This document shows, piece after piece, positions 1-64,000 of a DNA stretch of 64,000 nucleotides (positions within the stretch are counted from its first letter, which is position 1; the number at the start of each line of letters is the position of its first letter). The DNA is taken from positions 62,001-126,000 of the forward strand of contig JALWFG010000005.1 of assembly GCA_027038965.1 (NCBI GenBank), in the 5' to 3' direction. Under the pieces are notes generated by a model that made no database searches, was not told the origin of the DNA, and saw nothing but the letters and a program-made list of their open reading frames with translations. The position numbers and the translations under genes were made by a program. The DNA comes from Candidatus Desulfofervidaceae bacterium. GTDB lineage: Bacteria > Desulfobacterota > Desulfofervidia > Desulfofervidales > Desulfofervidaceae.

Positions 1-836
1 GAGGTAGCCCCAATCTCTTTTTCTTCTCCTTTGGCAGCCTCATCTAATGTTTTTTCCATAAAATAAGAATATTTAAGTTCCTTGAGAGACTCTTGAAATA
101 CCTCTTGTCTAAGCTTGACTACAATTCGTCTAGGATCAAGGCCATTTTCCAAAAATTGAAGGAGAGAGCTCTTATATTTTTCAGCCATATCTATAACTGT
201 ATGAAGAAGCTCTTCACTTTCATCTTCTTTCATTCCCCTTTTAGCAAAAATAGACCTTAATTCTTCCAAAAAGGCCGTTGGGACAACCACAGTTTCTTCA
301 CGAGGCACCCAGCGTCTCCTTGGGGTATATACATCCCCAAAAAAATCCTCAAAAAAACGCGAAAATTCTGTATCAAATATGTCAAATATTCGATTTATGG
401 GTTCTGAAGTAGATACCCAACGGGTAAGGGTAATTTGAGTAAATGCTCTGTCTTTCTCTCCCTTTAATTCCTTTTCTAAGGCGTTTTCTATGTGCCTAAG
501 GGTAGCCTTTAAGACTTCATCTATCAGTCCCGGAATATAATTTTGCGAAAGGGAATTCTTTATCCGCATAAGGTCATTTCGATATGAAGATATAACCCTA
601 TCTAATTGGTCATAAAACATATTTAAGGTCTTATTAATTTCTGCCTTAGCATGTTCAGGATGAAGTCCTTTTTTTTCAAGCCAGCGCGTAAAAGGATTTT
701 TCCCATTAGTATTAAATAGAGCCCACAAAAAATGGTCAGTATCTACATATCCTTCCTGCCGTTTCTGAGCGAGATCTTCTGCCTTTTTGAGCAATTGTTC
801 TGCAACAGAACTTACTTTTTTCTCTTTCCAAGTCAT
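1..836 (-). CDS. Clp N-domain protein (ClpA/ClpB/ClpC-like), C-terminus cut off by window edge
   Basis: About 278 codons are visible, reading leftward out of the window. The start ATG (834-836) has a good ribosome site (GGAGG, 5 bases upstream). Residues 11-41 read VAEQLLKKAEDLAQ followed by GYVDTDHFLWALF, the pattern of the first Clp-N repeat (compare YVGTEHLLLALL in ClpA/ClpB), which in the family binds substrates or adaptors for an AAA+ unfoldase. The rest of the visible part is charged and helical and does not look like standard ClpB: I do not see the usual linker to the first ATPase domain, and no Walker motif falls inside the window. It is divergent from the BrxC/PglY-PglZ gene with 138 bases between them, so the two may share control. 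Whether an AAA+ module follows cannot be judged here. Confidence 0.6.
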   Translation of the reverse strand, partial: MTWKEKKVSSVAEQLLKKAEDLAQKRQEGYVDTDHFLWALFNTNGKNPFTRWLEKKGLHPEHAKAEINKTLNMFYDQLDRVISSYRNDLMRIKNSLSQNYIPGLIDEVLKATLRHIENALEKELKGEKDRAFTQITLTRWVSTSEPINRIFDIFDTEFSRFFEDFFGDVYTPRRRWVPREETVVVPTAFLEELRSIFAKRGMKEDESEELLHTVIDMAEKYKSSLLQFLENGLDPRRIVVKLRQEVFQESLKELKYSYFMEKTLDEAAKGEEKEIGAT

Positions 837-869
837 ACTTTCCTCCTTCTAAATTGCTTTTCATAAAAT

Positions 870-898
870 ACAATAAGCACAAGTAATAATAGAGTCAA
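870..898 (-). promoter_or_regulatory. Putative sigma70 promoter for the Clp-N gene
   Basis: On the minus strand TTGACT (893-898) and TATTGT (870-875) are separated by 17 bases and lie about 35 bases upstream of the Clp-N start codon. It sits inside the 138-base divergent region. No comparably clean promoter or ribosome site was found for the rightward gene. Confidence 0.45.
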
Positions 899-974
899 CT
901 TTGTTTCTTTTGAGTAAGTAAATAGATTCGGTCCCACCTTTACCTTCTTTTTCTTTTTTGGTAAAAATGTTTTT

Positions 975-3900
975 ATGAAACTGATTGGGGATCTTATCCT
1001 CCTTCCTGAGTTAAAGACCGTCATTCATTTAAAAGACGCCTTTGGACCAGAGGCCAATGCCCTAAAATCAGAACTTGTTTTTACTAAAGAGGTGGCCCGG
1101 GCATTTCAAGCAATCTATCACAGCCTTAAAGAAGAAAGGGGGAAAGGCTTTTTTATTGAAGGGGGATATGGTAGTGGTAAGTCGCATTTTTTGGCTGCTT
1201 TGTATCTTTACTTATCTCATGCTCAAACTCCGCCTTTGCTGGATATTCCCAAAATTAAAGGCCAATTTTTGGTTATTCCTATTTCTTTGATAGATTATGG
1301 GAGTGAAATTAGACTTCAAGAAATCGTTTTAGAAGCCATTAATAGCGAGCTCCAAAGACAATTTCAAACGAGTTTTGTTCCCTCTGAGTTTTTCGAAGAA
1401 TTAAAAAAAATCATTCCTCAAGAGGAACTTACGGCCTTAGGCAAGCACCTCGGTGTCCCTTCTCAAGAGTTATTTCAGCTTCAATATTGGCCTTATCTAC
1501 ATGAAATCTTGGAAACTCTCCCCCTTTCTTTCCGTCCGGTCATAGAGAGGCGTTCCCTATTTGATCATTTAAAGAACGTCATTTTTGAAAAGGGATTAAG
1601 GGGAGTAGTTATCCTTATTGATGAATTATCTGAATTTTTAAAATCAAAGTCTGCTTCTGGGGGCTTTCAGGAAGATATTCGCTTTTTACAGTTTTTAGGA
1701 GAAATGAGTCAAGAAATACCTCTTTGGATCATTGCTACGCTTCAGGAACGTATAGAGACTACCGGGGATATCCCTCAAGATGCCTTTGCTAAAATAAAGG
1801 ACCGCTACCCTGTTAGACTCATTTTTGCGGGGAGCCATATTGAAGAAATCGTGAGTGAACGTTTGGTTAAAAAACGACCTGGGGCTCGGGGGTACCTCAG
1901 AGAGCTTTATGACAATTTCAAACAAACATTCAAACAGCTTCCCTTTGATTGGGAAACCTGGTATCGGCTTTACCCGATTCATCCCTTAACTATTCAACTT
2001 TTAGATGAATTAAGAGGGCTTTTCTCTCAAGCCAGGGGAGCGGTTGATTTTGTTTATAGTCGACTTAAAGGAGACTCAAAAAGAAATATTCCTCCCCTTC
2101 TTAATGCCCCTGCCCAAACACTTCTTTCCCCAACCGCCATTTTTGACCATTTTTTGGACCGTATTCGAGAAACTCTAGAAACAAATCCTTATTATGAAAA
2201 AGTATACTGTTTCTATGAAAAACTCATTCCTAAATTATTTCCTGACCCAGAAACGAGGCAGGTAGCCCTCGAACTCATAAAACTTTTAATTCTTATGGCT
2301 ATTTCCCCCATTGTCCATCGGCCAAACACAAGGGAACTGGCCTTGGCCATTCTTTATCCCTTTACTGACCTAGACCCGGCCCTCAATTTTCGTTTTGTGC
2401 ATGATATTTTATCATCCCTTGTCCAAGAAGGAGCTTATCTGCACCGGGAACCTCAGGAAGACTTTTTAAAAGATAGATTTTATCTTGATTTAGAAGAAGA
2501 CACCCAATTTATTGTTAAAAAACGCTATGAACAAATTGCCAGTGAAATTAAATCTAAGGATTCAAGAATCTACCATTTTTTATATACTTCGGCCCATAAG
2601 GGGCTGATCCCCTTTTCTGAACTTCATTTTAACCAAAAACAAAAATTAAAAGTCCTGTGGCAAAATACCTACCGTTTAGGGGAAATTCACTTCATTTCTG
2701 TAAATCAGCTTGAAGACACTTTGAGCCAGATCGATTTAAAGGCAAGTGACTTTTATCTTCTCATTTTAAAACATCCCCTTAAAGACGATTTTTCTCCCCC
2801 TTCTATTCCTCCTGGAGTGGCAATTTGGGAACCAGCCGAAGTTCAAGAAGATTTTTTAAAAAAGGCCTATGTATATGCTCAATTATTAGAACGGTATCAA
2901 GATGATCAAACACAGCGTGGTCAGAGGTTTGCCAAATTTATAAAGGAGCTATTTGAGGAAAGTTTGCATCAAGCAGTGCAAGAGCTTACTTGGTCTTATC
3001 TTCAAGGCGCTCTTCACCTCAGTCAAAACGAGACCTTTCAGGTAACGGCCTTAAGCCAGAAGAGCTGGCTGTCTTTTGTGGAAGGCATCGCCGCCTTGAT
3101 TTTGGAAAAAAGACATCCCAAACACCACCTTATTGCTCCTCACTTGTTGCCCCCACCTCTTTCTAGACGACAACTTATAGTAGAAAAATTGATTATTCCT
3201 GGAGAAATTTATCTCAAACGAGGAGAAGGCACCTTAAAGACCCTGATTGATGGACTTTTGCGTCCTTTGGGAATATTAAAGAAGGTTTCAGGGGGATATC
3301 GGCTTTGGCTTGAAGCCAAAAGGTCTCCTATTTTAGAGAAAATTCTTGACCTTTTTGCGAATTCGGTTTCTGTATCTCAAAATGAATTATATGAAATCCT
3401 CCATTCTAGTGATTTTGGCCTTTGTAAAGAGCAATATGAACTCCTGCTTCTGGCCTTAATTCACACCGGAAAACTTGTTCCCTACCATCAAAATAAGCGT
3501 GTCTCTCCCTTTAGGGTTAATTTAGGAAATCTTCATCAGATAACTCATTTAAAACAAATAGAACAACTTGACACCCAAGAAATGACCTTGCTTAAAAACC
3601 TGCCCTTTTTACCTCCATCTTTGCAAGGAAAGGAATTAACTGTAACACACCAAGAAGCCCTCTGGCACTCTTTAAAGGAATTTAAAGAAATGTATTATCC
3701 TAAGGCTATTGCCCTTGAAACCTTTTTAAAGACGCATATTGCCCATCCCCTTTTTACAGAAGGGATTCCGCTTGCCCAAGAAACTATCCAGACAATAAAG
3801 AAGTTATGTGAGGCAGTAAGGTCTTCCTATGCGCCTACCTTGGGGTTAAAACATTTTTGTGAAGCCCTAAAACAAATAAGCTTTATAGACTTTGTTTATG

Positions 3901-5936
3901 CTAGATTCAAGGCCCTTGTAGAATTTTACAGCTTAAAAGAACGCATTCTTTTTATTTATGATTACCTTCATCATCCCGACCTTCAGATTCCTTCTGAGCA
4001 CAAGGAAGTTAAAGAACTTTTTCAAGCGGCAAAGGCCGCCTTATTAAAGGCAAATATCCTTTTTGAAACCCAAAGCCTTCCTCTTATAGAAGAAAAATTT
4101 AACGCCTTTTTTAATGCCTATACTCACGCCTATAAAGAAGCTCACGACCGACTGCTAGCTGGAGAACGTTTTGGTCCTTACCTCTCCTTAAGACAAACAG
4201 ATGCTTATAAATTGATCAGACTTTGGGCAAGTATCCCTGTTCTCCCTGCCAGGACATATTTGGATTCAGTAGAAAGGGAAATCAACCAAACGTTAAGGCA
4301 AATCTGCGAAGAGGACGTGTCTTTACATCTTGCAAAGTCTCCAGTATGCATATGTGGTTGGCATTTGGGAGAAAGACCTTTTTTGCCCCCCTTGGCCAGG
4401 CTTCAAGCCCAGCTTGAGGAAGGAATAGATGCCTGTTTAAATGCCCTCTGTCTTCCTCCCTTAAGACCAAGGCTTGAACAATACATCGTTAGTCTTAGAG
4501 AAATCGGTAAGGAGAAGGAAGCTCAAGAAATGGTCCAAATATTTAATAAGTCTTTAGATTTTGAGACCCTGCTTAAATTAACGCCTTATATTAAAAAGGC
4601 CTTAACTCAAGGGTTGAAAATAGTAGAAAGAAATCTTGACCTTCTAGTAACCCGATTAAAAAGGCAAAGTCTAACCAAAGACCAAATAGAACGCATTTTT
4701 AAAGACTGGTTAGAAGGCAAGGAAGGAGTCAGTTCTGAAACCTATATAAAAATCACTTCTTCTTATTCGGGTATTCCTCCTGCTTTAGAATTGGCAGTAA
4801 GGGAATATGACCCTAGTTTCATTCCCTTAATGAAAAAATGGAAGGAAAACTTTTTTTTACTATTAGTCTTTATCTCCTGGTGCCATTTGCACCATCTTCC
4901 TATAACTTTGGCCGCAGAATTGGCCAAAGTGCCTGAAAGGGAATGGACAGAACGACAAGCAAGTCTTTTAAAATTGGGCCTTCGGTGTCTCCACGAAGAG
5001 GCATTTAAAGAATGGATTGAACACCTTGATCTGGATGAGGACTATCTCTGGCAATACCTTAATCAATATCAATCGGATTTATCTCAAGCCCTTATAGAAG
5101 AAAGAATTTTCCCCTCTATTAAACTTAGAATATTATCAAAATTATTAGAAAAAAAGGCACCTATTCCTATTGAGGCCTTAGATGAAGACCTAAGAACAAT
5201 CTTAAAGGCCTATCAAGGGCTTGAACATCTGATAAATAAATCATTTGATTTTGATACAATTCAAGACTGGGAAAGGTTCTATATAAGGGAATTGAGTAGA
5301 ATGGAAATAAATATAGGTATTTTGGTTGAAAGTTCCTTACCCTCAAAGGCCTATCAAAAGCTGATTAAAAGGCTTTTGGCCTGGCGTAAAGGGCTCGAGC
5401 AGTCATTTAATAGCTTTTATAAAACAAAAAAACGCCTTTCAGTCCCGCTTCCCTCAAAGGGGACAGCTATTTTATTTGATGGCTTAAGATGGGACTTATG
5501 GGAAGATATTAAGAGCATCTTTTTAAAATTAGGGTATAAGCCCCAAAAGGAAGGAGCTTATTGGGCCCAATCTCCCACAGATACCTTCACTCAGCTTTAT
5601 ACTCTGGGCCTTGATACCTACTTTGAGAACATCGCTCCTAACTTGCATATTATCAAGAAAGGAAATCTAAGAATTTTTAAAATTGACGTCATTGATAGTT
5701 ACATTCATAAAACCCATCTTTATCCTCTTTCATTAAAACAGGAAGTTATTCCCATAATAGAAAAAACTGTGATATCTATAACCAAGGGCACCAAAAAGAT
5801 ATTTACTTTTTCTGACCATGGTTTTAAAATGGATTTGCGAAATGCAATTATGCCTTCTTATAAAAGGCCTCTTTACAAACACGGAGAGGTTTCTCCAGAA
5901 GAGGTCATTGTCCCGTGGGCATTTTGGGCAAGATAA
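975..5936 (+). CDS. BrxC/PglY-like ATPase fused to a C-terminal PglZ-like domain
   Basis: This is a 1653-residue protein. Residues 1-450 form a large P-loop ATPase like those of the BREX/Pgl ATPases (DUF6079/PglY/BrxC type): Walker A GGYGSGKS at 63-70 and Walker B VVILIDE at 211-217. A long helical middle, with a winged-helix-like stretch in the second quarter, leads to a C-terminal segment (about 1490-1653) that matches the alkaline-phosphatase-fold PglZ domain. Visible there are LFDGLRWD (1500-1507, metal Asp1502), a Thr-rich nucleophile region SPTDTFT (1533-1539), D1574 and H1578, SDHGF (1613-1617) and a final HGEVSPEEVIVP (from His1636). In known BREX systems the ATPase and PglZ are separate proteins, so the fusion is notable. 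The start ATG lacks a clear ribosome site. No methyltransferase (PglX) lies in the window. Function (phage defence or other) is inferred from the domain families. Confidence 0.7.
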   Translation: MKLIGDLILLPELKTVIHLKDAFGPEANALKSELVFTKEVARAFQAIYHSLKEERGKGFFIEGGYGSGKSHFLAALYLYLSHAQTPPLLDIPKIKGQFLVIPISLIDYGSEIRLQEIVLEAINSELQRQFQTSFVPSEFFEELKKIIPQEELTALGKHLGVPSQELFQLQYWPYLHEILETLPLSFRPVIERRSLFDHLKNVIFEKGLRGVVILIDELSEFLKSKSASGGFQEDIRFLQFLGEMSQEIPLWIIATLQERIETTGDIPQDAFAKIKDRYPVRLIFAGSHIEEIVSERLVKKRPGARGYLRELYDNFKQTFKQLPFDWETWYRLYPIHPLTIQLLDELRGLFSQARGAVDFVYSRLKGDSKRNIPPLLNAPAQTLLSPTAIFDHFLDRIRETLETNPYYEKVYCFYEKLIPKLFPDPETRQVALELIKLLILMAISPIVHRPNTRELALAILYPFTDLDPALNFRFVHDILSSLVQEGAYLHREPQEDFLKDRFYLDLEEDTQFIVKKRYEQIASEIKSKDSRIYHFLYTSAHKGLIPFSELHFNQKQKLKVLWQNTYRLGEIHFISVNQLEDTLSQIDLKASDFYLLILKHPLKDDFSPPSIPPGVAIWEPAEVQEDFLKKAYVYAQLLERYQDDQTQRGQRFAKFIKELFEESLHQAVQELTWSYLQGALHLSQNETFQVTALSQKSWLSFVEGIAALILEKRHPKHHLIAPHLLPPPLSRRQLIVEKLIIPGEIYLKRGEGTLKTLIDGLLRPLGILKKVSGGYRLWLEAKRSPILEKILDLFANSVSVSQNELYEILHSSDFGLCKEQYELLLLALIHTGKLVPYHQNKRVSPFRVNLGNLHQITHLKQIEQLDTQEMTLLKNLPFLPPSLQGKELTVTHQEALWHSLKEFKEMYYPKAIALETFLKTHIAHPLFTEGIPLAQETIQTIKKLCEAVRSSYAPTLGLKHFCEALKQISFIDFVYARFKALVEFYSLKERILFIYDYLHHPDLQIPSEHKEVKELFQAAKAALLKANILFETQSLPLIEEKFNAFFNAYTHAYKEAHDRLLAGERFGPYLSLRQTDAYKLIRLWASIPVLPARTYLDSVEREINQTLRQICEEDVSLHLAKSPVCICGWHLGERPFLPPLARLQAQLEEGIDACLNALCLPPLRPRLEQYIVSLREIGKEKEAQEMVQIFNKSLDFETLLKLTPYIKKALTQGLKIVERNLDLLVTRLKRQSLTKDQIERIFKDWLEGKEGVSSETYIKITSSYSGIPPALELAVREYDPSFIPLMKKWKENFFLLLVFISWCHLHHLPITLAAELAKVPEREWTERQASLLKLGLRCLHEEAFKEWIEHLDLDEDYLWQYLNQYQSDLSQALIEERIFPSIKLRILSKLLEKKAPIPIEALDEDLRTILKAYQGLEHLINKSFDFDTIQDWERFYIRELSRMEINIGILVESSLPSKAYQKLIKRLLAWRKGLEQSFNSFYKTKKRLSVPLPSKGTAILFDGLRWDLWEDIKSIFLKLGYKPQKEGAYWAQSPTDTFTQLYTLGLDTYFENIAPNLHIIKKGNLRIFKIDVIDSYIHKTHLYPLSLKQEVIPIIEKTVISITKGTKKIFTFSDHGFKMDLRNAIMPSYKRPLYKHGEVSPEEVIVPWAFWAR

Positions 5937-5965
5937 ATATTTTTTAAAAAAGTATAAATATTTAC

Positions 5966-5994
5966 TTGACTAACTTTTAAAATTTGTGTTAGAT
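5966..5994 (+). promoter_or_regulatory. Putative sigma70 promoter for the TmcD-like gene
   Basis: TTGACT (5966-5971), a 17-base spacer and TTAGAT (5989-5994) lie just before the very strong ribosome site GGGAGGGAGG of the next gene. The promoter is close to consensus, suggesting that this gene is transcribed independently of the ATPase-PglZ gene. Confidence 0.5.
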
Positions 5995-6022
5995 AGAGCG
6001 AAAAAGTTGTGGGAGGGAGGCT

Positions 6023-7312
6023 ATGCTTGATATAAAGTCCTGGGATTGGAATACGAGAGAAAAGCAAATTACAGATATTAACAAATGGAAAGAAAAGTTT
6101 GTTCAAATTCATGAATTTGTGACAAGTGATGATGGTGAAAAAATTGCCGCCGTAGTCAAAACAGAGGATGAAGAATTTACGGTTTGTGTAAACGGTGAGC
6201 CTTGGGAGGCCACTTTTGGAAAGGCTTGGAGTTTAAAGTTTAGCCCTGATGGCCGATTGGCAGTCTTAACCTCAGATGGCATGGAATGGACGGTGGCCGT
6301 AGATGGAGAAGAGTGGGAAAACAAGTTCGATTATGTGTGGGACCTCCAATTTAGCAGAGATGGGAAAAGAATTGCAGCTAAGGCCAAGGCAGAAACTGAT
6401 TATAAAGTTGTGGTAGATGACAATCCTTGGGAAAATGGCTTTTTGGAAATGCGTCAGCTGAAGATTAGCCCCAACGGTGAAAAGGTTGCTGCTAGCGTTC
6501 AGGTGACGCCCTGTGGTGAAGGTGAAATTTTCAAGTTTTTAGAAGGTAATTGGACAGTAGCAGTTGACGGACAAGCTTGGGACAATAAATTTGTGAATGT
6601 TTGGGATATTGCCTTTGCAGAAGATAATGTTCATGTAGCGGCAGAGGTAAGACTCAGCCCAACTCAATATACAATTGCAGTCAACGGTTCTACTTGGTCC
6701 AAGTCTTACGATTGTGTTTGGGCACCTGTTTTTCGTCCCAATTCCATCAGCGTAGCGGCTCCTGTCAAGAAGGGTAAGTGGTATTTGGCCGTAGATGGAG
6801 AAATTGCTTGGGGAAGGGGATTCGCTGAGCTTTGGCATCCGTTCTTCAGTTCTGATGGTAAGTCCATTGGAGCTATCGTTGCCCCTACATTTGGTAAATG
6901 GACCATAGCCGTAGATGGAACGCCTTGGAATGTAACCTTTACTGCGGCTGTAATTGACCCTACCTTCAGTCCTGACGGAAAACGGGTAGCCGCTATTTAT
7001 AAGGAAGATGAACCTGTTGTAGAGTTAGAACCCAAAAAGGTTTGGGGTATGGTAGTAGATGGTCGCCCCTGGCCAGAACAATATCATATGGTATGGCCAC
7101 CTGTATTTAGCCCTGATAGCCGTCATGTAGCTGCCAAAGTAGAAATAAATGGGAAATATACCTTGGCCGTTGATGGCAAAACCTGGAACAGAGAGTTTGA
7201 GGCCCTTTGGAATCCCGTTTTTAGTCCAGATGGAGATAAAATCTTGATTAGAGCCATCGAGGGAGGAAAATATTATCGTCGTATTGTCCCCCTGAGTGAG
7301 TTTTTAGGATAA
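6023..7312 (+). CDS. Trp-rich beta-propeller protein, TmcD-like
   Basis: The 429-residue protein has no signal peptide or membrane segment, so it is probably cytoplasmic. It consists of about nine repeats of roughly 43-45 residues with the pattern W-T-V-A-V-D-G-x-x-W-x-x-x-F-x-x-V-W-x-x-x-F-S-P-D-G-K-x-V-A-A, which resembles WD40/TolB-type propeller blades. I count 24 tryptophans, an exceptional content. The Tmc (transmembrane redox) complex of sulfate reducers contains TmcD, described as a unique Trp-rich protein, and this gene fits that description. However, the cytochrome TmcA, the CCG iron-sulfur protein TmcB and the cytochrome b TmcC are not adjacent, so membership of a Tmc complex is inference. 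The gene has its own promoter and a very strong ribosome site. It could instead be a scaffold for another membrane redox complex. Confidence 0.6.
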   Translation: MLDIKSWDWNTREKQITDINKWKEKFVQIHEFVTSDDGEKIAAVVKTEDEEFTVCVNGEPWEATFGKAWSLKFSPDGRLAVLTSDGMEWTVAVDGEEWENKFDYVWDLQFSRDGKRIAAKAKAETDYKVVVDDNPWENGFLEMRQLKISPNGEKVAASVQVTPCGEGEIFKFLEGNWTVAVDGQAWDNKFVNVWDIAFAEDNVHVAAEVRLSPTQYTIAVNGSTWSKSYDCVWAPVFRPNSISVAAPVKKGKWYLAVDGEIAWGRGFAELWHPFFSSDGKSIGAIVAPTFGKWTIAVDGTPWNVTFTAAVIDPTFSPDGKRVAAIYKEDEPVVELEPKKVWGMVVDGRPWPEQYHMVWPPVFSPDSRHVAAKVEINGKYTLAVDGKTWNREFEALWNPVFSPDGDKILIRAIEGGKYYRRIVPLSEFLG

Positions 7313-7342
7313 ATTGAAATTTATATTTAGGAGAAAAAATTT

Positions 7343-8197
7343 ATGTGTAAATTCTTAGCAAAGGAAGGGTTTTTTTTGCCTTTATCCATTCGCCTTGCTT
7401 GTCTTTGTTGTCTTTTATGGGTTTCATTTACAATTTTGATGCCGCCTGAGTGTGCTAAGGCTTCTGATTTTAAGAAGGGGGACATTTGCCATCAAGTAGG
7501 TTTAGAAACTTTGAAATCACATATACCTTTTGCTTTTCCCCCTGATGCCAAGATAGTTTCTAAACGGAATACAAAAGGATTATGCGAGGTTATTTTGAAT
7601 ATTAGGGGGAGGGACTTTCCCTTCTATGTAGGAAAGGATTTTGTTATACTAGGGCAAATGTTTAGTAATAAGCAAAACTTATCTAATGAAATCCTCAAAA
7701 GTTTGACCCAAAAAAGTAGAAAACAAGAAGAAAAACTCTTCAAAAAACTTAAGGGAGAAGTAGATAAAGTAGCAGTCATGGAATATAAACCCTCTAATAA
7801 ACCTCAAAGGACAATTTATATGTTTACGGATCCCCTATGTCCATTTTGCCATCGGGCTGAAGGACAAATAATAGATGTAGCCAAAAGGCACAATGCTACT
7901 TTAAAGATAGTGTTTTTCCCAGTCCATCTCCCCAGAGGCAAAGAAAAGTCCGTGGAGGCCATTTGCAGGAAGATGGACTTAAATACCTATTTAAAGGATG
8001 ACTGGCGTAATGAAAAGGAGCCCGAAGTCCAAAAATTCCAGTGTGCGGCTGGAGAACAGATCGTGGAAAGGTCTATGGCCCTTGGAAAAAAACTCAAAAT
8101 AATGGGAGTTCCAACCTTTATTCTTGACAATGGAAAACGTGTGGTTGGCGCCAATATGAATAAACTAGATTCTGTCTTAAGCGCAAGCACTCATTAG
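7343..8197 (+). CDS. DsbC/DsbG-like periplasmic thiol:disulfide oxidoreductase
   Basis: The protein has 284 residues. An N-terminal hydrophobic segment (about 12-34) ending near PECAKA looks like a signal peptide, placing the protein outside the cytoplasm. The C-terminal half is a thioredoxin fold with the redox motif CPFC (Cys166-Cys169) in the context FTDPLCPFCHRAEG and the cis-proline loop MGVPTFIL (Pro257). The middle part before it (FKKLKGEVDKVAVMEYK) is typical of the DsbC linker between dimerisation and catalytic domains. The family shuffles or oxidises disulfides in exported proteins. Extra cysteines (for example in the CRKMD and QCAAGE segments) lie between the motifs. The gene follows the propeller gene by 30 bases with a GGAGAAA ribosome site. 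The CPFC dipeptide differs from the CGYC of E. coli DsbC, so reducing strength may differ. Confidence 0.75.
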   Translation: MCKFLAKEGFFLPLSIRLACLCCLLWVSFTILMPPECAKASDFKKGDICHQVGLETLKSHIPFAFPPDAKIVSKRNTKGLCEVILNIRGRDFPFYVGKDFVILGQMFSNKQNLSNEILKSLTQKSRKQEEKLFKKLKGEVDKVAVMEYKPSNKPQRTIYMFTDPLCPFCHRAEGQIIDVAKRHNATLKIVFFPVHLPRGKEKSVEAICRKMDLNTYLKDDWRNEKEPEVQKFQCAAGEQIVERSMALGKKLKIMGVPTFILDNGKRVVGANMNKLDSVLSASTH

Positions 8198-8552
8198 AGG
8201 CTTAGGGGGGCAGGTCTCCACATTTGACAGTTCTCAGTTCTTGGTCCTTAGTGTTTAGTTGTTAAGTTTTAAGTGTTGAGAAAGGTTTTCCCTCGCAGGC
8301 CTCTTATTACCCATTTACTGTTCACCATTAACCAATTGAGGGGTGGATTTTTCAAAATTATTTTTACCACATTTGTGTTTTTTAGAGTAATGGCGGATTT
8401 TGGGTTCTTTAGAAATCTTGACCATTAAAAAGTTATATGTTAGCCTTAGTCAGGCTTGGATCCTAATTTTTTAGGACCAAGACCAAAGGGGAGATTTTTA
8501 GAGATAGTTGTTTACTCTCGCCTTCTGGTCTTTGGTCCAGGAGGTTTTTTTT
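8198..8552. other. 355-base non-coding stretch upstream of panC
   Basis: No open frame of interest is present. The left part (8231-8280) is a low-complexity run built of TTGGTCCTTAG/GTGTTTAGTTGTTAAG-like units. The right part (8455-8538) holds two overlapping inverted repeats, described separately. A weak -35-like TTGACC lies at 8418-8423 without a convincing -10 partner. Confidence 0.5.
8455..8544 (+). promoter_or_regulatory. Mutually exclusive hairpins in the panC leader
   Basis: Two stems share the segment starting TTAGGACCAAGACC. Stem 1 pairs 8455-8466 with 8471-8481 (11 pairs, one bulged A, tight T loop). Stem 2 pairs 8474-8489 with 8521-8538 (about 16 pairs with two one-base bulges) and ends directly against the panC ribosome site AGGAGG at 8539-8544. 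Only one of them can form at a time. This is the layout of a translational or transcriptional switch, but no known riboswitch class is recognised. It may also be a chance product of the dispersed TTGGTCC motif. Confidence 0.35.
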
Positions 8553-9404
8553 ATGCAAGTCATTAAAAACATAAAGCAAATGTCCTCTCTTTCCGATAAG
8601 TGGCGTCAAGAAGGAAAGAAAATTGCCTTTGTGCCAACTATGGGTTATTTCCATAACGGGCATTTGAGCCTAATGAGAAAAGGACGTCTTCTGGGCGATG
8701 TTCTGGTGGTAAGCATTTTTATAAATCCCATTCAATTTGGTCCCAAAGAAGACTTCAAAGAATATCCACGCAATTTTGAACGAGATAGTGCTTTAGCCCA
8801 AAAGGAAAAGGTAGATGTAGTTTTTGTACCTGATGAAAGAGAAATGTATCCTCCAGGCTATCAGACGTTTGTTGAAGTAACCAAACTTACGCAACATCTT
8901 TGTGGACTCTCTCGGCCAGGTCATTTTAAAGGAGTGGCTACCGTTGTGGCCAAACTCTTCAATATTGTCAAGCCTCACTTTGCCCTTTTTGGTCTCAAGG
9001 ACTATCAGCAGTATTTGGTGATAAAAAAGATGGTAGAAGACCTGAATTTTGATGTTCAAATCATAGGTTGCCCCACGGTACGTGAGTCGGATGGATTGGC
9101 CATGAGTTCCCGCAATGAATATCTCTTGCCAGAGCAAAGGGGAGCGGCCTTGAGTCTTTATAAATCTTTAAAAATGGCTCAGGACCTGTTTGAAACTGGG
9201 GAACATAATGCCAAGAAAATAAAGGCAGAAATTATTAACTTTATTAAGACCTTTCCCTATACCCAAATTGATTATGTCTCCATCTGCGATCCTGAAACCT
9301 TGGAAGAAATAGATGAGATAAAGGATAAGGCCTTGATGGCCTTAGCAGTAAGGGTGGGCAAGGCCCGATTAATTGATAATCTTATCTTAGAGGTTAGAAA
9401 ATGA
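8553..9404 (+). CDS. panC: Pantothenate synthetase
   Basis: The enzyme condenses pantoate and beta-alanine with ATP to give pantothenate, the precursor of coenzyme A. The start ATG at 8553 follows AGGAGG by 8 bases; an in-frame upstream ATG at 8508 has no ribosome site and would add 15 residues not expected in the family. The chosen protein has 283 residues, the usual length. Diagnostic motifs are VPTMGYFHNGH (the HxGH nucleotide-binding signature), SIFINPIQFGPKED, FGLKDYQQ and the KMSKS-like segment SDGLAMSSRN. Its stop overlaps the panD start (ATGA), so the two beta-alanine/pantothenate genes are translationally coupled, followed by a DUF502 gene. Confidence 0.95.
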   Translation: MQVIKNIKQMSSLSDKWRQEGKKIAFVPTMGYFHNGHLSLMRKGRLLGDVLVVSIFINPIQFGPKEDFKEYPRNFERDSALAQKEKVDVVFVPDEREMYPPGYQTFVEVTKLTQHLCGLSRPGHFKGVATVVAKLFNIVKPHFALFGLKDYQQYLVIKKMVEDLNFDVQIIGCPTVRESDGLAMSSRNEYLLPEQRGAALSLYKSLKMAQDLFETGEHNAKKIKAEIINFIKTFPYTQIDYVSICDPETLEEIDEIKDKALMALAVRVGKARLIDNLILEVRK

Positions 9405-9751
9405 GATTTATGTTAAAATCAAAAATTCATAGGGCTACTATTACAGAAAGCAATTTGGAATATGAAGGAAGTATTTCCATTGACGAACAATTAATAAAAA
9501 AGGCCGATCTTTTGCCTTATGAAATGGTACACATTTACAACATCTCTAACGGGGAAAGGTTTTCTACTTATGTCATTCCTGGTAAAAAGGGGGAAATTGG
9601 CCTTAATGGAGCCGCGGCACGGAAAGGAATGAAAGGGGATTTAATTATCATTACGGCATATTGCCTTGTACCTGAAGAAAAACTGGCAAGTCATCGGCCC
9701 AAATTGGTCTTTGTAGATAAGGATAATAACATTATAAGGATAAAAGATTGA
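9401..9751 (+). CDS. panD: Aspartate 1-decarboxylase
   Basis: This pyruvoyl enzyme makes beta-alanine from aspartate, feeding PanC directly upstream. The 116-residue proenzyme begins MLKSKIHRATIT and contains the self-processing site YEGSISID with cleavage expected between Gly23 and Ser24 (Ser25 in E. coli); Ser24 would become the pyruvoyl group. Downstream NGAAARKG and GDLIIITAY are also typical. The ATG overlaps the panC stop by four bases. A second ATG three codons in could be the true start. The stop overlaps the TTG start of the next gene, giving three coupled genes. Confidence 0.95.
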   Translation: MRFMLKSKIHRATITESNLEYEGSISIDEQLIKKADLLPYEMVHIYNISNGERFSTYVIPGKKGEIGLNGAAARKGMKGDLIIITAYCLVPEEKLASHRPKLVFVDKDNNIIRIKD

Positions 9752-10365
9752 AAGAATTTATCAAACGCAACTTTCTAGCCGGTATTTTGGTTTTAGTCCC
9801 TGTTAGTCTTACCGTCTATGTAGTCTTACTAATTTTTAGGGCCTTTGATAAGATTTTAAATTATTTACCCCCTCGATACAACCCAGAAACCTATCTCCCT
9901 TTTCGAGTCCCTGGTTTAGGTTTTATTTTGGCCTTCATCTTTATCATGATTGTAGGCTTTGTGGCTCGTAATTACATTGGTGGGAAGATTATTGGTCTCT
10001 GGGAAAGTTTTGTTAATAAAATACCCTTTATTCGAACTATTTATGTTGCTACCAAACAGCTAGTTGAAACAGTGTTTATGAAAAAGGACCGGAATTTTAG
10101 ACGGGTAGTCTTGATAGAATACCCAAGGAAGGGAGTTTATGCCCTGGCCTTTACTACTGGAGTAGGAAAGGGAGAAATTCAAAAAAAGACCCAAAAACAA
10201 ATGATAAACGTCTTTGTTCCCACCACCCCTAACCCTACGTCTGGGTTTTATCTTTTAGTCCCAGAAACAGACCTTATCTTTCTGGATATGAATGTAGAAG
10301 ATGCCTTTAAATTAATTATATCAGGCGGGATTGTGGTTCCAGAAGAAAAAATTAAAAACAATTGA
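9748..10365 (+). CDS. DUF502 family membrane protein
   Basis: The protein has 205 residues with two strong transmembrane segments (about 9-29 and 51-72) separated by a short Pro-rich loop, then a soluble domain with RRVVLIEYPRKGVYALAFTTG and VPTTPNPTSGFYLLVP. This order is characteristic of the DUF502 family, whose role is unknown. The start is TTG at 9748, overlapping the panD stop (TTGA); no ATG is available nearby, so the TTG start rests on coupling. Its place behind panC-panD is probably only co-transcription. The 3' end contains the -35 box of the metK promoter. Confidence 0.8.
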   Translation: MKEFIKRNFLAGILVLVPVSLTVYVVLLIFRAFDKILNYLPPRYNPETYLPFRVPGLGFILAFIFIMIVGFVARNYIGGKIIGLWESFVNKIPFIRTIYVATKQLVETVFMKKDRNFRRVVLIEYPRKGVYALAFTTGVGKGEIQKKTQKQMINVFVPTTPNPTSGFYLLVPETDLIFLDMNVEDAFKLIISGGIVVPEEKIKNN

Positions 10366-10389
10366 CATATATCTTAAAATAGGTTTTAT
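10362..10389 (+). promoter_or_regulatory. Putative sigma70 promoter for metK
   Basis: A consensus TTGACA (10362-10367) overlaps the stop codon of the DUF502 gene. TTTTAT (10384-10389) follows after 16 bases. The metK start lies 32 bases further on with AAGGAG as ribosome site. The leader is too short for a SAM riboswitch and none is seen. Confidence 0.5.
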
Positions 10390-10420
10390 TTACCGAAATT
10401 TTGGAGAAAGGAGATGAGAA

Positions 10421-11587
10421 ATGGCCCAAAGGGAATTTTTATTCACCTCAGAATCCGTAACAGAAGGACACCCCGATAAGGTAGCAGATCAAATTTCTGA
10501 TTCTATTCTAGATGCCATTCTTACCCATGACAAAAATGCTCGGGTGGCATGTGAAACCCTGGTCACCACAGGATTGGTTTTTATCTCTGGGGAAATTACC
10601 ACAAGTTGTTATGTAGAAATACCTGAAGTAGTACGACAAACCGTTAAGGAGATTGGCTACAATAGCTCCGAAATGGGTTTTGACTGGGAAACCTGTGCGG
10701 TAATTACCAGCATTGACCGCCAGTCTCCAGATATTGCCATTGGTGTCAACCGGAGCGAAAAGTTAGAAGAGATTGGAGCAGGAGACCAAGGTATGATGTT
10801 TGGTTACGCTTGTACAGAAACCAAGGCTCTTATGCCCATGCCCATTTATTACGCCCATAGACTTGCTAAAAGATTAGCAGAGATAAGAAAAACAAAGATT
10901 TTGGACTTTTTAAGGCCTGATGGCAAAACTCAAGTGACGGTAAAATATATAGATGGCAAACCCAAAGAGGTTACGGCGGTGGTAATTGCGGCCCAACATG
11001 AGCCTTGGGTGAAGTATGAAGTTTTAAAAGAAGGAATCATTGAAGAGGTTATTCATTATGTTATTCCTGAAGAGATGAGGGCTAAAGATATAAAGTATTA
11101 CATCAATACTACAGGCCGCTTTGTAATGGGAGGACCTATGGCTGATACGGGAACCACAGGTCGCAAAATTATCGTAGATACCTACGGAGGAATGGCCAGG
11201 CATGGAGGAGGATGTTTTTCTGGAAAGGACCCTTCAAAGGTAGACAGAAGTGCCAATTATATGGCCAGATATGTCGCCAAAAACATTGTGGCTGCAGGAT
11301 TGGCAGAAAGATGCGAAATTCAAATTGCCTATACCATCGGAAGGCCTGAACCTGTTTCCATTATGGTAGACACCCATGACACAGGAACAATTCCAGATAG
11401 GGAAATTGAAAAATTGATAGAAAAGGTATTTGACCTGAGGCCTGGTATGATTATCAAACACTTGGATTTGTTGCGGCCAATTTATAAGCAAACCGCTGCT
11501 TATGGCCATTTTGGCCGTAATAACCCTGATTTTACTTGGGAAAAAACAGATATGGTAGAAGCATTGAAAAAGGAGGCTGGCAAATAA
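10421..11587 (+). CDS. metK: S-adenosylmethionine synthetase
   Basis: This enzyme makes S-adenosylmethionine from methionine and ATP in the cytoplasm. The 388 residues are close to the usual length. Visible signatures are [20 protein letters not shown] at the N-terminus, the [12 protein letters not shown] loop, and [23 protein letters not shown], which carries the metal and phosphate ligands. The ribosome site AAGGAG precedes the ATG. Downstream lies ahcY, so synthesis of SAM and removal of its product S-adenosylhomocysteine are encoded side by side; the homocysteine methyltransferase/MTHFR gene elsewhere in the window (31691-33523) would close the cycle. Confidence 0.97.
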
Positions 11588-11646
11588 CTTAAAGAAGTTT
11601 GTTTCTAAAATTGACTTTAAACTATTATATTTTTTAAGGTATCTAA

Positions 11647-12924
<1,278 letters not shown>

Positions 12925-12926
12925 AA

Positions 12927-13619
12927 ATGAAATTAACTGAAACAGCCGAAGACATTTTGGAAGCCATATACATTCTTGATAAGGTAAAAAAGGTAGTGCG
13001 TGTAAAGGACATTGCAAAGCAGTTAAATACCAAAATGGCTTCGGTTGTGGTTACTCTCAAATCGCTAGCTCAAAAGGGGCTTGTAGAACACGAACACTAT
13101 GGTTATGTAGAGCTTACTCCTGAGGGTAAAAAGATTGCTAAAAACATTCATGAACGTCACCAATTACTTTTTAAATTTTTTAACGAGACTTTGGGACTTT
13201 CGTCCGAAGTTGCTGAAAGGGATGCTTGCCGATTAGAACATTATCTTTCTAAAGAGGGGCTAGAACGTATCGTACGATTTATTGAATTTGTAGAAAGTTG
13301 TCCTGAAGGAACGCCTACTTGGCTTACGAACTTCTCTTATTTTCTTGAATATGGAACTTACCCTGAAAGCTGCTTAAAGAAGAAAATAGAACTGAAACCC
13401 GTATCAGAACTTGTGCCTGGAGATAAAGGAGAAATCGTTAAAATCGGGGGGAAGATACCAGAAAAGCAGGAACTATTCAAAAAAGGTTTCATCCCAGGGA
13501 CACAAATAATCATTCTCAAAAAGACCCCTAAAAATATGGCAATCAAAATCGGCAATGTTGAATTTAATCTTGATTTAAGAACTGCCAATCGGATTTACAT
13601 TAGTTCGTTAAAAGACTGA
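12927..13619 (+). CDS. DtxR-family iron-dependent transcriptional regulator
   Basis: The 230-residue protein has an N-terminal winged helix (about 1-65, with KDIAKQLNTKMASVVVTLKSLAQKGLVEHE as recognition region), a metal-binding dimerisation domain and a C-terminal SH3-like FeoA domain (about 155-228). Metal ligands expected in the family are seen as H78 and the cluster C101-x-x-E104-H105. The cysteine fits the iron-type (DtxR/IdeR) rather than the manganese-type (MntR) site. It probably represses metal uptake when iron is plentiful, but no target gene is adjacent. I prefer ATG 12927 over an in-frame TTG at 12906 that lies inside ahcY. The last 25 bases overlap the convergent nucleotidase gene. 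Confidence 0.85.
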   Translation: MKLTETAEDILEAIYILDKVKKVVRVKDIAKQLNTKMASVVVTLKSLAQKGLVEHEHYGYVELTPEGKKIAKNIHERHQLLFKFFNETLGLSSEVAERDACRLEHYLSKEGLERIVRFIEFVESCPEGTPTWLTNFSYFLEYGTYPESCLKKKIELKPVSELVPGDKGEIVKIGGKIPEKQELFKKGFIPGTQIIILKKTPKNMAIKIGNVEFNLDLRTANRIYISSLKD

Positions 13620-14266
13620 ATAGCCTTAAACCCGTTTAACGGAATCTTTGGAGGCAATTGAGAGCTAGATTGGCTTTTAAAAAAAAGATATTTAATTCCT
13701 GCTTGCTGGGCAGCTAAAAGTGGTGGTTCGCTATCATCTATAAAAGCTGTCTTTTGAGGGTTAAAACCAAGTTCCTTCTGAAGTTTCAACCAGAAAGCTA
13801 CCTTCTCCTTGGGCAAACCAATATCAAAGGCACAAATGATGCGGTCAAAATAGGGACTAAGTCTAGTTTTCTTCATTTTCAGCTCTAAAGATTTGTAATG
13901 GGCATTGGTAACCAAAGCAACTTTCTTTTTTCTTTTCTTTAAAAATTGCAAAAAGTCCTCTACATAGGGATGTATGCTTATTAAATGCCTTATCTGCTCT
14001 TTGAGAGCTGGAATATCGAGGTCAAACTTTTGAGACCAAAAATCAAGATCGGTCCAGTTTAATGTACCTTCTTCCTGGCGATAGTAATTCAAAAGTTCCT
14101 TTTGAGCCTTTTTGACAGAAATGCCGTATTTCTCAGCATATTTTTGAGGAACAAGTATCTCCCAAAAATAATCATCAAAATACTTATCAAGCAAAGTACC
14201 ATCCATGTCCAACAGTACCCAATCAATTTGACTCCAAAACTGCCCTTTATCCAAAGCCGCAATCAT
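13595..14266 (-). CDS. HAD hydrolase, YrfG-like GMP/IMP nucleotidase
   Basis: The 223-residue protein carries the HAD motif 1 LLDMDGTLLD, motif 2 VTNAH, a motif 3 lysine in GLPKEKV and motif 4 FIDDSEP. The N-terminal context DMDGTLLDKYFDDYFWEILVPQKYA closely resembles that of E. coli YrfG, a GMP/IMP 5'-nucleotidase, including the following LNW-LDFWS segment. It therefore probably dephosphorylates purine nucleotides in the cytoplasm. ATG 14266 is chosen; a TTG at 14284 would add six residues, and neither has a clear ribosome site. It is convergent with and overlaps the DtxR gene by 25 bases. Confidence 0.8.
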   Translation of the reverse strand: MIAALDKGQFWSQIDWVLLDMDGTLLDKYFDDYFWEILVPQKYAEKYGISVKKAQKELLNYYRQEEGTLNWTDLDFWSQKFDLDIPALKEQIRHLISIHPYVEDFLQFLKKRKKKVALVTNAHYKSLELKMKKTRLSPYFDRIICAFDIGLPKEKVAFWLKLQKELGFNPQKTAFIDDSEPPLLAAQQAGIKYLFFKSQSSSQLPPKIPLNGFKAIQSFNELM

Positions 14267-14373
14267 ATTGTAATTTCTGATCAAAATGTCAAATAAGTCA
14301 AGCCCTAAAGAAAGAGCAAGGGTTAAAAATAAGTAATGCTTTCACATGTTAACGTTTCTTAGTTTTAAGGTAA

Positions 14374-15405
14374 TTATGAAATTTGGTTAGAATTCAAAAG
14401 ACAAAAAGGCACTGCTCCCAGCATCTTTTCCAATTTGCTCAAATCTGCTTGCTTTCCTAATACAGCAATAGAATCACCAGCACTTAAGGGCGTTTCCAAG
14501 GAAGGATTAAAGATGGTTTCGTTATTTTTCCTTCTTAAAACGATGGTAAGTACATTGGCTTCTTTTTTTAAATCAGAGATCGTAAATGGCTTCTCCAAAT
14601 ATCCAACAATCATCTCCCTTATTTGCAGCTCCCCATGTCCTGAAAGGGTAAGTTCCATAAAATCCGTGGTTAAAGGATGAGTAATGCTTTCAGCCAATCG
14701 TTTAGCCCCAATCTCGTAAGAGGAAATTACCCTATCTGCCCCAGCCTGTTTCAACCGCTTAGCTGCCTTGGTATCTGTGGCTCGAGCCAAAATATAAAGA
14801 TTAGGATTCAAATCTCTTGCTACTAAGACAATGTACACATTATCGGCATCTGACCCCACTGCTGCAATTAAACCCTTAGCCCTCTTAATCCCTGCCTTTA
14901 AAAGTATCTCTTCCTCTGTAGCCTCTCCATAAACGTGAAGGATTTCCTTTTGCTCTAATTTTTGGGTAATATTGTAATTATTCTCAACAACAACTACTGT
15001 AATATTATTCCTTTGAAGATTTTTATAAACTTGGCTACCAATCCTCCCAAAACCACATAAGATGTAGTGTTCTGAGACCTTTTGAAGTCTGGTTTCCATA
15101 ACTCTTCTCCCCAATATTTTCCTTAAATGTCCTTCTATAAAAAGGCTACCTACCCTGCCTATTATATAAATAACAAAGCTCAAACCAAAAAACACCAAAA
15201 AAACCGAAAAAAGTTCTCCTTGAGGGGTTTTGCTCACTGGGGTCGCAGGAGTAAGAGTAACGATTGTGGCATAAATGGCATCCAAAAAACTCATATGTTC
15301 AAAATAAACATATCCTAATGCTCCACCAATAATAATGAGAAAAGATAAAAGGATAGGAGCCACAACAGATTTAAAAGATATAATTCCATCTACGCTTTTG
15401 CGCAT
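14374..15405 (-). CDS. RCK-domain (TrkA-N) ion channel with an atypical pore
   Basis: The protein has 343 residues in a MthK-like layout: an outer helix (about 10-33), a pore region, an inner helix (about 66-89), then a Rossmann RCK domain with GFGRIGSQVYKNL and VVVVENN, and a C-terminal TrkA-C domain. This family forms ligand-gated potassium channels in the inner membrane. The unusual point is the pore: where a TxGYGD selectivity filter is expected, the sequence reads TLTPATPVSKTPQGE, lacking GYG, and the DNA at 15215-15260 confirms this. It may conduct other ions or be a regulator only. The gene starts directly at the tilS stop, so the two form one transcription unit. Confidence 0.8.
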   Translation of the reverse strand: MRKSVDGIISFKSVVAPILLSFLIIIGGALGYVYFEHMSFLDAIYATIVTLTPATPVSKTPQGELFSVFLVFFGLSFVIYIIGRVGSLFIEGHLRKILGRRVMETRLQKVSEHYILCGFGRIGSQVYKNLQRNNITVVVVENNYNITQKLEQKEILHVYGEATEEEILLKAGIKRAKGLIAAVGSDADNVYIVLVARDLNPNLYILARATDTKAAKRLKQAGADRVISSYEIGAKRLAESITHPLTTDFMELTLSGHGELQIREMIVGYLEKPFTISDLKKEANVLTIVLRRKNNETIFNPSLETPLSAGDSIAVLGKQADLSKLEKMLGAVPFCLLNSNQIS

Positions 15406-16794
15406 CTAAAATTGCCCTTGTATTCTTCGGATAAGCAAATATCTTTCTGTCTCAGGCCCAGGAGTAACCTTCGCATCTGCCCTTAAATCCGCTATCGAAA
15501 TTACCTTACCTTCACTTAAAAATATCGGAATTTTTTTTCTAAGAGAATACGGAATTTTTTGGTCAATGAAAAAATCTTTTATCTTTTTAGTGATTCCTGG
15601 CAAGGGTGAAAATCTATCACCTGGTTGATAAGGCCGTATCTCCAAGGGAAAGCAGACTTTACTTGAATCTAACAAGATATCATGAGGCGTTAAAGCCATT
15701 TTTCCCAAATCCTTCAGAGATAACTCTTTGATTTCAAGGGATAAATTCAGCTCTTTTATTTTTACCTTGCCTGGTTTATCTACTACATAATGATAAGAAG
15801 GACCTTCAGTAAGGACTACTTCTTGAGTTATATAAAGCCATTTATTTTCCTTATAGGCCTTCCAGTTATCAGGGAGAATAAGAGTTTTATGAGGCCCCCC
15901 TGGAAATGCCAACTCAAGCAGGGCATTTAAATGTCTTTTAGAGGACCTAAAGGCAGTCTTTTGTAAAACGCGGTGCAGAAGCCTCCTTTTAATCGCCCTG
16001 TCCATAAAGGCCAAACGCTCCAAATCCAATTTTAGGCCTAAATCTGTTGAAAGAACACACTTGGCCTCAATCTCATCTACTTGTTTCTCTATCCAAGCAT
16101 TATCCTCACGCCAAATTCGAGCCATTTCAAGCAAGTTTTCCTTAAAGGCTGGATTAAATTTCAATAAAAGGGGAATTAATTTCATCCTGATGCGGTTGCG
16201 TAAAAATCTTTGATCATAATTGGTTTCATCTATTACATATTCTATCTTTTCTTTTTTGAGAAAGGCAAGAATTTCGTGTTTAAAAAAGTTCAATAAAGGT
16301 CGAATGTAAGGGCCTCTTTTGACTTCCATTCCCCCAAATCCTGCCCAAGCCGTTCCCCTCAAAAATCTCCTTAATATTTCCTCCACTTGATCGTCAGCCG
16401 TATGGCCTAAAGCAATCCTGTTTGCCCCTGTTTGTTTTAATATTTTCTCAAAAAAGGCATATCGCAATTCCCTTGCAGCCATTTCTAAAGAGAGATGCTC
16501 TTGGCGAGCATAATCCCTTGCCTGGCCATGTCCAATATAAAAAGGTAAGCCAAGTTTAAAGGCAAGATTCCGAGTAAACCGAGCATCTCTTAAGGATGAT
16601 ACACCTCTTATTCCATGTTCATAGTGAATTACTCCAAGTTTTATCTTAAGCCTTTGTCTTAATCTCATCAGGATATGCAAGAGGGCAACCGAATCCGGTC
16701 CTCCAGATACGGCTACCAAAACGAAATCTCCAGTTGAAATCAGTTCATATTGTTTTATGTTCTTGAAGACTCTGCCAACAAGGTCTTGGTTCAT
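15406..16794 (-). CDS. tilS: tRNA(Ile)-lysidine synthase
   Basis: TilS attaches lysine to C34 of the CAU-anticodon tRNA(Ile), changing it to read AUA. The 462-residue protein has the N-type ATP pyrophosphatase loop SGGPDS at residues 30-35, followed by the family segments LGVIHYEHGIRG, LGHTADDQVEEILRRFLRGTAWAGFGGM and RFLRNRIRMKLIPLL, then a C-terminal TilS substrate-binding domain (EIRPYQPGDRF, IKDFFIDQKIP). ATG 16794 is taken; an in-frame TTG six codons upstream is less likely. The RCK channel gene follows with no gap. Confidence 0.95.
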   Translation of the reverse strand: MNQDLVGRVFKNIKQYELISTGDFVLVAVSGGPDSVALLHILMRLRQRLKIKLGVIHYEHGIRGVSSLRDARFTRNLAFKLGLPFYIGHGQARDYARQEHLSLEMAARELRYAFFEKILKQTGANRIALGHTADDQVEEILRRFLRGTAWAGFGGMEVKRGPYIRPLLNFFKHEILAFLKKEKIEYVIDETNYDQRFLRNRIRMKLIPLLLKFNPAFKENLLEMARIWREDNAWIEKQVDEIEAKCVLSTDLGLKLDLERLAFMDRAIKRRLLHRVLQKTAFRSSKRHLNALLELAFPGGPHKTLILPDNWKAYKENKWLYITQEVVLTEGPSYHYVVDKPGKVKIKELNLSLEIKELSLKDLGKMALTPHDILLDSSKVCFPLEIRPYQPGDRFSPLPGITKKIKDFFIDQKIPYSLRKKIPIFLSEGKVISIADLRADAKVTPGPETERYLLIRRIQGQF

Positions 16795-16987
16795 GTTTTT
16801 AATATAAACCAAAAAACAAAATTAAACAGCCCTTAACGGCCCAAAAGCATAGGCTTCTTGCCAGTCATCCATGCCCACAATTTTAATTTTTTGAACCCTA
16901 GTTACTAACCGCTAGCTACTGCACGTTAAAATAAGCAGATGAGGAAACAGGTTATTTTTGACTTAAAACTTATTTAGATTTTTCATC

Positions 16988-17015
16988 TTGACTTTTTAAG
17001 CTAAACTCCTATATT
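16988..17015 (+). promoter_or_regulatory. Putative sigma70 promoter for the aldolase/fbp unit
   Basis: TTGACT (16988-16993), a 16-base spacer and TATATT (17010-17015) lie about 36 bases before the aldolase start. The rest of the 257-base region between tilS and the aldolase gene contains only a short CTAGTTACTAACC-type low-complexity stretch. Confidence 0.5.
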
Positions 17016-17051
17016 CTTAAAAAGGTGAATTAAAAATAAGGAGGTAGAAAA

Positions 17052-18419
17052 TTGTATAAGACATTAGACGAATTAAAAGAGGGATTGGCAAGGGTAGCCC
17101 AGGAAGAAGAGGGAATATTAAAGGTTACAAATAGGACTCAATTAAACCAGGAGATAGATCAGTTTGTTCAGACGGCCGTTTTTGCTGATCATGAAGGGCT
17201 TAAAGCAGCAGCCAGGTGGAGTATCAGGGCCCTGGCCCTGGCCTTAGACATTGTGCCCTCTTCTATTCATGACCTTTATATGGCAATGGGGAGGGAAGAA
17301 ATTAGAGGTTTTACGGTCCCGGCCATAAATCTCAGGGGTATGACTTACGATGTCGCCAGACAAGTATTTAAGTTGGCCATAGAAAAGAATATTGGAGCCT
17401 TTATTTTTGAAATTGCCAAATCAGAAATTGGTTACACTAACCAACGACCTTCTGAATATGCAGCTTGCATTCTGGCTGCGGCCATCAAAGAGGGATTTAA
17501 AGGACCGGTGTTCATCCAAGGAGATCACTTCCAATTTAATCGCAAAAAGTTTTCTGAAGACCCTGAGACCGAGTTTGAAGTCATAAAGGGTCTTACCCAA
17601 GAGGCCATTGAGGCTGGTTTTTATAACATAGACATAGATCCCTCTACCCTAGTGCAATATTCTCGTCCAACCCTCATTGAACAGCAAAGGGAAAATTATG
17701 AATGCACCGCCAAAATGACGGCTTTTATTAGAAAGTTAGAACCTGAAGGGATTACAATTTCTGTGGGAGGAGAAATTGGCCATATTGGAGGCAAAAATTC
17801 TACCGTAGAGGAGTTTGAGGCCTTTATGGAGGGATATTTAAAAACACTCAAAGAATTTGGGGATATGCCTGGGATTAGCAAGATTAGCGTGCAAACTGGT
17901 ACGGCCCATGGCGGGATTCCTCTCCCTGATGGCACAGTGGCTAAGGTAAATCTTGATTTTGAGGTGCTGCGTAGCATTTCAGAGGTGGCACGTAAGAAAT
18001 ACGGCATGTCAGGGGCAGTTCAACATGGTGCCTCTACCCTACCAGATGAACTCTTTGACAAATTCCCTGAAGTAGGAACTTCAGAAATCCATTTGGCTAC
18101 AGGTTTTCAAAACATTATTTATGACCATCTTCCAGAAGAGATAAAAAACGAAATCTACAATTATCTTAAACAAAATCTCAAATCTGAATGGAAGGAAGAT
18201 TGGACTGAACAACAATTTATTTACAAAACACGTAAAAAGGGCTTTGGACCATTTAAAAGGCTCTTTTGGGATTTACCTCAAGAGACAAAATCGAAAATTA
18301 TGGAGAGTCTTTACCAAAAATTCCATTTGTTATTTGAAAAGTTAAAGGTATTTAACACCCAAAAGTACGTAGATAAATACATTAAACCTGTAAAGGTCTT
18401 ACCAAAAAGGCCATTTTAG
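17052..18419 (+). CDS. Class II fructose-bisphosphate aldolase-family protein
   Basis: The 455-residue protein belongs to the zinc-dependent class II aldolases, which interconvert fructose 1,6-bisphosphate and triose phosphates. The four expected metal/substrate sites are visible: GDHFQFN (Asp158, His159), GGEIGHIGG (Glu), TAHGG (His) and VQHGAST (His, the counterpart of the HGGSG loop). An N-terminal extension of about 90 residues and a C-terminal extension of about 80 residues make it longer than E. coli FbaA. The start is TTG (17052) behind a full AAGGAGGT ribosome site. FBPase follows 76 bases downstream, so the pair serves gluconeogenesis, as expected in an autotrophic or acetate/alkane-using anaerobe. 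A tagatose-bisphosphate specificity cannot be ruled out. Confidence 0.8.
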   Translation: MYKTLDELKEGLARVAQEEEGILKVTNRTQLNQEIDQFVQTAVFADHEGLKAAARWSIRALALALDIVPSSIHDLYMAMGREEIRGFTVPAINLRGMTYDVARQVFKLAIEKNIGAFIFEIAKSEIGYTNQRPSEYAACILAAAIKEGFKGPVFIQGDHFQFNRKKFSEDPETEFEVIKGLTQEAIEAGFYNIDIDPSTLVQYSRPTLIEQQRENYECTAKMTAFIRKLEPEGITISVGGEIGHIGGKNSTVEEFEAFMEGYLKTLKEFGDMPGISKISVQTGTAHGGIPLPDGTVAKVNLDFEVLRSISEVARKKYGMSGAVQHGASTLPDELFDKFPEVGTSEIHLATGFQNIIYDHLPEEIKNEIYNYLKQNLKSEWKEDWTEQQFIYKTRKKGFGPFKRLFWDLPQETKSKIMESLYQKFHLLFEKLKVFNTQKYVDKYIKPVKVLPKRPF

Positions 18420-18495
18420 TAAAGGACCAGGGGAAGGAGAACTAACAACTGAAGTTAGGCCATATCTATTTATTAACTGAATTAGGAGGCCCAAT

Positions 18496-19500
18496 ATGAG
18501 TGAAAGGTTAGGTATGCCTTTATCTAGATTTATCTTAGAGGAACAAAAAAGACATCCTGGGGCTAGGGGCGAATTCAGCATTATTATGGAACAAATTGCC
18601 ATTGCCTCTCAAGTAATTGCGAGTCATGTACGCAAGGCGGGGTTGGTAGATATATTGGGATTTACTGGGAAGATTAATATCCAAGGAGAAAAGGTTCAAA
18701 AGTTAGACGAGTTAGCAAATCGAATCTTTCTAGAAGCAGTTAAGTCCTCAGGGCGCTTTTGTGCTATGGCTTCAGAAGAAATGAATGAAGCCGTACTTAT
18801 GGCCAATGGGGGTCAATATGTTATTGCCTTTGATCCTTTAGACGGTTCTTCCAATATTGATGTTAACGTAAGCATCGGCACCATTTTTTCTATTCATAAA
18901 AAGGTTTCTCAAGGAGAAATGGCAACTGTTGAAGACTTGCTTCAGCCAGGATATAAGCAAGTAGCAGCGGGCTACATCATCTATGGATCAAGCACTATGT
19001 TTGTTTATTCCACAGGACATGGGGTTTATGGATTTACCTTTGATCCTAGCGTAGGAACCTATCTACTTTCTCATGACCCTATTAAAATTCCTGAAAAGGG
19101 TAAAATTTATTCAGTAAACGAAGCCAATGCTAAGCGTTGGGTTGAAGAAGGTCTGCGAAAATATGTAGAATGGCTTAAGGAAAAGGATGAGGTAACCAAA
19201 AGGCCGTATACCTCCCGTTATGTAGGATGTATGGTGGCCGATGTTCACCGGACGTTGCTCAAAGGTGGTATCTTTATGTATCCAGCCGACGAAAAGAATC
19301 GCAACGGCAAACTAAGATTACTTTATGAAGCCAATCCTATGGGATTTCTGGTTGAACAGGCTGGAGGCATGGCCTCTACAGGTAGACAGCGCATCCTAGA
19401 AATTCAACCTGAAAGTTTGCATCAGCGAGTGCCAGTAATTTTAGGAAGTCCGTATGATGTAGAAAAAGCCGTAGAGTTTATTGAAAAGTACAGTGATTAA
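18496..19500 (+). CDS. fbp: Fructose-1,6-bisphosphatase, class I
   Basis: The enzyme removes the 1-phosphate of fructose 1,6-bisphosphate, the committed step of gluconeogenesis. It has 334 residues, the usual length. Diagnostic motifs are the metal site FDPLDGSSNIDVNVSIGTIF, the upstream ASEEMNEA segment, YGSSTMFVYSTGHGVYGFT, the RYVGCMVADVHRTL active-site segment and KLRLLYEANPM. AGGAGG precedes the ATG by 8 bases. The gene is in line with the aldolase gene and is followed 26 bases later by the AsmA-like gene. Confidence 0.97.
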   Translation: MSERLGMPLSRFILEEQKRHPGARGEFSIIMEQIAIASQVIASHVRKAGLVDILGFTGKINIQGEKVQKLDELANRIFLEAVKSSGRFCAMASEEMNEAVLMANGGQYVIAFDPLDGSSNIDVNVSIGTIFSIHKKVSQGEMATVEDLLQPGYKQVAAGYIIYGSSTMFVYSTGHGVYGFTFDPSVGTYLLSHDPIKIPEKGKIYSVNEANAKRWVEEGLRKYVEWLKEKDEVTKRPYTSRYVGCMVADVHRTLLKGGIFMYPADEKNRNGKLRLLYEANPMGFLVEQAGGMASTGRQRILEIQPESLHQRVPVILGSPYDVEKAVEFIEKYSD

Positions 19501-19526
19501 ACCCTAAATTTCTCTCAGGGGCGTTT

Positions 19527-21938
19527 ATGTCCAAAAAAAAGGTGTTGGGTTTTGGGCTCATTCTATTGGTGACCTTTGCAATTTCGCTTTATATTTTTAC
19601 CTCTATTTATTTTACTTCAGAAAGGCTTAAGAAAATCATTATCCCTAGAATCGAGACCGTCATTGGGAGAAAGGTTAAAATCCAAGAAATCAAACTTAGG
19701 CTCTTCAAGGGTATTGAGATTACTAAATTTGTAGTTCAAGAAAGGAGCGGTTCTCCAGCTCAGAAATTTGTTTCTTGTGATAAGTTGATTTTGAAATATC
19801 ACTTTTGGCCCCTTCTCATGAGAAGAATAGAAATAGGAAGCCTCATTTTAGAAAAACCTTATATAAACGTCCTCAAAGACCAAAAAGGGGAATTTAATTT
19901 TAGTGATATCTTAAAAAAATTTCAATCTCAAAGGGCTACTTCTTCTAAAAAACACCCTAAAGCACCCTCAAAAACAGAAACCCTAGCCCTTTTAATCTCT
20001 CAAATAAAGATAGAAGATGGAGAGGTTTACTACAAAGATTTGAAGTCTTCTCAAGGGCTAGAATTGACTCAATTTTACCTTAATGCTAAAAATCTCACGC
20101 TTAACCGTCCTTGTCCTGTCAAGGCCAGTTTTTTACTAAATCAATTTCAAGTCAACACATCAGGTAATATTGATCTTTCCACCCTCACAGGTGATATAAA
20201 TTTAGAGGTAACAGGTGAAAATTTTGTTGCCTTTAAGGATTTCTTTCCTCAAACACTCAAATCGCTTAGAGGGCAACTTTTTCTCTCCCTCCATCTTAAA
20301 GGAAGTATTAAAAAAGCACTTTTTGATGGGGAAATAAAAGGTAAAAACATTGAAATAGAACTAAATTCAGGTCATAAAATCTATGATTTAAGTCCCCAAT
20401 TAAGTCTTAAGGGAAACTTTGCCTCTGACTATAAAACTAAGGCAAATTTGGGCGGGGAACTAGATTTTTCTCCTCTAAATTTCAAAATTGATGAAAGAGG
20501 TTTCTTTTTGCCCTCATTTCACCTTAGCAATGAAATATCTTATAATTTTATCACCCAAACGATAAGAATAAAAAAGGCCCTAGTTTGGTTTCCTCCAAAC
20601 AATAGGATTATATTCAGCGGACTTTTTTCCCAAACAAAGTTAGAAGGTAATATTAGCAGTCCTTCTTTGAAACTCTCCGACCTTAGTTCCTATTTCCCTT
20701 TGGTTCAAAACACCAAATTGGGAGGAAAGTTAAGCCTAAATCTGAAGATAAAGGGCAATCCACACCTCGTTTCTTCTTTAAATGTTAATGGAGCACTTCG
20801 TTTAAATAATCTAAGCCTAACTTGGCATCAAAAAAACTTGCTATCTGAAGGCAGGGCAGAAATAACCTTTCAGAAAACAAGCCTTATAATTTCTAAACTT
20901 CATTTTAAATCTCAAGATGCCTGTTTTGATATCGATGGAAAAATAGGTAACCTTTTCTCAAAACCGGAAATTAATCTAAACTTAACGGGAAAGAACATAG
21001 ATGTTAACAAATTAATGACACTTTTGCCCAAATCATCGCCACAACCATCATCCAATATAGGCCCAAACAACAGTAAGTCAATCCCACATTCTTCCTCTCA
21101 TTTGCAGATAGGTCCTATCCACTTTCCATTCAAGGCATATGGTAAAATTTCCTTAGCCAATTTGTATTGGAAAAAACTGGGATTTAAAGCATTTTCGGCC
21201 CAATACCAGTTAGAAAAAGACATTTTAATCTTAGACCCCATTTCTGCCACACTTCTTCAAGGAGGCAATCTTAATGGTAAGGCCAGAATTGATTTTACAC
21301 GGCCTAACCTTGGTTATCAAACAAGTTTAAATTTAAGCAAGGCAAATTTGGAACAATTTGCTGCCTTGTTTCTTAAAAAAAACTTAGGTAAGATAAAAGG
21401 CAGTGGAAATCTAAATTTGAATTTGAGCGGACAGGGGGTTTCTCTTGATGAATGGGAAAACTCCTTAAATGCCAAGGGGAAATTAAGTGCAGAAAATATT
21501 CAGTTTCAAGGTAATCCTGTAATCAGGAACATTGCCTCCTTTCTAGACATAGCTGAAATAGCAAATCCTAAGTTTGATAATTTAAAAGGGGACTTTGAGA
21601 TAAAACAAGGCAAGGTAGTTGTTAATACCAAGGCAAATCAAAAACATTACGGGTTTTCACTAAAAGGAAATGTTTCTTTGAAAGGAAGCCTTCATCTTAA
21701 GGGCAGAGTAAAACTGGCTTCCTCTTTGGTCCAACGTTCAAGGGCCAAAAAGATTTTTAAAATTGTGCCTAAAGATAAACAGAGCAACTACCTTGTTCCC
21801 TTATTAATCAAGGGGAGTGTAAAGTCTCCTCAGGTTAGTCTGGATTCCAAGGTCATAAAGGAAATTTTGCAAAGAAAAGGCAAACAAAAGATTAAAGAAC
21901 TGTTAGAGAAAAAACTCCGGCTACCCATTAATTTTTAG
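19527..21938 (+). CDS. AsmA-family envelope protein
   Basis: The 803-residue protein has a single N-terminal membrane anchor (about 5-27) followed by FTSERLKKIIIPRIETVIGRKVKIQEIKL, the typical opening of AsmA/DUF748-type proteins, and a long beta-rich periplasmic body with many LxLxGK/LNLNLSG strands. The C-terminal part (about 620-800) matches the AsmA C-terminal domain (FDNLKGDFEIKQGKVV). Such proteins form lipid-transport bridges between inner and outer membrane, which fits a diderm organism. A low-complexity Ser/Pro stretch lies near residues 505-525. The gene lies between fbp and a small membrane protein, with short gaps. Confidence 0.8.
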   Translation: MSKKKVLGFGLILLVTFAISLYIFTSIYFTSERLKKIIIPRIETVIGRKVKIQEIKLRLFKGIEITKFVVQERSGSPAQKFVSCDKLILKYHFWPLLMRRIEIGSLILEKPYINVLKDQKGEFNFSDILKKFQSQRATSSKKHPKAPSKTETLALLISQIKIEDGEVYYKDLKSSQGLELTQFYLNAKNLTLNRPCPVKASFLLNQFQVNTSGNIDLSTLTGDINLEVTGENFVAFKDFFPQTLKSLRGQLFLSLHLKGSIKKALFDGEIKGKNIEIELNSGHKIYDLSPQLSLKGNFASDYKTKANLGGELDFSPLNFKIDERGFFLPSFHLSNEISYNFITQTIRIKKALVWFPPNNRIIFSGLFSQTKLEGNISSPSLKLSDLSSYFPLVQNTKLGGKLSLNLKIKGNPHLVSSLNVNGALRLNNLSLTWHQKNLLSEGRAEITFQKTSLIISKLHFKSQDACFDIDGKIGNLFSKPEINLNLTGKNIDVNKLMTLLPKSSPQPSSNIGPNNSKSIPHSSSHLQIGPIHFPFKAYGKISLANLYWKKLGFKAFSAQYQLEKDILILDPISATLLQGGNLNGKARIDFTRPNLGYQTSLNLSKANLEQFAALFLKKNLGKIKGSGNLNLNLSGQGVSLDEWENSLNAKGKLSAENIQFQGNPVIRNIASFLDIAEIANPKFDNLKGDFEIKQGKVVVNTKANQKHYGFSLKGNVSLKGSLHLKGRVKLASSLVQRSRAKKIFKIVPKDKQSNYLVPLLIKGSVKSPQVSLDSKVIKEILQRKGKQKIKELLEKKLRLPINF

Positions 21939-21966
21939 GATCAATTAATTAAAACGGAGTGACTAA

Positions 21967-22332
21967 TTGCCCTTTATAACAAATATTGAAGGCGTTATGT
22001 TTAAAGAATGGCTTCAACTTTACTGGCAAGAAATTGTTAATGTATTTACTACAATTGGAAAGTCTGATTTTGATCTTCTCCCCTTGTTCAAAAACCCTTT
22101 GTTTGACATCGGATTAATCGCATTGTTCTTGGTCCTCCTTTTCCTCCGTCTTTACCGAATATTAAGCCTATTTTTGGCAGGGATGGTCTTCACCTGTGCT
22201 TGGTCGTATTTTGTTGGAAAATACGGTAACCTAGAGAGTGTTCCCCTTGTTCATTGGTGGTATTTAGTGGGAATCGGAATTATACTGATAGGTGCCCTTA
22301 TTTATTATTGGCTCATAATTCTTGGAGAATAG
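21967..22332 (+). CDS. Small membrane protein of unknown function
   Basis: The 121-residue protein has two or three membrane helices (about 41-58, 64-80 and 97-118) and no motif I recognise. The start is ambiguous: TTG at 21967 has GGAG 6 bases upstream, while ATG at 21997 would give a 111-residue form. It sits between the AsmA-like gene and the first GH57 gene and its stop lies 13 bases before that gene, so it is probably co-transcribed with the GH57 pair. The N-terminal half before the first helix (FKEWLQLYWQEIVNVF) is amphipathic. Confidence 0.65.
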   Translation: MPFITNIEGVMFKEWLQLYWQEIVNVFTTIGKSDFDLLPLFKNPLFDIGLIALFLVLLFLRLYRILSLFLAGMVFTCAWSYFVGKYGNLESVPLVHWWYLVGIGIILIGALIYYWLIILGE

Positions 22333-22345
22333 AAAAGGAACTTTA

Positions 22346-24724
22346 ATGGGGCCTAAATTTATTTGCATTCATGGTCATTTTTATCAACCTCCTAGGGAAG
22401 ACCCCTGGCTGGAAGAAATAGAATTTCAGAAAAGTGCCCTTCCCTTTCATGATTGGAACGAACGGATTACCGCCGAGTGCTATTTTCCTAATGCCTATGC
22501 CCGAAGAATAGATGGTAAAGGTCAAATTATAAAGATTGTAAATAACTATGAAAAAATCAGTTTTAACTTTGGACCTACTCTACTCTTGTGGCTTAGAAAA
22601 CACAAATTAGAAGTCTTGCATAAAATTATTGAAGCCGATCAAAAAAGTTGTCTTGCCTATCATGGACATGGAAATGCCATTGCTCAAGTCTATAATCATA
22701 TCATCATGCCTCTGGCCAATTACAGGGATAAAGTTACCCAAACAAAGTGGGGAATTGCTGCCTTCAAATACTTTTTTGGCCGTTATCCCGAAGGAATGTG
22801 GTTGGCAGAAACTGCTGTTGACAATGAAACCTTAAAGGTGCTTGCCCAGCACAAAATTAAATTTACCATCCTTGCTCCACGTCAGGCAGCCGCTATTAGA
22901 AGGATAGGAGAAAAGGAATGGCAAGAAGTTGATGAAACCAACCTTGACATCACCATGCCCTATAGGTGCTATCTCAATAGAGAGCACTATATTGATATCT
23001 TCTTTTATCATGGGGCACTTTCTCAAGGAATTGCCTTTGGAGGACTTGTTCAAAACGGGGACCATCTGGCACATCATTTAGAACAAACCTTTGGTGAAAA
23101 TGAGTCTTCCCAAATTTTGTCTGTGGCTACTGATGGAGAAACCTTTGGCCATCATTGGAAGTTTGCAGAAATGGCCTTGGCCTATGTAATTGATTATTTT
23201 TCAGAGCACCCCCAAATTTCTTTCATAAACTTTGGGGCCTACCTGGCCCGTTTTTCTCCAATGTATGAGGTGAAAATCAAAGAAAACACCTCTTGGAGTT
23301 GCGTTCACGGTATTGATCGCTGGCGTGACGATTGTGGTTGCTGCACAGGTGCTCATCCTGGATGGAATCAAAAGTGGCGTAAGCCCTTACGAAATTCCTT
23401 AAACTGGCTTCGAGATCAAATAGATATTCTTTTTGAAAAGGAAGGAAAAAGATTTTTCAAGGACCCTTGGAAGGCCAGAGACGACTACATTGATATAGTC
23501 CTAGACCCTCGTCCGAAAACAAAAGATAACTTTTTGGGCCATCATACCTTAACCTCCCTAAATGAAAATCAACGTATAGATGCTCTTAAATTGCTAGAAA
23601 TGCAATATTATGGCCAGCTTATGTTCACTAGTTGTGGTTGGTTTTTTGATGACATTTCAGGCCTTGAAGCAAGACAAAATCTTCGTTATGCCAGTCGAGT
23701 TATCCAATTGGCCAAAGACTTTGGGCTGGAATTGGAATCTGAATTTGTGAAACGAATCAAAGAGGCAAAAAGTAATATGGCCAAGTATGGAGACGGTGCT
23801 CAAATCTACAATACATTGGTTAAACCTAAACTTTACGACTTGAAACGTCTAGCAGTTCATTTTAGTTTCAGCCATCTTTTTGAAGAGCCTCCTTGTGATA
23901 ATACATTTTATACGGCCAGAATAAAATTGAAAGAGAGGCGAAGTGAAGAGGCAAGCGGCAATCTTTTATTATTTGACCACATGGAAATCAGCCACATTCG
24001 CACTGAAGAGAAACAGGAATTAATAACCATAGTCCTTTTTTTGGGGGCTTTGGACCTATTAGGAACCGCTTTACCTGTCAATCAAAAGGAATTTGGTAAA
24101 ATCCTTTTTTCTCTTTTTAAAAACTTGTCTTTTTATGAGGTCAAAGACAAAATCATCCAAAACTCTCCTTATTATGGAATTCACGATGTTTTCTTTGATA
24201 ACCGGCGTCAGTTGGCCACTTTATTAGTTGAAGAAAAACTTCAGGCCTTAAATAATGCCTATTTGGAATTCTATCAAGAAAATAAAAGTTTAATGTTTGC
24301 CTTGAAAGAATTACATATTCCTTTACCAGAAACGTTCATAGGGATTGCTCGAACAGTTTTGGAAAACATCCTTTATGAGGAATATCGCAAGGAATTAGAA
24401 GGACAACCTAACCAACTCCGAAGGGCCATAAAAGAAACTGAAGAGTTAGGAATCAATATAGATACTACTAGATTAAGTAAACTTTTAGGAGAGTTTATTA
24501 AGGATAAATTGCATCGGTTTTTAGAAACGTTTGATTTAAACCACATTAAAAAAATCAACTCGGCCCTGTCTCTTTGCGGTCAGTTATGTCAAAAGCTTGA
24601 TCTTTGGTCTATCCAAAACCTATTTTGGGATCTTCTTCCTTATATCAAAGGACAATATAAGGATGAAATCCCATCTGAAATTTTGATTCTTGCTCAAATG
24701 TTAAACTTTGGCCTGGAGGATTAA
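22346..24724 (+). CDS. GH57 glycoside hydrolase with DUF3536 region
   Basis: The protein has 792 residues from ATG 22346, which has AAGGAA just upstream (an in-frame TTG at 22322 is less likely). The N-terminal part is a GH57 barrel: HGHFYQPPREDPW, the catalytic nucleophile segment GMWLAETA (Glu155) and the acid/base segment VATDGETFGHHW (Asp263). The later SWSCVHGIDRWRDDCGC and DISGLEARQNLRYASR segments are typical of the long GH57/DUF3536 proteins. These act on alpha-glucans, most likely storage glycogen, in the cytoplasm; no signal peptide is present. The stop is directly followed by the ATG of the second GH57 gene, so both should work on the same polymer. Exact activity (amylase, branching, transferase) cannot be told. 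Confidence 0.85.
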   Translation: MGPKFICIHGHFYQPPREDPWLEEIEFQKSALPFHDWNERITAECYFPNAYARRIDGKGQIIKIVNNYEKISFNFGPTLLLWLRKHKLEVLHKIIEADQKSCLAYHGHGNAIAQVYNHIIMPLANYRDKVTQTKWGIAAFKYFFGRYPEGMWLAETAVDNETLKVLAQHKIKFTILAPRQAAAIRRIGEKEWQEVDETNLDITMPYRCYLNREHYIDIFFYHGALSQGIAFGGLVQNGDHLAHHLEQTFGENESSQILSVATDGETFGHHWKFAEMALAYVIDYFSEHPQISFINFGAYLARFSPMYEVKIKENTSWSCVHGIDRWRDDCGCCTGAHPGWNQKWRKPLRNSLNWLRDQIDILFEKEGKRFFKDPWKARDDYIDIVLDPRPKTKDNFLGHHTLTSLNENQRIDALKLLEMQYYGQLMFTSCGWFFDDISGLEARQNLRYASRVIQLAKDFGLELESEFVKRIKEAKSNMAKYGDGAQIYNTLVKPKLYDLKRLAVHFSFSHLFEEPPCDNTFYTARIKLKERRSEEASGNLLLFDHMEISHIRTEEKQELITIVLFLGALDLLGTALPVNQKEFGKILFSLFKNLSFYEVKDKIIQNSPYYGIHDVFFDNRRQLATLLVEEKLQALNNAYLEFYQENKSLMFALKELHIPLPETFIGIARTVLENILYEEYRKELEGQPNQLRRAIKETEELGINIDTTRLSKLLGEFIKDKLHRFLETFDLNHIKKINSALSLCGQLCQKLDLWSIQNLFWDLLPYIKGQYKDEIPSEILILAQMLNFGLED

Positions 24725-26806
24725 ATGAAGTTTTATCTCCCCTTTGCCGTACATAATCACCAACCCGTAGGCAATTTTGATAAGATATTTAAAAAGGCAA
24801 CTCGGCAATGCTATCATCCTTTTCTAGAAATAGTTCAAAATTACCCCTTTTTTAGATTTAGCCTCCACATCTCTGGTCCTCTCTGGGAGTGGTTTGAAAA
24901 AAACGACCCTAAACTGATAGATATAATTGGAAAGATGGTTGATAAAAATCAAATAGAACTCATGTTAGGGGGATTTTATGAGCCCCTATTGCCGTTTATT
25001 CCTGAAGAAGACGCAAAGCAACAAGTTATTTATATGAGGGATTATCTCCAAAACAGGTTTGGCGTCCAACCCAAAGGGATATGGCTTACAGAAAGGGTCT
25101 GGACCCCTGAGGTTCCCAAATTGCTTGCTAATTTGGGAATTGAATATACCCTCTTAGACGATGCCCATTTCTTCAATGCCGGTTTAAAGGAACAAGAAAT
25201 CCACGGATATTTTATCACAGAAAAGGATGGATATCCGCTTTTTGTTTTTCCAATTAGCAAAAGGTTGCGGTATCTCATTCCTTTTCAACCACCCGAGGCC
25301 GTAGAAGAATACTTTCATAATTTTTTCCGACAAACTAGAGGACACACTTTAACCTATGGAGATGATGGGGAGAAATTTGGACTTTGGCCCAAAACAAGGG
25401 AGTGGGTATATAAAAAGGGATGGCTGAAGCAGTTTCTTAACTTTTTAGGGCAAAGACAAGATAGGATTCAAGTCCTGCCTCTAGGAGAGTATATAAGAAA
25501 ATTCCCACCTAGAAAAAGGATTTATCTCCCTCCTGCCAGTTATGAAGAGATGATGGAATGGACCTTAGCCCCAGAAGATAGCTTAATTTACGAAAACCTT
25601 AAAAGGGAATTTCAAAAAAGGCAGGATTGGGAGAAAATTCGTCCTTTTTTTAGAGGCGGCACCTGGGATAATTTTCTTTGCAAATATGAAGAAACAAATC
25701 TCATGCATAAAAAGATGATCTATTTTAGCCATAAACTGAGGCAATGGGGTCAAAGTGACAGAAAGGATTTTTCGTTTATTAAGGCCAAGCGGCATCTGTG
25801 GCAATCTCAATGTAACTGTGCTTATTGGCATGGAATTTTTGGAGGACTTTATTTAGGACATCTAAGAGAGGCCATATACAGGCATCTTATTGCCGTTCAA
25901 AAATATTTACCTCAAAGGTCGTGGACTGAAAAGACAGATTATGATTGCGATGGCTATCCAGAATGTCTTGTCCACACACCTATTTTCAATGCCTACTTTA
26001 AACCTAATTATGGAGGTAGCCTCATCGAGCTTGATCTAGTAAGAGAAGAAATAAATTTAACCAATGTTCTTACCCGACGCCAAGAAGCCTATCATAAAAA
26101 AATCATAGATGTAATCACCAAAGGAGAAGCTCAATCAGAAGGCGTTAAAACTATCCACGAACAGTTTAAGCTAAAAGAACCCAATTTGGATAAATATCTT
26201 ATTTATGACTGGTATCAACGTTATAGCTTTCTAGACCACTTTTGGGATGATGAGATAAATTTGGAAAGGTTCTACAGGGCAAACTATTATGATCGAGGCA
26301 ATTTTACAATAGAACCTTATAATTTACTCAGTTTCTCTCAACGCAACCAAAAGGTTGTCCTTGAACTTGAAAGGCAAGGACTCCTTTTTGAGTCAGAACC
26401 TCTGACGATTAAGAAAACATATATTTTAGCCCCACCGGCCCTTGAATTAAACTACACCTTTTATCCTGAATCCTCGGCTACAGTCAATTTTGGCACTGAG
26501 ATAAACTTCTTTTTGCCCAACTGGCATCTCATTGTAGGCCATAAATCATATTCTCTTTTTAAAAAGAAAGAAATCTTGGGAATAAGCTCCTTTTGTCTGG
26601 AGATCAAAGATAAAGCAATAAGGATTGAAATTAGCTCCCGTGAGGCCTTTAATCTTTGGAGTTTCCCAATTTACTCTGTGAACATTTCAGAGGATGGTGC
26701 TGAAAAGACATATCAAGGAACTTGTTTAGTGGTCTTTAAAAAGGTTTTTTTTAAAAAAAGAAATCCAGCTTCCTTGTCTTGGAAACTAACACTAGGTAAG
26801 CGGTGA
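24725..26806 (+). CDS. GH57 4-alpha-glucanotransferase / alpha-amylase
   Basis: The 693-residue protein has the GH57 conserved regions: HNHQPVGNFD near the start, GGFYEPLLPFIPEED, the nucleophile segment GIWLTERVWTPEV with Glu123, and the acid/base segment YGDDGEKFGLWP with Asp214. Both positions coincide with the catalytic residues of the Thermococcus litoralis 4-alpha-glucanotransferase (E123, D214). A C-terminal beta-rich domain (about 420-690, with RANYYDRGNFT) matches the glucanotransferase C-terminal domain. It transfers or hydrolyses alpha-1,4-glucan segments in the cytoplasm. The ATG lies immediately after the stop of the previous GH57 gene. A probable promoter for pyrB begins right after its stop. 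Confidence 0.88.
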   Translation: MKFYLPFAVHNHQPVGNFDKIFKKATRQCYHPFLEIVQNYPFFRFSLHISGPLWEWFEKNDPKLIDIIGKMVDKNQIELMLGGFYEPLLPFIPEEDAKQQVIYMRDYLQNRFGVQPKGIWLTERVWTPEVPKLLANLGIEYTLLDDAHFFNAGLKEQEIHGYFITEKDGYPLFVFPISKRLRYLIPFQPPEAVEEYFHNFFRQTRGHTLTYGDDGEKFGLWPKTREWVYKKGWLKQFLNFLGQRQDRIQVLPLGEYIRKFPPRKRIYLPPASYEEMMEWTLAPEDSLIYENLKREFQKRQDWEKIRPFFRGGTWDNFLCKYEETNLMHKKMIYFSHKLRQWGQSDRKDFSFIKAKRHLWQSQCNCAYWHGIFGGLYLGHLREAIYRHLIAVQKYLPQRSWTEKTDYDCDGYPECLVHTPIFNAYFKPNYGGSLIELDLVREEINLTNVLTRRQEAYHKKIIDVITKGEAQSEGVKTIHEQFKLKEPNLDKYLIYDWYQRYSFLDHFWDDEINLERFYRANYYDRGNFTIEPYNLLSFSQRNQKVVLELERQGLLFESEPLTIKKTYILAPPALELNYTFYPESSATVNFGTEINFFLPNWHLIVGHKSYSLFKKKEILGISSFCLEIKDKAIRIEISSREAFNLWSFPIYSVNISEDGAEKTYQGTCLVVFKKVFFKKRNPASLSWKLTLGKR

Positions 26807-26808
26807 AA

Positions 26809-26837
26809 TTGACAATTTATCCTTAAGTATGTTATTA
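26809..26837 (+). promoter_or_regulatory. Putative sigma70 promoter for pyrB
   Basis: TTGACA (26809-26814), a 17-base spacer and TTATTA (26832-26837) follow the GH57 stop. Transcripts would start near 26844 and carry a leader of about 85 bases that includes the terminator hairpin at 26885-26917. Confidence 0.45.
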
Positions 26838-26884
26838 ACCAATTGATGATTCCAAATACCATCAACGCCAAAATAAGTCTTAGG

Positions 26885-26917
26885 AACCTCCTTTTAGGAA
26901 TAAAAGGAGGTTTTTTT
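26885..26917 (+). terminator. Intrinsic terminator, possible pyrB attenuator
   Basis: AACCTCCTTTTA (26885-26896) pairs perfectly with TAAAAGGAGGTT (26901-26912) over 12 base pairs with a 4-base loop, followed by a run of T. It ends only 14 bases before the pyrB start. It may end the GH57 transcript, or control pyrB by attenuation if the promoter at 26809 is used. The 3' arm also contains AAAGGAGG, a perfect ribosome site, which the hairpin would mask. Confidence 0.85.
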
Positions 26918-26947
26918 ATGGGGATAGAAGATGAAAGAAGGATTTGA
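26918..26947 (+). CDS. Possible 9-codon leader peptide overlapping the pyrB start
   Basis: The AGGAGG in the terminator's 3' arm is 7 bases from an ATG (26918) that opens a 9-codon frame (MGIEDERRI) ending at TGA 26945-26947, out of frame with and overlapping the pyrB ATG at 26931. The pyrB ATG itself has only a weak GGGGA upstream, so it may be served by coupling to this short frame. The same frame is open back to an ATG at 26846 without ribosome site. This is a reading of the sequence only; expression is unproven. Confidence 0.3.
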
Positions 26948-27851
26948 CAAACATCATTTGCTGGGCATAGAAAAACTTTCTGCTTCTGAAATTCTCTTTA
27001 TCATCAAAACTGCTGAGGCTATGAAGGAAATATCTTATAGAAAAATCAAAAAAGTGCCTACCTTGAGAGGCAAAACTGTCATTACATTTTTTTACGAACC
27101 AAGCACACGCACCCGTACCTCCTTTGAAATTGCCGCTAAGCGTTTAAGTGCTGATACCATCAATATTTCGGCCAGCACTAGTAGCCTGGTAAAGGGTGAA
27201 AGTCTCCTAGATACAGCCAAAAATTTGCAGGCCATGCAACCAGATGTATTGGTCATTCGCCATCCTCATGCTGGAGCCCCTCATTTTTTGGCTAAACATA
27301 TCAAAGCAGCCGTGATCAATGCCGGAGACGGGATGCATGAACATCCTACTCAAGCCCTACTTGACGCCATGAGTATTATGGAAAAGAAAGGGGATATCAA
27401 AGGACTTGAAATTGCTATTATTGGTGATATTGCCCACAGCCGGGTGGCACGATCAGACATTCTTTTATTTACCAAACTTGGAGCAAGAGTGCGAATTGCC
27501 GGGCCATTGACCCTAATTCCACCCTATGCAGAAACTTTAGGAGCAAAGGTTTGTGGATGTATTGAGGAGGCCCTCGAGGGAACAGATGTAGTCATAGCCC
27601 TTCGGGTGCAACGTGAACGTTTAAAACAGGTGCTTTTCCCTGATTTACGGGAATATGCCATTAGGTTTGGACTTAATAAAAAGCGCCTTTCTTTAACTAA
27701 AAGAGGCGCTATTCTTATGCACCCAGGGCCAGTAAATTGGGGAGTAGAGCTTGATCCAGAGATAATGGACATGGACAGAACAATTATTCTGGATCAGGTA
27801 ACAAATGGTGTAGCTGTAAGAATGGCCGTACTGGCGCTGGTAACAGGATAA
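26931..27851 (+). CDS. pyrB: Aspartate carbamoyltransferase catalytic subunit
   Basis: The enzyme joins carbamoyl phosphate and aspartate in pyrimidine synthesis. The 306 residues match the catalytic chain. Visible motifs are the carbamoyl phosphate loop [13 protein letters not shown], the [11 protein letters not shown] loop with its active-site Ser-Lys, [14 protein letters not shown] and the C-terminal [13 protein letters not shown]. No regulatory chain (pyrI) is adjacent, so the enzyme is probably of the unregulated trimer or DHOase-associated type. pyrC follows 31 bases downstream. Control may come from the leader hairpin upstream. Confidence 0.97.
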
Positions 27852-27882
27852 GAAAGAGTAAATAAGTATCAGGAGCAAAATC

Positions 27883-29172
27883 ATGAAACTGCTTATCAAA
27901 TCCGGTCGGGTTATAGATCCCACTCAACATTTGGATAAGGTTTTAGATGTGTTTATAGAGGACGGAGTAATTAAAGACATAATGGCTAATATAGAAATGG
28001 ATAATGTCCAAAAAATAGATGCCCAAGGGAAAATTGTCTGTCCTGGTTTGATTGATGTCCATGTCCATTTAAGAGAGCCAGGATTTGAATATAAAGAAAC
28101 AATTGAGACAGGTCTAAAGGCCGCGGTAGCTGGTGGATTTACAGCCGTCTGTTGTATGGCCAACACCAATCCTGTTAATGATAATCAGGAAGTGACCCGC
28201 TATATCCTCAAAAAAGCCCAAGAGGTTAACCTGGCCAGAATTTATCCCATTGGGGCGGTTAGTAAAGGGCTAGAAGGCAAGGAATTGGCATCTATAGGTG
28301 AGTTAAAAGAAGCAGGGGTAGTAGCCCTTTCTGATGATGGGAACCCTATCTATGATAGTGGATTTTTGAGACGGGCCATGGAATATGCCAAATGTTTTGA
28401 ATTGCCCATTATTTCTCATGCCGAAGACAAAAAAATGTCCCCTGACGGAGTGATGAATGAGGGGAAAATATCTACCAAATTGGGACTGCCAGGTATTCCA
28501 AAGGCATCTGAAGAAATCATGGTTTTTCGGGATATAAAACTGGCTGAGCTCACAGGTTGGCATATTCATATCGCTCATGTTAGCACGGCTGGGGCTGTGG
28601 ATTTGATAAGGGAGGCCAAAAGGAGAGGAATAAGGGTTACAGCTGAGACCTGTCCACATTATTTTTCTCTAACCGAAGAGGCTGTAGAGGGCTTTAACAC
28701 CAATGCCAAAGTAAGCCCACCATTAAGGACAAGGAATGATGTAGAAGCCATTAAACAAGGCCTTAAGGATGGCACCATTGATCTTATTGCCACAGACCAT
28801 GCCCCCCATCATCCTTTAGAGAAAGAAACCACCTTTGAAGATGCCCCAAGTGGCATCATTGGCTTAGAAACCTCTTTGCCTATCTCTTTAAGGCTGGTAG
28901 AAGAAGGGGTTTTAAGTTGGTCTGAATTGATAGATAAAATGAGTTGTGCCCCAGCCCGAATCTTTGGTCTTCTAGCAGGAAGCTTGGAGCCTGGCAAAGT
29001 TGCAGATATTACCATTATTGACCCAGACATCACTTATCAAATTGACCCCTCCCAATTTTTCTCTAAAGGCAGGAACTGTCCCTTTGCTGGGTGGGGGGTA
29101 AAAGGCCGGGCGGTAATTGCTATTGTAGGCGGAAAAATTGTTTATCAATTTGAAAAAATCCGAACAAGTTAG
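27883..29172 (+). CDS. pyrC: Dihydroorotase
   Basis: The enzyme cyclises carbamoyl aspartate to dihydroorotate, the step after PyrB. It has 429 residues and is of the long (type I) amidohydrolase form. Metal-binding segments are visible: DVHVHLREPGFEYKE near residue 60, MANTNPVND, SHAEDKKMS, HIAHVSTAGAV and the catalytic ATDHAPH. A C-terminal GKVADITIID segment closes the amidohydrolase fold. The ribosome site AGGAG precedes the ATG. Type I dihydroorotases can form complexes with PyrB, which the adjacency would favour, but that is inference. Confidence 0.96.
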   Translation: MKLLIKSGRVIDPTQHLDKVLDVFIEDGVIKDIMANIEMDNVQKIDAQGKIVCPGLIDVHVHLREPGFEYKETIETGLKAAVAGGFTAVCCMANTNPVNDNQEVTRYILKKAQEVNLARIYPIGAVSKGLEGKELASIGELKEAGVVALSDDGNPIYDSGFLRRAMEYAKCFELPIISHAEDKKMSPDGVMNEGKISTKLGLPGIPKASEEIMVFRDIKLAELTGWHIHIAHVSTAGAVDLIREAKRRGIRVTAETCPHYFSLTEEAVEGFNTNAKVSPPLRTRNDVEAIKQGLKDGTIDLIATDHAPHHPLEKETTFEDAPSGIIGLETSLPISLRLVEEGVLSWSELIDKMSCAPARIFGLLAGSLEPGKVADITIIDPDITYQIDPSQFFSKGRNCPFAGWGVKGRAVIAIVGGKIVYQFEKIRTS

Positions 29173-29219
29173 AAAAAGAGCCGAAGGTTAACTAGGAGTT
29201 GTGTAGAGGAAATAAAAAG

Positions 29220-29777
29220 GTGAGAAAGTGGTGTCTCATTTTAATTGGAATGTTCTTTTTTGCCTTTTCGTCATGTACAACAGGAATAAGACATTTAGGA
29301 AATTTTGAAAGCCAGGTAAGTTTGTTAGCAACTCAGTTAGTTAAAAACACCAAAATTTCTTTGTCTAGAAGCGCGATTATTATTGGTACCATTCAGGATC
29401 TTAACAATCTGGATAAAACAAACGATTTAGGAAGATTGATCTCAGAGTGTTTAATTTACAATCTTCAAGTGAAAGGTTTTGTAGTCAAAGATATTAGATT
29501 GCTTCATAACATCGTAATAAAGACTAAAAAAGGAGAGTTTGTTCTTAGCCGTGATGCCCAAAAATTAAGGCATGATATCAAAGCAAATTACATCCTGGTA
29601 GGAACTTATGCTTTAGCTGATGAAGGCGTTGTTGTAAACTTAAGATTACTTGATTTTAATAGCTTAGTGGTGATTTCTACAGCTCAAACAATTATTCCCA
29701 TCCAATACGTAGCTTCTTTTTTAAATAATTCTGAAACTGGGATGACTAAAATAAAACTTGTAGGTGAAGGTAAGTGA
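29220..29777 (+). CDS. FlgO-like lipoprotein
   Basis: GTG 29220 with GAGGA upstream gives a 185-residue protein starting with a lipoprotein signal (basic MRKW, hydrophobic core, lipobox FSSC at about residue 20). The mature part resembles the FlgO domain: a G-x-L-I-S-E-x-L-x-Y-N-L helix segment, REAK-like FVLSRDAQKL and NYILVGTYALADEGVVVNLRLLDF. FlgO is an outer-membrane lipoprotein linked to flagella in Vibrio, but many FlgO-like proteins occur without flagellar genes and none are seen here. An in-frame TTG at 29199 would add seven residues and spoil the signal. The stop overlaps the GTG start of a second, broken copy. Confidence 0.7.
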   Translation: MRKWCLILIGMFFFAFSSCTTGIRHLGNFESQVSLLATQLVKNTKISLSRSAIIIGTIQDLNNLDKTNDLGRLISECLIYNLQVKGFVVKDIRLLHNIVIKTKKGEFVLSRDAQKLRHDIKANYILVGTYALADEGVVVNLRLLDFNSLVVISTAQTIIPIQYVASFLNNSETGMTKIKLVGEGK

Positions 29778-30309
29778 AAATAGGCTTCCCTCTTTTTATT
29801 ACAGTTTTTTTAGTGTTTGGGTTAAGCTGTTACCCTCAAAAGATATGGAAAAGCTTAGGAGATATTGACTGGCAAAGGGAAATTAAACCTTTAGGTAAGA
29901 AAACTAGTAATTATTTAATAATTTAATAAAACATCGGCCTTGGGGCAAAAAGGTTATTTTGACAGATTTTGTTTATGTTGAAGACCTAAAACCTCATCAA
30001 TTTGGTTTTTTATTGCGTAATTTATTAGCCAGCGAACTTACTCAAAGAGGTATTCAAATAAAAGAGGTGGAATTTGCACAGCGTTTCAAGCTGACTCCTC
30101 AGGGATTTACAGTAATGACGAGGAGCATAAAGGCCATTCGAGAAAGGAAAATTGAGGACAACATCATTTATGCTGTTATCGGAAGTTATGAAGTAAAGGG
30201 TGGATATATCTATATCTTAACCAGAATATTTAACCTTCAAACCAATACCCTTGAAAAGATGTTTGTGCGCACAGTTAATCTCACTACCTGGCAATTGGAA
30301 TATCCCTAA
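29774..30309 (+). pseudogene. Frameshifted FlgO-like lipoprotein gene
   Basis: A GTG at 29774 overlaps the previous stop and opens a lipoprotein signal (MKIGFPLFITVFLVFGLSC). The frame stops at TAA 29924-29926. The rest of a FlgO-like protein continues in another frame to 30309 (RPWGKKVILTDFVYVEDLKP onward, then IYAVIGSYEVKGGYIYILTRIFNL). An 8-base tandem duplication, ATTTAATA twice at 29913-29928, lies exactly at the break; removing one copy restores one continuous frame of about 175 residues, close to the 185 of its neighbour. The break may be a natural slippage mutation, a phase switch or an assembly error. Confidence 0.75.
29913..29928 (+). repeat. 8-base tandem duplication inside the second FlgO-like gene
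   Basis: ATTTAATA is present twice in direct succession (29913-29920, 29921-29928). One copy keeps the reading frame of the lipoprotein gene open; two copies introduce a stop two codons later. Confidence 0.9.
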
Positions 30310-31680
30310 TTAACCCTTAGCCTTGGTCATAAATTCCCTCAACTTCCCTTCTACTAAACTTCTTATTTCCTCAAGTCTCTTTTCACTATGGGCCTCAAAT
30401 CGCAGCACTAAAACGGGCTGGGTATTAGATGCCCTAATCAGGGCCCAACCATCGTCAAAAATAATGCGCACACCATCAATCGTAACTGTTTTATAGTGTT
30501 TGGGAAAATACTCTTGGGCCATCTTTACAATTTTGAACTTGATTTCTTCAGGGCACTCGGTCCTAATTTCAGGTGTAGAATAGGTCTTAGGTAAGTCCGC
30601 AATGAGCTCGCTGGGTCTTTTACCTGTTTTATCCATAATTTCTAGAAACCTAAGCGAGGCATAAACAGCATCGTCAAATCCAAAATATCGGTCGGCAAAA
30701 AAGATATGTCCACTCATTTCACCAGCCAATAGGGCCTTCTCCTCTTTTAGTTTCCCTTTGATAAGGGAATGCCCTACTTTCCACATAATAGGCACACCAC
30801 CATGTTTGGCAATATCATCAAATAGGAGCTGAGAACATTTGACCTCGCCAATAATCTTGGCCCCAGGATGTTCTTTTAAAATATCCCTGGCAAAGATGAT
30901 TAATAATTGGTCCCCCCAAAGGATATTGCCCTTTTCATCAATGACACCAATTCTGTCTCCATCTCCATCGTAGGCAAATCCTACTTCAGCTTGTTGGTTC
31001 CTTACGGTATTAATGATGTCTTCAAGATTAGCCATAACTGTAGGATCAGGATGATGATTAGGAAAGGTACCGTCCACATCGCAATAAAGACAGATAGCTT
31101 CACAGCCAAGCATTTCAAAAATCCTTCCTGCGGTCAAACCTGCCACGCCATTTCCGGCGTCTAAGACTATCTTATGAGATTTTTTGATAGTAATGTTTTC
31201 TTTCAAAAAATTTAAATAATCAGGTATAATATCATATCTATCAAGACTACCTTGGCCGGTTTCATAATCCTGGGTTTCAATAAGCCTTCTCAGCTCCTGT
31301 ATCTGACTGCCAAAAATGGTTTCCTTGCCTACACATATCTTAAAGCCGTTATATTCAGGGGGATTGTGACTTCCAGTAATAGCAATGCCCCCTTCTTTAT
31401 TCAGATGAAAAATACTGAAATAAAGCACTGGCGTTGGACATATCCCCAGTTCTGTAACATGGCAGCCTGTGCTCAAAATGCCTTCAATCAAAACCTCTTT
31501 TAAATGGGGAGAACTCTGCCGACCATCATATCCAATGACAACATTTTCAAAACCATGTCGACGGACATAAGTACCATACGCCTTCCCCAAGTGATTTACC
31601 ACTTCATCCGTCAAATCCTTATCTACAATTCCCCGAATATCGTATTCCCTAAAAATATAAGGATTGACATTTATACCCAT
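30310..31680 (-). CDS. Phosphomannomutase/phosphoglucomutase
   Basis: The 456-residue protein is an alpha-D-phosphohexomutase of the AlgC/ManB type. It contains the phosphoserine loop AITGSHNPPEYNG, the metal loop AYDGDGDRIGVID, the sugar loop GEMSGHIFF and a C-terminal phosphate-binding RASNTQPVLVLRFEA. It interconverts hexose 1- and 6-phosphates for polysaccharide, nucleotide-sugar or compatible-solute synthesis. ATG 31680 follows AAGGAGG by 5 bases; a GTG directly before it is not preferred. It is the last gene of the long hisC-to-mutase run, with only 10 bases from the methyltransferase gene. Sugar preference cannot be read from the sequence. Confidence 0.92.
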   Translation of the reverse strand: MGINVNPYIFREYDIRGIVDKDLTDEVVNHLGKAYGTYVRRHGFENVVIGYDGRQSSPHLKEVLIEGILSTGCHVTELGICPTPVLYFSIFHLNKEGGIAITGSHNPPEYNGFKICVGKETIFGSQIQELRRLIETQDYETGQGSLDRYDIIPDYLNFLKENITIKKSHKIVLDAGNGVAGLTAGRIFEMLGCEAICLYCDVDGTFPNHHPDPTVMANLEDIINTVRNQQAEVGFAYDGDGDRIGVIDEKGNILWGDQLLIIFARDILKEHPGAKIIGEVKCSQLLFDDIAKHGGVPIMWKVGHSLIKGKLKEEKALLAGEMSGHIFFADRYFGFDDAVYASLRFLEIMDKTGKRPSELIADLPKTYSTPEIRTECPEEIKFKIVKMAQEYFPKHYKTVTIDGVRIIFDDGWALIRASNTQPVLVLRFEAHSEKRLEEIRSLVEGKLREFMTKAKG

Positions 31681-31690
31681 CACTTCCTCC

Positions 31691-33523
31691 TTATTCTAAA
31701 CCCAATACCTTGGCTACCATTTCTACCCTGCCTAAAGGGGCACTAATCTGCACCCCTTGGACCATATCCTTAATGGCATCATAGGTCTCTCTTGCGATAG
31801 CCACCCCCTCGGCAATGGCCGCCTCACCAGTAGGGGATTTGGCCATTCGTTCTACAATTTCCTCCGGAACGCTAACCCCAGGCACCTCTTTTTGCATAAA
31901 TAAGGCAGCCCGATGGCTTGTCAACGGCCAGATGCCAGCAATAATAGGAATACCCAAATGCTTTACTTGGGAAAGAAAACCTTCCAAGGCCTTGATATCA
32001 AAAACAGGTTGCGTAATGGCAAACTCTGCTCCTGCCTTTACCTTGGCCTCAAAGCGAGCGATTTCTCTTTCCACGTTTATGGCTACTGGATTCACTCCTA
32101 CACCAACAAGAAAACCTGTTGCTCCACCAATCTCTCGACCTACCAAATCAAGCCCCCGATTGAGATTTTGCACCAACCGAACAAGCCCAATAGAGTCTAA
32201 ATCAAAGACAGCAGTAGCGTCAGGATAGTCACCCAATTTGGGAGGATCGCCCGTAATGATTAAAATATTTTTTAACCCCAGGGCATATCCCCCTAAGAGG
32301 TCCGCCTGAAGGCCAATGAGGTTTCTATCACGACAGCAAACATGCAAAACGGTTTCGATACCTACCTTTTGTTGGATCAAAATGGCTAGGGCCTGAGCGC
32401 TCATCCGAGCACTCGCCCTAGGTCCATCAGGAATATTGATTGCATCAATCCCCATTTCCTTAATAAGCTTTGCCTTTTCTAACGATTTGGCAGGGTCAGG
32501 GCTTCGGGGCGGGGTAAGTTCTACATTGGTCACAAATTCCCCTTGGGCAATCTTTTTAGCCATAGCCGATCTTTGGTGTAAAGGCACCGTAGGCGGGCTT
32601 AGATCAACCTTTTCTATGGCCGTTCGGATAATCTCTATTTGGGCCATTCTTCCCGGACTCATAGAATGTACGGCCGATCTTACAGCCTTAATATGATCCG
32701 GGGTAGTACCACAACAGCCACCAACAATCTTCACTCCCTTTTGGATGTAATAGCGGCTATGGCTGGCTAGATACTCCGGGGTACAAAAATAAATTTTTCT
32801 CCCCTCAATTTTTTTGGGAATCCCTGCGCTTGGCTGAGCCACTAAAGGCAATCTAGCCTTATCTTTCACAAGATCAATAAGATGCAAGATATGTCTTGGT
32901 CCTTGACAACAATTAAAACCCCAAGCCGCCACCCCACTTTTTTCTATTGCCTCTACTATATCCGAAACATGTTCACCTGATTCAAGATGTTCACCATCTT
33001 CAATAGTAACCTCAGCGACAATAGGGATTTTGGTCCATTTTTTAATGAGCTCAATGGTTAGAAGCAGGGCATCAAGATAAACAAAACTTTCTAAGATAAA
33101 AAAATCAACCCCTGCTTCGGCCAAAGTTTTAATCTGTTTTTCATACCCCAAATAAAAATCTTTCTCTCTCAAAGGAGGCTGAAGAAAGGGTGAAAGGGGG
33201 CCAATCGTACCTCCAACAAACCTTTCTTTACCAGCTATCTTTCGGGCAAGCTTCACTCCCGCTTGATTAATCTCTACAATCTTATCTTCCAAGCCATAAT
33301 TTTTGAGATGCCAATAGTTGGCCCCAAAGGTGTTGGTGTTTAAAATATCGGCCCCTGCCTTAGCATAGGCCAAATGAATATCCTCCACCAGGCCTGGGGC
33401 TGAAAGATTGACCTCATCAAAACATCGATTAATGTAAACTCCTTTCTGATAAAGCATGGTGCCCATGGCCCCATCAGAAACCAAAATCCCTCTTTTTAAG
33501 GCCTCTATAAACAGCATGCGCAT
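31691..33523 (-). CDS. Bifunctional homocysteine S-methyltransferase / methylenetetrahydrofolate reductase
   Basis: The 610-residue protein joins two enzymes as in B. subtilis YitJ. Residues 1-290 form a homocysteine methyltransferase barrel starting SDGAMGTMLYQKG, with zinc ligands in FNCCQG and GGCCGTTPDHI. From about 320 on lies a MetF-type reductase barrel (TNVELTPPRSPDP, NIPDGPRAS, HVCCRDRNLIG, LLGGYALG, LIITGDPP, QPVFD). Together they reduce methylene-THF to methyl-THF and may methylate homocysteine, tying one-carbon metabolism to methionine. With metK and ahcY elsewhere in the window the SAM cycle is complete on paper. No cobalamin domain is present. It follows the HU/IHF gene by 27 bases. 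Confidence 0.92.
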   Translation of the reverse strand: MRMLFIEALKRGILVSDGAMGTMLYQKGVYINRCFDEVNLSAPGLVEDIHLAYAKAGADILNTNTFGANYWHLKNYGLEDKIVEINQAGVKLARKIAGKERFVGGTIGPLSPFLQPPLREKDFYLGYEKQIKTLAEAGVDFFILESFVYLDALLLTIELIKKWTKIPIVAEVTIEDGEHLESGEHVSDIVEAIEKSGVAAWGFNCCQGPRHILHLIDLVKDKARLPLVAQPSAGIPKKIEGRKIYFCTPEYLASHSRYYIQKGVKIVGGCCGTTPDHIKAVRSAVHSMSPGRMAQIEIIRTAIEKVDLSPPTVPLHQRSAMAKKIAQGEFVTNVELTPPRSPDPAKSLEKAKLIKEMGIDAINIPDGPRASARMSAQALAILIQQKVGIETVLHVCCRDRNLIGLQADLLGGYALGLKNILIITGDPPKLGDYPDATAVFDLDSIGLVRLVQNLNRGLDLVGREIGGATGFLVGVGVNPVAINVEREIARFEAKVKAGAEFAITQPVFDIKALEGFLSQVKHLGIPIIAGIWPLTSHRAALFMQKEVPGVSVPEEIVERMAKSPTGEAAIAEGVAIARETYDAIKDMVQGVQISAPLGRVEMVAKVLGLE

Positions 33524-33550
33524 ACCTCTGAACCCAAAGTGATTGCGATT

Positions 33551-33832
33551 CTAATCTTTTTTTACCGCTTCTACAGGGACTTTAAAACTTGACTTAAAAC
33601 GGACCGAACGATGAGGGCTTGTCTTCACTATCTTTTTGGTTCTGGGATGTTGCATTTGACGAGAATTTCTGATTTTGGAAAGAAAAATCCCAAAGCCTCT
33701 TAATTCAATCCTTCCTGTTTTTACCCCCTCGCTAAGGGCATCAAAAAAGGTATCTACTAGAAACCCCATGTCCTTTTTGGAAAATTGCGGGAAACGCCTT
33801 ACCAATTCCTCTATTAAATCTTTTTTTAACAT
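33551..33832 (-). CDS. HU/IHF-family DNA-binding protein
   Basis: The 93-residue protein has the HU/IHF fold: two N-terminal helices (KKDLIEELVRRFPQFSKKD), the sheet GRIELRGFGIFLSKIRNSR and the minor-groove arm around HPRTKKIV with the intercalating proline. The spacing and RIELRGFGIF fit the IHF beta-type branch. It bends DNA in the nucleoid. It is in the hisC-to-mutase run between sppA and the methyltransferase gene. In many relatives an ihf gene follows cmk-rpsA, and the order here (cmk/rpsA, membrane protein, sppA, ihf) resembles that conserved block. Confidence 0.9.
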   Translation of the reverse strand: MLKKDLIEELVRRFPQFSKKDMGFLVDTFFDALSEGVKTGRIELRGFGIFLSKIRNSRQMQHPRTKKIVKTSPHRSVRFKSSFKVPVEAVKKD

Positions 33833-33844
33833 ACCTCCTCCACC

Positions 33845-34702
33845 TTAATATGAAATTTTTATTTTTTGTATTTGTTCCATAAGAACCTCTGCTACACTAT
33901 CAAGAAACATCTTTCTCCAAGACAACTTTTCTTTAGGATAATAAAGATGGGGTTCACCCTTTATTCCAGCCATTCTAGCAGCCAGACTTACTGCATCCTC
34001 AAAGTTTCCCAAAACGTCAACCAAACCTAGTTGTTTGGCCTTCTTAGCAGTAAAAACCGAGCCATCGGCGATCTTTTCTACCTTTTTGACAGGCAAATTT
34101 CTACCCTTGGCTACTGCCTCTACAAATTGCCTTTGAACGTCATTTAAAACTCCCTGCAAAATCTTCTTCTCCTCTGGCTTCATTTCCCGAAATGGAGACC
34201 CAATGTCCTTATAAGGAACGCTCTTCAGGACCATAGGCTCTATCCCCAGTTTATCCAACAATCTTTCTACATTGGCCAATTCAAGCTTCACCCCAATACT
34301 TCCGGTCAATGTACCCGGGGCAGCCACTATTTTGTTTGCGGCTGAAGCTACGTAATAGGCCCCAGAGGCAGCAATGGTGCCTAATGAAGCCACAATGGGT
34401 TTCTTTTTCCTAGCCCTTATGAGCTCCAAATATATTTCTTGGGAAGGACCTACTGCGCCTCCAGGCGAATTAATACGTAACAAAATGGCCTTAATATGCC
34501 TATTTTTTTCAAAATTAACCAAGGTATCAAGGGTTGAACGAGCATCCTTAATGATGCCTTTTATTTCTACAACTCCTATAGAATCTGCCTTTATAGCCCC
34601 CTGTTCCCAACGTTTGGCCAAACCAAAACCCAAAAGAAAAACAAACAAAAGAATAAAAAGACGACTAAAAAGCCTTAAAACTGGCCGTTTTTTTTCTACC
34701 AT
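33845..34702 (-). CDS. sppA: Signal peptide peptidase SppA
   Basis: The 285-residue protein is the short form of SppA: an N-terminal membrane anchor (about 9-25) and one ClpP/crotonase-like peptidase domain. Characteristic segments are LLRINSPGGAVGPSQEIY, the serine nucleophile in SLGTIAASGAYYVASAANKIVA, and PGTLTGSIGVKLELANVERLLDKLGI carrying the general-base lysine nearby (KSVPYKDIGSPF). It degrades leftover signal peptides in the membrane. It starts 10 bases after the preceding membrane protein gene and is followed by the HU/IHF gene. Confidence 0.93.
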   Translation of the reverse strand: MVEKKRPVLRLFSRLFILLFVFLLGFGLAKRWEQGAIKADSIGVVEIKGIIKDARSTLDTLVNFEKNRHIKAILLRINSPGGAVGPSQEIYLELIRARKKKPIVASLGTIAASGAYYVASAANKIVAAPGTLTGSIGVKLELANVERLLDKLGIEPMVLKSVPYKDIGSPFREMKPEEKKILQGVLNDVQRQFVEAVAKGRNLPVKKVEKIADGSVFTAKKAKQLGLVDVLGNFEDAVSLAARMAGIKGEPHLYYPKEKLSWRKMFLDSVAEVLMEQIQKIKISY

Positions 34703-34712
34703 TTCTAGTCCC

Positions 34713-35690
34713 TTAATTTAAAACCAATTCATAAACAAAGAGTAAAAAATAAGTCAATATTGTAATACTACTGAAAACTCTCCTCTTTTTCAAGTCCATT
34801 TTGATAGATAAAAAGCTTAAAATGATAAAAAAGATGGCAATTAGGGCAAGACAAAAATGGAAACCTCGGGCAGTGCTGTAAAGGTCACTTTTAAAAAATA
34901 AGACATCGGCCCAAAAGATAAAGAATCCCGCTATAAGTATGTTGGCTTCCAAAATTCTTTTGGTCAAAGATGTCAAAGATATATCCCTTTGCCATAAGGC
35001 TGGCAACTTTGGCATACAGGCAATAGGAGCCAACAAAAAGGCCCCTATAAAAGAGGGAGAACAATGTATCTGGGAAATTAACTCTTTACATCCATAAACT
35101 ACTTGCCCGGCCCCAGCAAAGATCAAAAGGGTAGCCATAAAAAATCTTAAAAAGAGCACCATTGGGGGCAATTTTAATTTTATGTCTTCCTCAAAAGGCT
35201 TGGTTTGAGACATCTGTCTGGCTTCTGTAATAAACAAATGGATATAAAGAAGATAACCTACCAAAAAGCCAATACTTGGCCATCCTAAATGAAAAAAACG
35301 GGCCTGGATTTTGGGCCACAAAGACAATAGATACAATATGCTAAAGCCCAGCAGAAAAAAAAAGGAAACTTGAAACATCCTAGCAAAACCAGGAGAAAGC
35401 GAGACAAGTACTTGTTCCCTTTTTATAAAAAGGGCCGTGGCCAACACTACCAAATTTAACACAAAAATTCCCCAAATCAGAGCCAGATTAAAACTAGGGT
35501 TTAAAATAATAGAGGCGCTCAAAAAAAGGATACACGACTCAGGGAAGGCATTGATTAAGTGCCTCAAAAAGCTTCTAAGCCAAAGGGACTTAATATCACT
35601 TTGACTTAGATAGGCTTGGCCATATATACTATGCCTTTTACCAGCAAAAAATATAACCAAAAGGCCTGTAAAAAACCGAATCCAAACCAT
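34713..35690 (-). CDS. Polytopic membrane protein, possibly degenerate Na+/Ca2+-exchanger-like
   Basis: The 325-residue protein has about eight to ten hydrophobic helices in two halves. Each half holds a Pro-containing helix that faintly recalls the alpha-repeats of cation/calcium exchangers: NAFPESCILFLSA near residue 48 and FIGAFLLAPIACMPKLPALW near 218. The expected acidic ion-binding residue is present in the first (PES) but absent in the second, so the similarity is weak and transport is uncertain. It starts 5 bases after the rpsA stop within the same run. I do not recognise a named family with confidence. Confidence 0.6.
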   Translation of the reverse strand: MVWIRFFTGLLVIFFAGKRHSIYGQAYLSQSDIKSLWLRSFLRHLINAFPESCILFLSASIILNPSFNLALIWGIFVLNLVVLATALFIKREQVLVSLSPGFARMFQVSFFFLLGFSILYLLSLWPKIQARFFHLGWPSIGFLVGYLLYIHLFITEARQMSQTKPFEEDIKLKLPPMVLFLRFFMATLLIFAGAGQVVYGCKELISQIHCSPSFIGAFLLAPIACMPKLPALWQRDISLTSLTKRILEANILIAGFFIFWADVLFFKSDLYSTARGFHFCLALIAIFFIILSFLSIKMDLKKRRVFSSITILTYFLLFVYELVLN

Positions 35691-35695
35691 GCCAA

Positions 35696-38161
35696 TTAAC
35701 TAAGATTTGCCTTGCTTTTTACTAGTTCGCCCAATTTCATGATCCCCTTATTACCAGAACTATACTTATACAGGCTCTTCTTTTCTTCTTCTTCCAAAAT
35801 CTGCCTTATAGAAAGTCCCAACTTCCTTTTCTCGGGATCAACTTTAATCACCTTGGCCCTGACTTTGTCTCCTACTTGAAACTTATCAGAAAGTTTTTTA
35901 ATCTTTTCTAAACTTGCTTCAGAAATATGTACCAAACCTTCAATTCCATCTTCTACTTCAACAAACATACCAAAATCGGTAATATGGGTAATTTCTCCTG
36001 AAACCACACTTCCCAAAGGAAATTTTTGAGGTACTTCTTCCCAAGGATCAGGTTGAAGTTGCTTAATCCCAAGGGCAATTTTTTCAGCCTTTTTATCTAT
36101 AGAAAGCACCTTGACCTTAATTACTTCCCCTTTTTTGAAAGCATCCTTAGGATGCTTCACCCTTTTTGTCCAAGAAATATCAGAAACATGTACCAAGCCA
36201 TCAATTCCTTCAAAAACTTCCACAAACACCCCAAAATCAGTAACGTTTTTGACCTTTCCTTCAATTACGCTCCCCACAGGATACTTTTCTGCAATCACAT
36301 CCCATGGATCAGGTTCAATCTGCTTAAGTCCTAAGTGAATCCTTCTTCTCTGATGGTCAATTTTTAAGACTATTCCTTCAATTACATCTCCTACAGAAAC
36401 GACCTCTGAAGGATGTTTAAGTCGTTTTGACCACGTCAAATCAGAAATGTGAATAAAACCCTCTACCCCATCTTCAATATGCAAAAAGACCCCATAATCG
36501 GTCAAATTAGTCACTCTTCCCTTAATCCGACTTCCTACTGGATATTTCTCAGAAACATTCTCCCAAGGATCAGGAGTAAGTTGTTTCATCCCCAAGGCAA
36601 TCTTTTCCTTTTCACGATCAAATTTCAGCACCTTTACCCGAATTTCATCTCCAATTTCAAACAGGTCCTCAGGATGTCTGACCTTCCCCCACGAAATATC
36701 TTTAATGTGCAACAAACCATCTATGCCACCCAGATCTACAAAGACACCATAATCCATAATTCCCTTGACGCGGCCATAAACAACTGCTCCCTCCTTAAGA
36801 CGAGACAATGTCTGTTGTTTTTGCCTTTCCCTTTCTTCCTCTAGATACTGCCTCCGAGACAAAATTACATTATTAACCTTGGGGTCATATTTGATAATCT
36901 TAAAGGCAAATACCTTCCCTACAAAACGGTCATAATCACCAACAGGTTTAACATCTACCTGGGACCCTGGTAAAAAGGCAGGTACCCCAACATCTACTGT
37001 ATATCCACCTTTTACTCGTTTGATAATTTTGCCATGTATGTATCCACCATCCTCATAAAGCCTTTTTATTTTTTCCCAAGTGCGTATTTGAACTACCTTC
37101 CGGCGAGAAAGAGAAACCGACCCATCTAATTCCTTGATTCCGTTGAAATATACTTCTACTTCATCTCCTTCTTGAATCTTAACTTTACCATCCGCGTCCC
37201 TAAATTCAGCAAGAGGAACGCTGCCTTCAGACTTGAGCCCAATATCAATCATCGCATAATCCTTGCCTATGTAAACTACCCTGCCTGTCACAATTTGTCC
37301 TGGTTCAATTGCCTTCATTGTTTCTTGATATAAATCTATTAATTCGGGCATATCTCCATTAGAGCTGTCTTTAACAGAAGCATCCTGCCCTGGGGTATTT
37401 TCTTTCATCTCTGGTTCTAATTTATCCATCACATCTACCTCCCATTTTTTTATCATAAAAAACTCAATTTTTGCTACCACCTCGTTTATACTTAAACAAG
37501 ACGTATCAATAACGATAGCATCATCAGCGGGTTTTAATGGTGCAATTTTTCTTTCCATGTCCTGCCTGTCTCTTTTTAAAAGGGATTCTAACACCTCTGA
37601 ATAAGATATATTTTCCCCTTTGGCCTTAAGTTGTCTCCATCTGCGCTCAGCCCGAATTTCAGGGGAAGCGGTAAGGAAAAACTTTATGAAGGCATTTGGA
37701 AAAACTACGGTTCCTATATCCCTACCTTCAAAGATGGCCTTTTTAAACCTTTTGGCTAAAAGTCTTTGCAATTGCTTTAATTCCTCTCTAACCTCTTTAA
37801 TCTTAGAAATCTTTGAGGAAAGCATATCAATCTCTGGGGTCCGAATAAGCCCAGAAATATCCCTTTGCCCTAAAAAAACATGAAATTCATTCGCCTGTCT
37901 CATCTGAGTTTCAGGGTAATCAGGGGCTTGAGGATCAACTGGAACACTGACAAAAGACAAATCAAGTTGTCCTATTATTTCCCTCAACTTCAAGGGATTA
38001 TTTTTTATTGAAATGTTATTTTCCTTTATTACCAGGGCCACGGCCCTATACATCGCTCCTGTATCTACATAGACAATCCCCAGTTTTTGGGCCAAGGCCT
38101 TGGAAACAGTTGTTTTTCCTACGCCTGCAGGTCCGTCAATTGCAATGATAATTTCTTCCAT
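35696..38161 (-). CDS. cmk-rpsA: Cytidylate kinase joined in frame to ribosomal protein S1
   Basis: The open frame encodes 821 residues. Residues 1-237 are CMP kinase: Walker A IDGPAGVGKTT, YVDTGAMYRAVA, FEGRDIGTVVFP and a final DTSCLSINEVV. From residue 245 on, a complete S1 follows with six S1 RNA-binding repeats, the last four strongly alike (KGRVTNLTDYGVFLHIEDG and relatives). Between them lies a run of seven A and a strong ribosome site 8 bases before Met245; both other frames stop within about 25 bases. So S1 (577 residues) could be made alone from the internal start, and the fusion may be real, slippery or an artefact of the A run. S1 delivers mRNA to the ribosome. The gene overlaps hisC by 43 bases. 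Confidence 0.9.
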   Translation of the reverse strand: MEEIIIAIDGPAGVGKTTVSKALAQKLGIVYVDTGAMYRAVALVIKENNISIKNNPLKLREIIGQLDLSFVSVPVDPQAPDYPETQMRQANEFHVFLGQRDISGLIRTPEIDMLSSKISKIKEVREELKQLQRLLAKRFKKAIFEGRDIGTVVFPNAFIKFFLTASPEIRAERRWRQLKAKGENISYSEVLESLLKRDRQDMERKIAPLKPADDAIVIDTSCLSINEVVAKIEFFMIKKWEVDVMDKLEPEMKENTPGQDASVKDSSNGDMPELIDLYQETMKAIEPGQIVTGRVVYIGKDYAMIDIGLKSEGSVPLAEFRDADGKVKIQEGDEVEVYFNGIKELDGSVSLSRRKVVQIRTWEKIKRLYEDGGYIHGKIIKRVKGGYTVDVGVPAFLPGSQVDVKPVGDYDRFVGKVFAFKIIKYDPKVNNVILSRRQYLEEERERQKQQTLSRLKEGAVVYGRVKGIMDYGVFVDLGGIDGLLHIKDISWGKVRHPEDLFEIGDEIRVKVLKFDREKEKIALGMKQLTPDPWENVSEKYPVGSRIKGRVTNLTDYGVFLHIEDGVEGFIHISDLTWSKRLKHPSEVVSVGDVIEGIVLKIDHQRRRIHLGLKQIEPDPWDVIAEKYPVGSVIEGKVKNVTDFGVFVEVFEGIDGLVHVSDISWTKRVKHPKDAFKKGEVIKVKVLSIDKKAEKIALGIKQLQPDPWEEVPQKFPLGSVVSGEITHITDFGMFVEVEDGIEGLVHISEASLEKIKKLSDKFQVGDKVRAKVIKVDPEKRKLGLSIRQILEEEEKKSLYKYSSGNKGIMKLGELVKSKANLS
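37429..37451 (-). promoter_or_regulatory. Internal ribosome site and A7 run at the cmk/rpsA junction
   Basis: On the minus strand seven A (37445-37451) precede GGGAGG (37438-37443), 8 bases before the in-frame ATG of S1 (37427-37429). A TAG (37435-37437) lies in the -1 frame right after the ribosome site, where a separate cmk would naturally end. The layout is that of two independent adjacent genes. Confidence 0.75.
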
Positions 38162-39240
38162 AAGGCAATAAAATTCATTAAAAATTCTTTATTTTGCTCA
38201 AGGGTACCAATAGTAATCCTTAGAAATTCAGGTAAATCATAGTTATCCAACGGTCTCACAATTATACCCCTTTTTAACAACTCCTTATAAATCAAATGGG
38301 CTTGAGGACCAACGTGAATCATGACAAAGTTTGCCTCACTAGGGTATACTCTAATTCCCAAGGCTTGCAAACCCTCTGTTAAAAAATGCCGCCCCTTCAA
38401 GATCATTTGTCTCGTTTTTTCCAGAAATTCTTTATCATCCAAGGCGGCCTCGGCTGCTACTTGAGCCAAGAGATTTACATTGAAGGGTAAACGCACCTTT
38501 TCTACAATCTCTGCTAATTCCAAAGAAAATACCCCGTATCCGATTCGAAGACCTGCCAAACCATATGCCTTTGAGAAAGTACGCAAAATGATTAAATTGG
38601 GAAAGGATTTAATCAAATCCACACTATCAAACTGATTTGTCTCAGATACGAAATCTACATAGGCCTCGTCAAGGACTACCAAGGTTGCCGATGGAATTTG
38701 TCTTAAAAATTTTATTAATTGGTCTCTACCCAAAAAACTTCCCGTAGGATTATGAGGATTAGTTAAAAAAATCAGTTTTGTTTTAGGTGAAATAGCATTT
38801 ACAATAGCCTGTAAATCAATGGCCATATCCTTTAAAGGAATTTTTTTTAGCCTGGCTTGACTCATAATAGCAATCTTTTCGTAGATGGAAAACGCCGGGT
38901 GAGGAACAATCACCTCCTCTTCAGGTAAAAGGAGAGCTTGGCCAATAAAGGACATTACTTCATCTGATCCATTTCCTAAGATTATTTGTTGACTTTCAAC
39001 ATTGAAAGAATCAGCCAGTTTTTGGCGTAAACTGCGGTAATAGCTATCTGGATAAATATGAACAGAGCAAAGGGTCTTTTTTATAGCCTCTAATGCCTTT
39101 GGAGATGGACCTAAGGCATTTTCGTTGGAAGCAAGTTTAATAGGGTTAGTAATTCCGTATTCTGCTTGAACTTCACTAATTGGTTTACCAGCTACATAAG
39201 ACTTTATTTTGGCTAAATACTCGGGTATGGTAATATCCAA
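38119..39240 (-). CDS. hisC: Histidinol-phosphate aminotransferase
   Basis: This PLP enzyme transfers an amino group in histidine synthesis. From TTG 39240, which has GAGGA 8 bases upstream, the protein has 373 residues starting with ITIPEYLAKIKSYVAGKPI, the usual family opening; a TTG 13 codons upstream (39279) lacks a ribosome site. Visible motifs are KLASNENALGPSPKA, NGSDEVMSFI, the LTNPHNPTG segment, VVLDEAYVDF and the PLP lysine in RTFSKAYGLAGLRIGYG. It is the first gene of the minus-strand run ending at the phosphohexomutase, and overlaps cmk by 43 bases. No other his gene is present, so aromatic aminotransferase activity is also possible. Confidence 0.92.
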   Translation of the reverse strand: MDITIPEYLAKIKSYVAGKPISEVQAEYGITNPIKLASNENALGPSPKALEAIKKTLCSVHIYPDSYYRSLRQKLADSFNVESQQIILGNGSDEVMSFIGQALLLPEEEVIVPHPAFSIYEKIAIMSQARLKKIPLKDMAIDLQAIVNAISPKTKLIFLTNPHNPTGSFLGRDQLIKFLRQIPSATLVVLDEAYVDFVSETNQFDSVDLIKSFPNLIILRTFSKAYGLAGLRIGYGVFSLELAEIVEKVRLPFNVNLLAQVAAEAALDDKEFLEKTRQMILKGRHFLTEGLQALGIRVYPSEANFVMIHVGPQAHLIYKELLKRGIIVRPLDNYDLPEFLRITIGTLEQNKEFLMNFIALWKKLSLQLTDLQA

Positions 39241-39288
39241 TTTTGTTTTCCTCTTGGAATATTGAAATCCTTGGAACAAACATTGAAG

Positions 39289-39317
39289 CTTATAACTTAA
39301 TTTTCGGTAAAAATCAA
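39289..39317 (-). promoter_or_regulatory. Putative sigma70 promoter for the hisC-cmk/rpsA run
   Basis: On the minus strand TTGATT (39312-39317), a 17-base spacer and TATAAG (39289-39294) lie about 49 bases upstream of the hisC TTG start. It is the only good match between the PilY1 gene and hisC. Confidence 0.5.
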
Positions 39318-39440
39318 CTCCCCCCTTCTAAATCCATATTCGCTTTTTTCGAGGAAATAGAAAAGGCCGGAGTTAGGTAGATAACTCAGTTAAAATCAAC
39401 ATGACATTCCTTATTAACGCCAAGAATAAAGGCTGGGATT

Positions 39441-42400
39441 TTATTCTTCAATCCAAAACTGAGTTTTATTAGGTAAATATACGGGTTTTTGATTCATTTC
39501 TACTACTTGTCCTGTAGAAAGTTGAATATAAGTTTTTGTCTGCGACCCTACCTGTTTGGTGGTTATACTCTCGCCGATAGCTGGAGCGCCTTGACCAATA
39601 TAGACCCCGGCCTTTATTTGATTGTTTTGAAAGGCAGTATTCAGTAAAATACTAGGTTGTTTATAAGGAATGCCAGCTTTATAATAGAGTGAATATAGAT
39701 AACTGTCTCCCCCTAAACCGCAAACATCACTGTTAGGTTTAAAGGTAGTAAACATCGCTATTTGGCCTACTACAGCAGGCTTAGAAATATCCCTCTCCGT
39801 AGGGGCATTTGTGTCAAGGTCCCTCTTCCAACCATCATAATTTGTAGTGATGTAGTTTACGCAGTCCTCCCATCCCGTATGACCATTACAATTATTTACA
39901 GTCACATTTTTAACCTCTGTCACTACTAAATTCCCACAACCGCAAATAAGATCGCCACTTGCATCCTGTCTTTTTGCAGGTTGATTATCCGAACAAAGAT
40001 TTACCTGCCCTCCTTCACACATACAGATATAATCGGCCATATCCGCAGAAACAGTAATATTTGTTACATCTTTTATGTTAGTTACCTCGCCTGCACTTGG
40101 TGAATACCCCCATTCCCCATTACTATAACCCCAGGCAGTATCTTTAATTCCATATAAATACTGTTCTGCGGCATCTGTCTTATCGCTCTGACCAAAAAAT
40201 TTACCTGTGCCAAAAAAGCACCATAAATTACCTGCATCATCAAACGCAAGTTCAGGGGGAGCCGTAATAGGAGCACCGGCATCCACTAGCGTAGTTACTT
40301 GCCAATTGGTAATCATTCCTTGGCCGTTAACTACAGGAGGTTGCTCGAAAGTCAAAATTCGAAGCATTTCTCCTGTCAAGCTATTGCCTTGTTTCTCAAC
40401 TGTTCCACAATAAATGGCATCTACACTATAGTCATTTTCAGGGTCTACCGCCACACAGTCGCCTACATAGGTGTTATTACCAAGAGAAAGTTTCCCAACT
40501 AAACTTCCATCTCTTAAGTTAATTACATAAAGATACCCAGTATTAGGTGGAACATCGCCATTATAGTCTGTAGGGCCTGAACCCAAAACTACATACCAGT
40601 TACCATTAGTACTAGCATCCCCAATTCTTACTATAGCTGGATAGGAAGTGGTAAAATTTAGATCTGGGTCAGAAAACTCCCATAGCAATGAAGGGGCCTC
40701 TGGATCAGTAATATCTAAAGCAAATACAGAGGAATACCCCACCCTTTTCCCATTGACAGTTGGGGCATCAGAGGGGGGATTAGGACTGCCACCCAATCTT
40801 AACTCTCCAATCAAAATAGTGCGCCAGCTTTCTGCCGATTTGGCCTCATTAGGAGCACCATTAATACTTGCATCTATTAAGAGTGGCCTTTGATCTACAA
40901 AATAGATATGACAATAATTGGGATAAGCAAGATATTTGAGATAAGGCAATACATTCATGGGGATAAACGACCAAATTTCAGTTCCAGGTTGTTTACTTTC
41001 AGGATCTTCCAGGATCGCTTTAAGTCCAGGATGACTTTCACCTGGTACAGTTTCTTTAATCTTACCTAAGTAAAAACAATGGAGCATACCATCATTTGCC
41101 CCTACTAAAAGATAATCATTTCGCTTAATAGGATTAGCTGCATCTGGATCATAAACATGCTCTTTAACAAAGTCTGTATAGGTCGTATCTCCATAGCGAA
41201 TATCATAGGTGTTAAGAGCAAAATGTGACAAAATTCTAGGTGTGGAATAAATAATATCTCCAAGCTTCCAGACATGTTGAGTACCATTTATGGTTAGAAG
41301 TCTATTCCGGTGTCCTTTGGAGCAGGAACTATAGGTGCAACTACCATTGTCGCTATCTATACAAATATCCTTATCTGCTCCTCTGACATAATCAATAATG
41401 TGAGTTGCGTCCGTACTATCACAGGCCCTTAAGAAAGGGGTTAAAGTAGACGCATTAGTATCTTTAAAGTCAACCAATGAAGTGCCATTAACCGAAGTAT
41501 AGATATTTCTATCCTCAGGATCCATAGCCCACAACTTTTCCCCTGCATTCCAGATTGTGGCAAAATCGGCCAGTTCTTTTGTTTCGTCAGGAGAACAGGG
41601 GAATTCTACATTACCATATCTGTCAGAAGAATAAAGGTGTCCTACTGTTTTGGTGCCATCATTGTAGAATTTAACCACTTTATCTTTGTCTAGTTCTAAT
41701 TGGGCCTTTACATTTGTGCCACTAGCATCATTTGATGAATCGGTATCTTCTCGAATATTTCCCGAAGAGTCCACCCATAACCCCCTCAACTCCCCTACCC
41801 ATAGAAGCTCTTCATTATTCTCCCCCGTCAAAGAAGGCAAGAAATAGGCCTGAGCCAAACAACCGCTACCTCGAGTAGAGGTAGAAAGCACAGAAACCGC
41901 CGTTCCAGAAGAGGCCCTTTTGAGGATATCTGCAATGGCACTCAAAAGGGCGTTTTCCAATTGATAGCCGTTTTGGGCTTCATAATAGGTATCGGGCAAA
42001 TTATCTCCATTTTCATCCCATTCAGTTTGTAAATCTGGCTTGTTATTACCATTTTTATCTACAAACCCACCATATTTTGCTGTTTTTTGAAGCAGATCTT
42101 TGCCTACTGGAGATTCATCAAAGGCAAATATAGTATAAGTAGTTAAATTTTGGGTACCCTGCAAGTCGGCCCTTAGGTCATTTATGTGGGCATAATAAGC
42201 CGTTCCTTCCAGATAATATGTCCCATCCATAGAATTGGCGCTTACATTCCATTGGCTAGCATAGCCCTCATTAGAGGCAATGCTGTCCATATAATCTTTA
42301 ATGTTAAAGCCATTTGGGTCAGATACAGGCGAACCCCAATACCCACCAGGAATATTTTTGTCTTTTGTTGATTCTCCATCAGTCAAAATAATCACAAAAT

Positions 42401-43349
42401 TTTTCTGACACCAATGCTCAATTGGGTCATGAGCAGCATAGTTTTGGCCACAATTGTAAGCAGATTTTTCAGCCTCAAAGTACCTAATGGTTTCATAGAA
42501 AGATTCGGCCAAAGGTGTCCAAGTAGAGGGATCGGTATTTTGAATTTGAGTAACAATGTTTATGTCTTCTCCCGGACCTGAAATCCAATCAGCCACTTGG
42601 CCCCCATCCCTACTACCACCTCCATCCTCAAACTTATTTCCGGTATTAAAAAACATTAGCCCAAATCTGGCTTGATCCCACATCTTTTGGACAATACCCG
42701 TTTGTTCCTCTGAGACCTTGATCTTTATTTGGTAGTAATGGTCATAATAGTAAAAGTTATTCCCTACCCAATAACCAACATAAAATCTTCCCCAAAAAAC
42801 AAGGAAATCCTGTGTTCCTGAATAGGGTGTATAAGGCCCCACATCCGTATACCGCTTAGCATAGTCCCTATCAGGATTGTCTGCTCCAAATAAATATCTT
42901 GTTTGTTGGACATTCCCTCTGGGAACCTGTTTGCCGCCCACTAATACTTTCCTCACCACATCTACCCGACGCATAGTAAGCCAATTTAAAAAGTTGCCGT
43001 CCCAGTCCCCAGAGTCACTTTCATAAAAATAATTACCTCCGGTGTTATAAGCATATTTCTTGGTAGGGTCAAAATAGCCATAATAGGTAGTAGAAGGGTC
43101 AAAGCTCTGATCTGGATTTGAGGGATCATTTCCAGTTCCTGCCGTTTTATAAGCAAATTCATACATACTGCCTGAATTGTCCAGAACAATTAATATATTA
43201 GGAGGAACGGCTTGGGTAATAAATGGAGGTGCCGCACAATAATCAGCCATAGCTGCAAAAACAGCATTATTTGCTCCATCTTTAATTGTTGCTAACAAAA
43301 GAAGGCTCAAAATTATCAGATAAAAAGAAAAAGAATATTTTAACTTCAT
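39441..43349 (-). CDS. PilY1/PilC-like type IV pilus tip adhesin
   Basis: The 1302-residue protein begins with a signal peptide (about 1-33). A von Willebrand A-type domain follows, with PPNILIVLDNSGSMYEFAY (MIDAS DxSxS) near residue 50 and VIILTDGEST near 322. The C-terminal half is a PilY1 propeller with GANDGMLHCF, the DNGSC/DVNDN-like acidic loops and TAPPELAFDD-type blades, then a Cys-rich tail. PilY1 proteins sit at type IV pilus tips, help pilus extension and bind surfaces or calcium. Aromatic and Gly/Tyr-rich repeats fill the region between MIDAS and propeller. No pilin gene is adjacent in the window; only the small exported protein upstream, overlapping by four bases, is coupled to it. 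Confidence 0.9.
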   Translation of the reverse strand: MKLKYSFSFYLIILSLLLLATIKDGANNAVFAAMADYCAAPPFITQAVPPNILIVLDNSGSMYEFAYKTAGTGNDPSNPDQSFDPSTTYYGYFDPTKKYAYNTGGNYFYESDSGDWDGNFLNWLTMRRVDVVRKVLVGGKQVPRGNVQQTRYLFGADNPDRDYAKRYTDVGPYTPYSGTQDFLVFWGRFYVGYWVGNNFYYYDHYYQIKIKVSEEQTGIVQKMWDQARFGLMFFNTGNKFEDGGGSRDGGQVADWISGPGEDINIVTQIQNTDPSTWTPLAESFYETIRYFEAEKSAYNCGQNYAAHDPIEHWCQKNFVIILTDGESTKDKNIPGGYWGSPVSDPNGFNIKDYMDSIASNEGYASQWNVSANSMDGTYYLEGTAYYAHINDLRADLQGTQNLTTYTIFAFDESPVGKDLLQKTAKYGGFVDKNGNNKPDLQTEWDENGDNLPDTYYEAQNGYQLENALLSAIADILKRASSGTAVSVLSTSTRGSGCLAQAYFLPSLTGENNEELLWVGELRGLWVDSSGNIREDTDSSNDASGTNVKAQLELDKDKVVKFYNDGTKTVGHLYSSDRYGNVEFPCSPDETKELADFATIWNAGEKLWAMDPEDRNIYTSVNGTSLVDFKDTNASTLTPFLRACDSTDATHIIDYVRGADKDICIDSDNGSCTYSSCSKGHRNRLLTINGTQHVWKLGDIIYSTPRILSHFALNTYDIRYGDTTYTDFVKEHVYDPDAANPIKRNDYLLVGANDGMLHCFYLGKIKETVPGESHPGLKAILEDPESKQPGTEIWSFIPMNVLPYLKYLAYPNYCHIYFVDQRPLLIDASINGAPNEAKSAESWRTILIGELRLGGSPNPPSDAPTVNGKRVGYSSVFALDITDPEAPSLLWEFSDPDLNFTTSYPAIVRIGDASTNGNWYVVLGSGPTDYNGDVPPNTGYLYVINLRDGSLVGKLSLGNNTYVGDCVAVDPENDYSVDAIYCGTVEKQGNSLTGEMLRILTFEQPPVVNGQGMITNWQVTTLVDAGAPITAPPELAFDDAGNLWCFFGTGKFFGQSDKTDAAEQYLYGIKDTAWGYSNGEWGYSPSAGEVTNIKDVTNITVSADMADYICMCEGGQVNLCSDNQPAKRQDASGDLICGCGNLVVTEVKNVTVNNCNGHTGWEDCVNYITTNYDGWKRDLDTNAPTERDISKPAVVGQIAMFTTFKPNSDVCGLGGDSYLYSLYYKAGIPYKQPSILLNTAFQNNQIKAGVYIGQGAPAIGESITTKQVGSQTKTYIQLSTGQVVEMNQKPVYLPNKTQFWIEE

Positions 43350-43729
43350 TGGGGCATCTCCTTTATAAATACCTCAATAATTGTTTGGTCTTTAGGATTT
43401 ATCTTCAATACCACCACGTAATCTTTCCTTAAGCGCCGTAAGTTAGAAACGCGGTGGACATTCACCTCTTTACTCCTTTCAGAAACGGAGCAAATTGAAG
43501 TCCTTTTAGGTTTTATCAAGGTCTTATCAGTAAGTATATATGATTCTTTGACCTTTGTTTGGGAATTTAAGATATAAAGTTTATTATGATGAACCTTTAA
43601 TATAACGCCCTCAACCACAATCCATCTTGGTTGTTTTGATTGGGCAAAAAGAATTGGGGCAAAAAAACTTATACCTAGGAAAATTAAAGAGGTTAAAAAT
43701 GCAAATCTCAGTAATTTTTTTCGTCTCAT
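43346..43729 (-). CDS. Small exported protein coupled to PilY1
   Basis: The 127-residue protein starts at ATG 43729 behind AAGGAG and has a signal peptide (basic MRRKK, hydrophobic core to about residue 29, ALFAQ-like cleavage site). The mature part is basic and beta-rich (WIVVEGVILKVHHNKLYILN ... DYVVVLKINPKDQTIIEVFI), reminiscent of small OB- or SH3-like folds. One cysteine is present. I do not recognise the family. Its stop overlaps the PilY1 start (ATGA), so the two are translated together, which suggests a role in PilY1 export or pilus assembly. Confidence 0.65.
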   Translation of the reverse strand: MRRKKLLRFAFLTSLIFLGISFFAPILFAQSKQPRWIVVEGVILKVHHNKLYILNSQTKVKESYILTDKTLIKPKRTSICSVSERSKEVNVHRVSNLRRLRKDYVVVLKINPKDQTIIEVFIKEMPQ

Positions 43730-43848
43730 CAAGCACTCCTTTTTTCTTCTATTTAATTATTACTAAACCCATTGTGAAAAAATCGTGAATGGATGATTTA
43801 TAAAAAACTAGATCAATGCAATAAAGCCAATCAGCAAATATAATTAAT

Positions 43849-43912
43849 GAGACCTCTACAAAAGTCATAAAAATTGCCTCTTGGGAAGAAGGTTAAGTTT
43901 GCAGAGACCTTC
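43849..43912. repeat. 64-base element with imperfect inverted ends (possible MITE or IS remnant)
   Basis: The ends GAGACCTCTACAAA (left) and TTTGCAGAGACCTTC (right) form an imperfect inverted repeat around a 35-base AT-rich core without coding potential. Such ends recall small non-autonomous transposable elements. It lies in the 265-base gap between the PilY1 unit and the hydrogenase genes. No target-site duplication is evident, so this stays tentative. Confidence 0.3.
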
Positions 43913-43964
43913 ATATAAGATCAGGAAAAATAAGGTCGAATAAATTGGGAGAAATTAAGAAATA

Positions 43965-43983
43965 CCCCCTTCTTTAAAGGGGG
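43965..43983 (-). terminator. Hairpin downstream of the hydrogenase genes
   Basis: CCCCCTT (43965-43971) pairs with AAGGGGG (43977-43983) around a 5-base loop. On the minus strand it lies 11 bases after the hydrogenase large-subunit stop and is followed by TATTTCTTAATTT, a weak T tract. It probably ends the hydrogenase transcript. Confidence 0.55.
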
Positions 43984-43994
43984 CATTTCAAATC

Positions 43995-45437
43995 TTAATA
44001 GTTTCTTAACTCTTCGATCTTATGACCACTTTTATCCACAATATTTACTACTACTGGTATCCCGCCGTCCAGGCAGTGTGTAGCACAACTGAGTCAGGGG
44101 TCATAAGCCCGAATAGCCATTTCTATTTTATTAAGCAATCCCTGATCATATTGACCATTTTTAATCAAGGTCTGAGCTGCCTGTTTAACAGTCAAACTCA
44201 TAGGGGCTGCATTATGAGTAGTACCCACAATGAGATTTACTTTGGTAATGAATCCTTTATCATCTGTTTCATAATCATGAATAAGGGTCCCTCTAGGCGC
44301 TTCAACACATCCTACCCCTCTGCCGGCCTTGGGCTCTACCTGGGCTCGGACATTAGGATTCGTAATTTCAGGTTCCTTAAGCAAGGCTACGGCCGATTCT
44401 GCATTACATACCAATTCAAGCAAACGGGCATAATTGTAAAGGATGGTATATTGGCACGGGCGGCCAAACTTTTCCCTAAATTCCTCCAGCTCAGCTTGAG
44501 CAAGTGGAGTGGGCATCCTATCGCAAACATTAATTCTGGCCAGACAATTACTTCGATAAATGGTAGGATTACCTAATTCTAATGCAAAATCTCCCCACTT
44601 TTTGGCATAGGGCATCTTCACATAGGCCCAAGGTTCCACATGCTCAGCAATGTGGGCTGTATAGTCCTCAGGGGCAAAATCCTCATAAGTTCCATCGGCC
44701 TTCATCATTCTTATTTTACCATCATAGATCTCCCAAGTGCCATCCTCTGTTACAGTTCCAATAAAGCCTGTTTCAATTACTCCCACATTTTGAATAAGAT
44801 CCATGTATTTGGGGAAAATTTCTTTTTTGGCTAATTCCATGGAATATTTAGCAAATTCTAGCAACTCCTCTGCCCCTTTAAGAAGTTCCTCTCTCTCTGC
44901 CTCAGTCATAGGCTTCGTAAACCCACCAGGCACAGCCGCCACAGGATGAATCACCTTGCCTGCAAAGTGCTCAATAAGCATCGATCCTAATTGCCTCATT
45001 TTAACCACTTTCAATCCCAAATCGGGATTTGCCTTCAAAATACCCAAAACGTTTCGCACACTGGGGTCAGCATCTGGGCCCATAACAAAATCAGGAGCAG
45101 CCAAAAAATAAAAATGCAAAATTTTATCTGGGATATAAGAGAGGTGCTGCATTAACCGCCTCAGTTTCTCGGCAGGAGGCGGAATCTCTATATTCCAAGC
45201 CGCATCCACGGCCTTGTTGGAAGCAAGATGATGTTGCCAGGGGCAAATGCCACAAATCCGATTAACAATCCGAGGCATTTCTTCTGCTGGACGACCAATA
45301 CAAAATTGTTCAAAGCCTCTTAAGGCCACAATTGCCATTTTGGCATCAGCTACATTGCCCTTATCATCAAGTTGTATTAACACCTTAGCATGGCCTTCTA
45401 TCCTGGTTACTGGTTGGATGGTAAGTGTTTTTCCCAT
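43995..45437 (-). CDS. [NiFeSe] hydrogenase large subunit, Mvh-type, with selenocysteine
   Basis: The large subunit has 480 residues when UGA at 44094-44096 is read as selenocysteine (Sec448). The N-terminal nickel motif is RICGIC-PWQH with RIEGH before it. The second nickel motif reads D-P-U-L-S-C-A-T-H instead of DPCxxCxxH, and the frame stays open for 32 more codons to TAA at 43995. If UGA were a stop the active site would be missing. A hairpin 16 bases after the UGA fits a bacterial SECIS. The protein is of the F420-nonreducing (MvhA/VhuA) type, group 3. Residues after the final His are probably cleaved off during maturation. AAGGAGG precedes the ATG. The small subunit gene lies directly upstream. 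Sec insertion requires selA/B/C/D elsewhere. Confidence 0.88.
44050..44077 (-). promoter_or_regulatory. Putative bacterial SECIS hairpin
   Basis: On the minus strand ACTG and CTGG (separated by one bulged C) pair with CCAG and TAGT, leaving an 11-base loop (ACGGCGGGATA) rich in G. The stem starts 16 bases after the UGA, within the coding region, as bacterial SECIS elements do. A covariance-model search would be needed for proof. Confidence 0.55.
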
Positions 45438-45440
45438 TTT

Positions 45441-46370
45441 TTACCTCCTTCTTGTTGGCAGTGGTCTCAAATTATTGTGAGCTCCAATAAATCTATTTAA
45501 AAGAGCCCTTCTATCAGGAACCGTTTGAGCATTTACTCCCACAGATGTCCAAGCAGCCATCATGTCTACCAGAGGCCTAGCGCCCTTTCTAATTGGTCCA
45601 AAACACCCCCTACATCCAATCCGGGCCTTGATACACCTTGGGGCATCACTATCACCACGGCATCCTGCCTTGGTGACAGGACCTAAACAAATAAACCCCT
45701 GTTCCATAATACAACGCATAGTATCAATGGGGGCATCTGGGTCGAAGTCAAGATTTTCCAAAGAGCGTTTAATAGTTCCACTAGCGCTTTTCTTTTCCCT
45801 AACAGTAGGACAGGTATCACAAACACTTCTTTCTGGAAGAGACCAAGTTTCTCCTTTAAGCAAAGCAGTTAGGGCGTCCGCGATGTTTTTAGGATGAGGA
45901 GGGCATCCTGGAATATAAACATCCACTTTTACAATTTCATCTACCGCGTAAACTCGGTCTAACCATGCGGGGACATCTGTAGGCGGCTCTGTAGGATCCG
46001 TAGTCACAGTAGAATAGATGCATTTAAGGGCCTCTTCCTTAGACCACATGTTGGCCATGGCTGGAATGCCACCATGCGTTGCACAAGTTCCTAGAGCAAT
46101 AAGAGTTTTGCACTTTTTCCTAATCTCTTCTAAAACTTCTTTGTGCTCTTCGTTTCTGATTCCGCCAGACACAATTGCCACATCCGCTTCTGGGATTTCA
46201 AGCTGGCCTCCTTCACCAGTTTGACCAAAATACTTGTGGTCCATAATTACCGGGATGTGCAAAAATTCCAATTCAGGCAATAAGTCAACTAACGCGTCTC
46301 CCATGTTCAGGATGCTGATTTCACATCCTGAACATGAATTAAACCACTCCTCTACTACTTTCACTGCCAT
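45441..46370 (-). CDS. [NiFe] hydrogenase small subunit, MvhG-like
   Basis: The 309-residue protein binds iron-sulfur clusters that carry electrons from the nickel site. The N-terminal EEWFNSCSGCEISILN holds the CxxC of the proximal cluster; ALGTCATHGGIPA and YIPGCPPHP provide its other ligands. The second half contains many cysteines (CDTCPTVR, FICLGPVTKAGCRG, CIKARIGCRGCFGP) for the medial and distal clusters. There is no Tat signal, so the enzyme is cytoplasmic. It is typical of MvhG/group 3 enzymes. It is 3 bases before the large-subunit ATG and has a GGAGG ribosome site. MvhD and Hdr genes, the usual electron acceptors, are not in the window. Confidence 0.9.
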   Translation of the reverse strand: MAVKVVEEWFNSCSGCEISILNMGDALVDLLPELEFLHIPVIMDHKYFGQTGEGGQLEIPEADVAIVSGGIRNEEHKEVLEEIRKKCKTLIALGTCATHGGIPAMANMWSKEEALKCIYSTVTTDPTEPPTDVPAWLDRVYAVDEIVKVDVYIPGCPPHPKNIADALTALLKGETWSLPERSVCDTCPTVREKKSASGTIKRSLENLDFDPDAPIDTMRCIMEQGFICLGPVTKAGCRGDSDAPRCIKARIGCRGCFGPIRKGARPLVDMMAAWTSVGVNAQTVPDRRALLNRFIGAHNNLRPLPTRRR

Positions 46371-46427
46371 CTTCTAACCTCCTTTCCCTTTTCATTCCCT
46401 CCCCTACCCCTTCAAGGGTAGAGTTCT

Positions 46428-46456
46428 TTTATAATTGATTTATTGGCCTTTGTCAA
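46428..46456 (-). promoter_or_regulatory. Putative sigma70 promoter for the hydrogenase genes
   Basis: On the minus strand a consensus TTGACA (46451-46456), a 17-base spacer and TATAAA (46428-46433) lie about 58 bases upstream of the small-subunit start. A short TACCC/GGGTA inverted repeat lies between promoter and gene (46406-46421). Confidence 0.6.
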
Positions 46457-46588
46457 AAATAAGATCATTAAGTAGGCAACTGAGAGGGTAAAAAAAGTAA
46501 AAATATTGAGAGACTTCTTGTGGCTTAATCGTAGTTTTTGGTTTTTTTGTTCCTTGCTATAAGTTTATTATCATTGTAAAATTAATTT

Positions 46589-47419
46589 ATGTATTTATCA
46601 TACCTCATTTTTTCTGACTTGGATGGTACCTTACTTGACGAAGACACATATGATTTTTCTGAAGCTCAAGACGCCATCTCCTTTCTAAAAAGGATGAATA
46701 TTCCTTTAATCTTGTGCTCTAGTAAAACAAGGGAAGAAATAGAACTTTACCGCTCCCAAATGGGACTTAAAAAAGAACCGTTTATTGTGGAAAACGGAGG
46801 GGCTATTTACATCCCTGATGAAAAATTCAATTTAAATGGCATTTCCTATCAAGTGAAACATGGCTGCAGGGTAATTGAGCTGGGTATTCCTAGCAGTTTT
46901 ATTAAAAAATGCTTGGACGAGATAAGAAAAGAAACTGCCATTGAGGTTAAATGCCTTTCCAAAATGGATATTGACGAAATTGTATCTTTCTCTAACCTTC
47001 CACCAGAGCAGGCAAAGTTAGCCCGCCAAAGAGAGTATTCTGAACCTATTGTGTTCAAAGGGAATGAAGAGAAATTTAACCAATTTAAAAAAGCCATTAG
47101 GGAATATAAACTCCATTTGACAAAGGGAGGAAGATTTTATACTCTAATGGGAGGTAACGATAAAGGCAAGGCCGTTTTTCTCCTGAAGACAATTTACCAA
47201 CAAACCTATCCCAAAGGTAACTTTATCACCATTGGCTTTGGAGACAGCCCCAATGACTTGCCATTGCTTAAGACAGTAGATAGGCCCGTGGTAGTAAAAA
47301 AGAAGAATGGTAGCCATATGAAGGTAGATTTGCCCAATGTTTATTTTACAAAGTTTGTCGGCCCTCGGGGATGGGCAGAAGCCATCTTAAATCTAGTAAA
47401 GGAGGAAAACAATGACTGA
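46589..47419 (+). CDS. Mannosyl-/glucosyl-3-phosphoglycerate phosphatase
   Basis: The 276-residue HAD-IIB protein has the nucleophile motif SDLDGTLLD (Asp10, Asp12), motif 2 LILCSSKTREEI, VENGGAIYIP, a motif 3 lysine in GGNDKGKAV and motif 4 GFGDSPNDLPLL. These are features of the MpgP/GpgP/YedP group, which dephosphorylates glycosyl-3-phosphoglycerate to the compatible solute glycosylglycerate. It overlaps the glycosyltransferase gene by 8 bases, so the order is phosphatase, synthase, glycerate kinase. The ATG lacks a strong ribosome site. The substrate sugar (glucose or mannose) depends on the neighbour, which looks like GpgS. Confidence 0.88.
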   Translation: MYLSYLIFSDLDGTLLDEDTYDFSEAQDAISFLKRMNIPLILCSSKTREEIELYRSQMGLKKEPFIVENGGAIYIPDEKFNLNGISYQVKHGCRVIELGIPSSFIKKCLDEIRKETAIEVKCLSKMDIDEIVSFSNLPPEQAKLARQREYSEPIVFKGNEEKFNQFKKAIREYKLHLTKGGRFYTLMGGNDKGKAVFLLKTIYQQTYPKGNFITIGFGDSPNDLPLLKTVDRPVVVKKKNGSHMKVDLPNVYFTKFVGPRGWAEAILNLVKEENND

Positions 47420-48623
47420 TTTTTTTCAAAATGGGGTAATTGCTACTTTGCATAGACTCAATTTGAACAACGAGGGAAACCTTATTAAAAGCCTTATGAA
47501 ATCAAAGAAGAGACGTCCCATTGCCTTAGTACTCCCTGCACTCTTTACAGAGTTTACAGGCAAAGCTCTGCCTAAGATTGTAGAAGAGCTTAAAGAGGTG
47601 AAGTATGTAGACCAAATTGTGCTTACTCTGGGGAAGGCAGATAAAGACCAGTTTTTGTATGCCAAAAAGTTTCTTTCAGATTTACCTCAAGAAACGGTTA
47701 TCATTTGGAATGATGGCCCCCGAATGAAGGCCCTTTATAAAGAGCTTGAAGAAGAATTTTACAGTTGGGAAAGTGGGAAAGGACTTTCTACCTGGATGGC
47801 CTATGGCTATGTTTTGGCCTGCAATAAATGCCATGTCATCGTCTGCCACGACTGTGATATCCTTACTTATAAGAGAGAAATGCTTACTAGACTTTGTTTC
47901 CCTATTGCCAGTACACAGCTTAATTATGAATTTTGTAAGGGATATTATGCCCGTGTTACAGACCGTCTCCATGGACGAGTCACTAGATTATTTGTAACCC
48001 CACTTATTCGGGCCTTGAAAAAGATTTTGGGGCATACTCCTTTTCTTGATTATCTTGATAGTTTCCGCTATCCCTTGGCAGGGGAATTTGCCATGACTAC
48101 AGAATTGGCCTGGCGGATTCGGATTCCCTCAGATTGGGGGCTAGAAGTCGGCGTATTAAGTGAGGTCTATCGTACTTCCACCTTGCGCAATATTTGCCAA
48201 GTAGACCTTACTGATGCCTATGAACATAAACATCAAGAGCTTTCTCCTAAAGATGCCAGCAAAGGACTTTTAAAAATGGCAGTAGACATTGCTAAAACCC
48301 TTTTTAGGGTGCTAGCAAGTGAAGGGGTAGTCTTCTCTGATGGATTCTTTAAGACCCTCAAAGCTACTTATGTGCGCGAGGCTCAAGATGCCTTAAGAAA
48401 GTATCAAAACGATAGTATTATCAACTCCCTTTTCTTTGACCGCCATGGAGAGGCATTGGCTATAGAGGCATTTGCTGAAGGGATTACTATTGCTGGAGAG
48501 CAAATTTTGGAAGACCCTTTGGGAATTCCCCTCATTCCTAGCTGGAGTCGGGTGGTTTCTGCCCTCCCCGATTTTTTTGATCAGTTGCAAGAGGCTATAG
48601 AAGATGACAACAAGGGGGCATAG
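47412..48623 (+). CDS. gpgS: Glucosyl-3-phosphoglycerate synthase-like glycosyltransferase
   Basis: The 403-residue protein is a GT-A fold enzyme of the GpgS (GT81) kind. It has RRPIALVLPALFTE at the nucleotide-sugar site, a GKGLSTWMAYGY segment, the metal motif CHDCDIL, PLAGEFAMT and a C-terminal TSTLRNICQVDLTDAYEHKHQELS. It would transfer glucose (possibly mannose) from NDP-sugar to 3-phosphoglycerate; the phosphatase encoded just before then gives the solute. Such solutes protect thermophilic and halophilic bacteria (for example Persephonella) against heat and salt. GGAGG precedes the ATG. Glucose is preferred over mannose only from family resemblance. Confidence 0.82.
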   Translation: MTDFFQNGVIATLHRLNLNNEGNLIKSLMKSKKRRPIALVLPALFTEFTGKALPKIVEELKEVKYVDQIVLTLGKADKDQFLYAKKFLSDLPQETVIIWNDGPRMKALYKELEEEFYSWESGKGLSTWMAYGYVLACNKCHVIVCHDCDILTYKREMLTRLCFPIASTQLNYEFCKGYYARVTDRLHGRVTRLFVTPLIRALKKILGHTPFLDYLDSFRYPLAGEFAMTTELAWRIRIPSDWGLEVGVLSEVYRTSTLRNICQVDLTDAYEHKHQELSPKDASKGLLKMAVDIAKTLFRVLASEGVVFSDGFFKTLKATYVREAQDALRKYQNDSIINSLFFDRHGEALAIEAFAEGITIAGEQILEDPLGIPLIPSWSRVVSALPDFFDQLQEAIEDDNKGA

Positions 48624-49913
48624 ATGCAGCAAGTTTTAAAGGAGTTGTTTGAAGTTGGCATAGAAGCTGTTAATCCCTACCTGGCTGTCAAAATGGCCCT
48701 GGAACGACATCAAGATGAAATTAAAAGCTATAAGAATGTTGTAGTGATTGGCCTTGGGAAGGCGGCTTGTGCTATGGGGAAGGCAGCTCAAGAAGTTTTA
48801 GAAATAACCGATGGTCTAGCTGTGACCAAATATAAACATGCCTATCCCTTAGATAAAATAAAGGTCTTTGAAGCAGGACATCCTGTTCCCGATGAAAATG
48901 GGGTTAGGGCTACGGAAATGGCCTTAAAGATAGTAGACAAATATGCCCATGCCCAGACTGTATTTATTTGTCTTATCTCTGGAGGGGGTTCGGCCCTCTT
49001 TATTGCCCCTTACGATGGGCTTAATTTGGAAGAAAAACAAACTATCACCCAACTTTTGCTGAATAGTGGAGCCAATATTTATGAACTTAATGCCGTCCGA
49101 AAGCATCTTTCTAAGGTTAAAGGCGGCAGATTGGCAGAAAGGATGTATCCTGCCAGGATAATTTCTCTTATTCTTTCGGATGTAATCGGGGATAAACTTG
49201 ACGTTATTGCCTCTGGTCCTACTGCTCCAGATGAAAGCACCTATCAGGATGCTTGGAATATTCTTGAAAGATATCAGTTGGTTCCTCAAGTCCCTGTATC
49301 TATAAAGGAGGTTTTGATAAAAGGGCAAAGGGGCATATTTCCAGAGACCTTGAAACCTCAAAGCCCGGTGTTTAAACGAGTAACTAACTCTATCATTGGT
49401 AGTAATAGATCGGCCCTCCAGGCTATAAAGCAAGAGGCCCAAAATAGAGGATTTAAGGCCCAAATTATCTCAGCTGAACTTCAGGGTGAGGCCAAGGAGG
49501 TAGGTAAAAGGTTGGCAAGATTGGCTTTGAAGACCCAAGCCCAGCTAGAAAATAACTCTCTGTGCCTGATAAGTGGTGGAGAGACGACTGTAACCGTAAA
49601 GGGCAACGGTCTGGGTGGCAGAAACATGGAGTTAGGCCTTGCCTTTGCTATGGAAATTGCTGGTAAAAAAGGTATTTGGCTCTTGTCTGCTGGCAGTGAT
49701 GGTACTGATGGCCCCACTGATGCCGCAGGAGCTATTGTAGACGGAGAAACAACTGTTAAGGCTAAGAAAATGGGTATTGATCCCAAGGTGTATTTAGAAA
49801 ACAATGACTCATACAATTTTTTTAAAAAGGTAGGAGGGCTTTTAATTACAGGACCTACCGGAACGAATGTTATGGACATTCAAATCATGATTATTAAGCC
49901 TATTATAGAGTAA
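48624..49913 (+). CDS. Glycerate 2-kinase (MOFRL family)
   Basis: The 429-residue protein belongs to the DUF4147/MOFRL glycerate kinases, which give 2-phosphoglycerate. Characteristic segments are VVVIGLGKAACAMGKAA, FICLISGGGSALF, NAVRKHLSKVKGGRLAE, LSDVIGDKLDVIASGPTAPD and the C-terminal CLISGGETTVTVKGNGLGGRNMELGLAFA with SAGSDGTDGPTDAAGAIVDG. Its start directly follows the gpgS stop. It probably returns glycerate from the breakdown of glycosylglycerate to glycolysis. The three genes thus form one solute cycle. Confidence 0.92.
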   Translation: MQQVLKELFEVGIEAVNPYLAVKMALERHQDEIKSYKNVVVIGLGKAACAMGKAAQEVLEITDGLAVTKYKHAYPLDKIKVFEAGHPVPDENGVRATEMALKIVDKYAHAQTVFICLISGGGSALFIAPYDGLNLEEKQTITQLLLNSGANIYELNAVRKHLSKVKGGRLAERMYPARIISLILSDVIGDKLDVIASGPTAPDESTYQDAWNILERYQLVPQVPVSIKEVLIKGQRGIFPETLKPQSPVFKRVTNSIIGSNRSALQAIKQEAQNRGFKAQIISAELQGEAKEVGKRLARLALKTQAQLENNSLCLISGGETTVTVKGNGLGGRNMELGLAFAMEIAGKKGIWLLSAGSDGTDGPTDAAGAIVDGETTVKAKKMGIDPKVYLENNDSYNFFKKVGGLLITGPTGTNVMDIQIMIIKPIIE

Positions 49914-49995
49914 TTTTTATCTTTCAAAAAGCAATTTCAACTCTCCGTTTTGCTTCAGTTAAAAATGGTTCAAATCCAAGTGGGCTATCCTACGC

Positions 49996-50907
49996 TCAGG
50001 ACCGGCTAAAAACCTTAGCCAAATTTTGGAAAGTCTCTTCTGAAAGGGAGCGAAGGTGTAAATCCCTTTGAGGAAAGGGAATTTCAATATTGGCCTCAGT
50101 AAGGCCCTTATATAAAGCAAAATAGTAATCGCTGATTACCTCCTTTAATGTTTTGTCTAGTTTGAACATCCGGCACCACGTAATAAGCTTAAAATCCAAA
50201 GAGCTTTCTCCAAAACCTACAAAAACAACATTAACCTTGTGTTCTTGATCCTCTTGAGTATAAGGGACACGGTAAGCTGCCTTATAGGCAACGCTGGTAA
50301 CGATATCCAGATCACTTCCATATGCCACTCCAAAGGGAATTTGAAGACGGCGCCAATCATCATCGTATGTCCAAGTAACTACCCGGGTAGAAATAAATTC
50401 TGAGTTAGGCACAATAACATCAGAACCATCATAGGTTCTTATTACCGTGGAGCGCATATTAATTCGTTTAATCTTTCCGATAAGGCCATTACCAATTTCC
50501 ACAACATCGCCCAACTTAATAGTTCGTTCAAACAACAAAATAATCCCACTTATAAAATTATTAGCAATGGTTTGAAGTCCAAAGCCAATTCCTACACCCA
50601 AGGCCCCAAATAAAATGGTAATTTGCTTTAGGTCAACGCCCACGACAGACAAGGAAATTAAAAGGATAATAGCTACACCGGCATAATAGAATAGGGTAAT
50701 AAAAGAATCAATGGTGCTAGAATAAAGGTGAGGAATTTTACGTAAAACCTTAGTTAAACGCCGTTTCGCATGTCTCAATAGATAAAGTCCAATAAAGATA
50801 GTGAGAACAAATTTAATTACTGTAGCTATAGAAATGGGGGTTTTCCCAATAGTAAAAAGGGTATGGAAGAATATAGACTTAAAAATCTTAACCGCCTCCA
50901 TCATCAT
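49996..50907 (-). CDS. Mechanosensitive channel, MscS family
   Basis: The 303-residue protein has about three membrane helices (27-43, 66-87, 94-120). The third is the pore helix followed by FGLQTIANNFISGIILLFERTIKLGDVVEIG, the MscS beta-domain opening. RINMRSTVIRTYDGSDVIVPNSEF and a C-terminal alpha/beta domain follow. The channel releases solutes when turgor rises suddenly. Its convergent position behind the compatible-solute operon, 82 bases apart, fits a shared osmotic role, though each has its own direction of transcription. Confidence 0.92.
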   Translation of the reverse strand: MMMEAVKIFKSIFFHTLFTIGKTPISIATVIKFVLTIFIGLYLLRHAKRRLTKVLRKIPHLYSSTIDSFITLFYYAGVAIILLISLSVVGVDLKQITILFGALGVGIGFGLQTIANNFISGIILLFERTIKLGDVVEIGNGLIGKIKRINMRSTVIRTYDGSDVIVPNSEFISTRVVTWTYDDDWRRLQIPFGVAYGSDLDIVTSVAYKAAYRVPYTQEDQEHKVNVVFVGFGESSLDFKLITWCRMFKLDKTLKEVISDYYFALYKGLTEANIEIPFPQRDLHLRSLSEETFQNLAKVFSRS

Positions 50908-51021
50908 ACTACCCTATAGCATAGGTAATAAAAAAAGTAAATTCTCACCTTATGCTGAACCAGGGCCCAAAAGTAATTCAAAACCTTCCAAAAACTTTAA
51001 AAATCGTTTATTTTATCTTCC

Positions 51022-52269
51022 ATGGCCTTGGTAAAACTGTTTTTTATTTTGGGCTTGCTCATCCTCCTTTTAAGAAGGGGGTGGCTTTTGGGGAATGCCC
51101 TTTTGACAGCGGCTGTAGTATGTGTGCTATTGCAGCAAGTTTATCCCCTAGAGTTTTTTGGCATTGTGATGCACAGCTTTAAAAATGTTCAAAATTGGTT
51201 GTTGACTTGCATCATTCTCTCTATCCTCATTTTTGCCCACAGCATGTCTAAAACGGATTATGCCAACCGTTTTATAAAGGCCTATCAGTCCTTTTCTCCA
51301 AATGTCAAGTTCAATTTGATGATGATTCCCGCCTTTATTGGGCTTTTACCAATGCCAGGGGGAGCTATTTTTTCAGCCCCCTTTGTAGAAAGACTTTCTG
51401 AAGATACTCAAGTTCCTCGCTCCACCCAAGCGATTGTAAATTATTGGTTCAGGCATTGTTTTGAGTTCTCTTGGCCCCTTTATCCAGGCCTGATTTTGGC
51501 GGCTCACTTGGCCCAAACTGATTTGTTTTATCTAATCTCTTTTCAAATTCCGTTCACACTTTTAGCCTTTTATTTAGGCTATCATGCTTATATTAAACCT
51601 CTCCAGATGACTATCTTGACAAAAAAGACCAAGAGAGAAACTACATTTATTAAAGAAGTCGCCCCTATTGGAATGGTGCTTATACTGGCAGTCTTTGGAA
51701 AGTGTCTTCTACCCTCTTTGCCCCGTGAGGTGAATATCGGACTTGCGGTTTGGATGGGAATCCTTTGGATATGGATAAAAGAGCGGATCAACCTCCATAA
51801 ATTGAAAGAGATTTTTACCGAAAAGACTCTCTTAAAGGTGCTCTATGCCGTATTTGGCATTTTTGTATTCAAACAAACCCTGAATGAAACCCAAATCGTA
51901 ACTCAAGCAAGTAAAATTCTGGTAGACTATCATATCCCCTTGGGTTTCATTGCCGCCCTTTTACCCCTTTTGACCGGATTAATCATTGGCCTTACCTTGG
52001 CCTTTGTTGGGGTTACCTTTCCTTTAATAGTGACCCTTATTCATACTATGCATGTGCCTCATTTGCCTTATGTCGTATTGGCGTTTGTTTGCGGAGTAAT
52101 TGGAGTTTTACTTTCTCCTATGCATCTTTGTTTTGTCTTAAGTCTTGAGTATTTTCAGGTAAGGTTTGACCAAATCCATCGTAAGCTTTATAGGCCATGT
52201 TTCGTTTTATTATTGGCCGCAGGGATATGTTTTTTTCTTTTGAAAGGGTATAATGGCCCATGTAAGTGA
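51022..52269 (+). CDS. DUF401 family integral membrane protein
   Basis: The 415-residue protein has about ten to eleven membrane helices. Internal segments MIPAFIGLLPMPGGAIFSAPFVE and IVNYWFRHCFEFSWPLYPG are hallmarks of the DUF401 family, which resembles anion or organic-acid transporters such as the GntP/DcuC folds. The second half repeats the topology (LPLLTGLIIGLTLAFVGVTFPLIV ... GVIGVLLSPMHLCFVLSLEYF). Substrate unknown. The ATG has no strong ribosome site; 114 bases separate it from the divergent mscS gene. Confidence 0.82.
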   Translation: MALVKLFFILGLLILLLRRGWLLGNALLTAAVVCVLLQQVYPLEFFGIVMHSFKNVQNWLLTCIILSILIFAHSMSKTDYANRFIKAYQSFSPNVKFNLMMIPAFIGLLPMPGGAIFSAPFVERLSEDTQVPRSTQAIVNYWFRHCFEFSWPLYPGLILAAHLAQTDLFYLISFQIPFTLLAFYLGYHAYIKPLQMTILTKKTKRETTFIKEVAPIGMVLILAVFGKCLLPSLPREVNIGLAVWMGILWIWIKERINLHKLKEIFTEKTLLKVLYAVFGIFVFKQTLNETQIVTQASKILVDYHIPLGFIAALLPLLTGLIIGLTLAFVGVTFPLIVTLIHTMHVPHLPYVVLAFVCGVIGVLLSPMHLCFVLSLEYFQVRFDQIHRKLYRPCFVLLLAAGICFFLLKGYNGPCK

Positions 52270-52336
52270 GTAGGAAAAGGTGAATAGAGCGGCTAGATAA
52301 GCCGAGATTAGAGAATAACATTTGAAGGAGTTTAAA

Positions 52337-53074
52337 ATGGCAGAGTTTGTCAAATTTGATATCCTAAAGGCCATATATCAGTTTTATGAGGACTATGTAA
52401 CAAATTTTGACTTTGTTTGCCAACCGGGATGTGCTACTTGTTGTACTCAGCATGTCTTTATCACTACCCTTGAAGGGGCATTTATCATTAAGGGCTTAGA
52501 AGAGGTAGGCCAAAGTGATATTTTAAAAAGGCTTATTTCAGTAGACCCAAATTCGGTCTTTTCGCCCAAGGTGTCGACAAATAGACTAGCGGCCTATTGT
52601 TTAAGAAGACAAGAACCGCCTGAGGAAGATATCACTTTTGCGTCCTCTGAGTGTCCTTTTTTAGAAAATGGGCTCTGCCTTATTTATTCCCTACGTCCCT
52701 TTGCCTGTCGGAGCTTCTTTTCCCAAAAACGCTGTGACCTCTCAGGGGAAGCCATTATTCCTCCGCAATTAGTTACTGTTAATATCCTGATTAATCAGTT
52801 TATTGAACACGTTGATACCCCAGGTTATTATGGCAATTTGGTTGCTATTCTTTCCTTTTTGCAAAAGGAAGAAAATCTAGGCCGATATTATTTAGGGTCT
52901 TTGCCCCAAACAGACAATTTGGCTCAAAATCAACCTATACCCGGTTTTCTTTATCCGCCGGAGCATGAACTAGAAGTAAAAAAGGTTATAAACAAACTGG
53001 CCTTATTGCGAATTGGTAAGATTGAAATGAAATTTGTTATAAAAGAAATATTAAAGGGAGTTGGTCATGTATAA
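52337..53074 (+). CDS. YkgJ-family cysteine-cluster protein
   Basis: From ATG 52337 (AAGGAG six bases upstream; a TTG at 52322 is part of that ribosome site) the protein has 245 residues. It contains CQPGCATCCTQHV near residue 35 and CPFLENGLCLIYSLRPFACRSFF near 108, the two Cys clusters of the YkgJ/Fli-B-like family thought to bind zinc or an iron-sulfur cluster. The biochemical role of the family is not established. The stop overlaps the start of mog by 8 bases, indicating joint translation. Confidence 0.85.
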   Translation: MAEFVKFDILKAIYQFYEDYVTNFDFVCQPGCATCCTQHVFITTLEGAFIIKGLEEVGQSDILKRLISVDPNSVFSPKVSTNRLAAYCLRRQEPPEEDITFASSECPFLENGLCLIYSLRPFACRSFFSQKRCDLSGEAIIPPQLVTVNILINQFIEHVDTPGYYGNLVAILSFLQKEENLGRYYLGSLPQTDNLAQNQPIPGFLYPPEHELEVKKVINKLALLRIGKIEMKFVIKEILKGVGHV

Positions 53075-53555
53075 GACAGGTGTGATGACAGTAAGCGATA
53101 AGGGCAGTCGGGGAGAAAGGGAAGATAAAAGTGGAGCTTTACTTAAGCAAATTTTAGAGGCCCATGGATATGGGGTTTCTCATTATACCATTGTACCCGA
53201 TGAAGAAGCCCAGATTATTCCGGTTTTGCTCAAATGGGTAGATGAACTAGAACTGGATTTAATTGTGACTACTGGAGGCACCGGCTTGACCCCTCGAGAT
53301 GTCACCCCAGAAGCTACCCTGAAGGTAATTGAAAGAGAGGTACCTGGAATGGCTGAAGCCATCCGAATGGAGGGATTAAAAAAAACACCCCATGCCATGC
53401 TTTCAAGGGCCGTAGCCGGTATAAGAAAGGCCAGTCTAATTGTGAATCTGCCCGGCAGTCCCAAGGCCGTTAGAGAGGCTATGGAAGTGCTTTTGCCCGC
53501 TTTGCCTCATGCCCTAGCCAAGGTTAAGGGTGAGGCGACAGAATGTGGGAAATAG
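53067..53555 (+). CDS. mog: Molybdopterin adenylyltransferase (MogA/MoaB family)
   Basis: The 162-residue protein activates molybdopterin for metal insertion, making cofactor for molybdenum or tungsten enzymes. ATG 53067 has GGGAG seven bases upstream and overlaps the previous stop. Motifs are TVSDKGSRGEREDKSG, DLIVTTGGTGLTPRDVTPEA, PGMAEAIRMEG, MLSRAVAGIR and VNLPGSPKAVREAME. Other cofactor genes are not present. Its 3' end overlaps the convergent lipoprotein gene by 32 bases. Confidence 0.93.
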   Translation: MYKTGVMTVSDKGSRGEREDKSGALLKQILEAHGYGVSHYTIVPDEEAQIIPVLLKWVDELELDLIVTTGGTGLTPRDVTPEATLKVIEREVPGMAEAIRMEGLKKTPHAMLSRAVAGIRKASLIVNLPGSPKAVREAMEVLLPALPHALAKVKGEATECGK

Positions 53556-54252
53556 GTTTAGGCAGGGAAAAAATAGAGGGAGGTAAGGAAGGAGATTCCT
53601 TAAACTCCTCAATTTGAACTTGAATTAGGGTTCCTAGCATGTCTTTTATGCTTACAAAGACCACTTTTTGGTGCTGATACTTATAAGTGGCCCTCCAGAG
53701 GAGGTCTTGGTTGTAGTTTCTGAGCACAATCTTTTGAAGCCTTAAGGATCGTTTTCCAACCCAAATTTCTTCTTTAAGAAGTCTTTTGGAATCATAAAAC
53801 AAAAGGACATAACTATGGGCCGTTTCTCTAAGCTTATATTCTCTGCCTAGAAACCATCCCTGTCCCCCCAAAACTTGGGCTAAACCGGTCAAAGAAATGC
53901 CAGTTGGCATAAGAGGACTTAAGGCCTTTCGAGCCTGAGAGTCTGAGTAAAGGGTGCCAGTTTGATAGGCAAATAGGCTTAATTTCTTTTTGATCACCGT
54001 TACGCTAAAAAGGGGCCAATCTAAGGGAGTTAAGATATCTATTCGAAGCCGTGGACCCCTTTTAAAAACCTGAATTTGCCCTAAAAATCCGTAGCCTGTC
54101 CTTTTTATTTTAATTTTGCCCCTTAAATAAAAGTCACTTTGCCGTCTTTGTTGGAGGTGAGAAAGGACTAAAGGAACTTTAACCGTCGGTGGGGCGACGC
54201 AGCCAAACAAAACAAGGGCTATAATTATAAAAAAAACTTTAAAAGATGACAT
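53524..54252 (-). CDS. LolB-like outer-membrane lipoprotein
   Basis: The 242-residue protein has a lipoprotein signal (MSSFKVFFIIIALVLFGC, lipobox cysteine at 18). The mature beta-rich part (DFYLRGKIKIKRTGYGFLGQIQVFKRGPRLRIDILTPLDWPLFSV) resembles the half-barrel of LolB/LolA-type carriers that insert lipoproteins into the outer membrane. The long TPR gene directly upstream overlaps it by 14 bases; TPR-LolB pairs are common. It might alternatively be a DUF4292-type protein. Convergent overlap with mog at the 3' end. Confidence 0.65.
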   Translation of the reverse strand: MSSFKVFFIIIALVLFGCVAPPTVKVPLVLSHLQQRRQSDFYLRGKIKIKRTGYGFLGQIQVFKRGPRLRIDILTPLDWPLFSVTVIKKKLSLFAYQTGTLYSDSQARKALSPLMPTGISLTGLAQVLGGQGWFLGREYKLRETAHSYVLLFYDSKRLLKEEIWVGKRSLRLQKIVLRNYNQDLLWRATYKYQHQKVVFVSIKDMLGTLIQVQIEEFKESPSLPPSIFSLPKPISHILSPHP

Positions 54253-55978
54253 GGATCGGGTCTGAAGAAAACGGGGATGAGGGAAGCCTCTTTTTAATCT
54301 CTTTTATCTTTTCCTTGAGCCTTTGTTTTTGCTCATGGCCTAGTTTAATGGCCTTTCGGTAACACCTTATAGCCTCTTCGAGCTTCCCATTTTTCAAATA
54401 GGCATCTCCCAGATGTTCGGCAATGATAGGGTCCTTGGATAAGGAAAAGGCCTTCTTTAAAACTTGAAGTGCCTTTCCGTATTGCCCTTTTTGGTAATAA
54501 ACCCAGCCTAGGCTATCAACGATATAGCCATCTTTAGGCCTCAGCTTAAGAGCTCTTTTGATCAAGCGCTCTGCCTCATCTAGATGAAGGCCCATTTCGG
54601 CATAGGTGTATCCTAGATAATTAAGGGCCTCGGCATGTTTGGGATTTAAGGTAATGGTTTGCCTCATCTCCGAAATGCATTTGTCCTTTAAATGCATTTT
54701 GTCATAGATAACCCCCAGCCTGAAATGCAAATCTGCCTTGTTGGGAAATTTGGCAAGGGCCTCCTTAAGCACCCTTTCGGCTTGGGATAACCTCCCTGCC
54801 CTCTCCATAACTGTAGCCAAAGTTGCATAGAGCTCGCAATCTTCAGGAAACTTAGAAAGCAACTTTTGAAGCTCGGAGATGGCCTGGGGGTAATTTTTCA
54901 TTTCTGTAAGAAGATAAGCCTTAAAAATGGTAGCCTCCTTATAAAGGGGGTTTTTAAAAGGAATTTTGTCAAGTAGGGATATGGCATCCTTAATGTGCCC
55001 CAGTTTTTGATAGGTATAGGCCAAATGGTATTTTAATTCTGCTTGAGGGAAAACTTCTACTGCTTTTTCTAACACCTGAGCTGCTTGTTGATAATCTTTG
55101 TGTTTCATCCAAAAACGGGCGATTTGTAACGCCCCATCTGGACGGTCTGCAAGCTTATCAAACAACTGCCGGGCCTTTGTTTTCTGATTTTTCCTCACAT
55201 ATATTTCGGCTAGGTAAAAAAGAATTTGCTCATTATCTGGAGAAATTCGGAGCAAATGTCGATAAAGCCTTTCTGCCTTTTTATAATCTTTTCTTTCTGC
55301 TGCTATTCGGGCCTGCAATAAAATACCCTCGGCAAAATCTGGCTTGATTTGAAGGCATTTTTTGAGATATCTTTCTGCCTGCTGGCAATTCTTTAAGCTA
55401 AAGTAAAGGCTGGCCAGATGATAATAAGGTAGGTGAGAATTAGGGTCAACAGAAATCAATTTTTCAAAGGTTTCAATGGCTTCGTCGTAAAGACCTCTTT
55501 CTACATATAAATTGGCAAGATAGAAGAGGGCATTTTTATCCTTTGGTGAAATTTTAAGGATTTCTTTACACTCTTCTATTGCCTTTTGATATTCAGTAGT
55601 GTTTGCATATATCCACATCAATAGATAACGATCAGACTTACTCTGGGGATTTAACTTAAGGGCCTGCTTTAACCAGACCTCTGCTTGAGCAAAATTGCTT
55701 TTTTGAAGATAAACCTTAGCAATCTCTTCTACAATTTCACTAGATTGTTTGTCATATTTTAGGGCCTTTTTTAGATAATCGATGGCCTCGTCAAGACGCC
55801 TTTCCAAAGAGGCCTTTTGGGCCAGCATAAAATAGTAATAGGCCAGGTGTCTATTGGTTTGGGAAAAGGCCTTAAAAGGATAAAAAAACATAAATAAAAA
55901 TGCCAAAATTGTAATCAAGCTGCACCTAACAATTTTCAATTTATTTACCCGCCTATTTATTCTTGATAAAATCTCCAC
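54239..55978 (-). CDS. Tetratricopeptide repeat protein, probably periplasmic
   Basis: The 579-residue protein starts with a hydrophobic segment (about 20-38) likely to be a signal or anchor, then about 14 TPR units of 34 residues (AIDYLKKALKYDKQSSEIVEEIAKVY and similar, ending LDEAERLIKRALKLRPKDGYIVDSLGWVYYQ). TPR arrays bind partner proteins; here the partner may be the LolB-like lipoprotein it is coupled to. The start codon is uncertain: GTG 55978 has no ribosome site, and TTG 55939 is an alternative that leaves a better signal peptide. The rpoH stop lies 22 bases upstream. Confidence 0.85.
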   Translation of the reverse strand: MEILSRINRRVNKLKIVRCSLITILAFLFMFFYPFKAFSQTNRHLAYYYFMLAQKASLERRLDEAIDYLKKALKYDKQSSEIVEEIAKVYLQKSNFAQAEVWLKQALKLNPQSKSDRYLLMWIYANTTEYQKAIEECKEILKISPKDKNALFYLANLYVERGLYDEAIETFEKLISVDPNSHLPYYHLASLYFSLKNCQQAERYLKKCLQIKPDFAEGILLQARIAAERKDYKKAERLYRHLLRISPDNEQILFYLAEIYVRKNQKTKARQLFDKLADRPDGALQIARFWMKHKDYQQAAQVLEKAVEVFPQAELKYHLAYTYQKLGHIKDAISLLDKIPFKNPLYKEATIFKAYLLTEMKNYPQAISELQKLLSKFPEDCELYATLATVMERAGRLSQAERVLKEALAKFPNKADLHFRLGVIYDKMHLKDKCISEMRQTITLNPKHAEALNYLGYTYAEMGLHLDEAERLIKRALKLRPKDGYIVDSLGWVYYQKGQYGKALQVLKKAFSLSKDPIIAEHLGDAYLKNGKLEEAIRCYRKAIKLGHEQKQRLKEKIKEIKKRLPSSPFSSDPIHVIF

Positions 55979-56000
55979 TTACTCATAATAAAATGCTTGT

Positions 56001-56942
56001 CTATTCTACTTTAAGGGCATCTTCATAATCAAGCATTTCTCTTTTGAGAAACTCTTTTATTTTTTTTAAAAGTCTTGTCTCTATTTGCCGAATCCTCTCT
56101 CGGGACACACCATGTCTTCTCCCAATTTCTTTTAAGGTAAGGGGTTTATCCGCCAAAAGGCGGAGTTCCAAAATATCCCGTTCCTTTTCAGACAGTCTAT
56201 CTTTAAATTCATCAACTTTCTCTCTGACAAGTTTTTTAAGCTCTACATCTGCCCAAATTTCTTCTGGGGTTTGACCTTGAGCTGGGATCACTTCTTGAAA
56301 ACTATCTTCTGTATCGCTGCTTAAAGGGGCATCCAGAGAAATTTCACTTCCTCCCATACGTTGTTCCATCTCTATCACATCTTTTTCCCTCACATTAAGC
56401 CGTTTGGCAATAAGCTGAGGAATGGGTTCATATCCAAGTTGAGTGAGCTTTTCTTTTTCTTTATATAAATTGTAAAAAAGTTTCCGTTGTGCCTGAGTGG
56501 TGCCAATTTTTACCAAACGCCAATTGTCCAAAATAAATTTCAGTATATAGGCCTTTATCCAAAAGGCCGCATAATAAGAAAATCTTATTCCCTTTTCAGG
56601 ATTGTATTTTTTAAGGGCCATCATTAAGCCAATATTTCCCTCTTGGATAAGGTCCATGATATTGCTCACCCAGAAATTTTGAAATTCAAGGGCAATTTTG
56701 ACTACTAATCGCAAGTTGGAGGTTATGAGCCGAAAAGCGGCCTCTCTATCTTGCTTTTTCTTGTAAAGGCGCGCTAGGCGTAATTCTTCCTCTGGAGTTA
56801 AAAGGGGGTAGCGACCGATTTCCCACAGATAACGTTGTAAAACAGATGTTCCAGAAGGACTAGCTAAAGTATCCTTTTTGTTACTTTTACCTTTTGCTTC
56901 TACTCCAAAGACATCTAAGATCTTTTCCTTATCATCATTCAT
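56001..56942 (-). CDS. rpoH: RNA polymerase sigma factor, RpoH (sigma32) type
   Basis: The 313-residue protein has the sigma70 regions: 1.2 (LQRYLWEIGRYPLLTPEEELRLARLY), 2 (NLRLVVKIALEFQNFWVSNIMDLIQEGNIGLMMALKKYNPEKGIRFSYYAAFWIKAYI), 3 and 4 (ERDILELRLLADKPLTLKEIGRRHGVSRERIRQIE). The segment QRKLFYNLYKEK after region 2 is the RpoH box, marking it as the heat-shock sigma factor rather than RpoD. ATG 56942 is chosen; a TTG eight codons upstream is possible and neither has a ribosome site. It is near hslUV and sppA, likely targets of such a factor. Confidence 0.88.
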   Translation of the reverse strand: MNDDKEKILDVFGVEAKGKSNKKDTLASPSGTSVLQRYLWEIGRYPLLTPEEELRLARLYKKKQDREAAFRLITSNLRLVVKIALEFQNFWVSNIMDLIQEGNIGLMMALKKYNPEKGIRFSYYAAFWIKAYILKFILDNWRLVKIGTTQAQRKLFYNLYKEKEKLTQLGYEPIPQLIAKRLNVREKDVIEMEQRMGGSEISLDAPLSSDTEDSFQEVIPAQGQTPEEIWADVELKKLVREKVDEFKDRLSEKERDILELRLLADKPLTLKEIGRRHGVSRERIRQIETRLLKKIKEFLKREMLDYEDALKVE

Positions 56943-57044
56943 ATAAGCATGATAGCACAGGCTCAAAAACTTGCCAAGCCTTGGTGTTTTTTAGAATTTT
57001 GATGAGATTAATGGAAGGGCAGGGAACAACCTGCCCCCTTTGCT

Positions 57045-57404
57045 TTAAGCGGCCAACCTTCTTGTCCTCTTTTTCAAACGACTAATGCGTCGTTTCAAAA
57101 TTTTTACCATCCTTTTATCACCCTTCTCCCTAGCCTCTTCTCGCTTGGCTTTAAGTTCCCTTATCTTGTGTTTTAACTCCCTGATAGAGGCCACATCTTT
57201 TTTCTTTTCCTCTTTAATCCCAAAGTAATCCTTAAGCAGGGCAATAAGTTCCTCTTTGTTCATTCCATGGACACCTTGCACATTAGGAATCTTAAGGGCA
57301 ATTTCTCTTAATTCTTTAATGGTTAACCTATCAAGAGGTTTATCAGGCATCTTTGGGCCTTTTTCTTCCTTTTCGGCTGCCTCTTTTTTTTCTTCTTCTG
57401 CCAT
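57045..57404 (-). CDS. Small charged protein with Rho N-terminal/SAP-like motif
   Basis: The 119-residue protein has an acidic N-terminus (MAEEEKKEAAEKEEKG), a helix-extended-helix stretch DRLTIKELREIALKIPNVQGVHGMNKEELIALLKDYF like the Rho N-terminal or SAP domain, and a very basic C-terminal coiled coil (KRRISRLKKRTRRLAA). Such proteins bind nucleic acids. It stands alone between rpoH and the lipoprotein gene. The ATG has GGAGG upstream. Function unknown. Confidence 0.75.
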   Translation of the reverse strand: MAEEEKKEAAEKEEKGPKMPDKPLDRLTIKELREIALKIPNVQGVHGMNKEELIALLKDYFGIKEEKKKDVASIRELKHKIRELKAKREEAREKGDKRMVKILKRRISRLKKRTRRLAA

Positions 57405-57427
57405 TTTTGCCTCCTCCTAATAATTTT

Positions 57428-57964
57428 TTAGTTTCCCCATACCCAATCTATTCCCTTGAAATAACCACCTTCATCAAAAAAAGGAGTATGAAAAGTAATG
57501 TCTATCATACCCAAATAATGTTTCAACTCTGCTGGAACTCTAAGAATTTTAGGCCTTTTATATACTACTTTTGCCAAAAAGTAAACCGGGTTACTCTTAT
57601 GACCAGCCTTATCCTTTAAAAAGATTTCTACCTTTATTTTAGTGCCCCATACCCATCGGTCAGAAACGGTTAAGATAAAATATCCCTTTAGATTTTGGGC
57701 AAACCGAGAAGGAATCTTAATGAATTTAGCAAAATAAGGACCACCTGTTAAGGGATAAAGAAAAAGGTAAAGACAGGCCAAGTCCTTATCTTCATCTTTA
57801 GCATTTATATAAAGTTTCCAACCACTCCCAGGCCTTACAACTTCGGTAGCTAATATTTCTTTAATAATGGGAGGATGATTGCCCCACAAGGCCTCCTTTT
57901 GTCTCGAGGTCATTGGGGCACAGGCCATGAAAAGGGTTAAAAGGGCTAAAAAGACCTTGTTCAT
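57428..57964 (-). CDS. Lipoprotein of unknown function
   Basis: The 178-residue protein starts with a short lipoprotein signal ending LFMAC (Cys15). The mature part is beta-rich with a Pro-Pro-Ile-Ile-Lys opening and an IgG-like pattern ([24 protein letters not shown] ... [27 protein letters not shown]), as in extracellular Ig-fold domains. No family is recognised. Its ATG overlaps the slipin stop (ATGA), so both are produced together, suggesting a membrane-associated partnership. Confidence 0.7.
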
Positions 57965-58704
57965 TTATTTTTATCTATAAAGGGCCTTAAAAGATCAATA
58001 GGTAATGGAAAAACGGTAACCGAGTTATTCTCTGCTGAGATCTCTCTCAGAGTTTGCAAGTACCGTAATTGGAGTGCAATAGGGTATTTTGCGATGATTT
58101 GAGCCGCTTCTGCTAATTTGTTTGCAGCTTGATATTCTCCCTCTGCATTTATAATTTTGGACCTTCTTTCTCTCTCGGCCTCTGCCTGCTTGGCCATAGC
58201 GCGCTGCATCTCTTGAGGTAAATCAATGTGTTTAATTTCCACAGTTGTAACCTTAATTCCCCAAGGATCGGTATGTTTATCAAGAATATCTTGCAACTTG
58301 GCATTAATTTTTTCTCTTTCGGCCAAAAGTTCATCTAATTCTGCTTCACCGCATACACTTCTAAGGGTCGTTTGAGCAAGTTGTGAGGTAGCATAAAGGT
58401 AATTTTCTACTTCAATTACGGCCTTAACTGGATCAATTACCCTAAAATAGACCACGGCATTGACTTTGACTGAGACATTATCTTTGGTAATCACGTCTTG
58501 TGGAGGCACATCTAAGGCCACAAGCCTTAAACTCACCTTTACCATGCGGTCGACTACAGGAATGAGAATAAAAAGCCCAGGTCCTTTGGCGCCAATAACC
58601 CTCCCTAGTCTGAAAATTACTCCCCGCTCATATTCTGCCAAGATTCTTATGGCACTGGCCAGAAACAAAATAACAATTATTAAAATAGTAACTAAACTAT
58701 ACAT
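57961..58704 (-). CDS. Slipin (stomatin/prohibitin family)
   Basis: The protein has an N-terminal membrane helix (about 3-22) and the SPFH domain: [88 protein letters not shown] and a helical C-terminus with [25 protein letters not shown] 58704 has GGAGG at the best spacing (8); ATG 58719 adds five residues but has no ribosome site. Slipins organise membrane domains and often work with an NfeD-type protease; no nfeD gene is adjacent here. A lipoprotein gene is coupled downstream. Confidence 0.93.
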
Positions 58705-58767
58705 GGACATTTCCTCCATTTTTTATCTTGCTAAGTTTATTTAACTTTATTCCCCTTTCAAAGGGAA

Positions 58768-59685
58768 TTATTTTTTGGGCTCTGAACCTACCAGCCACTC
58801 AAGCACTGCCTTGTGAAGGTGGAGTTTGTTTTCAGCTTGAGCCCACACCACTGATTGAGGCCCCTCAATGACTTCATCGGTAATCTCTTCTCCCCTATGG
58901 GCAGGCAGACAGTGCATCACAATGGCATCTGACTTGGCGTGTGAGAGGAGTTCTAGATTAAGTTGATATGGCTTAAAGACCTCCTTTTTTTTTCCTCGAG
59001 TTTCTTCCCCCATGCTTACCCAGACATCGGTATTGATAACATCGGCCTCTTTTACGGCCTCTATAGGGTCATGGGTCAATGTAAAATTGGGATTTTCTTT
59101 GGCCCTTTCCAGGACATCGGCATCAGGTTCATACCCTGGAGGACAAGCCATGTGAAGTCTAAGGTTTAGTTTAGTGGCAGCATTAATCCAGCTTTGGGCA
59201 ACATTGTTCCCATCACCTACCCAAGCAATCTTTAGACCTTCTAGCTGCCCCTTAAATTCTTTAACCGTTGTTAAATCAGAAAGCACCTGGCAAGGATGAT
59301 ACTTGTTAGAAAGGGCATTGATTACTGGAATGCTAGCCCATTTGGCGGTTTCATTAATCAACTCTTGGCTAAAGGTTCTCATGGCAATGGCGTCCACATA
59401 CCGCGAGAGTACCCTAGCAGTGTCCTTTGTAGGCTCCTGACGAGACATCTGAGTAACATCTTTGGTAAGAAAGACTACTTGCCCTCCTAACTGATACATG
59501 GCCACTTCAAAAGAAACCCTAGTCCTTGTTGAGGGTTTCTCAAAAACAAGAGCCAGAATTTTTCCTTGCAATGGAGATAACGTTTGCTTTTTTTTCGATT
59601 CCTTTTTAAGCTTGATGGCCTTGTCAATTAAAAAGACAATTTCCTCCTTAGTCAAGTCAAGCAGACTAGTGATATCCCTTTTCAT
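58768..59685 (-). CDS. argF: Ornithine carbamoyltransferase
   Basis: The enzyme makes citrulline from ornithine and carbamoyl phosphate. The 305 residues are normal. Motifs are the carbamoyl phosphate loop FEKPSTRTRVSFEVAM, HPCQVLSD, the ornithine-binding DVWVSMGEE and MHCLPAHRGEEI. AAAGGAG precedes the ATG. It lies 125 bases downstream of argD and is the third arg gene on this strand. argG/argH are not in the window. The gap before it contains no gene. Confidence 0.96.
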   Translation of the reverse strand: MKRDITSLLDLTKEEIVFLIDKAIKLKKESKKKQTLSPLQGKILALVFEKPSTRTRVSFEVAMYQLGGQVVFLTKDVTQMSRQEPTKDTARVLSRYVDAIAMRTFSQELINETAKWASIPVINALSNKYHPCQVLSDLTTVKEFKGQLEGLKIAWVGDGNNVAQSWINAATKLNLRLHMACPPGYEPDADVLERAKENPNFTLTHDPIEAVKEADVINTDVWVSMGEETRGKKKEVFKPYQLNLELLSHAKSDAIVMHCLPAHRGEEITDEVIEGPQSVVWAQAENKLHLHKAVLEWLVGSEPKK

Positions 59686-59810
59686 AACAAAACTCCTTTC
59701 ATAAGTCCACTATCAAATCTATAAGATTTTTGGTTTGGTTGTTCTGTAAGCACCAAATATTCCAAATTTAATTGTTAACCCTCTTTTAAAAAATATTTAT
59801 TTCCCAAGTC

Positions 59811-60989
59811 TTACACTCTTTCCAAGCTTTCATCAAGCACTTCCAAAAAGTTTTCAAGAGGCTTTCTTTCAATAATCAATGGAGGTAAAAGCCGCAGGAC
59901 CTTTTCTTGAACCGCATTGATCAAAAAGCCCTTTTCTAAACACCTATCTACAATAGGGGCAGCCTTTCTATCAAGTTCTATACCTATCATAAGTCCTCTA
60001 ATACGGATATCTTTGACGCAAGCATGCCTTTCCTTAAGGGCCATTAGTTTTTCTTTGATAAAGATGCTCAATTGCCTTGCATAATCTAAAATGTCAGTTT
60101 CGGTCAAGATGTTAAGCACAGTTTTGGCAGCCGCACAGGAAACTGGATTTCCGCCAAAGGTGCTTCCATGTGAACCTATGGAAAAGGCCGAAGCTACTTC
60201 TTCTTTGGCCAAAACGGCCCCAATAGGCAACCCGTTGGCTAGGGATTTGGCCAAGGTAAGAATATCTGGTTTCACCCCTTCATGCTCATAGGCAAAAAGA
60301 TAACCCGTTCGCCCCATGCCTGTTTGCACTTCATCAAAGATAAGAAGGATACCTGCTTCATCACAGATTTCCCTTAATCGTTCCAAGTAATGAGGGGACG
60401 GGACTCGCACCCCACCTTCGCCCTGAATGGGTTCTACCATGACCGCACAGGTTTCTTTATCTATAGCAGTCTCTACGGCCTTGATGTCATCAAAGGGGAC
60501 ATGAATAAAACCAGCAATTTCTGGTTCAAAGCCTTGTTTGACCTTGTTTTGTCCTGTGGCGGCAATGGTACCCAGGGTACGCCCATGAAAGGAACCTTCT
60601 AAGGTAATGATTTTATACTTGGGGGGGGCAAATTGTTTTCCCCATTTTCGGGCAAGCTTAATGGCCCCTTCGTTGGCCTCAGCCCCACTATTGGCAAAGA
60701 ATACCTTATCTGCAAACGAATGTTTAACAAGAAGTTCGGCTAATTCTATTTGAGGGATGGTATAATAGAGGTTTGAAATATGGAAAAGACGATAGATTTG
60801 GGCCTCTACGGCCTTAATGACCTCAGGATGACAGTGCCCCAAATTACACACCGAGATCCCAGAAAATAAATCAATGTATTCTTTACCCCTTTCATCCCAA
60901 ACCTTATATCCCTTGGCTTTGGTGGCTATAATGGGGTGTCTGGGATAGGTGTTCATGATGTATTTTTTATCCCTTTTCATCCAATCCAT
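59811..60989 (-). CDS. argD: Acetylornithine aminotransferase
   Basis: This PLP enzyme turns N-acetylglutamate semialdehyde into N-acetylornithine. The 392-residue protein shows class III aminotransferase motifs: the opening YPRHPIIATKAKGYKVWDERGKEYIDLFSGISVCNLGH, FANSGAEANEGAIKLARKWG, FHGRTLG, EPIQGEGG, FDEVQTGMGRTG and the PLP lysine in LTLAKSLANGLPIGAV. It starts 2 bases after argB. In some bacteria the enzyme also serves lysine synthesis. Confidence 0.94.
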   Translation of the reverse strand: MDWMKRDKKYIMNTYPRHPIIATKAKGYKVWDERGKEYIDLFSGISVCNLGHCHPEVIKAVEAQIYRLFHISNLYYTIPQIELAELLVKHSFADKVFFANSGAEANEGAIKLARKWGKQFAPPKYKIITLEGSFHGRTLGTIAATGQNKVKQGFEPEIAGFIHVPFDDIKAVETAIDKETCAVMVEPIQGEGGVRVPSPHYLERLREICDEAGILLIFDEVQTGMGRTGYLFAYEHEGVKPDILTLAKSLANGLPIGAVLAKEEVASAFSIGSHGSTFGGNPVSCAAAKTVLNILTETDILDYARQLSIFIKEKLMALKERHACVKDIRIRGLMIGIELDRKAAPIVDRCLEKGFLINAVQEKVLRLLPPLIIERKPLENFLEVLDESLERV

Positions 60990-60991
60990 GG

Positions 60992-61882
60992 TTATTCCCC
61001 CACAATCTCTGTTCCAATGCCCCTGCTGGTAAATAATTCCAACAAAAGGGCATGTGGAATACGACCATCAATAATATGGGCCTTTTCCACACCTTCCTTA
61101 AGGGCAGCTATAATGGCCTTGAGTTTAGGAATCATACCGCCACTAACGACCTTGTTTTTAATCAATCTTTGCGCATCCTCTATATTCATAGAGGAAATCA
61201 AATTCCCTTTATTGTCTAAGACCCCAGGCACATCGGTTAAAAGAATGATTTTTTTTGCTTTAAGGGCACCTGCAATCTTGGCGGCTACCAGATCGGCATT
61301 GATATTAAAAGTCTCTCCGCTTGACCCTACCCCCACCGGGGCAATAACAGGAATAAATTGAGGCCGTTCAAAGACCTTTAAGATCTCGTCATTAATACGC
61401 ACCACTTCCCCTACATGTCCCAAATCAATGATTTCAGAAGGCCTATCAGGTAAATCTTCTTTTTTGAATAAGACCTTTCGGGCCTCTATTAGACAACCGT
61501 CTTTGCCACTAAGTCCAATAGCCTTACCTCCAGCCTGATTGATGAGGTTGACAATTTCTTTATTTACCTTGCCTACCAAGACCATTTCTACTACATCCAT
61601 TGTAGCGTCATCGGTAATCCTCAGTCCCCCCACAAATTGGGATTCAATTCCCATCTTTTTGAGCACTTCGCCAATTTGGGGTCCTCCCCCATGAACTACG
61701 ATGGGATTAAGTCCAATGTATTTTAGAAGAACAATATCCAAGGCAAAGTTTTGCTTCAAGTCCTCATCTACCATGGCATGTCCGCCATATTTGATAACAA
61801 AGGTCCTCTGATAAAATTCCCGAATGTAAGGTAAGGACTCTACTAGAACCTCTGCAATTTGCCTGCTCTTATTTGTGTCCAC
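60992..61882 (-). CDS. argB: Acetylglutamate kinase
   Basis: The enzyme phosphorylates N-acetylglutamate, the second step of arginine synthesis. The 296-residue protein has the amino-acid-kinase fold: [67 protein letters not shown] and [10 protein letters not shown]. The N-terminal helix ([20 protein letters not shown]) is of the type that lets arginine-sensitive hexameric forms assemble, so feedback inhibition by arginine is likely. It lies 11 bases after hslU and 2 bases before argD. Confidence 0.96.
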
Positions 61883-61893
61883 GGATGTATCTC

Positions 61894-63252
61894 CTAAAGG
61901 ATGTAGCGGCTTAGGTCTTCATCCTTGATGGTGTCCTGCAATCTTTCCATGACATATTCGGGGGTAATAGTAATTTTTTGTCCTCTCATTTCTGGGGCTA
62001 AAAAGGAAATTTCTTCTAACACCCTTTCCATAATCGTGTAGAGGCGACGGGCACCAATATTCTCTGTCCGTTCATTGACCATTACCGCCAGTTCAGCCAT
62101 TTTGGAAATGGCTTCTGGGGTAAACTCAAGTTCAATGCCTTCAGTAGCCATTAAGGCCTGATATTGTTTGACAAGGGCATTTTCAGGTTCAACCAAAATG
62201 CGTTCAAATTCCCTTTGGCCTAAGGCATCAAGCTCTACCCTGATAGGAAAACGCCCTTGAAGTTCAGGAATCAAATCCGATGGTTTGGAAATGTGAAAGG
62301 CCCCAGCGGCAATGAATAAGATGTGATCCGTTCGCACCATGCCATATTTGGTATTTACCGTAGTTCCTTCTACAATGGGAAGCAAATCCCTTTGAACACC
62401 CTCTCTAGACACATCTGGGCCGCTTTTGCCGCCCCCATTTCCAGCCACTTTATCAATTTCATCAATGAAGATAATTCCAGATTCTTCCACCCTCTTTTTG
62501 GCCGTGGCAATGACCTTGTCCATGTCTATAAGCTTCTGAGCCTCTTCGTCTGTGAGAATTTTTAGGGCCTCAGGCACCTTAACCTTACGCCGCTTGGTCT
62601 TTTTAGGCACCATAGACTCAAGCATTTCTCTAAAACTAGAGTCCAATTCATCCAATCCGGCGACTGAAAAAATCTCTACTACAGGTAAAGACCTTTCGGT
62701 GGTTTCCAGTTCCACATATCGATCGTCCAATTTTTTTCCATGTAACATGGCTCGCATTCTTTCTCTCACAGCGTCATAGCTTGTTTCATGACGGACAATT
62801 TCGAGGTGACCCTCCACTACGCTGGCACTCCTAGGAGGACGGGGCAATAAAATATCCAAAAGGCGCTCCTCGGCCATCTCTTTGGCCTTAGTCATCACCT
62901 TTTTAGTTTCTTCTTCCTTAACCATATTGACAGCAATTTCGGTCAAATCCCTGATCATAGATTCCACATCCCGTCCTACATACCCTACTTCAGTAAATTT
63001 GGTAGCCTCTACCTTCAGGAAAGGAGAGTGGGCTAACAAGGCCAACCTTCTAGCAATTTCAGTCTTGCCTACACCAGTAGGGCCAATCATAATGATGTTT
63101 TTCGGGGCAATTTCATCTCTCAAAGGAGGCGGAATCTGCTTCCTACGCCAACGGTTGCGTAAGGCAACGGCCACGGCCTTTTTGGCCTTATTTTGACCAA
63201 TAATATATTTGTCTAATGCGGTGACGACTTCCTTAGGGGTTAAGCATGACAT
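61894..63252 (-). CDS. hslU: ATPase subunit of the HslUV protease
   Basis: This AAA+ unfoldase feeds proteins into HslV. The 452-residue protein has [30 protein letters not shown] at the N-terminus, Walker [16 protein letters not shown], the [14 protein letters not shown] pore-loop region, the intermediate domain (about 140-240) and Walker [13 protein letters not shown]. The C-terminus ends EDLSRYIL, the tail that docks into HslV pockets. Distance to hslV is 19 bases. It is probably under heat-shock control with the RpoH encoded nearby. Confidence 0.97.
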
Positions 63253-63271
63253 TTATGTGTGCCTCCTTGAG

Positions 63272-63808
63272 CTATTTCAACGCCTCTATAACAACCTCTT
63301 CGTTTGTATAAGGACAAATATTGGCAGCAATCCTCATGGCCTCTTTGGCAATTTCAAGTGCCGATAATGAGGAAAATTCAAGCATGGCCTTGGCTGCAGC
63401 CAAGGCATAAGGTCCACCAGAGCCAATAGCCGCCACAGGCTCATCAGGTTCAATAACATCACCATTGCCAGAAATAATTAAAGTAGCAGTTTGGTCAGCT
63501 ACAAGCAACAAGGCCTCCAGACGCCGTAAAACCTTATCGGTACGCCAATCCTTAGCAAGTTCTACCGCGGCCCTTTTCAAGTGACCATTATATTGCTCCA
63601 GTTTTTGCTCAAATTTTTCAAAAAGTGTCATGGCGTCGGCGCTAGTCCCGGCAAATCCTGCCAAAACCCTGTTTTGATAAAGACGCCTTACTTTGCGAGC
63701 CTTATGCTTCATAATGTAGCTTTGGCCAAAGGTTACTTGACCATCTCCGGCCATAACAACAACATTATCTTTTTTCACGCTTAAAATGGTTGTGCTTGTA
63801 ATTTTCAT
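63272..63808 (-). CDS. hslV: Peptidase subunit of the HslUV protease
   Basis: The 178-residue proteasome-like threonine peptidase forms a double hexamer capped by HslU. ATG 63808 has GGAG 5 bases upstream and lies 1 base after the xerC stop; an ATG nine codons upstream lies inside xerC. The sequence [24 protein letters not shown] begins at residue 6, so Thr6 should become the N-terminal nucleophile after a five-residue propeptide (MKITS) is removed; in E. coli only Met is removed. [14 protein letters not shown] is also typical. Confidence 0.95.
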
Positions 63809-63809
63809 T

Positions 63810-64000
63810 TTAGCTCCTTGGGTGGGTCTTATCATAAACTGCCATCAACCTTTCCACAGTGAGATGGGTGTATTTTTGAGTGGTTGCCAAACTTGCGTGT
63901 CCCAAAAGCTCTTGCACCGTTATTAAATCGGCTCCTTGATTTAAAAGGTGGGTAGCAAAGCTATGTCTCAAAATATGGGGATAAACATTTTTATAAAGGG
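63810..64000 (-). CDS. xerC: Tyrosine recombinase XerC-like, N-terminus outside the window
   Basis: Only the last 62 codons are present. They encode [56 protein letters not shown]. The catalytic HxxR segment ([10 protein letters not shown]), the second histidine in LLGHAS and the nucleophile tyrosine in TTQKYTH are all there, as expected for the C-terminal part of XerC/XerD, which resolve chromosome dimers at dif. It reads directly into hslV, the xerC-hslV-hslU order seen in other bacteria. Confidence 0.9.

What the first reader, a model, noticed from the sequence alone, without database searches (positions are those of the whole stretch)
975..5936. One-protein BrxC/PglY-PglZ fusion: candidate undescribed BREX/Pgl-like system
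Seen: a 1653-residue protein with Walker A (63-70) and B (211-217) of a large ATPase, and a C-terminal alkaline-phosphatase-fold segment with metal-site residues in PglZ order (D1502, Thr-rich loop at 1533-1539, D1574/H1578, SDHG 1613-1616, H1636). Known: BREX and Pgl systems encode the ATPase (BrxC/PglY) and PglZ as separate core proteins together with a PglX methyltransferase. Inference: the fusion enforces 1:1 assembly and may work without methyltransferase, since none is within 5 kb to the right. The left flank is cut off.
Basis: partly seen in the sequence, partly recalled or inferred. Interest (0 to 1): 0.82.

Follow-up and report, generated by a model that had tools for sequence, protein, structure and literature searches.

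The report
BREX-derived ATPase–nuclease fusion with TPR partner
One giant protein joins two core parts of the BREX anti-virus machinery (its DNA-clamp ATPase and its metal-dependent nuclease domain), and it travels with a small helical-repeat partner rather than the usual DNA-marking enzyme, so it looks like a stripped-down, vertically inherited BREX offshoot whose biological job still has to be tested.

Summary
ORF 975-5936 (1653 aa) is a full-length, Type-3-like BrxC (hhalign 100%, E=3e-40, running to the end of BrxC) followed by the linker and phosphatase core of Type-3 PglZ (hhalign 96%, E=1e-9; six metal-ligand positions invariant in 13 of 13 members). It lacks PglZ's first ~300 residues. 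It is a real family, not a sequencing artefact: 19 of 395 sampled genomes of the phylum carry it.

The new result is a constant partner, a ~335-aa TPR protein. It co-occurs with the fusion in 18 genomes against 3 mismatches, all three cut off by contig ends. It is usually the next gene upstream, but in the window's genome it sits unlinked on another contig. A long RecQ helicase lies between the two in at least six genomes and is absent from the window's order. No PglX passes the curated cut-off in the order; no BrxB or BrxL was seen beside the gene.

All five genomes of the window's family keep it, its tree follows taxonomic families, and no plasmid, phage or viral contig carried it. That suggests a resident BREX derivative, not a mobile BREX island. 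Defence or genome maintenance remains open. The 2026 BREX survey's main text does not describe it.

The parts
975..5936 (+). BrxC::PglZ fusion protein, 1653 aa
975..2234 (+). residues 1-420: ORC/Cdc6-type AAA+ ATPase of BrxC (Walker A 63-71, Walker B 214-217)
   Evidence: most conserved part of the protein (67-76% identity in the family)
2235..4784 (+). residues 421-1270: rest of BrxC, with conserved Cys motif C1111-x13-C1125-x-C1127 matching the C-x13-C-PH-C of Type-3 BrxC; extent approximate
   Evidence: hhalign of alignment A2 with canonical Type-3 BrxC covers profile columns 11-1249 of the fusion and 5-1231 of 1247 of BrxC; Cys residues
4785..5444 (+). residues 1271-1490: helical linker, the part from ~1410 aligning with the PglZ/PorX linker; extent approximate
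   Evidence: low-confidence model predicts helices here
5445..5933 (+). residues 1491-1653: PglZ phosphatase/nuclease core, metal site D1502, T1537, D1574, H1578, D1614, H1615, H1636

Best explanation
A BREX-derived, methyltransferase-free DNA-processing module that has become a resident chromosomal function. Shown by homology: one polypeptide carries a whole Type-3-like BrxC and the catalytic half of PglZ, with an intact metal site, and it co-occurs with one dedicated TPR protein. Inferred: the BrxC part assembles on DNA through its AAA+ domain and uses ATP binding and hydrolysis to gate the attached PglZ core, which nicks DNA or cleaves oligonucleotides with Zn/Mn; the TPR protein takes the bridging or regulatory role that BrxB and the PglZ N-terminus have in BREX; in lineages that have it, a long RecQ helicase opens the DNA. 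Because the pair is retained across a family and is not grouped with defence genes here, my lean is DNA surveillance or maintenance of the cell's own genome (about 50%) over phage restriction (about 40%).
For: Full-length BrxC match, PglZ core match with complete metal site. TPR ortholog and fusion co-occur 18:1:2:374 in 395 genomes, Fisher p=6e-28 without phylogenetic correction, including three genomes where they are unlinked (G000, G002, G074) and one where they lie on different contigs (G298); the three mismatches are cut by contig ends, and in G003 the first 15 codons of a fusion follow the TPR gene. Overlapping ORFs in G001, G004, G233, G182 and others indicate an operon. Long RecQ directly upstream in at least six genomes. 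Fusion and TPR trees both follow taxonomic families. No plasmid, phage or viral-contig copy. BREX PglZ is a metal-dependent nuclease (PMC12205998) and the BrxC AAA+ domain binds BrxB:PglZ(1-98) (PMC13326643).
Against: No experiment. No reliable structure: AlphaFold2 with two sequences gave pLDDT 56 and 42 and the fold search was not significant. The metal site could serve another phosphodiester substrate. RecQ is absent from the window's order and several other fusion genomes, so it is not essential. The gene moves between chromosomal positions within the family, and the G298 copy sits beside an integrase-like gene and a DNA methylase. Only one phylum was sampled. Deeper vertical inheritance (between families) was not tested against a species tree.
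Confidence: 0.6

Rival explanations
1. A minimal anti-phage system: the TPR protein senses infection, the BrxC ring finds phage DNA by its structure rather than by missing methylation, and the tethered PglZ core nicks it, with RecQ as an accessory helicase.
For: Both halves come from a defence system. Patchy across the phylum (19 of 395 genomes). The G298 copy lies next to an integrase-like gene and a DNA methylase with a nuclease-like domain; decayed in G024. PglZ active-site mutation cuts BREX defence by about 3 logs (PMC12205998).
Against: No self-marking enzyme, housekeeping neighbours in most loci, kept by every genome of one family, gene trees following families; not seen on plasmids or phages.
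Confidence: 0.4
2. An oligonucleotide phosphodiesterase: the PglZ core removes cyclic or linear oligonucleotide signals, as in PorX, and the BrxC part is a sensor; DNA is not the main substrate.
For: The closest solved structures by profile are PorX response regulators (E=9e-8, against 0.0075 for PglZ), whose PglZ domain cleaves cyclic and linear oligonucleotides (cited in PMC12839542).
Against: No cyclase-like neighbour was noticed in the loci read. BREX PglZ cleaves both DNA and oligonucleotides, so the resemblance does not discriminate (PMC12205998).
Confidence: 0.15
3. A conventional BREX system whose other genes (pglX, brxB, brxL) are simply elsewhere in the genome.
For: Other N6-type methyltransferases exist in the genome (weak partial NF033452 matches), and here even the TPR partner is unlinked.
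Against: No PglX over the curated cut-off in any of six genomes of the order; no PglX, BrxB or BrxL seen in ~20 kb around the gene in relatives; the PglZ N-terminal part is missing.
Confidence: 0.03

Closest known systems
BREX Type 3 (BrxC, BrxXI/PglXI, BrxHII, PglZ, BrxA, BrxF/BrxB-like)
   Same: Closest relatives of both halves by profile: best PADLOC model is the one that the Type-3 BrxC of this phylum matches over its full length (PDLC02482); PglZ without C-terminal add-on domains; N-terminal motif 'GDLI...VVQL' and Cys motif shared.
   Different: BrxC and PglZ are separate genes there (about 1245 and 670 aa), with PglXI and a helicase nearby. Here they are one protein, PglZ has lost its first ~300 residues, and no PglX accompanies it.
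BREX-Related (BR) Type 3 with a small PglZ and DUF499 (PMC12839542, PMC13326643)
   Same: BrxC-like ATPase combined with a PglZ reduced to its catalytic domain.
   Different: BR Type 3 keeps separate proteins, has a BrxB homologue and an MTase/helicase, and uses DUF499, not DUF6079/BrxC.
PorX (response regulator with PglZ domain)
   Same: Helical linker plus PglZ phosphodiesterase core; best solved-structure match for the C-terminus.
   Different: PorX has a receiver domain and no BrxC; it regulates Type IX secretion.
HerA/FtsK-centred BREX-related capture system (PMC12839542)
   Same: DUF6079 and PglZ used outside classical BREX.
   Different: Seven separate components; no TPR or RecQ named.

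Membership tests
BREX (any type) | BrxC/PglY ATPase (DUF6079) | tested here: met
   (as a domain; below the full-length NCBIfam BrxC cut-off)
BREX (any type) | PglZ with phosphatase/nuclease core | tested here: met
   (core only; N-terminal ~300 residues absent)
BREX (Types 1-3, 5, 6) | PglX/BrxX N6-adenine methyltransferase | tested here: not met
   NF033452: 0 of 6 genomes of the order over cut-off; not seen in flanks
BREX Type 4 | BrxL plus phosphorothioation genes (PAPS reductase, DUF4007) in the locus | tested here: inconclusive
   not seen among the ORFs around the gene by reading; no family search for these genes was run
BREX (all types per PMC12839542) | BrxA- and BrxB-like components | tested here: inconclusive
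   not seen as neighbours; not searched genome-wide by profile; could be hidden in the fusion's middle part or replaced by the TPR protein
BREX (any type) | phage restriction | not testable with these tools
   needs an infection assay
PglZ / alkaline phosphatase superfamily | metal-ligand set D, T, D-x3-H, DH, H in order | tested here: met
   D1502, T1537 (12/13), D1574, H1578, D1614, H1615, H1636 (13/13)
PglZ / alkaline phosphatase superfamily | fold | tested here: inconclusive
   model of low confidence; PglZ 9zn5_B at rank 8 with E=0.11

The most novel reading that the evidence does not exclude
BREX machinery has been domesticated: a BrxC::PglZ single-chain ATPase-nuclease plus a dedicated TPR protein, working with RecQ where present, forms a resident DNA repair or genome-surveillance machine without methylation-based self-recognition.
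Probability: 0.4. Interest if true: 0.8.

Novelty: new variant of a known kind. Interest (0 to 1): 0.62.

Why it matters
How BrxC and PglZ cooperate, and how much of BREX is needed for nuclease action, is open; a natural single-chain BrxC-PglZ with no PglX detected gives a minimal, expressible object to test it. It also suggests BREX parts can become vertically inherited residents of a genome, and it names a previously unlinked partner (TPR protein) that can be tested at once.

Tried and rejected
Pfam PglZ on the single sequence: E=0.3 only; replaced by family profiles. Genome-contig scan: the single-protein scan found no relative and the profile scan only the sister MAG, so other phyla could not be sampled. 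Viral contigs, phages, plasmids: no fusion. RecQ as an obligatory partner: rejected, absent from the order and four other fusion genomes. Chance or artefact of assembly: rejected, same architecture in 12 full-length genes from seven families (f1, f9, f21, f40, f50, f58, f74). Literature: no PglZ+RecQ+TPR or BrxC-PglZ fusion paper found; supplements of PMC12839542 could not be opened and bioRxiv is not held.

Full report
Observation. Window ORF 975-5936 encodes 1653 aa exactly as stated. The window is G000:C5:62001-126000 of a 2.19 Mb genome; its sister MAG in the public collection is named Candidatus Desulfofervidaceae.

Anatomy, shown by sequence. DUF6079 E=6e-41, PADLOC BrxC E=4e-28. A 12-member full-length family alignment (A2) finds solved BrxC chains (9zn5_A, 9zll_A, 9zdx_C; E=7e-17 to 3e-15). 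Against eight canonical BrxC of the same phylum, at least two of them beside PglXI, hhalign gives 100%, E=2.8e-40, over BrxC positions 5-1231 of 1247: the whole of BrxC is there, including a Cys motif (fusion C-x13-CxC, Type-3 BrxC C-x13-CPHC). The C-terminal profile (A3) finds PorX PglZ domains (E=9e-8) and, weakly, PglZ itself, and aligns with Type-3 PglZ (E=3.5e-10; from the linker at about residue 1410 with the full-length profile, E=1.2e-9). Aligned metal ligands: D412/D1502, T448/T1537, D526/D1574, H530/H1578, D571/D1614, H572/H1615, H648/H1636 (the last pair lies beyond the aligned stretch and is placed by the shared HG..S.EE.IVP motif). PglZ's first ~300 residues are missing. Within the window's family the PglZ part is as conserved as the rest (52-65% against 48-61% for the middle and 67-76% for the ATPase), which argues for function.

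Distribution. In 395 genomes of the phylum, 19 carry the fusion, whole or cut; 1650-1765 aa where complete. In the window's family 4 of 5 genomes gave a hit, and the fifth (G003, 81% complete) has the first 15 codons of the gene at a contig end behind its TPR gene. Family f21: 6 of 8, one of them decayed. No plasmid, phage or viral contig copy. Other phyla were not testable here.

Partner genes. Reading the neighbourhoods showed a ~335-aa TPR gene upstream of the fusion, directly or with RecQ between, ORFs often overlapping by 1-17 bases, in 14 of 18 genomes that can be judged (13, G003). Pfam confirms TPR. A profile search of the same 395 genomes separates true orthologs (E <= 2e-65) from generic TPR proteins (E >= 7e-39): both genes 18, fusion only 1 (G175, contig cut inside RecQ), TPR only 2 (G003 and G373, contigs cut), neither 374; Fisher p=6e-28 (the genomes are related, so the p value overstates). 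In the window's genome the TPR gene lies on contig 11, beside relA (L062:9032-10072); it is also unlinked in G002 and G074. In six genomes a RecQ-type helicase of about 800 aa (DEAD, Zn, RQC, HRDC) stands between or next to them; the order of the window has no RQC-type RecQ at all.

Evolution. Fusions form one group apart from canonical BrxC (support 100, short outgroup sequences); both trees group genomes by family. In G001 the order is TPR-fusion-tmcD, in the window fusion-tmcD, so the TPR gene has probably moved away from the fusion, while both were kept (inference). Contrast: the same genome has a real defence island on contig 16 with Gabija, Ppl, a DUF499-like ATPase and a separate 298-aa PglZ.

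Mechanism. Homology shown; activity inferred from BREX work: PglZ is a Zn/Mn nuclease dependent on Thr and His of this site (PMC12205998), the BrxC AAA+ domain binds BrxB:PglZ(1-98) and is proposed to load on DNA (PMC13326643; PMC12839542). The fusion removes the need for the BrxB bridge, and the TPR protein is the candidate regulator (inference). Whether it restricts phages or handles host DNA is undecided; retention and context lean to the latter.

Novelty. The January 2026 BREX survey text contains neither RecQ, TPR, nor a BrxC-PglZ single chain; full-text searches found none. Its supplements could not be read and bioRxiv is not held. It fails the PglX criterion for most BREX types, so I call it a BREX-derived variant, not a BREX system.

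Noticed in passing
G000:C16, locus L004:2646-13571: Defence island in the same genome: GajB/UvrD-like helicase, GajA (Gabija), AlbA-type ATPase, Ppl-like PHP-ATPase, a separate 298-aa minimal PglZ (PF08665 E=3e-7) and an 807-aa DUF499/HmaC-like ATPase in one block; the DUF499-like + minimal PglZ pair resembles BR Type 3 without its methyltransferase nearby.
   Followed up: partly
window 6023-7312: TmcD (NF045725, E=4e-167) directly downstream of the fusion; in G001 what looks like the whole tmc set follows the fusion on the same strand.
   Followed up: no
L043:5524-7917, L046:6475-8853, L048:2178-4577, L051:5006-7399, L056:4704-7097: Unusually long RecQ (about 800 aa) with ~190 extra residues between the helicase C-terminal domain and the Zn-binding domain.
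   Followed up: no
L044:7354-8652 (G298): DNA methylase (N6_N4_Mtase) with a C-terminal staphylococcal-nuclease-like domain, next to an integrase-like gene and the fusion; a possible one-protein modification/cleavage gene.
   Followed up: no
window 3-836 and 975: clpB-like gene diverges from the fusion with only 138 bp between them; possible shared stress-responsive promoter region, not analysed.
   Followed up: no
G024:C44 (L030): TPR gene fragment and fusion fragments decayed side by side, consistent with joint loss.
   Followed up: partly

Follow-up and report, generated by a model that had tools for sequence, protein, structure and literature searches.

A bacterial RCK channel homologue without the potassium selectivity filter, a loss that occurred at least twice

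The Gly-Tyr-Gly (GYG) motif is generally regarded as the invariant core of the potassium channel superfamily, and the stacked backbone carbonyls of TVGYG are needed for K+ selectivity. RCK rings, in turn, gate by ligand-driven movement. The window analyzed here, a 64,000-nucleotide stretch of a Candidatus Desulfofervidaceae bacterium contig, encodes an RCK channel homologue in which GYG appears to be missing, and this raises the question of whether the loss is real, whether it is unique, and what kind of protein it leaves behind. We found that the homologue without a K+ filter is real, that it is not unique, and that it evolved at least twice. The original prediction placed the altered segment at 15215-15260 without naming a strand. 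This was right to within a few bases, as TIVTLTPATPVSKTPQGE comprises residues 47 to 64 of the minus-strand open reading frame 14374-15405, that is, window positions 15214-15267 (Table 1).

Table 1. Features of the channel gene and its upstream neighbour, in window coordinates.
Feature	Position	Strand	Evidence
GYG-less 2TM-RCK channel homologue, 343 aa	14374..15405	-	Open reading frame and translation; Pfam Ion_trans_2, TrkA_N, TrkA_C
TM1, residues 11-36	15298..15375	-	Helix in AlphaFold2 model
Pore helix, residues 40-51	15253..15288	-	Helix in AlphaFold2 model
Filter loop TLTPATPVSKTPQG, shortened and substituted, residues 50-63	15217..15258	-	Alignment of 128 relatives; reading frames
TM2, residues 61-91, conserved Gly74 kept	15133..15225	-	AlphaFold2 model; alignment
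RCK_N (TrkA_N), residues 114-228, GFGRIG nucleotide-binding motif	14722..15066	-	Pfam, 117.5 bits
RCK_C (TrkA_C), residues 275-330, diverged	14416..14583	-	Pfam, 33.1 bits
tilS, directly upstream of the channel gene	15406..16812	-	Pfam; junction

The gene has an intact frame of 343 codons whose start codon, ATG, follows the TAG stop of tilS without a gap, as read at the junction. Its GC content by codon position (0.46/0.35/0.33) and its codon use resemble those of the neighbouring genes. Besides the two RCK matches, Pfam recognized Ion_trans_2 at 23.9 bits (cut-off, 22.5). The AlphaFold2 model, built from an alignment of 46 chosen rows, had a mean pLDDT of 89.6 and contained the three helices of Table 1 followed by an RCK fold; its top match in a Foldseek search of the PDB was full-length MthK (E value, 2.1e-23; TM score, 0.67). 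A second model, of a GYG-less relative described below, was built from 38 chosen rows, and in both high-confidence models the pore helix and two-helix fold matched full-length MthK. By sequence comparison, GsuK and MthK are the nearest solved relatives. The predicted identity as an RCK channel homologue is thus borne out by Pfam and by fold: like these RCK-gated prokaryotic K+ channels, the window protein joins a 2TM/pore-loop unit to RCK, but it lacks GYG and the Ca2+ residues of MthK and has one RCK domain where GsuK has two.

We examined the filter against relatives gathered by their similarity to the window protein or a profile of GYG-less proteins, in which 151 matching loci gave 128 distinct aligned sequences; because of how the set was gathered, its counts are not population frequencies. 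The alignment was one of the checks that the original prediction had proposed, and 123 of the 128 carry G-[Y/F]-x at the filter, in the form exemplified by TLTTVGFGEVHPLTPAG from a family relative. The five without it are the window protein (L002), L068, L076, L106 and L133, all with the same shortening. Compared with the family form TLTTVG[YF]xExxPLxxxG, the TLT-PATPVSK-TPQG that follows the pore helix in the window protein is shorter by exactly three residues; the expected loss of three to four residues including GYG, with the flanking T-P-x-G retained, was accurate. Besides being shorter, the loop carries substitutions: TTV is lost too, and only one of six family-conserved loop positions is kept. 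For the window gene, neither its row in this alignment nor any of its three coding-strand frames yielded G-Y/F-G around the filter. GYG was lost in the window protein through an in-frame three-residue shortening together with substitution. The closing filter position is Gly in 75 of the 123 relatives with G-[Y/F] and another residue in 48 (S in 22, K in 7, Q in 5, E in 4, R in 3, A in 3, T in 2, M in 2), so that variation in the outer filter is tolerated in this family even among members that retain GY or GF. Judged from these residues, the outer filter may be relaxed throughout this Desulfobacterota-rich RCK family, whose members may not be strictly K+ selective.

To the four GYG-less relatives in the alignment, four found afterwards were added. 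The nine distinct carriers are the window's genome, G136, G609, G629, G646, G777, G818, G993 and G1020; L068 lies in G646, an uncultured Desulfohalobiaceae bacterium. The eight other loops read TLTTVAPFELSASG, TLTTVAPFELSDGG, TLTTVAPFQLSEGG, TLTTISPFTLSYSG, TLTTISPFTLSDNG, ALTTVAGTSLSESG, TLTTVAPFHLTEGG and TLTTVAPFDLHDEG. Seven of these eight contain TLTT[VI][AS]PF, and in eight of all nine GYG-less loops TLTxx is followed by a small residue and Pro, the exception being L173 (ALTTVAGT). Further genomes were searched with a profile built from the membrane portions of GYG-less proteins. All members except the window protein scored at least 107 bits and the best normal channel 97; lower-scoring GYG-less proteins would escape this search. 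In samples that overlap one another, hits came from 2 of 395 genomes of the window's phylum (its own counted), 3 of 389 of G136's class, 2 of 242 of G136's order, 3 of 36 of G136's family, 5 of 247 of G646's order and 1 of 6 of the window's own order. Another draw from the phylum, consisting mostly of genomes already in the first (G1151 has the coordinates of G136), gave 2 of 394 and no new member.

These carriers bear on the possibility that a sequencing or assembly error in what is, for the window protein, a single assembly removed GYG. We give this next to no credence, and a frameshift or base-call error was rejected: the frame is intact, the loop is both substituted and shortened, and GYG stands in no other frame, so the gap is not a sequencing slip. 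The original prediction had named two things that would speak against a genuinely altered filter, homologues with a normal filter and reads betraying a sequencing deletion. The former exist in abundance, as counted above; a sequencing deletion fits poorly with the substituted loop, the normal frame and codon-position GC, and the same three-residue shortening in eight other genomes.

Next, we asked whether the shortened loops share one origin, using trees that omitted the loop columns. The first contained 68 of 127 distinct sequences, namely those of interest and every second one of the others, in three blocks; for the second, the long-branch rows L028, L030, L032 and L073 were removed and six rows added. 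The eight other GYG-less proteins group as a single clade (100/100) nested among normal channels; the clade spans at least two orders, and its new loop is conserved from one genus to another. The clade's nearest normal channels (L078, L080, L082, L084 and L086) have the filters TVGFGEV, TIGFGEV, TIGYGEV or TVGFQEV. The window protein has the same three-residue-shorter, GYG-less loop but groups outside this clade, joining normal channels from its own family (99/97). Forcing all nine together cost 64 log-likelihood units, and the AU test rejected a single common origin, and with it common descent of the window protein with the clade (p-AU = 0.000234; p = 0.000942 with five short rows). Together with the separate branching, this rejection means that MthK-type RCK channels have lost the filter on at least two occasions. 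The end branch of the window protein is long (1.46), which makes its exact place less sure; long-branch pull alone would not separate it from the clade. Because the loss is independent in separate relatives, it is probably a true change of function and not an error.

We then compared constraint on the altered pores. For clade pairs from G136, G609 and G629, the pore helix and filter (26 codons) had dN values of 0.055 to 0.085 against dS values of 0.76 to 1.58, the RCK part had dN 0.073 to 0.091 and dS 0.84 to 1.07, and the whole membrane part had dN 0.073 to 0.177 and dS 0.70 to 1.08; dS is near saturation here and was not computable for most pairs with L068. The low dN relative to dS in the pore helix and filter indicates that the altered loop is maintained, and the clade's new loop is under purifying selection. 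In two of the three pairs the membrane part evolves faster than RCK (dN 0.156 to 0.177 versus 0.077 to 0.091), and against L068 the pore segment is not more strongly conserved than RCK (identity, 0.58 to 0.65 versus 0.70).

No close relative of the window copy was found among the relatives collected, and its conservation was read from family-conserved positions, with the GsuK-like L148 left out of the canonical set. RCK_N keeps 50 of 57 such positions (canonical mean, 0.88) and RCK_C 11 of 25 (canonical mean, 0.84); TM1 keeps 4 of 4, the pore helix 4 of 6 and TM2 6 of 11. The RCK domain had been called intact, which holds for its N-terminal part and fails for its C-terminal part. The diverged RCK_C and loop, the long branch, the lack of a close relative and the presence of the gene in one of the six genomes of its order would fit a window copy that is decaying after duplication and has lost its function. 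We consider this highly improbable, given the intact frame directly behind tilS, the normal codon-position GC and the canonical conservation of RCK_N.

Another reading is that the protein is a silent or modifying subunit acting in mixed tetramers with a normal paralogue. In the window's genome the only further Ion_trans_2 protein is L001 (G000:C5:165519-166526), which has a normal TVGFGE filter; it lies about 88 kb from the window gene and is 42% identical to the window protein. G993 and G1020 also hold a normal MthK-type paralogue, whose filter is GYM or GFL, along with further RCK proteins, and G609 has a GsuK-like channel with GFGD. Against mixed tetramers stand the low identity of the paralogues, only about 42%, and G136, a 99% complete genome in which the GYG-less protein is the sole Ion_trans_2 protein and so stands alone. 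No other such protein was seen in G629 or G646 either, genomes that are incomplete or of unstated completeness. The GYG-less protein therefore occurs both with and without a normal partner, and we regard the mixed-tetramer role as improbable. Gene neighbourhoods were also compared. Beyond the gene itself and internal frames, three clade loci (7.9 to 15 kb) and the L068 contig share no neighbour, and the remaining cross-matches between clade loci were response-regulator-like frames at 30 to 34%; a conserved operon or partner gene was rejected for these four loci. Beside tilS, no relative of the window gene was found in the five other genomes of its order, where the loci are short.

The RCK domain offers clues to a ligand. 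Activation by ADP and NAD+ has been reported for GsuK (PMC3510474). The second RCK domain of GsuK has GHGRIG at the place of GFGRIG in the window protein, which also keeps the acidic residue that follows, Glu141. Of the MthK residues compared, D184 and E212 are named in PDB entry titles, and E210 we take to be a Ca2+-site residue too. They align with A182, R208 and T210 (for D184, E210 and E212, respectively), and because of these replacements Ca2+ gating of the MthK type appears unlikely.

Precedents for channels that have lost the signature suggest what such a pore might do. In CNG channel filters, Tyr-Gly is lost and Glu and prolines follow. Changes in TxGYG are reported to make the eukaryotic CNG channels non-selective (PMC4607889); these are 6TM proteins with a cyclic-nucleotide-binding domain, which Pfam did not find in the window protein. 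The same source describes NirBac proteins as tetrameric, non-selective Kir-type prokaryotic channels with a replaced filter. As in the window protein, TxGYG is lost there from an otherwise conserved K+ channel homologue, and NirBac and the GYG-less RCK proteins alike show more than one kind of replacement loop. However, NirBac has a Kir-type cytoplasmic domain where the window protein has TrkA_N and TrkA_C, and its conduction is reported as measured, whereas the window protein is known here from sequence and model. CASTOR, an RCK channel without TVGYG, is described as conducting Ca2+ (PMC6697748). It and its fellow plant nuclear channels POLLUX and DMI1 resemble the window protein in combining RCK gating with the absence of TVGYG, but the CASTOR/POLLUX filter given there, AD[S/A]GNHA, is unlike TLTPATPVSK, the architecture differs, and Pfam assigned the window protein to no such family. 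NaKTs of Tsukamurella paurometabola is reported as a bacterial 2TM channel with a proline-rich non-selective filter, LPMGNGPLSP (PMC5052707). It shares prolines with the window loop but not the shortening, and its subunit is described as small, with no RCK domain mentioned in the available sections, unlike the window protein. Selectivity is not readable from sequence, since TbIRK, also without the signature, is reported to prefer K+ about sevenfold (PMC5429665). The available parts of two reviews (PMC10761061, PMC12332018) held nothing decisive, and no description of a prokaryotic RCK channel without GYG was found in the openly licensed PubMed Central literature.

By analogy, the window protein is best read as the RCK-branch counterpart of the NirBac channels. 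We tentatively favour, at a little short of an even chance, a diverged MthK-type RCK subunit without a K+ filter, predicted to sense a nucleotide and most likely to form a weakly selective cation pore. Four subunits would still assemble around a central pore, and the RCK ring would sense a nucleotide, of the NAD+ or ADP type and not through the MthK Ca2+ site, and gate the pore. With the inner threonine layer alone left beneath a short, Pro-containing loop, K+ selectivity would be gone and the pore would most likely pass cations with little discrimination. This reading is favoured by the retained pore helix, membrane helices and RCK fold, by the conserved RCK_N, by two origins with the same length change and a small residue plus Pro in eight of nine loops, by the selective maintenance of the clade's loop and by G136, where the protein has no Ion_trans_2 partner; the kept GFGRIG and the replaced MthK Ca2+ residues speak for a nucleotide as ligand, and the NirBac, NaKTs and CASTOR precedents are consistent with the reading. 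Counting against it are the poorly conserved loop and RCK_C of the window protein, its long branch, the faster membrane part of the clade, a pore segment no better conserved than RCK against L068 and the K+ preference of TbIRK.

Conduction of other ions and ligand sensing without conduction, the two functions suggested in the original prediction, are the right pair to weigh, and the present data do not settle the choice. The rather unlikely member of the pair is a membrane-anchored RCK sensor that does not conduct, its pore sealed and the nucleotide state relayed to another protein. The contrast between a canonically conserved RCK_N and a filter loop that is not (50/57 versus 1/6), the two prolines within the window loop, and a normal channel in the same genome available for K+ work would suit such a sensor. 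The retained pore helix and TM2 with its conserved glycine, the purifying selection on the clade loop itself, and the lack of a conserved neighbour as possible partner at the four clade loci compared argue against it. If the protein is non-conducting, it would exemplify a channel turned sensor.

A bolder form of the cation-pore reading, which is possible but which we would sooner doubt than accept, is that two independent removals of the K+ filter by the same shortening produced an undescribed filter, TLTxx-[small]-Pro, that is gated by nucleotides reporting redox or energy state and conducts something other than K+ alone. NirBac had already revealed that GYG is replaceable in the Kir branch; in the RCK/MthK branch, the same shortening has removed it on two occasions. 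The normal paralogue, the normal sister clade and the GYG-less clade form a natural series for studying tetrameric pores without selective layers, and for asking if RCK rings in bacteria are able to gate pores other than K+ pores.

Elsewhere in the window, the sole match of a 1,653-aa protein (975-5936) is to the DUF6079 family, whose function is unknown. A DtxR-type iron-dependent repressor with a FeoA domain (12906-13619) directly follows an S-adenosylhomocysteine hydrolase, and two adjoining GH57-family proteins (22322-26806) carry DUF3536 in one and 4-alpha-glucanotransferase domains in the other. A 1,302-aa protein with a PilY1 beta-propeller domain (39441-43349) is a candidate type IV pilus tip protein.
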